DNA of 64,000 nt from the NCBI RefSeq assembly GCF_032854445.1, contig NC_088295.1:16603385-16667384 (forward strand). Direction: 5' to 3'. Positions within the stretch are counted from its first letter, which is position 1; every line of letters begins with the position of its first letter. A program made the translations under genes and the position numbers. Source of the DNA: Liolophura sinensis. Its lineage: Eukaryota > Mollusca > Polyplacophora > Chitonida > Chitonidae. Below the pieces are notes generated by a model. That model made no database searches and had not been told where the DNA came from. It saw nothing but the letters and a program-made list of their open reading frames with translations. Below, piece after piece: positions 1 to 64,000 of this stretch.

Positions 1-155
1 GGAAATGCCAGATGTGTCATAAAAACACAGCTGGAGGATAAATAAAATTGAGCATAACTTGATTGCTAGTGAAATATGTGCCAATTTGTGACAGTAACAG
101 CTACAAGCAGTTTTATCAGCAAAGCCTACGTCACACTGCCTTCTATCAAACTTTC

Positions 156-397
156 TTACAGGCTACTTTTTGGTCTTAGGTACAGATCTTTCGTCAGCAT
201 TGATGTTATACAGGGAATCTGTTTCTTGTTGGTCATGTGTGCCTTAGCGGCGTTGGACTCAAACTCATAAGCCACCTTTCTGTTGACTCTGGTCATCACA
301 GACAGCAGGTCCATGGTTTTGCCATGCTGTTTCAGCATCTGGATGAGGGCCTGGCAGAACCATGAGCCATTGGTTGAATTCCTCCAAGAGAAGAAAC
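156..397 (-). CDS. Caspase coding exon 6 (small subunit)
   Basis: Acceptor TATTCAG; encodes GFFSWRNSTNGSWFCQAL, then IPCITSMLTKDLYLRPKSSL and stop. The WRNSxxGSWF segment lines the substrate groove in caspases. Confidence 0.9.
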
Positions 398-3300
398 CTG
401 AATATACATAAAACAATACAATGCTTTTAAAAAAAAATAGTAAAGACAATGAACCAAAAACGAAATCTTTCTAAATGCTACATTTACTTAATGACAATCA
501 GGGCTTCTGTTCAACAGTATTAATTTTGATAGGAAGATCACCATCACTACTAGTTGTTGTGATTTGTGGTCAGACTACTTATTTATCTGTTTATTTGATT
601 GGTGTTCCAAGCATTGTTGTGGGAGAGGGGTCAGACTACTGCTGACTGCTCATAAAATGGGCAGTCTATATCTAAAAACTATATTCCCTAATTCCCCTGA
701 TTTTTGGGACACCTGGCCTGCTCTTTTAAGCCAATATACATGGAATTGTAGCTGGAATATTAAGTTTCTTCTTTTCACACAGTTAGTCCATCTAATGAAC
801 AGCATATTCATATCTTTTTCCAACAAAACTGGGAGAGACATGTAATTCTTTGCTTCAGCACCACTAATATCTGTCCCAAAAATTAGAAGAATTAGGACCT
901 CTGGCAGACTGAGGAAGGTATCTGACATTGGGTACATGTCAGTATGAACAGGTTGTATGTACACACCTGTCATTAAACACACCTGCTCAACACATATAAA
1001 ACAAGTTATTTCCTTGGACTTGTTTTCAGAATATGTCATAACTTGTACCTGGCATAATTTCTGTCACAACATATAGTGATTTCATTATATTTCAGACAAG
1101 TTATACTATGGTAATATGCACCAGCTATGTTAAGTGGGTCGATGGGCTCCATTACCACCATAAAGGACATGTCATGAAACCAAAAACTGTGTAAAATTGG
1201 GTGAATAATTAAAAATAATCCTGATGTAAGAGTTAATATAACTTGGGCGAATCAGTAGTTAGAAGAGAAGCTCCAGTCATAAAAACTACCTGGCACCACC
1301 GAGTAGGCCATGAGAAAGTCTGCCTCTGACGGTATCCTGTGTACTGTAGCTGCGTCCACTTCATCCATCGTCTCTTCTCCTGCCCCGTCAGACTTCTCGA
1401 CACCATGATCTAAACGCGTCCCTCTGCAGGCCTGCATTAGGTACAGACCAATAAAACAGAGTACAACAACATCAACATGAACTGCAGCATTTTGTCAGGC
1501 AAAGCTGTGATGAAACCATAAATACAAAAAATTTTGTTATACACATCTACTTAAGACCTTCAAATTTCAAGAGTGCTACCAAAAAACTTCGAAAATGAAG
1601 GCCTGCTACTTAAATGGTGTGCTTTGTAAGCATGCAACTTGACATTCTGGAGTGTATTCATACCATCATTTCTTCTCCAGGAGGATCAGACAAAGAATTG
1701 TATACAAAAGATATCCAATGTGGATTTCAATATTAATTATAAAATACATTTCTGGACTTGTCAAACTAACATATCAGAATGTCCCACTGACAAGTTGATC
1801 AGAAGCACTTTATATTATCGTAAAATATTTCAAACCCTATCTGGTCTAAATAAAAAGGAACATATCACCACTGAAATGAATGTGAATGAAAATTCGTGAA
1901 ATGTTGACTGTAAATGTAACTTGCACGACTGTTAATTACAGTTGTTAGTACCTGAATGAAGAAGAGTTTAGGTTTGCCAATCAGACTTCTGCAGTTATGC
2001 CCCTTGAATGGCTCCACTATGTCTGTGATGGGAATTGTGCCATCCGTTGCATAGATAATCCCTTCTTCTCCGTGTGTCAAAATAGCACAGGCAAAGCAGT
2101 CAAACCGGGAATGATCAACGGCAGCAGCTAGTAAACAAACAAAGTGCTCTGTCAAACATAAGACATATTCAACAAAGATTTCCCAAACTAATCCGTCTGT
2201 ATTAAACTAACAAGTAAATTGAACAAAATATGATGGTTTTCCAATAAAAGTTAAAATTTCAAACAAATTTCTTAAAAGGTCTATGAGAAAGATCATTTTT
2301 GAGTTGCATTTTCTAAAATTTCTTTATGCATGGTCACAATGTCACCTTTAAAGTTTGGGGTCTGAACCTTCAATATTTTTCCAGATTTGGCCCTACATGT
2401 AAGTAGACCTGAGGTTAAGTCAATCAAGTCTATTTCAGCTCTCAGTCTTTAATTGTACATTGACAAGTTTAAATCAAAACTCTTATCTGTCAGGAAGCAG
2501 ACACAGGAAGCAGACACTGACTCGGATACATGTATGACTTTGACACTAGCCTTATGTGAATGACTGCACATTTATGTAGGCAATGCAAGGCATACAGGAA
2601 TATAATGAACTTTTGTTTTCAAAGGAGATCATAAACATGTGTCATTTTACTGATCAAGACTAATGGTTGCAACTTTGGCTTTGCATGGTTAAAATTCTGC
2701 ATAATTTGTGTTGGATAAATCACTAACTGTAGGTGCTGATTTCTGGAGCTTTACAAACACAATCAATTCACTAAGCTGTTCGTATATCACAACTACACTA
2801 TAACATACACAGACAAATAATAACGCGCAGTATTCTAAAGAGGCCCAACATTTGGTATCTTATTTGTACAGATGAGTGATGAGCAGGTATATACCTCTTT
2901 TAAGTAATCTAGAAGGTCTTTTTTAGACATGTTGTGTTTTAGGTCCACTTTAAACTGTAGGTCTGTGAACACCTGGTACAGTCCAGCGGCATCAACATCT
3001 GTGCCATGCCTCTCTGGCATTCTTAGGTGAGACGCGAATTTACGGTTATTAATTATGAGGGCATAGCCTCTCTCTGGGTAGTCCATTCTGTAAGCATCTG
3101 CAGGTGAAAACCCAGACTCCCCCATTTCCATTGGCGAGCCAATAAACCTGTGAGTTATTGAATATTTTGAATAAATTAAACACAAGATGTAATATATATA
3201 TATACAGGGTGTCCCAGAAGTCGTGAACCATCTTGATTTTCATTTTTTTCTGTGTTTCAGATTTAATACTGATTTAAACAATTTTCTCTCTCTTTCAGAG

Positions 3301-6286
3301 TTAATTATGGCTAATAAACTAACAGTACAAGAAAAGAGTTAAATTGGTTTTTATGTCTGGAAAAGATGGGGCAACACACCGCTCTGTAGCTCAAGCATTC
3401 AGCCTCAACCTGGATGGTGCATGACTTCTGGAACACCCTGCATAATTACAGTTGACAAAAATACACCAGAAAACATAACAGTAAAACTTAAAACATATTA
3501 TCCAGGCATACCTTATCACCAATATCAAACACTTTAGCATGAACAAATAGCCTACTGCTGTGCAGCTAAGGTAAAATTCAGAATATTTCACGGGGTGTTA
3601 TAGCCAAAATGGAAGAACCATATTTGTAAATATGAAAATGTGAGGTAGTGCTATACCTTCGTGTGGGGCCAGCATCAGGGCCGTCATCAGGTGCCCCATC
3701 GCCTTGTCTGCGGGCATCAATATCATCTCCTACAGGGGATGCGCACAGAAAACATCATCAAAAATAAAACGTCTTCTTAAAGCCAGCCATATTCAATTTG
3801 ACACAGACTAAAACCCAAGGTGAAGCCATGAAAATGCATATAAGCTTTGACTTCAGGTAAGATGACATACTTGTTATGCTTTAAGAGAACTGATAATGTG
3901 TCCAGGTAGGACACCTGTTTTAAACACATGTCCACTACTAGTCCAAATATCCAAGTACATTGTACTGCAAATACTTCTCAAAGAACACTAAATTTCCTCA
4001 AAGTCATACTCACATAATGTAGTAAGGATACATTGAATGACAGATTATTTTTATGTCCATATCCTACTATTTATCATATCTGTACCCTTCAGAAAGTACA
4101 TTTACAGTTATTTGCATTACCTTCTTCCATTCTCCAGGATAGAGGCGAAATATTGTTATTAAACAAAGTGACGACATGAAAGTCACATGCTGCAAATGTG
4201 CCAGCTCAGCAAAAGGGCTACAAGAACCTGATATGAGTGACTGGCTGACATATTCTGGCCATGCAGGTGTGAGGGGACATTCACTGGAGTGTGCGTTGTG
4301 TGTGTAAGAGATTAAGCTCATTAAGGGATTATAGCTGTCAGTCTCAGGTCACATAGTGTTGTAATGAACACCTGCTGGTAGAGAGGTTACCACAGGCACT
4401 CTCCCCAAAATACCGAATGTACATGCATACTTGGCCATGGGTTCATGATGCTCAGGGGAAATCACAGATCTTCCCTGCATCCAATCAATGTATGTCTAAC
4501 TTGTCCAATGTATGTCCAACTAATCCAATGTATGTACAATCAAGAACAGAAACAAGTTGTAAAATCCAATGCTAAACTTCAATCCCTGTACCATGTATGA
4601 GGGATGTGGGTGAAATATCCATGTACAGGAAAATGTAATACCCCAGACAGATTGGCTTTGATCAAGCAACACGTGTGTTAAACTGTACATAAAAATGGAA
4701 AAGACCATTTCAGAAATGGGTCAGAACCTGTCCAAAATCTGTTCGCACTGTTTAAAGTGACTACTGCAACCATTTTGATCAAACACACAAGTTTAAAAGA
4801 ATTTCAATCGCATTCTATTCAGATGAGTGCATCCATGCTGCACGCACACAAATGTCAGCATCTTTTTAAATGATCAAAATCTGATCCAAATTGTCAATGT
4901 ACTCATTATGTAGAGCCAATGAATTTGTCTAATATTAACACAATTACTATTATTGTATCTAACTGACCTAGATAGAAAAACCAAAGCTAAACAAATTTAG
5001 TACATGCTTAAAACTCTCTCGATGTTCTAAGTCTATAGAGTCTACAAGCTATACACATTCAATATCCCATATAACCCATCTAAAACTCACAGAATTGTTA
5101 GCAAGACAAGCTTGAAATTGATCTGTAGACATGAAAAACATGTGTTTAATCCAGATTCCAGATTGAATAACTAAGTTTGGTGGCATGCATGTTTCAAGGG
5201 ACTCAAATTAGAGGTGTGCACTAAGTAACTTAGATGATGCTTCGCTGCTAATGCTTGCAGCTGTGGTTCGGGCAGCTAGTCCAATTTCTGCAATTTTTAA
5301 TCCATGGCACCAAGGTGTTATTTAAACTCCACATGCCATGTCTGTACAGCTATTTTGACAAAAAAGAAATGTAAATTATGTGCTTAAATTTTCTGAACAG
5401 AACAAGTCTGGAATGGATTTCAACTTGCACGCATAACTTATTATGCCAGGACACACGGGCTGTTGTTTAAGGGCCAATTTTAATGTAAAATTCTTCAATT
5501 TCTTACCCTAGTATGATTATCAGCAAATATCATGTGGTCCTATACAGTATGACTCTGTATTATACATTTTGATTTTAAAATCCAATCTTGCGGTCTTTTA
5601 TTCAAGGGCGTAAATACCCACCTCTCGTCAGCAACAGCATGAGCCCTGGATATCAACCAAACCATCATAAACTTAGCACCGTACTGGAGTACAATCAAAT
5701 AGCCAAGGCATCGATTCCAATCAATCTATTCTTCAGTCATGGCACAGCACTGCTGTTTCAAGACTAACATAAAAATTTGCGACTGTTTCAGAACTACTGC
5801 GCTTTGCCATGACGGAAGAAAAAGGTTGACTGGGATCCATGCCTGAGTTGGCTATTTGGTTTTACCCTATATCAAATTTATGATGGTTTGGGCAATATCC
5901 TGGACCCATGCCGGTGTTTTGAGAGGTAGCTTTCGACCAGAAATAAAAGACCCGAATATCAGACTCTGTGCCCATTCAGATCCAGAAAGCATAAATCGAG
6001 TCATATTTTAATTTATATGACTAAATTAGTAAACATTACGGTGCTATTGAAAAACAGGCCTTGACGTATAGTTTAACTGAACATTCCTTCCTTATTCATT
6101 CTAAAGAAATAATATATGGTGTGTTATTTTTTTCAAATTGTAGGTGTAGGCCTATACTACAAAGGAAATGACATGAAAATTACAAGTAAACCGAAATCAC
6201 GAACACTTGACAGCAACAACAACATGTCTGTGTCGGAAATTATACACTTTCTTTTAGCTTTTACCTGGTTTCGAGTCATCCATCAT
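156..6286 (-). CDS. Effector caspase (caspase-3/7-like), six coding exons
   Basis: Cysteine protease of family C14 that cleaves after Asp in the execution phase of apoptosis; cytosolic zymogen. Coding exons on the minus strand: 6286-6265, 3729-3657, 3147-2870, 2127-1952, 1431-1290, 397-156 (phases 1,2,1,0,1), total 310 residues, normal for an executioner caspase with a short prodomain. Visible motifs: S1-pocket Arg in RHGTDVDA (R78), catalytic His in THGEEG (H143), catalytic Cys in QACRG (C185), DEVD|A at 206-209 in the p20/p10 linker (probable activation site), SWRNSTNGSWF (R236, W243) forming the S1 and S2-S4 groove, and the small-subunit end IPCITSMLTKDLY. There is no DED or CARD. The start is ATGATGG at 6286 followed by a good donor. 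The exon 3 to 4 junction is uncertain: the better-looking donor (2895) breaks the frame. The gene is head-to-head with an inactive paralogue. No polyadenylation signal is seen before the window edge. Confidence 0.9.
398..1289 (-). other. Caspase intron 5 with dispersed repeat
   Basis: No coding sequence seen. About 700-895 matches 30600-30795 and is listed as a repeat. A short T/A-rich SINE-tail-like piece lies near 580-615. Confidence 0.7.
700..895 (+). repeat. Dispersed repeat, copy A
   Basis: Similar by eye across about 200 bp to 30600-30795 in the same orientation (shared runs include CCATCTAATGAACA and TTAGAAGAATTAG). No coding potential or terminal structure is recognised, so the family is unknown. 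Confidence 0.6.
1290..1431 (-). CDS. Caspase coding exon 5 (catalytic Cys, linker)
   Basis: 142 nt. Begins with ACRG (catalytic Cys), contains the DEVD|A interdomain linker and ends in EADFLMAYSVVP, the small-subunit start. Donor CCAG|GTAGTT, phase 1. Confidence 0.9.
1432..2869 (-). other. Caspase introns 4 and 3
   Basis: Intron 4 (1432-1951) and intron 3 (2128-2869) flank exon 4. Both are A/T-rich unique-looking sequence; no RNA gene or mobile element is recognised. Confidence 0.6.
1952..2127 (-). CDS. Caspase coding exon 4 (catalytic His)
   Basis: 176 nt, acceptor TACTAG, donor CAG|GTACTA. Encodes DHSRFDCFACAILTHGEEG (catalytic His) through KPKLFFIQ; the phase 0 end splits the active-site pentapeptide between Q and ACRG. 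Confidence 0.88.
2870..3147 (-). CDS. Caspase coding exon 3 (start of p20)
   Basis: Holds GYALIINNRKF and RHGTDVDA with the S1 Arg. Acceptor CACAG. Two ends are possible: donor GAG|GTATAT at 2895 (better site, phase 0) or TCT|GTACAA at 2870 (weaker, phase 1). Only 2870 joins exon 4 in frame, adding about eight residues after DYLKE. Confidence 0.7.
3205..3440 (+). mobile_element. Deleted mariner-family element, about 236 bp
   Basis: Terminal inverted repeats of about 29 bp: the left end starts CAGGGTGTCCCAGAAGTCGT, and the right end read in reverse starts CAGGGTGTTCCAGAAGTCAT. It sits at TA-rich sequence, as expected for TA-target transposons. Inside, a start codon opens MANKLTVQEKS and a shifted frame gives GATHRSVAQAFSLN, resembling the N-terminal helix-turn-helix of mariner transposases. 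The rest of the transposase is missing, so it is non-autonomous. It occupies nearly half of caspase intron 2 and ends 58 bp from exon 3. Confidence 0.8.
3657..3729 (-). CDS. Caspase coding exon 2 (prodomain)
   Basis: 73 nt, phase 1 in and phase 2 out, acceptor CTGTAG, donor GAAG|GTATAG. Encodes an acidic Gly/Asp/Pro-rich prodomain (DDIDARRQGDGAPDDGPDAG) with candidate Asp cleavage sites before Ala. Confidence 0.75.
3730..6264 (-). other. Caspase intron 1
   Basis: About 2.5 kb of A/T-rich sequence. No second prodomain exon, RNA gene or clear repeat was found. Confidence 0.5.
6265..6286 (-). CDS. Caspase coding exon 1
   Basis: Encodes MMDDSKP plus one base (phase 1); donor CAG|GTAAAA. It resembles the first exon of the divergent paralogue (MDDSET, also phase 1), which supports both starts. 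Confidence 0.7.
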
Positions 6287-7888
6287 TCCTTCTCGATGAT
6301 CAGAAAGCTATATGTGTTATGAGCCACTGGGCTTCAGCGTTATTCGCAGAAATGATAACAATAGATCTTCCTAAGATGTTGTCATTTCCGCCGCTTCTGT
6401 TTTCAACATTTAAAATGGTCTACCTTCGATGTAAACTGCTCCAGACCCTAAAAGGTCGCCTGCAGTTTTCTCCCTTTGTTGAGTGGCACCTTCCACTTGA
6501 AATCGTCTTTTTGAATGAAGAAGTTTGGAGTGAAGTATCATTTATAAATAAATATTCAGCGACGAAAGAAAAAATACACAACAACAAAAATTCACATATG
6601 AACTAATATATTTTTGAGTCTTCTTACAAAAAAAAGATCGAGACACGTTGCTATCTTTTTGGATACCAATATGAATATTGTACCTGACTATAGCGTTCAG
6701 ATGCGGGAGTAAATAGTGGTGTACTGAGCATCAGACTCAAATTACAAACTTGTAGAAATAAAAATAATAAAGGCATTCTATAGCATGCTTTTGTTAGTAA
6801 ATCTTAATGATTAATGAGCAATAAAAAATGGACTGTTTTAAGAATTTAATTTACTTAATGGTACCTTTACTCTTGGTTTAATTAGGTACCGGTACCTATG
6901 TTGTGCATAACAGCAGGTATTTCCAAAAATTACAATGGACAAATATCACCAACAGCCCCGGCCCCTCCCACTTCTTACACAGTTCGGCTCAAACTACTGA
7001 TAAATTTGTAACCGGGGAATTAGAGAATTTATACAGTTTAGCACCTAGTAACACTGGGTTAGAATTTTTTATCATTTGAATTTTGATATGTTAAAATTTT
7101 AAAACATAAAATATGTTAACAGTTAAGTGAAGTAGGTGAAAACGTTGTCTTTGGTGTGCCTATACTATATATTCATTATGGGACATTCCAAAGCTGTTCC
7201 AAAACACAAAATAATGTATGGAGTCTTGACATGGGGAGTAAAAACAATATCTCGTTTGGCCATGCAAGAAATTTACAAAAGATATGTGAGAAAGTGACCA
7301 TTTCTACATACAGACTGTCTCTAAATATATTACAAAGCTCTGGTTATAATAAAATCTAGCCGAGTCAATGATAAATGAAAATTGTTCCTCTCCCACCAAA
7401 GTTTTTCAAATACCCTGACCGTAAATAAGGAATTCAGTGCCATTAGAAACCGAGATGAGGCTGATTGAAGGGAGATAATCCACTCAAAGGTTTCAAGTGG
7501 GTACAAAATCGAAGCGGGATGAACCCTTTTCCAGCAAATGCGATTTCAATCATTTGTACGTTTTTCAGAAATACAAAAACATGCATCATATTCACATGTG
7601 ACGCATCTTGTTGGGCTTTACTGTCATACTTTAGTATACCTAGCACACCGTGTAATTATGGTGACGTATGTGTTGTGTTGTCAAAGCCTGAGAATATGAT
7701 AGTGAAATATATTTGCAAACTGAAAGTGAAACTGCAGCGTGTGACTGATTTTAAAAGTGACTGAATCATTGCACCGAAATAGTAGGCCTATATCAACCAA
7801 TTTGTGTCATGTGACGTCTCAGGTAGCTTCCAACATCATCTATCTAGTGTACGCAAGTGACCTATGCAGTGCATGAAAGCAGAGTGAA
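6287..7888. promoter_or_regulatory. Divergent intergenic region between the two caspase genes
   Basis: About 1.6 kb separates the start codons of the divergent caspase and pseudocaspase, so it should hold both promoters and 5'UTRs. No clear TATA box is assigned. A GGTACC-rich patch lies near 6850-6900 and a GGGAGATAATC motif at about 7470. That it is a promoter is inferred from gene orientation only. Confidence 0.5.
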
Positions 7889-7907
7889 ATGGACGATTCA
7901 GAGACAG
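7889..7907 (+). CDS. Pseudocaspase coding exon 1
   Basis: ATG followed by DDSET plus one base; donor ACAG|GTAGGT. It parallels MMDDSKP in the divergent caspase. A donor four bases downstream would give phase 2 and could skip exon 2, a possible alternative. Confidence 0.65.
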
Positions 7908-10900
7908 GTAGGTGGACAGACCGTGCATGCTGGCTCCACTTAGGATCAGTTTATGTTAGTCTCATCTAGGTCTTGCATTCATGGACCGTGCAACCCATTT
8001 ACAACCCGTGCATGTGTGAACATGAGCATTAGGCCTAATACCAGCTGATGATATACAGTATGTGACCTATAGATGCTGTTTGCCAGCTTTATATAGGCTG
8101 ACGCACCTACATGGAATTTGTCTCATTCTGGTTGTTGATCCACTGTTCCTTACGATTATCTGTCAGTTTTCGGCAACATGAAATTAGTAAAAAGTACAAG
8201 AAATAAGGAGTTAAGCTTATCCATATGCAGATGCAAACCTACTGTTTTATTTTTTGGTAGTGGATTTCATTATCACAGACTTGTTTCAGATGTGAAAAGA
8301 TGCACTTTGCTTACAAATATGGTATCTGTTTGAAGATGTAGAACAGTTCTGTATAACAGTTCTTGTAACAAGTGTTATAATCAGGAAGCAGATAAGTAAC
8401 ATTTATATATTTATAGGGAAGTTTGAGCGGGCTGATGTCTTTGTGAACAATTATAGTTTGTCATCCAGTCATTACAAGTCATTAGTTTTGTTAATTCTGC
8501 AGTAGGGAAAAGTGATGTTAAGCTTAATATGATTGTGATGTGCCATGGGTAAACATTGTTTTTAATAACAGTTACACGTATCTTTTCAAAAATATTTTAG
8601 GAAATAAGCACATTTAAGATGCAAACTTATGTGACGAACAACATTTTGGTGCCCGGTGATGCCGGACCAACATACTGTACATACAACACATCTGTCATTG
8701 TTCATGCATATAACAACCTACTGTACACAAAAATTTAATATTTGAAAGTGATTTAGCTGAACTGTTAATATTAGTTTGTGGAAGCAAACTGATGCGACAA
8801 ATTCCTTAACTGGCCTATAAAACAGGATGAGGCGTCACCAAGGAAAAGTTTGATAAATTTCAGTCTTGTCTGTCAGACCATCTGCAGTGAGTCTGTTCCT
8901 GGCTTAGGAATGCTCTGTTGTCAGACCCTCTTTAGTGTGCCTGTTCCTGGCTTAGGAATGCTCTGTTGTCAGACCCTCTGCAGTGTGCCCGTCCTTGGCT
9001 TAGGAATGCTCTGTTGTCAGACCCTCTGCAGTGTGCCCGTCCTTGGCTTAGGAATGCTCTGTTGTCAGACCCTCTGCAGTGTGCCTGTTCCTGGGTTAGG
9101 TATGCTCTGTTGTCAGACCCTCTGCAGTGTGCCTGTTTCTGGCTTAGGAATACTCTGTTGTCAGACCCTCTGCAGTGTGCCTGTTCCTGGCTTAGGAATT
9201 CTCTGTTGGTAACTTTAAAATATCAAAGGAATGACATTGGTCATTTTCATTGGCTGGTGAAACCTGAGTGCCTGGCATAAACCACTGACATTTGGCAAGT
9301 TACTGACACTTGTGATGTATAGATTTACACCCCATTTGAGTTGAAAACAACTTGTTTTTTAACAAATGTTAGATGGGGTTTATTGTCACTAGGGTCCCAC
9401 AATCAGCCAGAATGGGTGATCGAATCTACAGATTTCCTTCCCTAGGCTCGGGTTGAATGCACACCATGAATGTCCTGGTGATTGGAAGGCAAGTGCCTTT
9501 GTACCTCAAGGTCATGGCCCACTCATTCTTTATGATTGTATTTATTCATATATTTAAACAAGTTTATATTGAAATTTGCCATGCATTTCAAGTCTGGAAA
9601 TAATTGTGGAGTTGGTGCCGGCCATACCTGCAAATCTTCCAGCTACGAATATTTACATTCTCTAAAAAGCTTACAATGTTATTTTTCTGGCAGTTTTGTC
9701 CTGTGACAAACAGCTGGCCCAGTCAAACTGCTGTTTGGTGCAGGATATTGTCATCATTGTTGCCTATTTCCAGGCTTGCATTTATTAATGCTGGTATGTA
9801 TTTACCATAGGTGAACATCAGGGTTGACTTGTAAAAAATTTTTTGCTTCCAGTCACTTGTGCTCACAGCAGAGATGTGTATTTTGAGCATTTGAACAAAA
9901 GGTAAGACTTAATTTTCTTGATATATTTCATATTGACATAATCCCAATTAAATACTTCAGACCAGTCAGTCCTGTAGTGTTGATTGTCTGTGTGTAGTTG
10001 ACATGAAATGCTGATTTAAAATTGTAAAATGAAAGTAATCAATAATAAAAATACATATTTTATTTGTGTTTTTTGTGGTTTGTAAGTTTGAACAGAATTG
10101 TCACATGTGATTGATTGTTATTTAATGTGAACATAAATGATTTGTAAAGTCAGTCCAAAATTCTTTCATTAATTTTTTAGCATTTTGGATGTGCCGTAAA
10201 AAGCATTTAAAGAAGGATAAAATATGACAACCTTTTCAGACCACATCTAAGTGATGTGACATCATATTATTGTCTTCATAAAAAAATTTGAAAATGGTTA
10301 CTTTCCTTATGAAATACCTCTGGTTGATTCTAATAAGTTTTCATGGATTTTTTATTCACTCAACAATTGATTTTTATTCTGGATTTTCAGAAAAAGGAAT
10401 TTGAAATATATCTGGACTCTGTTACACTTCATTAGAAGCAGACATGATTTTTGGCTTTATGATGTAAACTGTAATCCTACTTCAGGTCTGTTCCCGCACA
10501 GAACAGTGATGATGAATACAGCACAGCGCATCGTTATCGTGGACTTGCAGTTGTAATTAATAACAGTTCATTAGTGCGTCAAGAAAGTGCTGGTTCACAA
10601 CAAGATGCGGACTATATGGCGAAGACGCTGAAAAGTCTGCAATTTAAGGTTCAGCAAGTCAAGGACGTCAGAGGAGCTGATCTGAGCAGACTTTTGTACA
10701 AAGGTAAAATTTAATCCTGACCCATAAATCACTGATACTGGTTCAAATTTTAGAATATTTCAAGCCTTAGAAAATGATGTTTTGATCATCAGAATGCATT
10801 TTCTGTCAGTAGTTTCTCTGGTAAATTATGTAATTCACTGCATACATATGACCGGCCCGGATAGCACAGTTGGTAGAGCATCCGCTTCAGGACCAGTAGA

Positions 10901-13900
10901 TCCAGGATCAATCCTTAATCGAGTCACACCTAAGACTTTAAAAGAGGAAGTTGTAACTTCCTCGCTTGGCGTTCAGCATGAAGGGGATAGTGCAACGACT
11001 GGTTGACCCGTATCAGTATAATGGCTCGGGCGGGGCGCCTTACTTGCCTTCGGTAAGTCGTCTCAGTGAAGCAGCACTAAATAAAAGAGCGGTGGAAATC
11101 CGTCCTGCAACAAGGAGGCACATTACATGTACGTGCACCATAAGGATTCCTTCGTCGTCATATGACTGAAAAATTGTTGAGTACGACATTAAACCCCAGA
11201 CACTCACTCACTAACTCACTCTGCATACATATGTAAGGCCAGGCCAATTTCAGGCAAAAATAAATTTGTGCAAAATGCAGACTGTTTCAGCAATTGCTCC
11301 TGTTTAAACATATTTATGTGATAAGCAAGCCTTGAAAAAAAAGAAAAATCATCTGAAACATTAAAATTGGATATTTTCAATTTATTTTTTTTTAATTCCA
11401 TTTTTTGTAATTTTTAGGGTTGGCATGCCCATAGAGATAAATTTGGTTTTGCCTAAACTACAGTTATGCCTGACATGCGCTGAAGTTTAACGCTTTTATT
11501 TTTCTTATAATAATATATTATACTGTATTATTGACAGTGTCGCAAGACAGTTACCATGGCAATGCTGACTGCTTTGTGTGTGTCATAATCAAGCGTGAAG
11601 ACGGGGCAGTAAAGTCACAGCATAGCCAGATGTCTGTGACCCGAGGGCTTGATGTGGTAGACTGTACCGAAGCTACAAGTGGAAACAATAGTCATATGTT
11701 TAATGACATAAATTGTCCACAACTTTCCGGGAAGCCAAGACTGTTTTTCATTCAGGTATAAGTTAAACTTACTTGTTATTTATTTAAGCGGTTTTAGTGT
11801 GAGTCTGGACTAAGTTTATTTATTTATTTGATTGGTGTTTTATCCTGTACTAGAATATATCACTTACACAACAGCAGCCAGCATAATGGTGAGAGGAAAA
11901 AGGAGCAGAGCGTTGGAAACCCACGACCATCCACAGCTTGCTGATAGACCTTCCCATGTATGGCCAGAGAGGAATCCAGCATGAGCTGGGCTTGAACTCA
12001 TAGCGATTGGTGAGAGGCTCCTTTGTCATTGCGTCATGTTGGCATGCAAACCATGGAGGCCACGGAAGCCCCTTCTGGACAGATGCGATATACAGGGTAA
12101 TTAAGGTGCATCAGTACTGGGTGGACAATCAGTACCATTATTAGGTAGAATAGGAGTAAGATGTTATGTACTGAATATAGCTGCTTGGTAATCAGTACTG
12201 GGTGGACAATCAGTACCATTATTAGGTAGAATAGGAGTAAGATGTTGTGCACTGAACATAGCAACTTGGTAATCAGTACTGGGTTGACAAGCAGTACCAG
12301 TATTAGGTAGAACAGCAGTATGATGTTGTGTACTGAATATAGCCACTTGGTGATCAGTACTGGGTGGACAAGCAGTTCAAGTATTAGGTAGAACAGCAGT
12401 ATGATGTTGTGTACTGAATATAGCCACTTGGTGATCAGTACTGGGTGGACAATCAGTACCAGTATTAGGTAGAATAGGAGTAAGATGTTGTGTACTGAAT
12501 ATAGCAACTTGGTAATCAGTACTGAGTGGACAATCAGTACCATTATTAGGTAGAACAGCAGTGTTATGTTGTGTACTGAATATAGCCACTTGGTAATCAG
12601 TACTGGGTGGACAATCAGTACCATTATTAGGTAGAACAGCAGTGTTATGTTGTGTACTGAATATAGCCACTTGGTGATCAGTACTGGGTGGACAATCAGT
12701 ACCAGTATTAGGTAGAACAGCAGTGTTATGTTGTGTACTGAATATAGCCACTTGGTGATCAGTACTGGGTGGACAATCAGTACCAGTATTAGGTAGAACA
12801 GCAGTGTTATGTTGTGTACTGAATATAGCCACTTGGTGATCAGTACTGGGTGGACATTCAGTACCAGTATTAGGTAGAATAGCAGTATGATGTTGTGTAC
12901 TGAATATAACCTCTTGGTAATCAGTACTGGGTGGACAGTCAGTATCAGTATTAGATAGAACAGCAGTAAGATGTTGTGTACTGAATATAGCAACTTGGTA
13001 ATCAGTACTGAGTGGACAGTCAGTACCAGTATTACACAGAACAGCAGTGTTATGTTGTGTACTGAATATAGCCACTTGGTAATCAGTACTGGGTGGACAA
13101 TCAGTACCAGTATAAGGTAAAATAGGAGTAAGATGTTGTGTACTGAATATAGCAACTTGGTAATCAGTACTGGGTGGACAATCAGTACCAGTATTAGGTA
13201 GAACAGCAGTAATATGTTGCATACTGAATATAGCCCCTTGGTAATCAGTACTGGGTGGACAATCAGTACCAGTATTAGGTAGAACAGCAGTGTTATGTTG
13301 TGTACTGAATATAGCCACTTGGTAATCAGTACTGGGTGGACAATCAGTACCAGTATTAGGTAGAACAGCAGTGTTATGTTGTGTACTGAATATAGCCACT
13401 TGGTGATCAGTACTGGGTGGACAATCAGTACCAGTATTAGGTAGAACAGCAGTGTTATGTTGTGTACTGAATATAGCCACTTGGTGATCAGTACTGGGTG
13501 GACAATCAGTACCAGTACTAGGTAGAACAGCAGTGTTATGTTGTGTACTGAATATAGCAACTCAGTGGACAAGCAGTACAAGTCTTAGGTGGAACAGCGG
13601 TATGATGTTGTGTACTGAATAGATCACATGGTGAACAGTACTGTTATGTTCTGTATGGGGTAAGTTAGTTGTGGATGAACCGAAACATGTGGTTTAACTG
13701 TGATATAGTGTTGATGGCAAGTATGGTGTTCAGTACTAGTTAACAAGCCAACAGTGTAGTTGCCAATGCTGTGTGAGAAAGTGGTTATGTCGTGAAGACT
13801 CGGTCTGGTGTTCAGTGCTGTATGGATCAGTAATGTGTTGTTCAGCAGTGGGTGGGTCAGTGGTCTGGTGTTCAGCACTGGGTGTGTCAGTGGTCTGGTT

Positions 13901-16900
13901 TTCAGCGCTGGGTGGGTCAGCAGTCTGGTGTTCAGCACTGGGTACGTTAGTAGTCTGGTGTTCAGTGCTGGATGGATCAGTAGTCTGGTGTTCAGCACTC
14001 AGTGGATCAGTAGTCTGGTGTTCAGCACTGGGTGGGTCAGTAGTCCAGTGTACAGTGCTGGTTGGGCCACTAGTCTGGTGTTCAGCACTAGGTGTGTCAG
14101 TTCTCTGGTGTTCAGTGCTGGATTAGTCAGTAATCTGTTTTTCAGCACTAGGTGGGTCAATAGTGTGGTGTTCAGCACTGGGTCGGTCAGCAGTCTGGTG
14201 TTCAGCACTATGTGGGTCAGTAGTGCAGTGTTCAGCACTAGGTGGGTCAGTAGTCTAGTGTTCAGCACTAGGTGTGTCAGTGGTGTGGAGTTCAACACTG
14301 GGTGTGTCAGTGGTCTGGTGTTCAGCACTGGTTGGGTCAGCAGTCTGGTGTTCAGCACTGGAAGGGTCAGTAGTCTAGTGGTTAGTAATCTGTTGTTCAG
14401 CACTAGGTGGGTCAATAGTGTGGTGTTCAGCACTGGGTGTGTCAGTAGTCTGGTTTTCAATGCTGTATGGATCAGTAATGTGTTGTTCAGGAGTGGGTGG
14501 GTCAGCAGTCTTTTGTTCAGCACTGGATGGGTCAGTAGTCTAGCGTTCAGCACTGTGTGGTTAGTAATCTGGTGTTCAACACTACATGGTCAGTAATGTA
14601 TTGTTCAGCAGTGGGTGGGTCAGTAGTCAGGTGTTCAGCACTGGGTGTGTCAGTGGTCTAGTGGTCAGCACTGGGTGTGTCAGTGGTCTGGTGTTCAGCA
14701 CTGGGTGGGTCAGTAGTCTGGTGTTGAGCACTGTGTGGGTCAGTAGTGTGGTGTTCAGAACTGGGTGGGTCAGTAGTGTGGTGTTCAGAACTGGGTGGGT
14801 CAGTAGTGTGGTGTTCAGCACTGGGTGTGTCAGTAGTCTAGCGTTCAGTGCTGGATTAGTCAGTAATCTGTTGTTCAGCACTAGGTGGGTCAATAGTGTG
14901 GTGTTCAGCACTAGGTGGGTCAGTAGTTTAGTGTTCAGAAGTAGGTGTGTCAGTGTTGTGGAGTTCAGCACTAGGTGTGTCCGTAGTCTAGTGTTCAGTG
15001 CTGGATTAGTCAGTAATCTGTTGTTCAGCACTAGGTGGGTCAATAGTGTGGTGTTCAGCACAATGTGGGCCAGTAGTCTAGTGTTCAGCAGTAGGTGTGT
15101 CAGTGTTGTGGAGTTCAGCACTGGGTGTGTCAGTGGTCTGGTGTTCAGCACTGGGTGGGTCAGCAGTCTGGTGTTCAGCGCTGGTGGGTCAGTAGTCTAG
15201 TGTTCAGCACTGTGTGGTTAGTAATCTGTTGTTCAACACTAGGTGGTCAGTAATGTATTGTTCAGCAGTGGGTGGGTCAGTAGTATGGTGTTCAGCACTG
15301 GGTGTGTCAGTGGTCTGGTGTTCAGCACTAGGTGGGTCAGTAGTCTAGTGTTCAGCACTGGGTGGGTCAGTAGTCTGGTGTTGAGCACTGTGTGGGTCAG
15401 TAGTGTGGTGTTCAGCACTGGATGGGTCAGTATTCTAGTGGTTAGTAATCTGTTGTTCAGCACTGGGTTTGTCAGTAGTCTTGAGTTCAGTGCTGGGTGT
15501 GTCAGTAGTCTGGTGTTCAGCACTGGGTGTGTCAGTAGTCTGGTGTTCAGCACTGTGTGGTTAGTAATCTGTTGTTCAACACTAGGTGGTCAGTAATGTG
15601 TTGTTCAGCACTGGGTGGGTCAGTAGTCTGGTGTTCAGCACTGGGTGTGGCAGTGGTCTGGTGTTCAGCACTGGGCGTGTCAGTGGTCTGGCGTTCAGCA
15701 CTGGGTACGTTAGTAGTCTAGTGTTCAGTGCTGGATGGATCAGTAGTCTAGTGTTTAGCCCTAGGTGGGTCAGTGGTCCCCTGTTCAGCACTGGAAGGGT
15801 CAGGGGTCAAGTGTTTAGCACTGGGTGGGTCAGTAGTCTGGTGTTCAGGACTGGGTGGGTCAGTAGTCTGGTGTTCAGCCCTAGGTGGGTCAGTGGTCTC
15901 CTCTTCAGCACTGGAAGGGTCAGTAGTCTAGTGTTCAGCATTGGGTGGGTCAGCAGTCTGGTGTTCAGCACTGGGTGGGTCAGTAGTCTAGTGTTCAGCC
16001 TTAGGTGGGTCAGTGGTCTCCTCTTCAGCACTGGAAGGGTCAGTAGCCTAGTGTTCAGCACTGGGTGGGTCAGTAGTCTGGTGTTCAGGACTGGGTGGAT
16101 CAGTAGTCTAGTGTTCAGCACTGGGTGGGTCAGTAGTCTGGTGTTCAGCACTGGGTACGTTAGTATTCTAGTGTTCAGTGCTGGATGGATCAGTAGTCTG
16201 GTGTTCAGCACTCAGTGGATCAGTAGTCTGGTGTTCAGCACTGGGTGGGTCAGTAGTCCAGTGTACAGTGCGGGTTGGGCCAGTAGTCTGGTGTTAAGTG
16301 CTGAATAGATTTAAATCTTTGAATCCATCACCATTTTACTTAGTTGAGAGTTCTGTTTGCCTGAGTTGTTCCTTGTTTATTGTCATGTCTTGGAGGATTT
16401 CTCTTTATATAAGTCTATACAGCTTACAAGTAGAGGAATATCCACGTACCCCAACCAAGGGAGACAACCGAGAACTCAAACTTACTCACAAAAACTGAAA
16501 TCCCAGACCTTTACCTAACATCTGTGGTCCATGTAACAATTTCTTGTATTTCAGACCATTAGTGAGAGCAGCATGTACAGTGATGTCAGAGTACAAGATG
16601 GCCTTGATGAGGTGGATGCTTGTGTTGTCAGACCACCTGCACCAATTCCTCCTATTCAGGAGAAGTGCATGATCAAGACTCTCAGGGATGAGAAACTTTA
16701 CAAAGACTTCTTGTTAATGTATGCTACGTGTCCAGGTAAGTCATGTAGTGCTAGTCTGTGTGGCTAGGGTTTGTGTGTGTTGTAAGTGCTTTATTGTCTG
16801 CGTCATGCCAGTTAAACTGAATGGCCTTTCAAATCTGATAGACGATTGTCCCTTTGATTTACTGATGATTTTCCTTTGATGTGCCAGCTGATGATTTCCC

Positions 16901-17524
16901 TTTGATATGCTAACTGATGATTTCCCTTTGATATGCCAACTGATGATTTCTCTTTGATATGCTAACTGATGATTTCCCTTTCATTTGCCAATTGATGATT
17001 TCCCTTTCATAGACCGACTGATGATTTCCCTTTCATAGACCGGCTGATGATTTCCCTTTCATAGCCCGGCTGATGATTTCCCTTTCATAGACTGACTGAT
17101 CATTTCCCTTTCATATTCTTTAAGTTAACTGATGTTTCATTTTATTAGTATAACTGGTAACTGGTAACTTTCCCTATGATGTGATATCTTATGATTGTCC
17201 TTACCATATAGTGATGGATGATTTTCTCAGTCATTTGATATGGCAACTGATAATTCATTATTTTCCATATGTAGTAACTTCTGGTTGTTCACCTATTGTG
17301 TTTCCATCTAAATAATTTCCCATATTTCTCCAGGAAACGACAGTAATGGAAGAGTATCCAGGTTCACCCAGCTGTTATGCCAGGCACTCACAGAAGCCAG
17401 AGGTCGAAGTTTACTGCGTATGTTGACCTGTGTCTGTGGTCAGATGATCAAGCACAACAGTTCAGTTCCATGTATTTACAGCAAACTGACAAGAGATTTG
17501 GTCTTCAAAAACAAGCAGATATGA
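7889..17524 (+). CDS. Catalytically inactive caspase paralogue (pseudocaspase), six coding exons
   Basis: Caspase-fold protein, 291 residues, open across exons 7889-7907, 9853-9901, 10486-10703, 11538-11755, 16555-16735, 17334-17524. Phases (1,2,1,0,1) equal those of the neighbouring active caspase. Fold landmarks kept: GLAVVINN, SLQFKV, DCFVCVII, KPRLFFIQ, DEVDA (186-190), DFLLMYATCPG, VPCIYSKLTRDL. Catalytic features lost: Cys of QACRG is Ile170 in QTISE; the active-site His is Arg115 in IIKRED; the S1 Arg of RHGTD is Ser57; SWRNSxxGSWF becomes NDSNGRVSRF. Protease activity is therefore very unlikely. A role as decoy, inhibitor or heterodimer partner, as known for c-FLIP and some insect and nematode caspase homologues, is inference. 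All junctions are canonical and no stop interrupts the frame, which argues against a pseudogene. Confidence 0.85.
8874..9209 (+). repeat. 48-bp minisatellite, seven copies
   Basis: 336 bp, exactly seven 48-bp units starting CAGACCCTCTGCAGTGTG. Because 48 is a multiple of three, it produces overlapping open frames that are repeat translations (SVPVLGLGMLCCQTLC-like), not evidence of a gene. It lies in intron 1. Confidence 0.92.
9375..9530 (-). mobile_element. Decayed tRNA-like SINE candidate
   Basis: Read on the minus strand, the piece starts GGGCCATGACCTTGAGGTAC and continues with a tRNA-like head and a GATTCGATCACCC segment. Boundaries and family are uncertain; no target duplication was found. 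Confidence 0.4.
9853..9901 (+). CDS. Pseudocaspase coding exon 2 (micro-exon)
   Basis: 49 nt between a strong acceptor (TTTTGCTTCCAG) and a strong donor (AAAG|GTAAGA). Phase 1 in and phase 2 out, exactly as exon 2 of the active paralogue. Encodes VTCAHSRDVYFEHLNK; no similarity to the active prodomain. Confidence 0.65.
9902..10485 (+). other. Pseudocaspase intron 2
   Basis: A/T-rich, no repeat or gene recognised. Confidence 0.5.
10486..10703 (+). CDS. Pseudocaspase coding exon 3
   Basis: 218 nt; acceptor CTTCAG, donor AAAG|GTAAAA (phase 1). Encodes YRGLAVVINNSS through SLQFKVQQVKDV. The S1-pocket Arg and the GTDVDA loop are replaced by SAGSQQDA. Confidence 0.88.
10851..11220 (+). mobile_element. 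tRNA-derived SINE, full length, with target-site duplication
   Basis: The tRNA-like head GGCCCGGATAGCACAGTTGG has an A box (TAGCACAGTTGG, 10862-10873) and a degenerate B box (GGATCAATCC, 10905-10914). A long body follows, then a tail GAGTACGACATTAAAC and CACTCACTCACT repeats. The 13-bp duplication CTGCATACATATG lies at 10838-10850 and 11221-11233, proving insertion. It lies in pseudocaspase intron 3 (10704-11537). It is not a functional tRNA gene: the B box and folding are degraded. Confidence 0.88.
11538..11755 (+). CDS. Pseudocaspase coding exon 4 (His lost)
   Basis: 218 nt; acceptor TTGACAG, donor TTCAG|GTATAA, phase 0. DCFVCVIIKREDG aligns to DCFACAILTHGEEG, placing Arg at the catalytic His. 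Ends KPRLFFIQ. Confidence 0.9.
11815..12072 (-). mobile_element. tRNA-derived SINE, mollusc-type family
   Basis: On the minus strand it begins GGGGCTTCCGTGGCCTCCAT (tRNA-like head) and ends in a TAAA-type tail next to GTATAAAACACCAAT-like sequence. The middle has the recurrent blocks GAGTTCAAGCCCAGCTCATG and GTCGTGGGTTTCC seen in at least six fragments in this window. A TCTGGAC repeat on each side may be a short target duplication. It lies in pseudocaspase intron 4. Confidence 0.75.
12111..13620 (+). repeat. 81-bp minisatellite, about 18-19 copies
   Basis: Unit about 81 bp with core TCAGTACTGGGTGGACAATC. Units differ at scattered sites. It lies wholly inside pseudocaspase intron 4. The 515- and 367-residue minus-strand frames here are by-products of a period divisible by three. 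Confidence 0.93.
13800..16308 (+). repeat. 30-bp minisatellite, about 80 copies
   Basis: About 2.5 kb of a degenerate 30-bp unit, GTCTGGTGTTCAGCACTGGG followed by TGGGTCAGTA. Longer stretches recur in order (for example the TTAGTAATCTGTTGTTCA variants), suggesting higher-order repeats. The plus strand is rich in G and T. It directly follows the 81-bp array, and both share the core CAGYACTGGGTGG. Confidence 0.93.
16555..16735 (+). CDS. Pseudocaspase coding exon 5 (Cys lost, DEVD kept)
   Basis: 181 nt; acceptor TATTTCAG, donor CCAG|GTAAGT, phase 1. Starts TISESSMYSDVRVQDG where the active gene has ACRGTRLDHGVEKSDG, aligning without a gap, with Ile at the catalytic Cys. It then keeps LDEVDA and a Pro-rich linker. 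Confidence 0.9.
16859..17120 (+). repeat. 26-bp minisatellite, about 10 copies
   Basis: Unit of about 26 bp, TGATGATTTCCCTTTCATAG plus GACCGAC-type variants, degrading toward the 3' end. It lies in pseudocaspase intron 5 (16736-17333). Confidence 0.85.
17334..17524 (+). CDS. Pseudocaspase coding exon 6 (small subunit)
   Basis: Acceptor TTTCTCCAG; encodes GNDSNGRVSRFTQLLCQAL and ends VPCIYSKLTRDLVFKNKQI. The GSWF groove motif is absent, but the C-terminal beta-strand motif resembles IPCIxSMLTK. Confidence 0.88.
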
Positions 17525-17896
17525 ACAAAGACATTTCCTCTTTGCATCTACAACTTTTATATTCCGAACATTAAAAAGGGTTTTATCATGGTATCATAAT
17601 TTCATCTGTCTGTTATTAGATTGGTGCCAGTCGTTTAGCATGTGCAGCTTCCTGTATATTTGTTCTGCTAGTGCAGTTTTCATCTTGACATTTGTCAGTT
17701 TCTGTTTTGTACTTTAATAATGCTGTGTTAACCAGATTGCCCATTTTGCTACATTTCTGCATATCATAAACCAAGAATATATTTGCTCGCTCTTGCATCA
17801 AACTCAGCTGAGTCCAGTGTCTCATAATGAAGTCTACAGTATTGTTTTCATAAATAATTTAGGAAGACACTGACCTCATTGAGGCATTGAGGCAAA

Positions 17897-17902
17897 AATA
17901 AA
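17897..17902 (+). terminator. Possible polyadenylation signal of the pseudocaspase
   Basis: First clear AATAAA found after the stop codon, 373 bp downstream. A shorter 3'UTR using a variant signal is possible. Confidence 0.35.
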
Positions 17903-20900
17903 TAAGTCACATGGTCTGTCTTGAAGCCCTGTGCACGTAAAACAAGCCCCTCCTGTATTAAGCTTTCAACTATGCTACTTGCGATCACAGTGATCTTCGA
18001 ACTGAAATGTACATACATGTATGTTTTCAATGTATCAACTATCTAGATAAAATCTCATCTGTCTTAACTTTACTTGTTCAGAATCTAAATACGATACTTA
18101 GATCTATTATTATAGAAAGCCTTTTCGTAAGGCTACGTCCCTTAACACTCTTGCACACGTGCATTGTTAAGACCAAACAGGGTACGGGAAAGGGGCCATC
18201 ACCCACTCTCTGGTTTGTTCTCTGTACATGTGTGTATGGGTTCCAGCCAGCAGGAGGGCAGTTAGGGGTCAGCAATGGGCCATCTCCCAGTACTCTACTT
18301 CTGTTGGCTGGAACAGCACTGTTGGATTGGTTGTGTTGTTGCTTTTTGTATGTATGAATGTATGTAGCTTGACTTTTCAAACTACATGACACCTTATCTT
18401 GCTTGATAAGCTGATTTTTTACTGGACTCAGAAGCTTGTATCCTGTATATTGTTTGCTGGCTGAAGGCTTTGGAGAAGAACAGTTTCATTATAAATTGAC
18501 TGAGCTACTTTCACTAAATAAAGATATTATACCCTACCAAAAACTCAATCTTCATAAAATAAACTATGGGAGAAAAAACAACAATAAACAGATAGAAATA
18601 CATCTCAATGTACACATTTATTTGTAATCTGCAATATGGTTTTATTCTCATCGTCTTTATATAATGTACATATACAGGAACTTCATAACAACTGACTGGA
18701 CTATGTATTATGCAGAGAAGCCCAGAGAAGCACCTGTTTTTCACAACCCTTTTTTCTAACAGCCAGTTACCAATGAATTCACTAAAATTACACCTTCCAA
18801 ATCTGAGGCATTAGCTTACCTGAAAAGTATAAACAGGGGATCCTTGTAGATATATAAAGAAAAAATAAACAATCAAGGTGCATATAGAGCTGCAATGGGG
18901 GCCATTATGCAGATTTCTGTGTTGCAAGAAAATACACAGTACTATTGTAGGTCCATATAAATGGGAAAAGCCGACCATTCACAAATTTAACAGAACCAAA
19001 CCAAAAATAAATTCTGCAATACAAAAACAGTGTAGTTTGCCACCATTAAACAAAAATTCAGACTTTTAAAAACAAATCAAATTATTCAAAGCTTTGTGTT
19101 AATTATTAAGAGTTTATTATTGAGGAATTGCATGGTGGTGTATGTTTATATAACCACAGTATACCAGGGAGATAGTGGCTTAACACCGCCACAACAAGGG
19201 AGATAATCCAGAGACTTAACTACATGACATTACATGAACAATCCAAACAGTCAAGAGACGTCTCACAACAATTAGAATTTATTCCTGTTTTATGTCAGCA
19301 GAAGGCTTTCTGGCAAAGAGAGATGTAGAACTGAATAAACAACAGAGCTGTTACATATGAGTTAAGAAACAAATCATTATGCTGTATGAAGATATTTGAT
19401 AGTATTAAAGCTACATACATTTGGTGTACAAAATTAAAATTTGTTTAAAAAGTTTCATTTAAAAAAAAAAAATGCAAACATCACTGGAACCTGAGAGACA
19501 AATTGTTCAATACTGTGAAACTAATGGTAATACACTAAAATAACAACATCTACGACATTGTGTAACATGAGAGCAACACTTAAAGCTGTTAGAAATATTT
19601 GTTGGGACTATGATAAAGTGCTCAAGAACAAATCCAGTTTCAAGAATGGAAAGGATGTTTTAAGTTCTTTTTCGTTTTGTCAGTCAAAAATATCATTAAC
19701 CACCGACTTGTACAAAATTATAAAAGAAAAACTTTTTCCGCAAAATAGTTCACATTTCTTTAAAGCATACTAAAGAGAATACATGTGTCAAAGATTTCCA
19801 AGTTAATTTCATTACCCCATGGCTTCCATGGTAACAGTATGCCAGGAAAACTGATCACCATAAAAGAGGACACAAAGCATACTGATATGAAAATTGGTAA
19901 TGATTTGTAAATTAAAATATCATAGCCTGTAGTATAATTGGGATTTGTTTTTAATATCATAAAAATACTTGTATGAACTCATCATATGGGTATAGGCCCA
20001 AATCTAGGCTTTACTTAACTTTAAACATTTCAGCACTATCAGATATCATTTTAACCCTCCCCAAGCTAGTTTGTGAAATATGCAGGATATTTTCAAATTG
20101 CTACTAAGATGCATGTGTATTTATATACAGCATATTTTATATACCAGTGAAATCACACATTTACATCATAACCATACACATTTTGACCAATCACATTGCG
20201 GATAATTTTCACAACCAGACATTACAAACCAGCATCATGCATTTATGCCCAATGAGAATCAGCTTTGATACAAACCTACCAATCACGACCAAACCATCAT
20301 AGGCAACATCACCAAACCCATGTGAAAGACAAAGCAGGTGAAAGTAGTCCAACTTTTAGACTATAGTCCACATACAACTATACCATATTCATGGTAAACA
20401 GTGGTATGCTTTACCACGACAAATTCAAAAATCTTTCTACACTTAACAACATATCAGCTGTCTAGCTTCTCACAGCTCACAGTACCCTGCGTTATCCATT
20501 CATTCCTTAATCACCCACCCTGATCACACACAGGGGCACCTGCAGATCGGATTCCCTCGTACCACAGTAGAACACAGAACCAGTGCAAGCATCAAACAAC
20601 AGTTCAAGTGCTAACAGTTAAGATGCTTCCCTGTCTCCTGCAGCTGTACTTGACCTCTGTGAATGCTGAAGGCCATCCTGTGAGGGACACCTTTCCCCAA
20701 AAGGACCACAAGAGGTCCCAGAATTGGAAAAGCTGACCTGGTGACTCACAAATAGGAATTCTTTGACACTCCTCTGACATTCCATCCAATGCCACTGAAT
20801 ACAGTGTTTTTACTGTTTAATGCTTAAAGCAACAGCATGTACGTCAAAACATTGTCACAAAATGGTACTTGCACGCCACAAAATGTCACAACAGATGGTT

Positions 20901-21527
20901 TAGTAGACGGCGCCGTAAGAAAGTACTCCGTTGCACATCCGTTGTTTGAGGCTGAACATTGTTTTCATTTATCTTCTTTGTTCAGATCTATGTACAGCAG
21001 AGCCCGACATCCATGATGAACAGAGTACTTTCACACTATTGTCCCACAACAAATGTGGAGCGTTAGTTGTAAACATGTGGTTCAGAAAGAGGACGATGTC
21101 ACTCAAAGTCAGACGACTGTTAACAATGAGACTCACTACAATCCAGTGTCCTGAATCCATTTATACATGAAGCTCTGGATAACATCATACAACCTTTTGG
21201 GGTTACTTGCCAAAATTTGCTCACAAGTATGTGTAAAAGATGTAAATAGTGGTGCCGAGAAGGCTTGTTTGGCTTCCTCCTAAGATTGCATGAATCCTCT
21301 TGAAATAACGTATTAGCTTATAATGTGAGAAGTACACTCTGAAAATACTGTTGGAAACAATTAATGTTTCTGCGTGGCCAAAATGCTAATCAACTGTGAA
21401 CTGTGGAATTCAAATATGTTAATCCCTCTAGTGAATTACTGCCGAGTCATCATTTTTACCACACATGGTCCATTTTGCATAAGGAAGTCACAACATCTTC
21501 CTGTAAACATCTCATGTCTACAAAGGG

Positions 21528-21533
21528 TTTATT
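21528..21533 (-). terminator. Candidate RASSF polyadenylation signal
   Basis: AATAAA on the minus strand about 63 bp past the RASSF stop codon. Further TTTATT matches lie distally, so a longer 3'UTR cannot be excluded. Confidence 0.4.
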
Positions 21534-21595
21534 AAACTTTGGAAATAATTAACAGAAATAAACGTTTAGTCCTCTAGCTATAAGAGAAGAATGGG

Positions 21596-21650
21596 TTATG
21601 CCTGACTTTCCCGCAATCTCTTCTTCATTATATCTCTGGCCCTCTCGTAT
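21596..21650 (-). CDS. RASSF: RASSF coding exon 11 (SARAH end)
   Basis: 55 nt; acceptor TTATCAG. Encodes [17 protein letters not shown] and stop, the last turns of the SARAH helix. Confidence 0.88.
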
Positions 21651-24600
21651 CTGATAAAAGGAGAACATTAGCATTTGTTATACAGCATTTTCTGATCATA
21701 CTGTCATTTTTTCAACTTTGAGTTTACGGAAAATATTCATATTAAGGTATGGAGGATCTCAATATATAAAGACCAAAACTTTTGTTTTATTACTTATTTG
21801 ACTGTGTTATGCACCATACTCAAGAGTGTTTCACTTACACGATCTGTAATACCATCCGCACATTAACGGCAGATCTTCCCACATACAACACTTGTCTGAA
21901 ATCAGCTGTACATCACAACCAAGTATTGAGTCAACATGAAAGGGTCACACAAAGCAACATACATATATTTTTTCTATATTTACATGTTTTATTGTTCTAC
22001 TTACTTTTTTTGTATTCTTGAAACCTCCAGCTCTTCATCATTTCTAAACTTCTGTAACAATCCTCGAAGGACTGCCTCTGGTAAATTAACTAACTGCTCA
22101 ACCTGAAAACAGCAAAACACAACAGTACACCTATCAGGCAGTGCACCATTTGCTCGGAAAATTGTACATTATACTATCATGTAAACATCCAATACAGTTT
22201 GACACCAAGCTGGAGTAACTACCACGATGCAATGGTTCAGGCAGCTACATCATATCCTTAACACAACTCTATATCTTAGGCCTCCTTTGTAAGGTTGTGT
22301 GACAGCATACTTTCATGATCAAACTCTTTGACAGCACTAGCTCTGCTCCACTGACTTGGACTATATGATATACCACTGCCTTAAAAAACACCAATCAACC
22401 AAGCTAGATAGCTAAAGAAGCCGGAAGTTATGTCAGATAAACCAGGTACCTTCTTTTACTGCTCCAACTCCTTCTTTTCTGAAGTATTCAAAGGATGACA
22501 GTAATAAACATTTGAATCACTCTTTATTGACGAACATTTTAAAAGAGTACATTTGAAAAGTCTAACCACAAGTGATGGTGGCTATTCTAAATAAGGTCAC
22601 AGACTGTGATAAGTCCAATGGTGATCAATGCCCTGTGGAGGTGACTGAGCACATGCCACTGGGGATTTTGTCCATTAATTAGTTGCCCATATTCCTCTGA
22701 GTTACCTCCCTTGGTTGGCGGCCACTACCCCTGATAGTCTCATGCAGTTTTCCATGCTATTCACAATGAATTCTATCCACTGATCTGAAATGAGTGTGTC
22801 CCTTAATTTACTTTACCTGTCAGTGTGAAGTCTACAGTCATCGTCTGTATGTTTCAACTCAGTCAGTACAATTTAACCGTTCTGTTTAACAGTTTCAATA
22901 TTGCTAACACAACCTGTACAATCTTACAAAAGTCATTGCTTTACCTACAATGATAGACCAATGTATTAAACATTGTAAACGTTAACAGAAAGATAGAACT
23001 GTTTAAAGTGCATTATGTTCTCACCTCTTCAGGCAACTGCTCCTGTGGCTCTGCTTGTATTTCTGTCACTTCTGTAAATGAGACGTTCTCAGGCACACGT
23101 GGTTCCACCACCTCAGGTAATGGCAGTGTATTCCAGGCTTCGGTTGGCACCTCGGGAACCGTCTTCTCTTTGATAAACACCTTTCCAGCTTTTTCATCAC
23201 ATCCTAGCAACAGTTTCTCTATCAAGGGAAATTCTGATTCTCGCAAAAGTGTTGGTTCTGAAGGAAGAAAAACGCAAAAGTGTTGGTTCTGAAGGGAGAA
23301 AAACGAAAATGTGAATACCTTCATTCATTTAATTACAGGAAAGACATGGCAGTCACAAAATGTACGCACATTGTACAGAATGACAAAATCTGCTAAAATA
23401 AGTCCTATTCACTTAGGTTTCACAAAACAGTCAAGACAATTTCACCTGTGTATACACACACAACTGTCAAAATAACTCCCAAGAACTTCCAACTTCTAAT
23501 GCAGAATGAAGACAAAACTTAACAATAGCTTTGTTCTAAATAAAGCTCAACAAATTTAGTAATATATTAACTAAATATTCATAATATCAATAACAGAACT
23601 TGGTCAATATTTCTTAGCATAAACAAAGCACATTATGCTTATGACAATCATTAAACTTTCTAGGCAGTCTTGATCTAATTAAGCAGATGTGCGATACAGG
23701 CAACAGGACTTTGTGCTGAGAACCTCACCTCCTTCATCTGGGACAATGTACAGTGAATATTCTCCTGGCTGGTTTTCAACCTACGAGCAGAGAACAAAAT
23801 ATATTTAATTTCTCATCTCCTTGTTTTTCAACACATAATATGTGACAATATGCACAGAAACACTGCTTTGATAAAGCTGCATTTTATACATAAACGTTCA
23901 TACATAAATATACACATATACAAATAATGACATCGGAAAATAATTTTACAACAATGACTCAGAAATTCAACTTGTGTTCTCTGATGGGCAGCACGCAGTT
24001 TACCTTAAATTTTTCTAGCAGAGTTCTTATGACCTCGGATGTTGGCATGGCGCTGGTGACAGTCACACTGGTGCAGCTTCCTATTACAGGAACAAATACC
24101 CGTGTCTGTCAAAGCAACAAGCAAAACATAATTTCTTTCACAATTTTTTTAAACCATTAATCACCTTTCTTAAAATATTACTGTAAGCCTCACAATACTA
24201 ATGGTCAACTAATTAATAATTTTATTTTTCCCTTTTTTTTTTTGGTTTGGTAGTAATGCATTGGAAAAGCCCTAAAATTCAAATTTTGACCACCTTATAA
24301 ATGTTACCTTAAGGCAAATGTATAAAAACTTCAACCTGCAATGACGAGGTTATAAAATTTGAGGTAAGTCAGAAAGAGCTTTGTGAAACTGGCTACAAAC
24401 TTGTGAAAATGAACTTACATCATTGTTGTAAATATGACCATTAATGGAAGCCCTCTTCCAACGGTTGCCTTGGTCACCCCTGTAAGCCACCGTGTTGAAT
24501 TTCCGAATGCCTCTGTTCCGTCTCAGCACCACGGTTGTGTCATCTGAGGTGGAGGGGGAGAGTAAAGCACTGTCATCCAGGCCACGGCTAATTGTCACTT

Positions 24601-27600
24601 TGGGGGGTGTCTGATAATACAGAATCAAAATTCTTATGTTCTGCACTACCAATACGCATTCAGATTTGCATTCAGTAAATGAGGAAATATGAATTCTTTA
24701 AGCTTACAGTTATGTTTCTTTTCTTTATTCAATGGGTGTTCAATACCATTCTCAAGAATTTTTAACTCCCGTGTTTATGGATGGAGAAAACAAGGCAGAG
24801 CTTGCATGGTAGAAACCACCAACCTCCACAAGGTAACTGATGTAAAGCCACAGCCACAAGACTCCTGGCTCAAAACCGTGGTTGCACTATCCTGATAACA
24901 TATTTTATGTGCATTTTTAGCATTTCCTGGAGTTGAAAGTTGATTTCAGAAATATGCTCTTCATAACACGTAGCAGTTTTCAGCAACTGTTGTTCCATAC
25001 ATAGGTACAGGCATATCAGTGATGAAGAATTCTGCAGCAGACCAAATAAACTTTCTATACAGCCAGAATGGCAGACCTCCCTTAGAAGCTGATACCTTAC
25101 TCAAATGTTAATCACGTGCACCTGATATCACAGCTGCACAGTTTGATATGCATTACTGGGATGCAGAACAGCAGTTGTAATTCTTCACTGGTTTGTACGT
25201 TTATCGGATGTTTTTAATGAAGCAATTTAACAGGCTAAATCTCTCCATACATACTCCTTACCATCAGCCACTCCTTCACAAACTTTGCGCAAATTATTTA
25301 AAAGCGGAAACTTTACATAATGATAACTGGAAAGCTAAAGAATAGGGTACATATATACAGACTTGTGGTGCATTTAACCATGGCCAGGTTAAAGCTCTCA
25401 ACCTAAAGGTAGCTGATAGCCTAAGCCTATGCTAGTCAAACACTTCATTTCAGTTACCTACACTTATTTTACCTACAAGCATTTGACACACACTGTACTT
25501 GAATGTACAGCGATCATCTTTCAAAGCAGTCATAAGATCATGACCAGCATAACAGAAACTCAGAGGCTTGTGGAAGATATGTTTTAAAACTTAAAGAAAT
25601 TGTTACAAAGCTGAGCTCGGATGTTCTGCTTCAGTTCACAAGAGCTTGATTCATGTACCATTCAATCTTTCACTGCATCACTATACATATATATATATAT
25701 ATATACATATACACTATTCTAGGGTATACTTCCCAATGGCAATGCCCAACCACTTTCACTATACCTACACACCCTGCTTTGAAAGCAAATACTCTTACCT
25801 TCTCATAGTTTTCATAACATACATATATATGACAAACTAATACTCCTTTGAGATTCAGCCCTACAACTTCAGAGGGAACAACCATTGCTATCAAATGTCC
25901 ATTTTTGAGACCCACCCTTTATTCAAACACATGAACACACATTGGGTAGAGCCCAATTAAGTAATGGTTAGACTGTATTAAACATCTATATTGTAACATG
26001 CTAGGGGTAACATGTTTAACAGCTTAGGGTGTCACCCTCTACACCAGGTGACACACCACGGTATCTCGATTATGGGGCAAACAGGTCCCACCTGGGTTTG
26101 AGGGACACAGATTGAAGCAATATTTGTACATCTATGTTATGTTGAGAATACTTTCCATAATTCAGTATAAACATGTTCTTGGCTCTATATAAAGACAGAT
26201 CATAAATGTGTATCTTCATGACCTTCATACAATGTAGAGTTATTACAGAAATCGAGGGCAGTCACAAATGACCAGCTATAATCTTTCAAGGTACTGAAGG
26301 TACAAACTGGAAATTAAATACAAGTGACCGGTGCAAAATATACAAATGAACGGGTAAATTTTCACAAGAATGTTTATTTTCCTAGAGACATGGACATGCT
26401 TCATTACTGTCAGATGATTGGGTATTTTACAAAGGTTTTTTTGTCATAGTTGTATTCTTATCAAATCGGAATTGAAGTATAAGTGAAGATTTTCAAAATC
26501 AGTTAGAAAGCAAGTTTATCAAATTTTAGCAACTATCAAATCAACCAAGGAATCAGGTCTTTTTCTTTCTAAAGTTGATAAAAAGGTTTTTTGGTTTCAC
26601 AATAAACCTGTCTCCCATATGTTAAAATAACTCCACATAGCATCCACATGTGTTAACCACACTGTAATACACATGCACGTGCCACCCAAAACTGGAAATA
26701 TCATTTTGTATTAATTCTTTCAGACCTTCACCTTCATACACTTCAGTGCCAAACCTGCCCTATCTATCAGCCCCTTTAGCAACTGTTTCATTCTGTATAT
26801 TTTTAACATACCTTAACAATTAAAAGATATTTCAAATGAACACATGGAAACTTTTTTTTCTCTAAATTTATATATAATCAAGCCAGAACATTTCTGCTGG
26901 TCTGTAGGTTTAAAACAAAACAAAAAAACAACAAAAGTTTATAGTCAGAACAATTTTTACTATAAGAATTATTCATGAAATGCACCATTTACTTTTAAAA
27001 CTTTATGTTCTTCTAAGATTGCGATCACTATTTTCAAGATAAATTTTGTATTCTACACAGAAACGATGAGGGCTATAGCGCCATAATGTGAATCACAGGA
27101 AAAATTATGAAAAATTTCATTATGAAGTTTTGTTAAAGAGGGTTCAGGTCACTAAGACATGTAGACACATTTTCCCTTCATCACAAACCATGGAAATACT
27201 TCATTAGTAACACTGAAATAAAAACACAGGAAAAGAAAAGCTAATATCCCTGTTATGTCTTCATTATAATCATGTTATTCAACAGGTTATCTAAATCAAT
27301 TATCCACAGAAAACAGTCTCCCATAGCTATATGCCCTTAACATGACGAACTCTTTACAAAAACACTAACACAATATTAGGTCAACTATCCACACTCCAAA
27401 CTTTACAAAGTAGGCCGGCGTGCATATATGTATGCTGAACCTAAAATAAAACCCCTAATGTAGAAGGATGGAACCCCAAAAGATCAAACAACAGCTGTAT
27501 TTCTAAAAATACTAAGCCTAGATGTTGTAGTTACAAACAAACTACATCTTGCTCATCCAACAATCTGTGGGCAACAGGTTTAAATGTGGATGAATACAGC

Positions 27601-30600
27601 ATGGTGGTCGTATGTAGAAACAATATGTATACAAAAGGGTTACAACAACTCTGGAAGACACCAATAATCCACTTACAATAACGTGAAGTCCAATGATGTC
27701 AGAATAATGGAAAAAGTAACAAATCACAGACTTTAACTGAGATTTTAGAATGCTTTTGTTAGATCCTTAGAGTAGATATCTCCTGCAGGTAATGTTAGGG
27801 AATCTGGATAAACTCATTTGGGAGCTAGTGTTACCTAAGTAAAATGGAAATACTGAAAGTTCCATGGACCTATTCAGGGATCTGAACGCAGGTGCGTGAT
27901 GACGTGAATTCAAAATGAGTATTACAGCTTTTTAGATAACCCTGTTGAATTTAAACCTCTTGAAAGAGTCAGGGAATTTCAACCATAAATAGCATCACCA
28001 CAGAGAGCTCCAACACACCTTAGCCTATTTCATATGTTTTTGCATATAATGAATAATTCACGTATCTGAAAAAAACATTGCACAGTACTGTACCTTTAGA
28101 GAGATGTCTTCTTTTGTAGGGGTGAGGGCCCCATTGCGGATAGCATGGTAGTAACTGTGCCTCCATGTCCGTGAAGGTGCCGGGGACGGGATGGGGTTCA
28201 CTTCATCGCATTGCTTCAACTGTATGGGTTCTCCAAACCCCAGTAGATCCTCAGGGCCCACAGATGATTGTATCACCTTGTCATTCTTAACAGAGAAACA
28301 GGAAACTTCAGACATAATGATTTATTTGTAAGCATAGTTGCATCAGTATCCTAAAAAGGAACAGTGTAGGCCCATATGTAATTCTGGTTGTATCATAAGC
28401 ACATGTACCTCATCACCAATATATATGAGGTGACATAAATGGTCACGGGAAACTTGTACAATGAAAGTGTTCATCTAGCTTAAGATACCTGTTATCGTTT
28501 GCCACTAGACATTTCTTAAATTTTGATGACATTTTGAGATGCTTAGAATGATCTACTGGACAGAATTTATAACTCTAACAAGAAGCAGTTCTCTGAATGT
28601 AGTGGTCACATTTTCACATAAATAGACAAGTGCCATATAAACATGTAGAGAGAGAGAGAGACAAGCAAGCCTACTTAGCTGTTGAAAAGAATTGTCCATC
28701 TTGGTTTTATATTTCCATAGATATGCCTTGATAACATGTCTGTGTATAGGGAATAGATGAACAAGGGACCAAATGATTGACCAAAATTGAGTCATTAAAA
28801 TGACAATGAGGGGTAATGTAGCAAAAAAAAAAGTGCCCCACTAAAAATTATTTTTATTGTTTATTCATAATGTTGATTTCTTTAAAATACCCATCTCCTT
28901 CATTACCAAGAGATGAAAGAAAAAAACATTTCTCTATCAACCAACCCTATTTTCTTACGGGATTGCTTTCCTCTCCACAAAATTTTTTCAACGATAGCCT
29001 GAACATAGAGAATTTGAAAGTCCATGTGACATGTCACCTTACAATTACATGTAGCCTGAGAGCTGGGGGTGGACTACTGATCAGATTTCCAGCCCAACAC
29101 AGTTTTACTTGTATACCAGTACATGCAGCTTGTATGTACATGTATGTGTACAGAGAGCATGGAGACCCACAATAATGCATCCTGTACACAGCCTCATAAC
29201 CTGCCATCTGACATGTAAGTCTGACAGTTTGGACATGTTTATTACATCCCGTGGTCAGACACTGCATCTACACATATCCATACCAGAATATATAAATGTC
29301 AAAAATCCTCTTCAATCATGTAGATTAGAATACTTAATCCGGTTTTGTAACATAATTATATACTAGCACATCTATAACAGCACGAAAAAAGAAGAAACAA
29401 AGAAACTTTTGTGCTCTAAATGATGAATACTAACACACCCGTGAGCAGCTTGTACATTTTGTAGCATTAATCAGTGTCTGAAGACGAATACTGATGGTCA
29501 CAGAAGTTTTTACAGATGTACACTTTCTTTATAGGACACACTACACATGCCTTTACATGTACATGAGTGCCCATGTTGGATTGATTAACACATATCTAAA
29601 TCTAGCTTCTTGACATGACAGGTCTCTATGTAATACAAGTAATCCAATACTTCTGACAAATTGTTCTAAAAAAAATCCAGAAGAATAACACTGAAAAAGC
29701 CAGCGAATGTCACGAAATCTAATGAGGGCAACCACTGCCAACCTTTTTAATATATACCGGCACAAAAAACGGAGAAAAGTGTACACTTCATTCTGGAATG
29801 CTGACTGAACTATTTTTGAATTGAATTGAACATGAAGGTTAACAAAGACTCCTTTAATTATTACATGCATGTAAATCACCACTACTCAACTTTCCCTCAG
29901 ACCAATGTTCATTATGCATGTATGTCACTGTGTTACAAATATACAATGTACAGCTTGCTTAAAAAAGGCAATACCAACTAGGGTGGCCCAAAACTCATGC
30001 ACTACATATACATATAAATATATTTACAAGATATGATCATTACATTCATTTTTCTATAATTTTATAACATTAATGATGGAGGAGAGACATATTATAGAAT
30101 CTGCTAATTATAACCTAAACCACGGCTTTGTCAGATTTTAGACAGCCAAATATTTGGCAAGCTTGCCATTTAAAATTAATTTCAACAACAAAATGAAATT
30201 CATCGTCACTTTAAATTGACAGTAACTTTATTAACACAATGTTCACAATTATGGGAACTCTCTATGGAAGTATTTCAAGAAGTGGCTTAGAAGTTCCGAT
30301 TACTTTGTCTGTAATACTATCACTCATCATACAACTTTTAAACACCCTTGTGATAGGTCAGTAAAATCTCAATAAAGTGTTCAACTGCAGGTTTAGGTGA
30401 ACTTATATGCAAATGAGTTAACAACAAATAGACCACAGTCTTTCCTACAAAAGACTTCATACTGCACTGGTAAATAATCACTCAAATCCTGATTGGACTC
30501 TATCAACGATTGCTCCCCAATCAGGACAATCACTTGTGAGTATGTCCACATCACACATGAACTCATACACAATAAATGTACCCTATTTCTTCTAAAATTT

Positions 30601-33600
30601 GGAGCATCTAGTCTGCTCGTTTTAGCCAATATAAATGTAATTCTGGTAGGAACATTGAGTTTCTTTTATCTTACATGGTTAGACCATCTAATGAACAACA
30701 TACTCATATCTTTACTTTTCCAAAAGGCTGGTAAAGAAATGTAATGTTCTAATTCTCAACACTACTAATATCTGTCCAATATTTTAGAAGAATTAGAGTA
30801 TGCGCCACCACTCTAAATTCAGTGCTACTTTTTCTATGTACATGCAAGTCTTAATTCTGCCCATTTAAAATGATACACAGTCATATACATAACCTGTAAG
30901 TGTCTGCATAACTGAACGAATACAACAATGTATTTTATACATTACAATGAAAAGTGTTCTGTACATCTGAGATTAAAGAAAAAATGTTTATCCCAGCCTT
31001 ATACACTTGTACTCCTACACAACATGCTAATGTCTGCATTTTTTTTTTTTCACATCACATACAGTTCTACTACATTTATCCTACAGATCAGATTCCAAGT
31101 GTTAAAGGTACCCTATTCTGCTGGCGTCAACACTGGCCTGAGGTCAGATTGTGTAAACAGAGCCCTGCGTTATCAAGGTGAAAAATTAATGGCCAGCGAC
31201 CAGAGCCTTAACTCTCAGGCATGCTGTATTACCCCCAGTTAAGACACAAGCAACAACGCAAAAGTGCTGGGAAACATGACCATGTGTGCTCTTGACAGGT
31301 ACATGTAAGACTATTTTATTCAGGTAGAACAGCATACAAATGCAATATGTTTTAACCTAGAACGAAAACAATGCCTGCTTTGGTTTTTACATTTTCATGG
31401 CAAGCAACATGGGCACATGTTCATGCATATTTATATAAATACATGTACACTGTTTGCATGTAAACAATAACAAAGTAAACAATGGTTAACAATTAAGGTC
31501 ATGGTACAAGTGGATGTACATGTACACATGAGAAAAACTTGAAAACAAAAGATGAAACACATTTGCAATGAATCATGTTTCTGAGGTGTAGACTGTAACC
31601 CCCATGCACACATTGCTAACACTGTCAAGGCCAAAGATGGAGAAAATAGGTAGGATCAACAACAACAATAAACACAGCTTCCAGCACATGGCAGATCTGC
31701 GGGGCTTGTTCAAACACTGACCTCAAACAAGGGACAGTTGTGTTCGTGATTGCTGTGTTTACAATAGTCATGTAAACTTGGGAGCTTTGCACAGCACTCA
31801 TGCATGTGCTGTGTATTTTTTATGTTATCAAAGCTAAATATCTACTCTTCATACACAAGTTATGTGACTGAATTTGAATATGTGTAACAAAAGAGTTCCC
31901 TATTGTTTATAGTCTCATACTTTGACAAAATGCAAATCAAGCAGTAAACAAATCAGCAGAACACCATTATGACAATCAATAAAATGAAATTCAACATGTG
32001 AAAGTTTTTGCAATTGGATAATGGTAGATCTTCTCTGATTTATAGTAAATTTGTGTTTCATCAATATTATCATGAGATGTGGTCACTATAAATGACGTCT
32101 GAGTGATAAGACATTGACACTCACCTTTTCCTCAGACAGTCTACAGTGCGACCTCCCATTGGTCAGTTGACTGTTATAAGCCTCTAACTTGGCCTGCAGG
32201 TCCGATCTAAAAATAAGGTAACAACAACGTCTTTACTATACATGTCACATGTAACACAGGGGAACATATCACACAGGTGAAGTACTGTAGAACCTCACCA
32301 TAACTATGATTACATGTACTTACTTATTTATTGGATTTCAAGAATATTTCACATACATGTATACAACGGCAGCCAGCATTATAGGGGGTGGGGGGGAGGC
32401 AGACCCATGACAATCCGCAGGTTGCTACAAGACTTCTCCACATACAGCCTGGGAGGAAGCCAGCATGAGCTGGACTTGAACTGACTATGATTAAGATCTA
32501 GTTCAACTTAAAAAACTAAAGGTTCCACTGACATATCTTTTTGTAGTTTTTTCCCCATCCTGATCCTTAACATACAGCTACAATTAAAACAGCCAAACCA
32601 GTGTCAAATTCCAAATCTTCCCTGCATCTACACATGTACATGTATATAAAATAATTAATGATGTAAAAACATACAAATTCATGTTATTTACATGCAGATT
32701 TAGGGCTCATAAATGTGGGTAAAATATGGAGCAAGTTAATTGTAATATGTACTGCTGGAGTTTGTGGTAGTGATGTAGATTTAATCTGGCTGATGCGATT
32801 AGAACAGATTAGATGGTTGATGAAGCAACAGAGCCTGAGGCTGTGTCACCTGGACTATCAGGTAATGACTGTCAAACCAAAGAGCTTGTAAACCGAGACC
32901 CTCTAGGGACACCATGATAGTACTCTCATTAGTATAGTAGTATTTAATCATAACTCTCTAACCACTCAAATTTATTACAACCCAGGATATGATGACATGG
33001 TACATAAGTGCTTCCTGTAAAGTCCTGTACCTATAGTGTGATCCAAGCATTCCACTACATCTAATTAACAACAAAATATTTATTTATTTGATCAGTGTTT
33101 CACGCCACACTCAAGAATAGTTAACTTATATAATGGTGGCCATCATTATGGTGGGAGGAAACTGGGGAAACCCACGGCCATCCACAGGTTGTTGGCAGAA
33201 CTTTCCACATATGGTAATAACAAAATAAGACAGATCTGTTTGGATTTTAGCACATCTTATTTTAACTGCAGTGTTTTCATTCATCAGGTACTGGCTGCAT
33301 ATATAAACTATAATTCCTTATAGTCATGTTATTTTCCAGTTCCTAACTGAAAATCTACACTCAAAACAGTAAATGGCTCCTAAAATGACATCAGAAGTGT
33401 GCCAGAGACAAGTTCTTGAGGACACTGGCACAATAATGTGGACAGAGGAGTGTTTAATTACAAGCATTAGCAGTGTAATCTCAGACTTTCTACTTAAAGG
33501 TGCAGGCCTAGAGATTCAACACACGTGTGGTGAAAGACCAAACAGAACAGCTCTCTTCTCAGGCATCAGCAGCACTATCCCCTGGCTACAGAAACTGACG

Positions 33601-36600
33601 TTTCCTAAGGGAGCTACTATAATTGGTCATCATCAATCCATCACCAGTCGGTACCCCCACACTTAACCCTGGTGCCCAAGAAACTCAAAATGGATCAGTT
33701 TGCAGATTACACAGCTGTAATATGCTCTGTGAATAAGCCATTACATCACTGTCAGCCTCTGGTCTCTCAACAGCTTCATACAACCAACAGATGAGAATTA
33801 TCAATACTATCAAATCTTGGACCTTTTTTATGGCCTTGCTTTTTACCACATCACATTCTGTCTTAGCCACATGTAAAAAAAAAAAAAAAAAAAAAATCTG
33901 CTGATAATTTATGGTGCTATTTATGTAAAGCTCTGGATCAGGAAGTTATATTGAGATAGCACTGCTCCAATCCAGGGCTCTAATTTCAGGTCATATCCCA
34001 GACTACTAACATGATCCTAACTAATCTACTGTAGTATTCGTTTAAAGTTACTAGACAAGCAGAATTCCATTCAATTATAGTAATGCATGAGGATGAAATA
34101 GGCTTTGAAGCCACAGTAACAATCTCCATTTATGACTTGAATTTTCTACCAGAGAAATATTACAAAAAAAATGGTTAGATAACAATTGGATTAATATTTC
34201 CTCTGCCATCTCCTCGAAATAAAAACTGACTACTACACACGAAAGATAATGGAAATACACACAAATAAGAGCACCCTCTTTACCACATGTAGTTTGTGTT
34301 TCACTTATACAATGTAAACCAAGACAAGTATTCCTACATATACAGTTCACTTGTACACATTTATTTGAGATGCCATTAGCATCCATTCATAATCTGAGCT
34401 CAAGGAAGACATATGAAGACAACCTGGAACACCCTAGCAGTGCACATGCAAGCCTGGTTTTCATCCAGTTGCCAGTCTTTATCTTGCAGAGGTACAAGTA
34501 CATGTGTGCATGTACATGCAGGCTGCACCACAAACATCAGCTGCAGAGTTCTGCCAATCTCTTCTTGTTTACACCTGTACAGAATGTTGATCAAGTGGTC
34601 CCTAGTGGAACTATCTCCCAGGGCTCCACATTGACTACATGGTACACAAACTGCAAGCTGCGGCAGTAACACAGATTACACAGATACATGTAATCCAATC
34701 CAGAATTGTGCATGTATTAGTTTTATAGTAAAGCCCAAACCACTGGTTCATTCAAAATTCCATTTGTACTTTAATACAGCACATGGACTTCATATTCAAG
34801 TTATTCAGGCAGTGAATACAGGCATAGGAGACCTAATAAGCTACAGTGCTTTTCACAATACCATTCAAAATACAAATAGGCCTTCATCTATACAAAGCGT
34901 ATATCAACCTAAATGAATGAATTACTTTAGGGAAAGAGAGGAAGGGAAAAAAGGAAGACAGAGTATTCAAGAACTTCCACATTTATTTTTAAAGCACATT
35001 TCAATCACTTTTCTTGGTAATGTTTTATCTCCAGACACATGTGTGAAATAAAACAATTTTACTGAGGTTGGCTAATTACACCACTGTTGATGTTCACCTT
35101 GATTGACAGGTGAGCTGAAGACAGTGGTGTTTTTATTAATAAATAACTGACAGCTTAATTGTAGCACAAACGAAGAGAGTGCACTTTTTAATCAATGCAA
35201 ACACTGTCTGCTTACAGCCTGTTGAACTTTTTATGTTACTGCATAAAAAGGTGACAACAGCAGGGAATTTCATGAGCACATTTCTTCATACAGTCAACGC
35301 CAGGATAAATGGTTCACTGCAATGTTGATATAGTGTACGACATGTATTTAACAATTTCTGCACTATTAACCATAGCAGTCAGGTGTACTATTTCCCAATG
35401 TTACAATTTATAATATATTTTGAATGTACATCTACAATGTAGTGTAACATTGAAGATCTCTTACAATTCTAACATTTTTACAACCTGCATTGCGTTATTT
35501 TTCTACCCGCTTAGGTGGAAAGTAAAATAGAATTGTGGCAAATCTCGTAAAGAATCTATACTGATAATGTTAAAATAAGTTAACCTTTAATCAAATGGCT
35601 TTAATTATGTGGTGTAGATTGACACGAGGGTGGTTGGGAAAAAATAATCTTGATGGCAAAATTTTTAATCTGTGGCACCAAACTAAGGATTGTGTGGCAA
35701 ACAGATAATTAACTATGCCACATTTACAAAATGATTTCAGGAGAACAAAGACAGACCGAAGATATTATAGCTGCTTGTCTTGACATTAGAAAATGCATGC
35801 CTCACCTTATAAGCAACAATATATACTGTAGTAAGATAGAAACGATAGAAGTCCAATGGTCAGTACATGGTGTTATAAAGTAACAGGACTTGTTATGAAT
35901 ATCTGGGTTACCTATACTGGGTGTTCATGCAGGTTAACAACTGCACTACAAGATATGAATACTTATATATTTACTCATATAGAAAGCACTGTTAGTGAGA
36001 AAATCATTGGCCAATACCGCAGTCAGTGTGTGAAACACTGTAGCAAGCCAATTAGTGTTCAAATATTGTCTGTGCTTCCAATGACAGGTTATCAATATCA
36101 GCAACCACAGGAGGGTTTTTGACATGCAGCTACAAAAGCATCTGACAATAAGCTGGTCCCCAGACATAATAAAGCCTCTCCGGAATATACAAGATTGGGC
36201 TTGATGGCCAGACTAAGTCAACCTTAGAACCAGACCAGCAGCCCCCTGATGGGCAAATTGCATGTCACAATGATTCCTATACACTTCCTCAACTGACACA
36301 TACAGCCACATCATTCCATAACAGCATGCGGTAAACACATAAATTGGCGAGTCTGCATCTTGCACAGGTCAGCTACCCATATAGCCATCAATTTTCAGCA
36401 GAACTTGAGTCTTTGCTTCTCCCAAGAGAGTGTTTAGTTACAACAGACTTTTTCTCATGATCAGCTTATAAGCTGCTAAAATGTCTTCTCCACCAAAGTG
36501 GGGGTGAGTGAACTAAGGGCTCTAGACCCTAATCAAGGTGCTCAAGTGCAGGTACATGTACCATTTTGTCATTCTGAAGGGCAATGAATGGGTTGATTTT

Positions 36601-39600
36601 CTTCATTCTTTCCCTATTTTACCTCAAAATGCCACATGTGGGATAAAATTAGGAAGGACAGAATCCTGGTGGGAGACTCTGAATTAATTAACCTAGATAA
36701 AGCCCTCCGCTCACTGAGAGGCTGACAGGTGAATCTTGATTAATATCACCCCAGCGCTTTCAAATGAAAACTTGTATCATGTACTTGCATGACTGTGATC
36801 CTAGCCACACACACTTCTCCCACATTCATATCTATATGATATATTATACATATCAAAAATATCTAAAGGATTCTACTAAACTTCACACAAGTCATGGTCT
36901 TTATGTCCACAATATTTACATTCTAAACTCAAACTGTGAATTCAGACTTTAATTACATCTTAGTTCCTTTCTTCATTGTTTAAATGTGTGCTTGTTTGCT
37001 TGCTTCAAGGTTTAATGTCTCTTTTGAGCCACTTTCAGTCCCACTGAAATACCATTCCAAGATTGCAAATAGTGGAAATGTCTTAGGTTTTTTACAGAAA
37101 CCCTGTTTTTTCACATTTAGTTCTTTATGTACAAGATCCTTTGTACCAGGGTAAATGATACGTCTGTCAATTATCTACTCCAATAGTTCAGGGTAAAACA
37201 AGGGTTTCCCTGAAGCTTTCCTCTTAAAGATCAAATGCCTGGATGTAATTTATGTAAATTCCTTAGGGATAAGGAATGGCAGAAAGCAAAGAATGGTACT
37301 GCAGCTCAGTACATGGAACTCACACACATGTACTTCTCAATGTATGGAAACATCAATGGCTCTGATCAGCATCTAAAACTGAACACAGCTCTGCACATGT
37401 AAGAGTTTTACAAATGAACAGCAGTCATGCAGCTAAACCTGCTTATGGGTCATATAAACGTTACTTGTACACATATGTGGTCAAATGCATATGCCCAAAT
37501 GATTATAAAAATTCTCCCAACTTTTTTTTTCACACTACAGCTGCAAATTAAAACAAACATTTGTTTCATCCATTAGAAGTTCAAAGATTTTCAGAGGATT
37601 TCTGTTAGCGTAAGGTTTGGAGATTTAAACAAAAAAAAAACAAGAAGTATACCCTTCATCACCTACTACAAACTAGTCAACAAATAAATTTCACGAAACA
37701 TTTAACAAACACTTTCCGTCACTTTTCTTTCAAAATTAAGTGACAAGGAAATCAATGTCAAGGGATCCATACCCAGTAATATATATTAAATCAGCAAGAT
37801 GCTTCTTTACTAAACTGAGTTCATGTCCTTATAGGCCATGCAAAATGATAAGCTATGCAGTTATCCTCATAGGGCAAACAGGAGAGAATGACAAACAGGG
37901 AAAAGTCTAGTCAGTACCTCTTCATGAGGAATGTAACCTGATACAGACAGAGTGGAGACTGTCAGATGGTTGTACCTTTTTGTCATTAAGTATCTGCCCC
38001 CTTCCAGCTGGGAATCTTATGGCCCCTTCCAGCTGGGAACCTTATGGCCCCTTGGGCCAGCCTGAATTCCTACCATCAGCTGTAGTTTAGATGGGCACTT
38101 GTACAAATGAGGGTCTGCTAATAACCCTGCTAAACCATGTATGGTTTTCACAGAATCAGTCCCCCTGCTTTCAATACAGCCCTCAGATCTATTGACCTGT
38201 CTACAGGATGTTAATGAATCAGTTTTCTCAGCAGGATTTCCTAGGAGGATACATGAGTAAAGTGTTGAGGAGGTAAAACAGGTTAAATGATCAAGGCAGA
38301 GACCTAACCTAAGTAACCTTCAAGTAACATCTGCAAGAGGGCTGACTAGAGGCTATTACATTAAATGTACATGTATGTTGTTAACAGCTCTTTAACTCAA
38401 TCCTTTTGCATTAGGAAAGTCATACTTATCCGAATTTCTTCAGAAATAAGAAAATAAAAAGAAAAGACATGTAATGCAATGTTCTGGCCAAAACATATCT
38501 AAATCCTTTTGTGAATAATTTAAATATTTAGGAGTTCATTAACATTATGACGGGGGATAGGGCCATATATATCTTATTCTGACCGAGACGGTCAATCATA
38601 TTAAAACACTAATTGGTTGATCATACCATCATCATGTTGTTTTTAATTTTTTGTCTTCCTTAAATGTCACAATACAGTGAAAACAGGTCTTTAACTCGCA
38701 CAAGTTATTAATACATGTAACTCAAATGTAAGACGTAGATTATGAAGTTACTGATATCATCAGTATTATGACTCATAACCTGCTCATGTGTAAAAGGTAA
38801 TTTATTCAGTGAACTGAAAGGGTCATGTAACAGATTCACCCTTCAATGGCAGCTACTGTATTTGACATCAAATTTTGTCCGTAGATTCTGGGAGTTCTAT
38901 TAATCTTATAGGTTCCCCCTGGCTCTACCGGGTTTCCTCCCACCATAATGCTGGTGACTGTTGTAGAAGTGAAATGTTCTTGTGTATGGCATAAAACACT
39001 AAGCAAATAATAAATTAATCTTAGACAGGTGGCTTGAAGTTTCATCATCAAAGATAAATACTATTATTTTATGCCTATTTTTCTGATAAAATGCACTTTT
39101 GTCAAGTAATTTTTCAGAGCAAATACACTTGTTAATGTATAGCCTTGCCGCTCTGATATCCTAGTTTGTCTGGTGACCAAACAAGGCAGATTTCAGTATA
39201 TTATCTTAATAAAGCTAATCTATAGTTTTAAATACTGAAACAAATCTACAGGTCACTGTTTGAAACTAGGCCAATTCAGCAACTCTAGACAAATACTTCA
39301 TGCCATCATAATGTGTCATTAACATGGTTTATCCTTACATCACTGTATGTAGTCATAAATACAACGTATCTTTATAATAATATATTCCATAAAGCTGTCA
39401 ATCAAAGTATTTAACACCAAAACCAGACACCTGAATTAATGCAAATCTTTGCACAATTAGAAGTAGAAAAAATGCATCTCTTGACAGAAAAAGGGCAGAA
39501 TTCAATTCAATCAAGTTTCAAGCCACTCCGTACTTCAGCTGAGTAACTTCGCCTGAAGTCAACTCATAGCATCGTCATCTTGTACCATGTGACTTATCTT

Positions 39601-42600
39601 ACCCATACATGTATATAGATGTACAGCCACAGTAAATATGTATGGCTACAGTAAAATATGTATGGCTACAGTAAAATGTAGCTCTGTAGGCCAATATACA
39701 TGTAGCTCTGTATGTAAAAAAACTCACCTAAACTAAGTGGCTTATTATGATATTCTGTCACTGAAATCTGTAGCATGCCATGCCCTATTTCAACCTGTCA
39801 TCAGTTAGAAATGGGGTTACATTGTTTGTGGGTTGTTACAAAATGTAGTTTAACAGTTATCACAGTTAATTATTACTATAGACATTTTGACCCTTTAAGC
39901 AGTATGGAGGATTCTTTTTTTTTTTTTAATAATTTGTATTTTACAAAACATTTCATCACGATTCAAGAAGTGTTTTATGTCACAGAATATTACATCAAAT
40001 ATATATTTTCATTGGCACTTCAGCTGAGGAGCAGTATAAGCAAGATAAGGAGGAGGCCCTCGCAAAGAAAAACACATGATTTTACAGGAGCCACCAAGAA
40101 CACTGTTGAGCCGAACAAAAACAAATATGCAATTAAGATGTATGCTCAATCTAGAAACTGTCATAAAATCACTTTTTTAACAGCCTTATTTACGCGAGTC
40201 CTCACCTCCTAACCTACGCTAAACTTCTGTGACATCCACCATAACAGAAAAAATTACCTACACTGTATCTGCACAATCAATATATAATCACAAAACATAA
40301 CAAACCACTTGGCTTAAATACATGTAACCTATGTACCAGGAGAGACAACCTGTTGTGCAGTATATTTATGCTTTGCAGAATCCTACAGCCTTTGATAGTT
40401 TGTCTGTGCACTTCAATGGCCCATCATTTAGAAAACAGTACCATCTATGTACTGTCATCTACCGAATTCTGCTGATGAAAGCCGTCAGCATCCCTACCCT
40501 AAACTAGCCAGTGATGGTCTAACTTCATAGCCGCCTTTCATCTGTACAACCACAGTCCAAACACCCACATTTTTGCGGTGGGCTGTCATTCTTTACACAA
40601 GCCTCCTAGCCTAAATGGTATCTAGGGCGGGTTTGAAATAGTACAGAACGCCTAATCCACCATACACCTACGTGCAGCCTCTAGTCAAACTTCATACAGC
40701 ATCGCTCAGACAGACGCAAATACAGAGATAACCTGTCTGCTACACGCTGACATGTGTCTGCCAAGTGCTACATCAAGTATCCTCGCTCATATGGCAATCG
40801 TAAATTCTGGACAAGTGTCCTTTGGTCAGATTTAATGCCCCTTACCTAGATACTTCAGCCTGGTGGGCCATGTTTTCTGGGTCAACCATCGGACATAGGA
40901 GGATACCAACACCGCGGTACACAAGTAAACATCTTCACTATCAACCGTAGTAAAAGCTCTCAGTAGTCACAATGCGTGCTGCCCCCTGGTGAGCAAAACC
41001 GTCTTTTGAAACCAGTGGGGAAAAAACATCTCTATAAGGGAGATAACCACGCAGTACAAACCCCTGAGGAACAACGATCACTGATGATCGACTTCATAAC
41101 ATTAAAATAAAGTATTTCAGCAATAGAAGGAGATGTTTAACACATACATAAAAACATCCATAAATGAAAACAAATATAAAACTCAAACATTTTTTAAGTT
41201 CTCACCTACACCTGAAACAAATACCTTTTTTTGTTTTTTTTAATAATTAATTACCGTAAATGTCTGAAAAAGAAAAATGTTAAATCAACAACATTTTCTG
41301 ATACTTCACTATTCCACAAATACGTATAAGATTTTCTAGTTCTGTACTGCTTGCACAGCTTCATGAAACAAATATGTAGATCTATAACCATAAAAGCTGG
41401 CAGTATCATGTTTATAACAAACACAGTCTTTTTAATTTATGAATTATTTTTTACTCATTAATTTATCTACAATACTTGGTAGACTACTGTGCTGACCTTC
41501 ATAATTTTTAATGTCACTGTTACACAATATAATGATTCAAGCATTTGTCTGCCTATAAAATGGTTCAAACCAAGTACACCCGGCCACTGGATGGCATAGG
41601 TCAACAGTAATTCACAACTTGCTAAACTGAAACCTCCTAAACGACTAAAGAATGCCTCAGCTATACTGACCATATATATCACCGACTCAGCCCTCCAGGG
41701 TTTTCATGGTGGCATGAATTTATCTTCTTTATAAATCCATTTTTAATAAGAATAATTCATGACTAACTAAATTATTATACGAAGAATTAAAAGCACCACA
41801 TTTTCTCTGTAAAATTTTTTGAAAGGTGAACGCAGTGAAATTGTTGGCAATATATAAACATTTACAAAACCTCCTTTGTTTAAAATCCATATACATATAA
41901 ATACATATTTTCCACATATTACTGTTTGAGGTAAAATAGGGTTATGTGAACTTTAACCACAGTATAAACAATAAGACACTTTGTTATGAACTGCTCTGCA
42001 GCTCTACCAACAATGAACATTTTTAAACTTGGGTATAATCACAGGTGACATGACTAGTATGAAAACAACTGTTATTATACAAAAACAACATTGACTTAAA
42101 CTGCAAGTGATTCACATTATCATGCAATCTAGGGCATTAGTAATAATCATATATGCATATAGCGATGAGTAAAAAAAAAAACAGTTCAGGTAGACGTTAA
42201 ATCCGATTAAGGGGAATAACTCTTCACTGTAAAGTGATATGTATAAGCATGAAAGTATTACAGTGTAGCATAAACACACGAATATACAATATGTAACACT
42301 GACAGCCACACAGGCATATAGTGTATACATGTCGCAAGTGAAAAGAATGTAAAATATGGTTGACACCAAGTTTATATTTGTTGCCATTTTGTTGACAGAA
42401 TGCTTCAACAAAATATGTCAACCATATACTAAACCATTCAGGCTGTTCATTTTTAATTCATGTATAGTTTACAACAGCCTGCATTTTTTGTCAATTAGAT
42501 GGGTGACATGCTGAGCTGAGTACAAAATGTAATATACAAAAGCAAGGGCAAAACGATGTTCAACAGATATATTGTTACATATTTATTCAGGGTAGATCTA

Positions 42601-43679
42601 AAAACATTCTTCTATGCGGCACAACATGTGGCAGGCAGACTTGTTCAGCACTCTTATGTTATACGTTATGACATGTGCATCACCAGATACTGACATTAAA
42701 TCCTATTTCACAAAAGATGTAAATTGCCTTTGGTTGTGGCTATTCTGGGTTTTTAATGACACAATTATCAGCAAATCTTCATATATGTTTTAACGACACA
42801 AGTGTCAGAGACGTCCAGCTGTAGAACAAAAAGCTCAGAAAATGTATTCCGGTTCCATTTTGTTATTGCATAAATCCATGCATTGATATAACAAGGAAGC
42901 CAGAACACAAAGACTAAATGCTGAATTTTCTCCACTATGTTGTTCCATGCATACATCAAGTAGGGCATTTGCTTCATATTACCAGAGTATAGCATAAAAC
43001 CCCAATCAAATAAATAAATAAATGACCAGACATCCTGACCACATAAAACAACAATAACATGTCCAACCTTAAACATGCATGTATTCCTAAGTCCATTCTG
43101 CATATTGGTAAATCATTTTTCAACGTATTCAGATTCATGCGCTGTACAGCTCTACAGAATACAGACATCCAAAGAGAGTGTATACCAGTATATATAAATT
43201 ACTAAACCTTACTTTTTGTCTCTATCTGTTTCACGTAAAATCCCTTTATCCTGCACATCATTGTTGTTGTTGTTGTTGTTGCTGTTGCCATTCTGTGAAA
43301 TTCTCTTGTTAAAATTTGCTGCTGTGAACACGTTAGAACCATACCCCACCATCTGTGGTCCAAAGAAAGTCTGGTAGCATGGGTTGCAAAATGGTAATCC
43401 CTTGTGCTGAAAATAGGATTTCATTTCAGACAATTACTGTTAAACTACATAGGTCTAATTTAATCAGAAATATACACACAAGGTAAGCGAAATAATGAGG
43501 AGAAAGTAATAATCTAAATATTTGTCATCATGTTTCCAATATCTAATTACATATTAAGGTTTGTCATCAAATGCATGATTTTAAAGCTTTTGTGTGCTTC
43601 TAAAAGTGCATTTTTACAGGTTCGGCAAACTTTAGGTGAAATACAGTAAGTTTCATTGATTCACATGACTCATGACAAA

Positions 43680-43743
<64 letters not shown>

Positions 43744-44478
43744 ACACACCATGTACTCATGTTATATGCAACATGCACTCTCATATAAAGAGACAAACAT
43801 ACACGAAACAAGCTAAGACAAATTAGAAACAAAAAACTAAACAATGGTTGATAATGCAAATGAAAACAAAATATTGAAAAGAAGGACAAACACCATATTT
43901 ATATTTAGACAATCAGGAGGTATTTACAATCAAACTACTTGCCTTCAATACATGTCTAAATGACTTTCCCACACACCTCTTCACCCACCCAAACACATCT
44001 GACCATGCAAAACAGCTCATTTGTTTACAGGTCCATGTGGAGACCACTAGTGTTGGCAGTCTGGAGAAACTGCTGCTAGATCCGCAAGGTAATGCCACAG
44101 GCCGCCAAATAGCCACTGCAGAATAACATGCACTGGACACATAGACGATCGAATCTGTCTGTATTCTGATACCCCAGGGGACATAAGTCATGACCAAACT
44201 GTGAGTCAGGCACCCCTATACTAAGATCACAGACAGCAGTTAGCAGACGTTCAATATTCTTTTGACTCACCCAGGACTAAGAGGACTGATCAGCCAGCAT
44301 GTCTATAAACTTAGATGTAAACAACAAAGGCGACTAATACATAGATACCTCAAGAAATGTATTTCTTTATTTACTTGATTGGTATTTTATGCCCCAATCA
44401 AGAAAATTTTACTTACGGCAGCCTGCATTACGGTGGGAAGAAACCCCCATAAATGTAGATATAACCCATCTATAGCAT

Positions 44479-44554
<76 letters not shown>

Positions 44555-47500
44555 AATAGATGTACCATGTTATACTTTATTGACTTATGGAATCATTGGT
44601 TTTTCAAATCACTCATGAACTGTTGTACATCAGTGAGTGGTTAAATGCTTGTCTTTCAATGGCTATAGGACACGAGGTCCAGGTTGATGTCCAGCTGGTG
44701 ATCATATGTCTTCTACCAATATGGCGCCGTGAATAAACGTGTACAACACAAGTAGAAAGGTTTGTCAGTGCAGTTGACATGACAAAGGTCAATGGTTTAC
44801 CACCGACACCCCAAATTCCTGTAGCCATAAAACCTTACCCTCACTGTAAAATCTGACATCACTGTAAAAAGTGACAAATTATTGAGCATAGTTTTAAACT
44901 GTACTGAAGTAAATAAATTTTTAAAAAATTGATAGATGCTTCAGAGACACACAGATAGCTAACACTAATTAGTTCATTCAAAAAATTAATCCATTAATTT
45001 TAACAAAAAGTCAGTTGTCTTTGTGATACTAGAATGTATTCTGTTTTCATAAAATAATATTCTGTCATATTTCAACATAATATTCTGTCATATTTCAACA
45101 TAATATCCTGTTAGTCTAATAAGAATCTTTATGTTGAATTAATAGAGTATCTGCAATATTCAGATATGCATAATTTAACAGAACAATCTGCTGCAATAGC
45201 AGGATACATTCTGGCATTACTCAGACAACACCATTAATTAGAACCATTAATTAGATTGCATGGTTTAAACAACTGACCGACTGACTATTTGATGGATTAA
45301 ACCATTCATTAGTTTATTGACTGGTTGCCTGCATGACTGTTTATGCTTCACTACTGGTATTGGTTGATATACTATCATACTTAGCTATTTCATTTCTTTC
45401 ATTAATGTTCAACACCATACTCAAGACTGCCCAATGGCCAACTGGTTGAGTGGTTGACTTTTATTTAATTAAACAGTGGTGGCTGTTGAAGTGCTTCTTG
45501 GCTGAATTCCAAGTAGCACTTTAACATGCATATTCCATATATTATTCCGGGTCACGTTTTGACAGCTTGGGCGAATGTAGGCCTCTATCAATGCCTAACT
45601 TCACAGACTGATATCATTATAGCCTAACCACTCAGTAATCACCACAAAACAGGACAGACAAAAAACAGATAAAATAAAAGGGATGTTACACAATTGTCAT
45701 GTAAATACCAGGAAATCCTAAAGACAGCAATAGGTACATATTTCATTTAAACACTTTAATACAATATCAGATACAAAAAGGAACCAGAGTAACATTTACA
45801 TACAAGTATGTTTATAAGGATCTATTTGTTTATGCACATACATTGTACATCCTTCAATGGGGAATTATATAAATTTATGAGTAATGTTTGGTTGTCATGT
45901 TGTTTCTTCAAATAAGCAGATAAAGTTTTGTCTTTACAGGGTACAATTCCATGCATAGATGATGGTTTACTGGCCATTTACAGAATGGTATTTACAGAAC
46001 CTAAAATGACCCAATCATTTGGAAAAATAAAATTAGCAATTTTCATTCAGTTTTCTCAATTCCAATAACACCTTGAAAGTTCTGGTAAAAAAAACAAAGT
46101 TACTTAAGGAGAAGACAATATTTGTATTTCTGTAGAATATCATCAGTAAGAAAAGGGGAAAAAATGAATAATATGACCTGATAAATTGGCGACAGATGCC
46201 AAATTTGCATAAGGAATTTTGTGATATAGTAACTGCATATTAAATTTAAGCCTGAGGGGCTCAATGGTTTATAAGAAGAAAATTTCTTAAGCTATTTTTT
46301 ATAAAATTCAAAATCGAGGCAATACAATGTGACCAATTCGGTCAAAAACTGACAAAGCATCAAATGTTTTCCAAGGTGTTCAGTATTGTCACTTCTAAGT
46401 TACTCTACTTTTGGGAGATATAGGAACTTTAAAAGTGCAAAGAAAAATACTCCTTACAATTTCAACAGACGTCCCTGCCAGGACAGCATGGCCCCCTAAT
46501 CAATGAGTATCAGTGCAATAAATGAGCTTTATGTTTATACAGAACAGCAGGACAAAGTAGGCCTACAATGTAGCCCATACATATGTGTAATCAATTCATC
46601 ATCTATGACAATGTCAGATGGATATGTAGTAGCAATGTTACATCACCTGACAGTAATTTGAATCTTCATTACCTGAAACTTATGAAAAAATTACCTAGTC
46701 AGTATCAAATGAGCCAATCTTGTGAATACAATCAAGCCTCTTCATCCATGAAAATTAGGATGGGCCTTGGACAATGACCTGGAGCCACCAGGGAAATTGA
46801 CAGCGTTCCCTTAGCTCCACTTTTATTGCTCAATCTTCCTCACGTTTTAAACAACTATGAGGTCATCCAACAGAAGACGGCGACGACTTGTTTGCCGCTT
46901 CCCCGCTTGTATTGATTGGTATGCCAATGTTGCCATCTCTGCAATCAACTGTTTACACAGTGAAAAAAACATAATTGAACTCACAGCATTTTTCCTGGAA
47001 GCCATCCATATTTTTTTTTCAAACCTCATATTTACCGTAAATAAATACATCTGTTCTTTTCACCACAGGTCATTCATGACTGCCGTGATGAGCTTTTTGC
47101 TGTTAAAACCACTTAAGTTTAACTTTTCTGTGTTTACCATAAATAAATAAATCCATTCTTTTCACCACAATAATCCATGACTGATGGGCATTTTACTCTT
47201 AAAACCATTTTATTATAATTTAGCTTTTCTGTGTTTTCAAATCCATATTGATTTCAATACCATTCAAGAAACTGCATGTTGATGCGCTATGAAGATCACC
47301 CAGTTAACTTATTCAGTTGTTCTCTTGGAACTTGTTACTCACAAGCTTAAAAACAAGAATTGAAAATCTGATGGTCGATCATTTTAGTGATGATGTCACC
47401 GCATAAATCACCAGCTGATCCCGATAAATCTTCCGGTAGCTTTCAACCCTCAGCGAATGTTGCATCAAGGTGTGACCACTGCCCAGCAAGAAGCCATGGG

Positions 47501-50500
47501 TATCTGCTGGAATGCATGGGTCAGCCAAATGGGTCAACCCAACATAGCCAAATGGGTCAACCCAACATAGCCAAATGACCACAGAGCGACCTCATCCAGG
47601 ATGAATCATTTATTGCATGGCTTCGTCTTCAGCAGATCACTTCTCTATCAGATCTAGGTGGCTGAATCACGGCTTAAGGCCATCAATATGGGCTTCACCC
47701 CTAAACCTTTGTGAATTGACAATAAACACCCTGCTAGTGAATTAAGTCGTCTTAATGCCTTGTCCTGGATTCGGCAAGATCAACAAATATTCCTAACAAG
47801 ACTGAACGCCACTGAACTAAAAAACATGTTGAGCAAATGTGATTGTTTTTGGAGGTCATGCCCTGTGTTCCTGTAGCAATTCTACCCTGAGTCTAGCTGC
47901 TACTGTAACCACAAACATCAACTCAAATAAAAGATCAAGTAATCCTACATGTATGTCGCATTTAGTACATGCACATATTGGTGATAACACCTCTAAATCA
48001 ATCACGTTGGAATTGCTGTTTCCATTGCAGTTAAAGGGTCCTTAACCAAAATGGCTGATGTCTGAAAAATGCACCATGTTCTTGCACCTGAGGAATGTGT
48101 ACATTTTATAAATTTAGTGAGTAAAAATTTAACTTAAATTTTGGAAAGAAGAGTGAAAATTGAAACGACTGAGACTAGGTTAGTCTGATTTCAAAATCTT
48201 GCTAAACCTGTGGGTAGTGAAGGCCTGGAGCTTGCCAGTGCTGGTATCTCCATGGAATAGAGGGCAGAGTACAGTGCTTTAATGTCTGTTCAGCCATTCA
48301 GGTGAGTATCATGCCATCCCCAGGCATGACACACTAAGCCTGCTATATTTGTCTCTACTGACTACCCTCTCTCAGAGAACAAGCATCAGATAACTATAGA
48401 GTTTCAGGGCGCGGTAAAAGGGCACTGAACTCCTATCTGCCTCACATCTCTGACATTGTACAGATGAGTCTACTGAAGGCAGTCACGCAAGTCACATCAC
48501 TTCCTCCATATTCAATTTCAGCTTGAGGAGAGGCTAATTCTACCCCAACCTTTTATGTATTCACAAAGTGGGATTCTCTTATTTGTCAGTTGAACTCAAC
48601 AACTATTAATCATTTTTGTGGATAGGTCCAACTGCAAGAAATAGAGCTTGTCCTATTGTCCTTCCCAATTCCATACAACAAAATTGCATTGTGGAAATGT
48701 GTGAAGGCTTCAGAACTGTCTTATTATTTAGACCTACATATTAAATCCACTTACATTTATAACTGGATTTATTCTTTTTCAACATATAAATGACAAAAAT
48801 GGTCAGCTGTTTCATCAAACTATGAATTCTTCAATAATGAACTCAAACATTGTTTCTGCACCCCACCCACTACATTAAGTTATCTCAAACAAATTAGGTC
48901 TAATTTAGTCAATTCTTTTTAATTTTGGAAACTAATACAGTTTAAGGATATTTGTTAACATATTTTACTAATCTGTAACTATAAAAACAATGGCATTATC
49001 TGGCATGGATTCAATACCAGCTCTACTTCGTTTGTCCATCACAACATTTTACCTATATATCATGCAAGGCTCTTTATTTAAATGTATATACAGACAGCTA
49101 GATAAATAAATGCTATTTGATTAATGTGATGGCATGAGAGTATTAGGTTTTACCTCTGCATGTTGCCCCGGGGCTAGAACCTTGTTACAGTTCTCACAGC
49201 TCAGACAACTAGGGTGCCAATCCTCCCCGAGCGATGTCTTTCGTTCCGCTGAAACCGCAACATCAAACATTGATAACAACAACAATGATAATGGACATAA
49301 GCAACAACATGGCATACGTGACAATATAGGGAATAAATTCCATGTTTGGTAACTAGGTCTGCGCTGGTCTGCTGAAACTCAAACAAGCCTAGAGAACTGG
49401 AACAACATTAGTTAGCAGGCACATTTAATTATACAGCCACGAGTGGTCACTGGTAGACATATACTTCATGTAGATGTCTACCACTCACCAGCTCATCAAC
49501 CTTTGTTTTGGGTTCTGCAGTGGGTTGGAATGTGTGTCACCCAGCCTGAGTGATGTCATGATAGCTTATATTTAGAGATTTTCATGCACCTGACCAACCA
49601 GTATGCTAGTTTGGGTCGATCTACAAGAGATACAGGGATTTCGAACATTCTTGGCTCTACATTCTTGAGAAACGTAAGAGATATTTAGGGCAATCTTTGT
49701 TGGATATGTAGAGATATTTAATGTGGAATTGGGTACATAATTACTGATATTCAGTGCTCCAGAACAGACATTTATGGACACATGATTGGTTCTGTGCTCT
49801 TGGTTTGATATTTACTGATTGACAAATAATTTGCTTCTGAATGGGTGTAAATCAGTGATATATATTTATTGTTTTATGACAGTTATGTAAAATATGATGT
49901 GTCTAGACATAGGCTTAATTTCATTCAGCATCATTTTACTGCGTTCTTTGTAGCAATAATTTCGGTGATCCACACACTCAAGAGGGGCTCAGATGGCCAA
50001 CAGTAAGGTGTCTTGAAGCCTATCTAACTGATGAACACGGCAAGAAGACATTCTGGAAGTTATAGAGCTATGTTATATCCACCTTGTTGGGATCTTTGAA
50101 AGCTCAGCCACTTTTCAGTTCAGAAGATGATGAGGGTGCGACATTTAGTTGTAAGAGTGTGTAACGCTGACACAGTCATACATATAATGGGGCATAAAAA
50201 ATGTTATCCTGGCTGAACACGTACATTAAAATGAGGAATGTTGTTATGTGGGTTAATCACTTGTAGCTAATAGCCCCGGGGGAAATGCTGCAGGCCGCAC
50301 AGACTCAGCCCAAGACCTGTCCATTATCACATCAGCTGGTTATTCTTATGCACCTGTGGAAATGAGAACAATAGACCCAGACTCTGCGCTATAAAGCCAC
50401 ATTATCACCAGGGAGCTTTCTGTTTTATCAGGTGTTACACAATCAGAGCGCAAAGTGCCCCCCCGAAGTAAAACACAATGAGGCCTGGACTCTATACAAT

Positions 50501-52871
50501 GCATGACTGATTTTTTTGTAAAACATGTTCCACAGGACAGGTTCTTGCCAAGTTGGATCACTACGGTAGTCTCTAAGTTAAGCACTCTGCTTCCATCATG
50601 TCCATTTACAGCACCAGACATAAACAAAGGACTGTTTGTTCATACCAGCACACTCTTAAATTGAGAATCCTCACAGCTACCTCTCTTAATTTAGCAAAAT
50701 GACCCAGCGCTGCTACTCAAGGGTAACAAAATAATTCATTGCCAGATGCATGTAATGCCTTTGAAACCACTAAAATCCAGAGCTGATGATCACATGTACA
50801 CAGTTATTACAAGTTACACATACTGATAGCTGATTGTAGCAAAAGTAATTCTAATCCTGACCTGAGCAAACATACATAAAGGCTATGTATATGTATATAC
50901 AGTTATAAAGACATAACACTTAGGAAAGAATGCAAAAATGATTTCCTCAAATCCTTCATTTCCACATCTTTTGATACATGTCTGTATACATACTGCAAAT
51001 GTATACAAATTCAGACTAACATTAACAAACAGCACAAGCACAGGTGGAGGCCCCATCCCACTGTATATAATTTTATATGAAATATATCTCCAACCTTTTT
51101 TAAGGATTAATTTATCAATTTATGTACATCTAACACACTTGCACTCATGCCTGCATGGTTATATGCTATCCATATTCATGAATGTAATGTTATTCACATG
51201 GAAAACTTTAAGATATTACTTTTAAAAGTTCACTTCAGAGCATGTTTTATTCATATCCATGAATGCGCTGTAGTTAAAAGTGTGATATATACATTCCCAT
51301 TAGTACCTATGGTAATACACACAACTCTAAAACAGGTTTCATGTCCTGTCTCACGAGATGAAGAGACTTGATTACAGCTGAACAGAGGGCTAGTACAGGA
51401 ATGCTGGGCTATATAACAGATCAATACTAGGGTGTACAGGCGAACTGTAAATACTGTATTCATTTTATGATAGACAGCATTTCATCAGTATAATTCAATA
51501 CCCGATCAATTTTCACCAGTAATATGAAATTAAGGTTTATTTCAAAGTAGCAGAATTCCTGCACAAGAATATGCTTAAAGAAACTGACAGACTTTGAATA
51601 GCTAATTTAGGAAATTATGCATTATCTGTACAGTTAACAGAAGTCTAATAACAAAAACGTAAGTTCATTTGCATAATTATACCTCATCGTGTTCATGTTA
51701 TTGAGTATGGGTTGTATATTTATCTAAAAAATCACAGGGAAGTGATTTTTAATGGCTGGAAAATGATTTATAACAGCTATATCTGTTTCAATAAGCCATG
51801 TATTGTGCTGAACCATGTGTTCTGTTACTGTCACTTAGTTCAACTGCCATAACATGGAGAGAGAATCAATTATATAACACAGTGTATTTAATTCTGAAGT
51901 TGAGCTTTTAAGCGACATTTGATTCTGCTTGAATGTTGATTCATCCACCTTCAAGGGCCACATAAGAGATTTGTGTGAAGTTTAATCGATTTCTTATCAG
52001 GCATACTTTAGTGTTGGGAATATGAGTATAATTTCATAGCGACTGTGTGCTTCTGACAGTGTATTTTGTATGCCAAAGATGAAATACAGTATAGCTGTAG
52101 ATCATGTCCAGGACATATGACACTTGTAATCCAGTACCAACTAAGGAGGTCTGACAGCTATAAACACATAGTGAAATGGGCACAATACTAAATCAGCCTG
52201 TATACTAAGATATTTACATCGTCTTCATGAACATTCAGTACCAGGTGCAAGTTATGTGCCAAATACAAGGAAATACCACAGGAGGACTTTCAAGTCTGTG
52301 CATGTACACCTTGCAAATAACACATGCCATATGTCTAACAAATATGTGACCAAAACAAAAACAAATATTTGTTATGATACTGAGATCATCAGTAAACATG
52401 AAAAATTTGTGAAACAACATAAGAGATTCACCATGCATGGTTTTAGTGTTTCGGTAGGCCTACCTACGCTTAACATTTCCGATTTTTTATCCCATGTTAT
52501 TAATACTATATTTTGCTTTGTATCAGATATGTACTTCATCTAAATCATGCCAACCCTCGGGTCTAAGCCGGCACCTGTTCATTCCTTGGCCAATACCTGT
52601 ACATGATAAACTGAGTGAGCAATACTAACCAAACAACGCGGCATGCACGGGACAAACAGTAGGCCTGCTCTGAGCCAGTTGTTTATGAACGTGCCACCTA
52701 CCAACGACTGTCTTACTATGTAGTATAAACCACTGTCTTCATTACAATCCACACGACACCTGAAATACGACATCTGACAACGGCTACACTTTACTATAGA
52801 CCAGTTAACTTACCAAAGAAAACAGGCTTGCTACAGCGCCGGCAGGAGTTGGCCTGACCGTTGACGGGCAT
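21596..52871 (-). CDS. RASSF: RASSF-family Ras-association protein with LIM, RA and SARAH domains
   Basis: Scaffold protein that binds Ras-like GTPases through its RA domain and MST/Hippo kinases through a C-terminal SARAH helix. Eleven coding exons: 52871-52814, 49248-49154, 43406-43213, 32206-32125, 28285-28094, 24610-24419, 24105-24004, 23780-23729, 23257-23025, 22102-22005, 21650-21596; 450 residues. The LIM domain (10-61) has the perfect ligand series C10, C13, H31, C34, C37, C40, C58, C61. RA is at about 263-355, with [18 protein letters not shown] and EYSLYIV resembling RASSF2/4. SARAH is at about 401-447 ([20 protein letters not shown]). Drosophila Rassf has the same LIM-RA-SARAH order, while vertebrate RASSF2/4/6 lack LIM. 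A poly-Asn run is coded in exon 3. Every junction is GT-AG and phase-consistent. Confidence 0.9.
22005..22102 (-). CDS. RASSF: RASSF coding exon 10 (SARAH)
   Basis: 98 nt; acceptor TTTTCAG, donor AAAAAAA|GTAAGT, phase 2. Encodes [19 protein letters not shown] and a charged helix typical of SARAH. Confidence 0.88.
23025..23257 (-). CDS. RASSF: RASSF coding exon 9 (RA end)
   Basis: 233 nt. Encodes [20 protein letters not shown] (RA C-terminus) and an acidic linker; donor GAAGAG|GTGAGA. Its acceptor lies in a 31-bp tandem duplication, so a second AG occurs 31 bp upstream; only the proximal AG keeps frame. Confidence 0.88.
23242..23303 (+). repeat. 31-bp tandem duplication at a splice acceptor
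   Basis: Two near-identical 31-bp units (23242-23272 and 23273-23303) each include a polypyrimidine tract and AG on the minus strand. Confidence 0.9.
23729..23780 (-). CDS. RASSF: RASSF coding exon 8 (RA)
   Basis: 52 nt; acceptor CTCGTAG, donor GGAG|GTGAGG, phase 1. Encodes [17 protein letters not shown], matching the FALYIV strand of RASSF RA domains. Confidence 0.9.
24004..24105 (-). CDS. RASSF: RASSF coding exon 7 (RA)
   Basis: 102 nt; acceptor TTGACAG, donor TTAAG|GTAAAC. Encodes [20 protein letters not shown] and the helix leading to LLEKFK, the RA core. Confidence 0.9.
24419..24610 (-). CDS. RASSF: RASSF coding exon 6 (RA start)
   Basis: 192 nt, phase 0 both ends; acceptor ATTATCAG, donor TGAT|GTAAGT. 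A Ser/Arg-rich linker leads into [14 protein letters not shown], the first strand of the RA domain. Confidence 0.9.
24611..28093 (-). other. RASSF intron 5
   Basis: 3.5 kb, A/T-rich; a short TA microsatellite near 25683-25705. No gene or SINE recognised. Confidence 0.5.
28094..28285 (-). CDS. RASSF: RASSF coding exon 5
   Basis: 192 nt, phase 0 both ends; acceptor TTAAG, donor TAAAG|GTACAG. Encodes [15 protein letters not shown], corresponding to the GLRRPIRLQ segment of RASSF2. Confidence 0.82.
28286..32124 (-). other. RASSF intron 4
   Basis: 3.8 kb. Contains dispersed repeat copy B at 30600-30795. No host gene seen. Confidence 0.5.
30600..30795 (+). repeat. Dispersed repeat, copy B
   Basis: Partner of 700-895 in the same orientation, diverged by substitutions and small indels. 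Family not recognised. Confidence 0.6.
32125..32206 (-). CDS. RASSF: RASSF coding exon 4
   Basis: 82 nt; acceptor TTTTTAG, donor AAAAG|GTGAGT. Encodes [19 protein letters not shown], resembling the ELLLHLKTYN region of RASSF2/4. Common to both predicted isoforms. Confidence 0.85.
32325..32490 (-). mobile_element. SINE fragment, same family as 11815-12072
   Basis: Shares the blocks CGGCAGCCAGCATTAT and GCCAGCATGAGCTGGACTTG with the other copies; the tRNA-like head is missing. Confidence 0.7.
33080..33225 (-). mobile_element. SINE fragment, same family
   Basis: Starts with the TTTATTTATTTGAT tail complement, then CATTATGGTGGGAGGAAAC and CCACGGCCATCCACAGGTTG. Truncated before the head. Confidence 0.7.
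33875..33896 (+). repeat. A homopolymer
   Basis: About 22 consecutive A. Confidence 0.9.
38895..39030 (+). mobile_element. SINE fragment, same family, plus orientation
   Basis: CTACCGGGTTTCCTCCCACC, CATAATGCTGG and a GGCATAAAACACTAAG tail match the family 3' half. Confidence 0.65.
40846..40889 (-). CDS. RASSF: Candidate alternative first exon of RASSF (LIM-less isoform)
   Basis: The minus strand reads ATG then [13 protein letters not shown] and a split Arg codon, ending at the strong donor CTAG|GTAAGG in phase 2, exactly the phase the exon at 32206-32125 needs. An in-frame stop lies upstream of the ATG. Use of this exon would replace the LIM domain and give 349 residues, close to vertebrate RASSF2/4/6. 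Transcription start evidence is absent, so this is a prediction. Confidence 0.6.
40890..41080 (-). promoter_or_regulatory. Possible internal RASSF promoter
   Basis: Sequence upstream of the candidate alternative first exon, with more CpG and G/C than the flanking intron. Inferred only from its position before that exon. Confidence 0.3.
43213..43406 (-). CDS. RASSF: RASSF coding exon 3 (LIM end, poly-Asn)
   Basis: 194 nt; acceptor ATTTTCAG, donor AAAAA|GTAAGG, phase 2. Starts [18 protein letters not shown] (last LIM ligands), then a low-complexity segment with seven consecutive Asn from a GTT-type triplet run. Confidence 0.9.
43681..43743 (+). repeat. TA microsatellite
   Basis: About 26 TA units followed by TGTA repeats. 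Confidence 0.95.
44358..44452 (-). mobile_element. SINE 3' fragment, same family
   Basis: TTATTTACTTGATTGGTATT then CAAGAAAATTTTACTTACGG and CAGCCTGCATTACGGTGGG; only the tail half remains. Confidence 0.55.
44483..44549 (+). repeat. TA microsatellite
   Basis: About 33 TA units. Confidence 0.95.
47030..47235 (+). repeat. Two-copy tandem duplication, about 100 bp
   Basis: TTACCGTAAATAAATACATC...TTCTTTTCACCACA recurs about 103 bp later as TTACCATAAATAAATAAATC...TTCTTTTCACCACA; both are followed by TTTTGTGTTAAAACCA-type sequence. Confidence 0.75.
49154..49248 (-). CDS. RASSF: RASSF coding exon 2 (LIM middle)
   Basis: 95 nt; acceptor GTTTCAG, donor CAGAG|GTAAAA. Encodes [20 protein letters not shown] and on to the second zinc finger. 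Confidence 0.9.
49249..52813 (-). other. RASSF intron 1
   Basis: 3.6 kb between the two LIM-start exons. No gene, SINE or array recognised. Confidence 0.5.
52814..52871 (-). CDS. RASSF: RASSF coding exon 1 (LIM start)
   Basis: Encodes [19 protein letters not shown] plus one base; donor TTTG|GTAAGT. Carries the first CxxC pair of the LIM domain. CpG-bearing sequence just upstream (52872-53000) is a likely 5'UTR and promoter. Confidence 0.88.
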
Positions 52872-53018
52872 CGTGCTGTTCTCGGCTACCCCGATCGCTG
52901 CGATCTGCTGACACTCATAGTATTATCCCGCAGCCGATCAACGCCGAACAGGTTCAAGCTACGATCAGTCGCGTGGAGATCGTAAAACGCTACCGTAAAG
53001 TCTAAAAAAAAAAATAGT

Positions 53019-54355
53019 TACTGCATGTTTTCATCCTTCTCATGTCAAGCTTGGATTCCGTGTACATCAGTCGCTACTATATACACGAACGATAAAAATG
53101 ATAACATACACACGCAACGTGTGCATGGTTTAATGCATTAAGAGCGTTTAACATTATCCATTGATGTATTTTTAAACATAATAAACGTCTTAACATACAT
53201 GTATCTACCTTAATTAAGTTTTCTAACGGGTACGCAAAAAGATGGATTTTTAGGAAGCTTACATGTATGCAAAGTTTTTACAGCGTATTAATAAATTATA
53301 TAGACAGATTCGGCTTGCGTATACACTATCTCCTGTATTCATATAAATTTATATATATTTATTTATATAAATATATATATATAGAATCTGTTCTATCCAA
53401 ATTTTGGGGGTGAAATTTCACATGCTTTTCACAAACATGAATATTTATGTTCTCATGCAGCTAGAATGATCGCGCACTGTACTTTATTCAGCGAGATTTT
53501 GATGACTATACTGCCAGACTATAAAAGAAGGAAACTGCTGGAAGCCATCATGATCCGACGACACAATCCACAGCTTAACCGAGACAGCGGGTACCACCTA
53601 CCGAGCGCCTACAATGACCTCATCAGATTAAACAGTGACCGCCTTAAACCCTGAAGCCATTAAACCCTGAAGCCATTACCCTGAAGTTACTATCTATGTT
53701 ACATTGTTGCCTGTTGTTGACACCACTCACTCTCTTACTGTATATATGTTGTCTTGTATCTCTGTATGTTCATATGGTTTGATAACGATGTAAGAACCTA
53801 CATCGAAACGTCGCCAACACAATAAATCCAGGAATTGTTATCCATAAGTAATGCCTCTGTCAATCTATACCATCCCAATTCCTAAATGCCTCTGACAGAA
53901 GACTATACTGCCTGTTTTTATTATTCTCATGTCAAGCTTGGATTACGTGTACGTCAGTCACTACAATATACATGTTCGACAGAACTGATAGCAGACTCGC
54001 AACGTCTGTATGGTTTTTTGCAGGAAGAGCGTTTACGCTGTAGACACATCCGACCTGCGTATACACCACTATCTCATGTATTCATAAATTATCTGTTTCA
54101 TATTAGAATCTGTTCTGTAAGATTTTTCGGGTGAAATTTCACATGCATTTCTCATAATATGAATATATATGTTCTAATGTAGGTAAGACGATGGCACATT
54201 GTACACTGTACTTTATTGTGTTTTTGATTCTGAATTTAGTATCATTGTTTTACGAACAGTTTTTAGTTGTGATGAAGTCATATCGAAAGCCTGCAATCAA
54301 GCATGCAGAAAATAATCATCCATTCATCTAAACAAGTAACGCCTGTGTAGAATAA
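53019..54355 (+). repeat. Tandem duplication containing a Penelope-like 3' end
   Basis: About 53019-53489 resembles 53907-54213 (shared TTCTCATGTCAAGCTTGGAT and GTGAAATTTCACATGC). The sequence after each also matches weakly: a hairpin with CGAAA, then AAGTAATGCCTCTGT versus AAGTAACGCCTGTGT. The second copy lacks the coding piece. Confidence 0.65.
53490..53865 (+). mobile_element. 3' end of a Penelope-like retroelement (C-terminal fragment)
   Basis: The frame ends RKLLEAIMIRRHNPQLNRDS, then GYHLPSAYNDLI and stop, the characteristic end of GIY-YIG-bearing retroelement proteins. The 3' part has a hairpin (CGATGTA/TACATCG) preceded by TTGATAA and followed by GAAACGTC, recalling the hammerhead-type motifs reported in Penelope-like elements, although core bases differ from CUGAUGA. 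An AATAAA follows. The N-terminal part is missing. Confidence 0.6.
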
Positions 54356-54435
54356 TTTTTACATTTTATATCATTTTTTGTGTGGATATATAGGGACATT
54401 TGTAGACATATACTGTTTAATGCGCACTCGTGGCT

Positions 54436-54865
54436 ACGATGGCCCATATACGACATTTTCCTTTTCCCTAACTTTTGTAACTTTTTCTTAGGTTTCCACT
54501 TGGGCGAAAACCTTTTCACGTGGATGGAAACTGTTCTCACCTGGGTGAAAACTTTTTCACCTGGGTGAAATGTTTTCACCCATGTGGAAACCTTTTCACA
54601 TGGAAACCTTTTCGCATGAAAACTCACGTGATGCAAGAAACCTCGTTCTCCTTTCCGTGGGCATAATGATGATGAACTACAATGTGTAAGAACTTCAGCA
54701 TGACGGAGAAAGGCGTGGGTGAGGCAAGTCACATGGAATTCCACACGACCTCCCTACAGACTGAAAACCTTCTCACATGGGTGAAAAGCCTTTCACCCAA
54801 GTGGAATCCTAAGAAAAAGTTACAAAAGTTAAGAAAAAAGGAAAATGTCGTATATGGGCCACCGT
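54436..54865. mobile_element. Foldback/MITE element, 430 bp, with long inverted ends
   Basis: The ends are near-perfect inverted repeats of about 80 bp (left ACGATGGCCCATATACGACA; right end reversed ACGGTGGCCCATATACGACA), continuing through TAACTTTTGTAACTTTTTCT. The centre holds repeated near-palindromes of the type TTTTCACCTGGGTGAAA. No transposase; no clear target duplication. Confidence 0.8.
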
Positions 54866-55097
54866 GCGTGACCGATCAGTTATGTAGGGTATATAGTGTA
54901 CATGTATATGATGATGAACCTTGTATTAAAATTCAGGTCAGACGTAGGCTGTCAATATAAGCCCCATATTAATAGAATGTAAGTGAAAGTTTATATAAGA
55001 CTAAAGTTAAACCGAAACTTATCTTCTAATTCGTTTTTGGAAAACTTTATAACCATATGATTTTTGCGTTCAAACTACAACACCGCTGCAAGTATCC

Positions 55098-55227
<130 letters not shown>

Positions 55228-56229
55228 GTAAGGTTGCTTCCATGTTTATTTCATGTATATGGTTTTGCACAATGACAGAATATAGCAATATAGTGTATTT
55301 TACAACATAAAACTGGAATGTTGGGAAAATCTAATGTAAAGTACAGCATGGCCTTGATGTAATTATATACACACTGTTACATATGCATATAACTTGCACA
55401 CAGCAAACATATGGGGCCGATTCGTGTAAATTTATGTCAGCTGTGAACATGGATCGATAATAATCTTTCACGCCTTGAACATATAAGAGCAATGCATTTG
55501 TGCGTGCATCTATATGTATTTATATATACAGGTCTAATTAAGAGCGAATATATATATAATGCTTCTTTTCCATTCAGAAATAAAAGAAAGTACCGGTAAT
55601 GCATAAAAGCCACATGCGATGCAGTCACGTATAGCTTTGTCACTACAGTGTGCGAGACTAGTCATTATGCATTCTATACGGGTATTTTTAATTTTTTCCC
55701 GCCACAACTGACAGTCGTTTCTCCTTATTCTTATATATACATACATATAAAGTATCAGACAATTTTTAGTAGAGCGTTTACATCCTATTATAACTTGGTA
55801 TTTTTCTTGTTTTTTTTTTAAGTGAAAGGCGCTCTTTGTAGGCCTATGTGTCTGGGGGGATTGTCTAAGGGGCAACATACCTGCTGTATGTCCAGAGATA
55901 TTTATTACACGTTATGAAAGCCTGCGATTTTTTGTATTTAAATACATCAGTCTCACTCTTGGGTATGAATTCATCCTCAGAATTCCCAAACAACCATAAA
56001 GAATTAAAACCTGAACATTTACATACGCCCTATATAGATACTGACGTGTGTTATACGTATTTTACTTATCCCATAACAATTCTTCTATACATTTTAAAGA
56101 AAATATCAGGTCAGAGAAAGTATAGACCTTATAGAAAAACGAAGGGTTATAACCATATAGGGTCATGCGATATACCACCCGGTAAAGAAAAACTAAACAA
56201 GTACAGATCTACGCCCAATTTTTAGTTAT

Positions 56230-56370
56230 TTTTAGCTGAATGGTGTTTTACGCCGTACTCAAGAATATTTCACTTATACGACAGCGGCCAGCACTATGGT
56301 CGGAAGCAGAGCCCGGGGAATGCCACGACCATCTGCAGGTTGTTGCCAGACTGCCTTCCCACGTCTCGCA
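56230..56370 (-). mobile_element. SINE fragment, same family
   Basis: GGTGTTTTACGCCGTACTCA, AGAATATTTCACTTATACGA and CGGCCAGCACTATGGTCGG; one of the best-preserved 3' halves in the window. Confidence 0.75.
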
Positions 56371-57404
56371 GTGGTATAGTGCTATCCGATAAGAATTTCA
56401 GCACTACACTGACATAACACGTGTCATCTTAGCGTATATGTCAGTCCCGTCTGTTTATTGGAGTTTAAATTAACATTTACTACATATATCAAAAAGGTGT
56501 GTCTTTGTATAGCAGACCGCATAATTCAACCTCACTGGAATGTCATGAGGACACCTCGCCCCACGATGTGAGGACGGAGCAAATCGCGCGTGAACAGTGA
56601 CCGTCCTCATGCCGCAAGCCGCTGAGCTTGCTTTCTTCCACCACAATGGTGAACTATTCTTGAGTCGTTCACATGACTTTCATGGTCAGTATTTTTCATC
56701 TGAGACACATCAGCAGCACGCCAGTTCCGAAGTAAATATATTGATTACGGGATGTTTTTCATCTGCTGCCGTTTATTCAGTTTTACTGACGAGGAACATT
56801 AGTTAAGGGTTTATTGAACTGCGTGTACTGTGATATAATGGCCGCCCCTTCTCCCCACTGATTTCCCTCTGGATACAATGTTTTCCCTGCATCTTTCTGT
56901 ATCCTCCTATATCTATGTATAATGTCCATCCATGTCTATGTGTCTATGTGATATCTTTCCATCTGCACCTACAATGTATGTTAATAATGAGACAAACCCA
57001 GAATCATAATGTTTCGAAGGATTCTAAGGATGTACATTGCATATCACAGGCCCACCTCTGGGCTCTACGCGAAAATGATCAAGTCTAATTTAGATTGGTT
57101 CACAGACACTCCGCACATTGTGGGTAACTTAATCTAACGTAATGGAGACACAGGAAACGTTTGGCTTCACGATTCATTGGCATGAGGTGGCTCGAAGTCC
57201 TGCTTCAAACTAGTGCAACCCTCGTGGATTAAAAAATATGATCACCCCCCCCCCCCCCGCCAACGACCCACGCACACACACACACACGCACACGCACACG
57301 CACACGCACACACACAACCGGCATGGAATTAAAGTCAGCTATAATAAAACACTTATTAACTTAGCTTAGCTCACGACCTGAGGTAAGTATTGGCCAAGCT
57401 ATTT

Positions 57405-57625
57405 ATTTTCATTGCATGGTTTTTTACGCCGTACTCAAGAATATTTCAATATTAGCCTATACGACGGCGTCAAGGATTATGGTTGGAGAAAATCGGTCAT
57501 AGTCCGGAGGAAACCCATGGTCATCCACAGGTTGATGGATCTTCCCACCACTGGAGAGGACGCCAGCATGGGCTGGAACTCACAGCGACAGCATCGGTGT
57601 GAGGGCGTACCAGTCATGTTCTTCA
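57405..57625 (-). mobile_element. SINE copy, same family
   Basis: TTTTTTACGCCGTACTCAAG through CCATGGTCATCCACAGGTTG to GCCAGCATGGGCTGGAACTC and CATCGGTGTGAG; covers most of the body. Confidence 0.75.
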
Positions 57626-59179
57626 TGTATGTCGAAATCACACTTTAAAGCGAGATTTGCAGGTTGTCAGATAGACGCGTGTTCTCGTGTCAGTCCTATC
57701 ACTTTTAATTAAATTCACGCTGAGAAACGGGATGTCGCATTACATGTCCCTGCCTCCATGGGCCATTCTGCCGCGCTAGCACGCTATAGTTACTCGACTT
57801 GTCTCATCGACAACTATAGTAATACATCATAAAGATAAAATGTGAGAGAATATCTTGATACAGATGAAAAATACAGAGGAAAGGGACATGAACTAGAATC
57901 TTTGGTATAACTAATATAAATGCCGGCTTCCTCTAAACAAACTGATGCATTTGGGAGAGTAAGTGATGGAATTATATCAAATAAATTGTTCATCAGTTCC
58001 TTACTCTCTAGAAAACTATATTTGAACTTCGGTTACCAAAATTACATGATACTGGTGGCACTGGCGGGGAAAACATTTTTTAGAATTCTTTGTATTATTG
58101 CTCTAACTGAATATGCTTCTACCCCCGCATAGTTGGGTGGTGGGGGGGGGGGGGGGGAGAATTACTAAAGCTGGTTGTCCTTCTTGGAAGCTTGCTAGTG
58201 GTTTGTTGTTCTGATTTGGTACTGGTTACGCTGATATGTTGGTGGTGTTGGTGGTGGAAGTTTATTTTCAAATACAGAGCCTGATGCATCAGTTATTTTG
58301 AATCAATAGCAGGCGATGTATGTTGCGCCGTATACGCATCTGTATCAAACCTGATTCTTCGTACAGTAGGTTAGAAACAACGCGTTTTTCTCAAGCTGTA
58401 GTGAATTTTTTAAGAGAATAAACGATTGCACCGTCCTTGTGCCGCGAGCCGGCTTCCATTATAGATTTTGCCCCAACTTTGCGGTCGCGCGTGTCCCACT
58501 CATAGCAGTCAAGACAAAGGGAGGTCACTCTCAGAGTACTTTACGTAGAGTATTGTCCCTTGCACCATATACGCGTCTATGCCAACGTAAAACAGCAATA
58601 TTGCATGTACGACAGAGAATTTTTATCTTTGGTGACGGTTGTGAGTGAGGGAGGTTGGGCTTACTGGGCAGTTTCCCAGTTGAAGACGCGCAAACACTGG
58701 AAGCTCTTGAACCCTGACCTTGCGATCACTGAATGTGTATATTGGCTGAATGCCGGTATATGAGTATCAGTTTCGACGCATGTATTCATAACATGTACTC
58801 GCCTGGACACTGCTGGTAGTTTTGACCCCGACGTTAGACCTCTACACATATAGACCTAATATTATTATGATACAAAACAATTATAAAACTAAGGCTGTGA
58901 ATCGTGGTGCTGATTCACATGGCTCACCAGCGCTAATGGCAATTACCATTCTTGAAGCTGATTTATATCACACGACAAAAAAGGGATTAATACAAAACCA
59001 TGTGAAATTCAATTAATCTATTAACTCTAAGTAACACATACTTCCCAAAATCACCCATTTACTATTTGTACATAGGTGTATGTGGACGTAAGAACTATCT
59101 AACACGCCCACTCCTCAAGTCCTCATACAATTTCAGTTCATCTCTGACTGGTAAATAATAATGTGTTCAATCTGACGTT

Positions 59180-61208
59180 AAACTTAGTTGTAAATCATCA
59201 TATTGCATTTATTTTGTTTCATGCCAAAAGTGTGGTCAGCAGTATGTTGGAAAGACGACACAAAAATTACAACAAAGGGTAAATGACCATGGAAAATTAG
59301 TGAGGAAGAAAACAGCTTTTAATAGCAAACATTCTTCTGCATCCGAGCGTGACTGGGGCCACTTCAGTATTCCAATAATATACATGAATCATTTTTCTTC
59401 AAAGGGTAATGTTTCTGATGTCGAACGGAAAATCCGTGATCCGGGACTATTTTGGATGTTGGAGCTTGGTTCACTTTACGGCTTAAATGACAATGTTATG
59501 GGGATTGGCAACGTAACATCTAGTCAACCACACAATTCTAACATAACACAACCGTTCAAATGCCATCAACGAAGTCAACACAGCTTAATAAGGTGCCGGT
59601 TCACATTAATATAGCTCTGACCTACCTGGTAGGTTTGTCTAAAACATCTGGTAGCATACACGCTCAACGCACAGTAATATATGAACTTCCTCTTAAAGTG
59701 TTTAATATTGTAAATTACAATGATCTACTAAATGTGCTTGTGAAAAAATCCGAAGTATAGTTAGTATGCAGAGAAACATAAATATGAGAGCTAATATAAA
59801 AAAAATTGTCCTTTCGGCGCTTAAAATCTTTGCCAGAAATGGTCTAAAGATAAGAACGTAGAACATTCTGTCTTTGGCACATGGCTTGTGCTATAGTAAA
59901 GAAAAAGATTGTGTGTCAATCCACGATATCAGTACTAACTGATGCTCATGGGATTGTCAAACAAGTTCTGAGGGCTCCTATAGGGTGCGAAAGGTAATTC
60001 ATGACCTTCAGAGAAAATACCTTATTGTTCTTGCGGAAAAAGTTCCTAATAATATTATATTTGTCTGCAAGAATTATTACTATCATGATCTTGTATAGGA
60101 GCTTAATATATAACTAGAACAACTGCCGCAGCATTAACGTATTCTATAACGACCTATGCTCTGGAGGAACTATTTAAAAGACAGCAGTCCTTTCTCCAAT
60201 CGAGGAGTATATCCGTACCTTCCCGTCACAGCGACATACCACAACTTTACAGGATTCCAAAAATGCATTAATCCTCACACAAAGCTCGTTTTATTGCGGA
60301 GTCAAGAAACTGCACCACCAAACTTTTATTCATTCTCTCAAAAAATTTCACTACAGGTTTTGGAAAGAGTACTCTTGTGCAATTGCAAAAAAATTCAGGC
60401 GTCAACTGTAGGTGGATTCTTAAAAACTCCAGACGTCACATTGAAGAACTAAACACTTTAATACACGCACCGTACAAGGACATTTCTACTTGAGATTTCC
60501 CCACTGTCTACACTACTATTCCTCATACAGATTTAATTCATACAATTTTTTCACTAATTGTGTCGGTGTTTACTCAGACTGTTACTACATTAATGTCAAA
60601 GGCAATAGAGCCTTCTTCAGTTCCACTACATACAAGGGTTACCATTCAAGAGAAGTTTCCTTATTCATCGAGTATCTTGAATTTCTCATTAATAACATCT
60701 GTGTGAAATTTTGGAAAACTATATATCAGCTGTGTATAGTGTGCAGATTGTGCCCCACTTTTGCATGGTTGACCTATACCTGTTCTCGCATGAATGCGAC
60801 TGTATGCAGAAAATACGAAATGGAATAATTTTCGTCAAACTCTGTTTTTCTCGTTAACTAAAGGGTATGTTGATGGTCTGCTATATCTTTAAACAAGACA
60901 TATATAACAAAGACCGTGACAGATAAATGTTCACTTTCACTCGATTTAAAGAAAACGACAGACTCTTCAGATGGTACATTCTATCTAGGCCTATATATGA
61001 GCACAAAGACCAAAACGGTTTTTCTCTCACGCAAGCTTTGCGACAAGAAGGATAGTTTCAACTTTGATAGTGTATTCTATCCTTATTTGGACAGCAGTAT
61101 ACCGAAGGGTCGACGATTTCGATTATTGTCACAAATTATTACTGCAAAGACTAGTATGCCAATGTTAATGTCTATCAAATGCCTTCACTCTATTAAGTGA
61201 AGGCATTT
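59180..61208 (+). mobile_element. Dead Penelope-like retroelement, GIY-YIG upstream of reverse transcriptase
   Basis: Plus-strand fragments in order: GIY-YIG-like module (59200-59500: CIYFVSCQKCGQQYVGKT with a CxxC pair, then RVNDHG); N-terminal RT block (59991-60095: VIHDLQRKYLIVLAEK, NNIIFVCKNYY); RT core (about 60220-60690: IPQLYRIPKMH, CRWILKNSRR, DFPTVYTTIPH); catalytic box at 60866 reading YVDG instead of YVDD; then LYLGLYMSTK-like and CDKKDSFNFDSV/DSSIP blocks (60916-61200). Stops and frameshifts are many and the second catalytic Asp is gone, so it is inactive. N-terminal GIY-YIG is the permuted order described for Naiad/Chlamys Penelope-like elements; canonical ones carry it C-terminally. 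Confidence 0.75.
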
Positions 61209-64000
61209 AAGGGTGGGGGCTGTATATCTTCATCATGTTGAATTAAAATGGTGCGTCATGTATATGAACGCAGCGCAACTAAGACATATTGTATTATCAA
61301 CTTGTATATTAGCATGCTATATGATTTATGTCCATATGGGTTGACGGCTGGTATAACAATATCTGTTTCGAGGCATATACTCAGATGTAGGTTACCACTC
61401 CCTCGTTCTATTTCCTACCCTCTTTCACCTTAGATTATTGGATCTCGCCACCCTGGTATGGTAAATCATAACATACTCTCAACGACACTGGATATCGTAT
61501 GTGAAAAGATGTCCCTCGATCGGAAACGTATCTATTTACGTTGTAATACAGCAGTCTTAGCCTTACTGGTTTCTCGCCAGTAACTGTCGGTACACTGGTC
61601 AGGAACAGCCAATCATGCTGCTACAGCTTCCGGTACACTTCTGATTCCCTAAAGGCTTTTCCCCAAATGTCCCTCCAAACCAGAGTCCATTGTGATGAGT
61701 CCTACCAGACTATCTCTAGCCAGATTCCAATATTTCTGATTTTTAAATGTAGGGGTCTACTTTATACGTTCCTCCGCATTCGTCAGCACTTGCAAAGACC
61801 CAAAAGAGGCAAGACCGGGTCTTCGTCCCATTTTAATGATCCAAATATAGCCAGATTCCAATAGTTTTACGGACTATAAATGATATTTCTAGTTTCTAAA
61901 AGTTATTCGTAAGTCAATGTGGCTGCAGTGAGCCAAAAGACTTACAACAGATTCTCTTATACTTTGGATACCTGAATCTTCTTGCTCTTACTTAAGGACA
62001 CAAATACAACCATTTCTAACTGCTCTTCGCTCTTCTTACACAGTGTATATGCGCCAAAAAAGTTCGGGACAAGTTCCACTACGTGCTGACTTCAATAACG
62101 TTCCAATACTGAAAACCAAAATTTGTTTCATATTAATAAGACAAAAGTTTCAATAGCACTTTATATTCTGTGTTCATAACATTTGTTGTTTTCACGCCTT
62201 TTCATGGGAATGTCTGAACTGAATATGCGGATTTTATGGGCAGCCCCGGCCTCTGCCTGGTTTCTTCTCGCCATAATGCTGGCCACCGTCGCCTAATGAA
62301 AGTGGATATTTATTTATAAATTTTATTATAACTTGAATAGAAAGAAAATATTATTTTGCGCTTTTGTTGGCTTTTTGCAAGCCTTTGGTAGAGTTTGAAC
62401 TGATGCGCGGTGCCAAAAACTGTAGACGTCATGCCGGGATAACAAGCAAATGTTTTAATTTGCACCATGTATCACTCAGTTAAGCGATGTATTTCAAATG
62501 GCGATATAACTATCCTAGCTGAAAATTAAAATGGTCTCTGAAAGTTAATGTGGATAAGACAAACATTAAGATATTTAGTAAACGCAAACGTAAGAAATTG
62601 AAATTACTGATGCACATCGTTAGTTGGGTGTTCAGATGAAGTTTAATGGCTCATTTTAAATGCTAGAAAGCTCTTAATCAATGAAATAAAGCTTTGTTTG
62701 CAATGACACGAAAAATTACATATTCGTCGCGACCTGTAGGCTCCACTCTTTCAAGCTTTTTGATCAAATGACTTTCCCGATTTGTTTATATTCTTGAGAT
62801 TTGGGGTTTTAAAACATTACATTTTTTTTTTTGGACATTTTTAAAAACTATACTCGGTTTAAAATCGAGTACAGCAAATCATGTGGTTTATGGCGAGGTG
62901 GGTGTGTTATTACGCAGTGGTAGCGAAACGAAGCAATGTTATATAATATGTAGACTTTTGTTCGTCATGAATAACATTCGTAAATTTCCATAGCTGGAAA
63001 GTGTTAAAAGTATCCTCAATGGTTATATTTGGAAGAAATCAATTTGTACTCAGTGCTGTAAGTTTTTTATCATTCTTTGAGCGTTGCATGAAAGATCATA
63101 TTGTTCAAATTAGCACTCCGATACATCTTTATCAACTAAAGGTGTTACATACAAAATGTTTAACACAAATTTTGAATTTGAATTTTATTTGGTGCAATTT
63201 GGCTCAAAAGTACGTAAATTGTTATCTAAATTGATAGCCAGTAATTACCACTTACCTAGTGAGCGGAGACGATGCTTAAAACAGGTTAGGCGAAAGCGTT
63301 TATATGTAAAAATTGCGAAACCAACAGTGCTGGTGATGAATAACAAACACTTCAAAATGATTTGTCATACACTGCATGCATAATTTTACTCAAGAAATAC
63401 ATACCCGAAAATATTACACCCAGTGTATATAAACCGCAATAGTTAATTATTCCAGTCTACGGATATTAAAAAAAATATGTAATGTATTTAGGTTTATTAA
63501 TGAATGAATGCCTATAATATTTATAATGTCTCGTATTTGCTGTTCTGTTCCATCATCAGTGTTCAGTAGGCCAACATACATAATGTGCTTACTCCTCGTG
63601 TCATCTTGCGTGCATGATGAAGAGTGCGATAAATAAAGTTTTAAAAAGTTACAGGTCAGTTGAAACGCATAGATCTAATGTTGATTCTTCGCTTTGTATT
63701 TCATATTTCATTTACGACTGGGACATCAATCGGGAAACTTGTGCCAATCTATCCAAATGCACATGACTCGATCTATAACTGATCGTGCGTGCAGGCTGAC
63801 AGCTTGAAACAGTTAAACTTAGCCCTGGCAGGCTCACTGCCTCAGTTGCCGATAGCACGCCTACATCAATAGACCAATAGAGGGCGCTGTTGTCGTAGTT
63901 TTTCTAACATGTGAGTTTGACAAGACAAGCGAACTGCAGCAAAACAAACTGATCACAGCCTTGTGGTTGAACTTAAAAGCTCTGTGGATTTTTTACTAAT
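61209..64000. other. Intergenic stretch, mostly unassigned
   Basis: Apart from a SINE fragment (62238-62340), nothing is recognised. Possible 3' parts of the retroelement may extend to about 61550. Confidence 0.45.
62238..62340 (+). mobile_element. SINE 3' fragment, same family
   Basis: GGCAGCCCCGGCCTCTGCCT, GTTTCTTCTCGCCATAATGC and TGGCCACCGTCGCCTAATGA match the family 3' half. Confidence 0.65.

Follow-up and report, generated by a model that had tools for sequence, protein, structure and literature searches.

Catalytically broken caspases have precedents in bivalves, mosquitoes, worms and vertebrates, and in several animals dead caspases regulate cell death or have been proposed to do so. 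Among molluscs, Mytilus coruscus possesses eight Mc-caspase-3/6/7 genes in which the catalytic His or Cys is deleted or mutated (PMC10967218), and in Cg3A of Crassostrea gigas the catalytic His is replaced by Tyr (PMC7836458). Broken catalytic sites have been called ubiquitous among bivalve caspases, in a description of their sequences rather than their function (PMC10967218). CASPS18 of Aedes aegypti has no catalytic activity and is a putative sensor or enhancer of CASPS19 (PMC5433025). CSP-3 of C. elegans is a caspase homologue without an active site, and later authors could not reproduce the anti-apoptotic role that had been reported for it (PMC3591282). The long form of c-FLIP is a dead caspase-like protein encoded by a gene that adjoins caspase-8 (PMC11121540), and it is cut by caspase-8 at the site LEVD (PMC3281420); this precedent for control through heterodimers concerns an initiator caspase (PMC11121540).

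The genome of the chiton Liolophura sinensis contains a dead caspase gene at positions 7889-17524 of the plus strand of the window (the whole 64,000-nucleotide stretch of DNA that was analysed). Its six exons splice into an open 291-codon frame (876 nucleotides, 291 amino acids and a stop), as an earlier note on this DNA had claimed, and all five introns have GT-AG borders. The hallmarks of a pseudogene (stops, frameshifts and intron loss) are absent from it. By analogy with c-FLIP and CASPS18, the likeliest role of its product is to serve an active caspase, without proteolysis, as partner or decoy. A full-text literature search returned no earlier report of this gene and no paper joining chiton, caspase and Polyplacophora. 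The features of the locus are as follows.

7889..7907, plus strand: exon 1, MDDSET, ending in phase 1, with the 19-nucleotide MDDSxx/G layout of exon 1 of neighbour A
9853..9901, plus strand: exon 2, encoding a portion of the short prodomain
10486..10703, plus strand: exon 3, with the RGLAVVINN strand retained and the RxGT loop degraded to QESAGS
11538..11755, plus strand: exon 4, with the catalytic His replaced (IIKREDG), a 14-residue insert and GKPRLFFIQ retained
11756..16554, plus strand: intron 4, mostly minisatellite (81-bp units at 12110-13562, then 30-bp units at 13803-16295)
16555..16735, plus strand: exon 5, with QTISE instead of QACRG, the intersubunit linker and the DFLLMYA strand
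16606..16620, plus strand: linker codons for DEVDA (residues 186-190), a caspase-3/7-type cleavage motif
17334..17524, plus strand: exon 6, with WRNSxxGSWF broken up, loop 4 shortened, the p10 strand region VPCIYSKLTRDLVF retained, and the stop
156..6286, minus strand: neighbour caspase A (span as in the earlier note), head-to-head with the dead caspase, with QACRG, THGEEG, SWRNS and the linker MDEVDA

Both the p20 and p10 parts of the C14 domain place the predicted protein in the caspase family: it matches Pfam PF00656 (Peptidase_C14) with 109 bits (E 3.2e-31) over profile positions 1-232 of 233, its top match in the PDB is 1m72, a Caspase-1 (E 5.6e-19), and exons 5-6 alone match PDB caspases with a best E of 1e-5. 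No match was found in NCBIfam. Only 40 residues precede the Pfam match, and a domain search of the protein encoded by the modelled exons, upstream of which another exon is possible, found C14 alone and no DED. With this short prodomain and a cleavable linker, in which DEVDA is the predicted cleavage site, the protein has executioner architecture at the sequence level. Introns 1, 4 and 5 carry minisatellites at 8871-9208 (48-bp units), 12110-16295 (81 and 30 bp) and 16861-17116 (26 bp). An upstream short open frame on the plus strand (7864-7887), with in-frame ATGs at 7864 and 7873, stops one base short of the dead caspase's own start codon.

The columns of the catalytic His, the catalytic Cys and the p20 S1 Arg (RxGT) hold these residues in all nine of the modelled paralogues of the same genome (9/9 at each), and in the dead caspase they hold Arg115, Ile170 and Ser57, respectively. 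All three replacements had been read correctly in the earlier note, which had gone further in stating that every active-site part was lost; the Gln of QACRG is retained, as Gln168 in QTISE. The p10 Arg falls in an alignment gap and is lost. The protein therefore possesses neither member of the His-Cys dyad of an active caspase, and of the Asp-binding S1 residues it keeps Gln168; the roles of the dyad and S1 residues (p20 Arg, Gln and p10 Arg) are those that we take to apply from the structure of caspase-3. The WRNSxxGSWF segment (loop 3), also described as lost, is altered and three residues shorter than in paralogues A, B, C and E, and it retains the Ser and Phe of GSWF (as VSRF). Compared with the same four paralogues, loop 1 is shorter by three to four residues and loop 4 by 12-13, and 14 additional residues precede GKPRLFFIQ. 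The shortening of loop 4 and this insert were not remarked on in the earlier note, nor were the DEVDA of the linker and the residues added after it. Identity to A, B and C is 0/4 in TISE, 1-2/13 in the His loop and 0-1/10 in loop 4.

A hidden active alternative exon within the introns of the dead caspase was considered and was not seen by either exon placement or pattern scan. On the plus strand between 7001 and 20000, exons 4, 5 and 6 of neighbour A fit best onto the dead exons themselves, and the one occurrence of a QAC[RQ]G-type DNA pattern in the window lies inside neighbour A, with none in the dead caspase.

Approximately 36 kb hold four caspases, three of them (B, C and A) on the minus strand and the fourth, the dead caspase, on the plus strand. 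The start codons of A and the dead caspase are 1.6 kb apart; the core exons of A lie between 168 and 3086, and its exon 1 at 6265-6283. The 19-nucleotide first exon MDDSxx/G with a phase 1 end is common to these two genes, and neither the cluster's minus strand nor the sequence ahead of exon 3 of E yielded any further copy. In A (2127-2895, minus strand), the obvious donor of exon 3 (after 2895) and acceptor of exon 4 (before 2127) are out of phase, and alternative donors or acceptors yield open joins. Elsewhere in the window, an open frame on the plus strand (59162-59614) encodes a GIY-YIG domain (E 1.7e-7) and perhaps belongs to a mobile element.

A search of the genome gave 29 matches, which correspond to at least 13 loci with caspase domains. 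Ten of these, including the dead caspase, were modelled with a custom spliced aligner and reading by eye (the models of H and J are incomplete) and aligned; the C8 locus at 29.12 Mb and two C13 loci, for which there was no usable spliced model, were left out. In a separate search of the genome, no close paralogue of the dead caspase was present among the 10 scored matches, which apart from its own exons had E values of 1e-4 or worse. In the tree of the ten caspases, the dead caspase has the longest branch (2.87). It clusters with A, B and C (76/85.5) and within these with B and C (80/73), both under the starred level, and a grouping with A is absent from the best tree. Constraining it to group with A, E, D or I gave p values of 0.198, 0.155, 0.118 and 0.184, respectively, none of which is a rejection. 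The linker and first exon point to A, and the core alignment leans slightly towards B and C. A plausible origin for the dead caspase is the inverted duplication of an A-like gene. The p10 Arg of the WRN motif is absent from paralogues B (WWNE; L009, C1, about 16585 kb) and D (FLNK; L012/L013, about 11473 kb), in both of which the His and Cys are present; alterations may thus extend to other chiton caspases.

The joint alteration of the substrate loops and the new inserts would suit a caspase fold that has been reused as a scaffold in a new role outside cell death; the retention of DEVDA and the location of the gene beside three other caspases argue against such a change of role, which is considered unlikely.

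Regulation of an active caspase, the preferred reading, draws on the intersubunit linker, which contains the caspase-3/7-type cleavage motif DEVD-Ala followed by approximately 19 additional residues. Among the ten modelled caspases (the linkers of H and J being uncertain), DEVD is found in the linkers of the dead caspase and neighbour A only. When the linker of the dead caspase was shuffled 200,000 times, in a test devised after the fact, DEVD arose in 0.34% of trials and DExD plus a small residue in 0.77%. The linker alignment score of the dead caspase with A was reached by 19 of 20000 shuffles in one run and 3 of 5000 in another, compared with 47/5000 for B, 247/5000 for C and at least 630/5000 for each of the remaining six paralogues. 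Together with the similar first exon, the DEVDA linker points to adjacent caspase A as a likely partner or protease of the dead caspase. The retention of DEVDA in a protein whose catalytic centre is gone, and the residues added after it, could also indicate a bait or pseudosubstrate that slows executioner caspases or reports their activity through its lengthened linker without dimerising; but DEVDA may be mere inheritance from an A-like ancestor, and a bait has no need of the retained p10 strand region, so this reading is distinctly improbable.

Preservation of the remainder of the domain is uneven. Identity to A, B and C is 6-8/9 in the strand RGLAVVINN, 8/10 in SGKPRLFFIQ and 8/14 in VPCIYSKLTRDLVF, and helix segments are poorly retained (3-6/14 in a1, 1-3/14 in a2 and 2-4/13 in a4), so that the case for a retained fold depends chiefly on the strands and the Pfam match. 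Of 47 near-invariant columns, the dead caspase keeps 2 of 11 catalytic or substrate-pocket columns, compared with 24 of the remaining 36 (p 0.0065), or 2/11 and 29/36 if similar residues are counted (p 0.0003); these columns are not independent, and those called catalytic were assigned by ourselves. Fifteen reruns (three alignment modes with five settings each) gave p values of 0.0015-0.0086 in 12, the seven-row reruns omitting H, D and J, and of 0.053-0.055 in the three that contained only five sequences (the dead caspase, A, B, C and E).

Neutral evolution of the coding sequence was simulated with substitutions only, indels being excluded. Among 400 copies of the dead caspase, the stop-free fraction was 0.003 at 0.2 substitutions per site, and no copy was stop-free at 0.3 or 0.5. 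Of 1000 copies derived from paralogue C, 14, 1 and 0 were stop-free at 0.2, 0.3 and 0.5 substitutions per site, with 65, 53 and 37% of residues still kept. Fourfold codons of the dead caspase match those of paralogue C at 8 of 28 sites and those of B at 9 of 33 (0.24 expected). Third codon positions match B and C at near-random frequency overall (0.28-0.29), compared with 0.48-0.60 for first and second positions, a contrast that has built up ever since the duplication and so also covers any time that preceded the loss of catalysis. Because catalytic columns were lost preferentially and the frame is open where neutral copies carry stops, these data suggest selection for a non-catalytic caspase fold after the loss. 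The earlier description of an intact but dead gene with its fold retained thus has sequence-level support in the columns, the open frame and the strands, and its claim of selection is argued, not proven; the role that it offered (decoy, inhibitor or allosteric partner) is an inference there and here. A decaying pseudogene, a duplicate caspase drifting with its frame open by chance, would fit the longest branch of the tree, the several indels, the poorly kept helices and the large repeat arrays in introns, but it is very improbable, since neutral copies gain stops early (0.003 of 400 stop-free at 0.2, 0 at 0.3), loss of nine of the 11 catalytic columns by drift alone would need more divergence than stop-free copies tolerate, and GT-AG is intact at five introns.

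The preferred reading is that of a pseudocaspase that would derive from the local cluster of executioner-type caspases. The dead protein is predicted to fold as a caspase, and through its retained p10 strand region, which we take to be the dimer interface, it may dimerise with an active paralogue, most likely neighbour A, or compete with it. Active executioner caspases would cut it at DEVD-Ala. By dimerising or competing and by being cut, it would regulate caspase output without proteolysis, its partner being either stabilised or blunted. That the dead caspase is a caspase-binding regulator, with an effect of either sign, is given roughly an even chance, and the remainder belongs mostly to other non-proteolytic roles. 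A more specific and much more tentative proposal is that the dead caspase is co-regulated with its active head-to-head neighbour and forms a dimer with it, both halves being processed at DEVD-Ala, with cleavage of the dead half switching the pair; if true, this would be a c-FLIP-like switch that evolved separately in chitons and acts on an executioner, not on an initiator. Retention of strands and a processing motif beside a plausible partner makes the partner hypothesis directly testable with two recombinant proteins.

The known systems resemble the chiton gene in different respects. The bivalve caspase-3/6/7 homologues are alike in being molluscan, of executioner type and members of an expanded family from which the catalytic His or Cys is gone; unlike those cases, as they are described, the chiton gene has its dyad, p20 S1 Arg, WRN motif and loop 4 jointly affected. 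CASPS18 is a caspase without catalytic activity, as is predicted for the chiton protein, but it belongs to an insect lineage. CSP-3 similarly lacks an active site, but its anti-apoptotic role failed replication (PMC3591282). As far as sequence is concerned, c-FLIP as described shares with the chiton protein a dead caspase-like domain, a caspase-type cleavage motif in the linker and an active caspase alongside. However, two DEDs are present in c-FLIP, whose partner is the initiator caspase-8, whereas the chiton protein has a short prodomain, and its modelled exons encode C14 only, with no tandem death-effector domains; the c-FLIP-like homologue of the earlier note is therefore a likeness of function, not of domain makeup. 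The chiton gene combines an extensive loss of catalytic parts with a retained processing motif.
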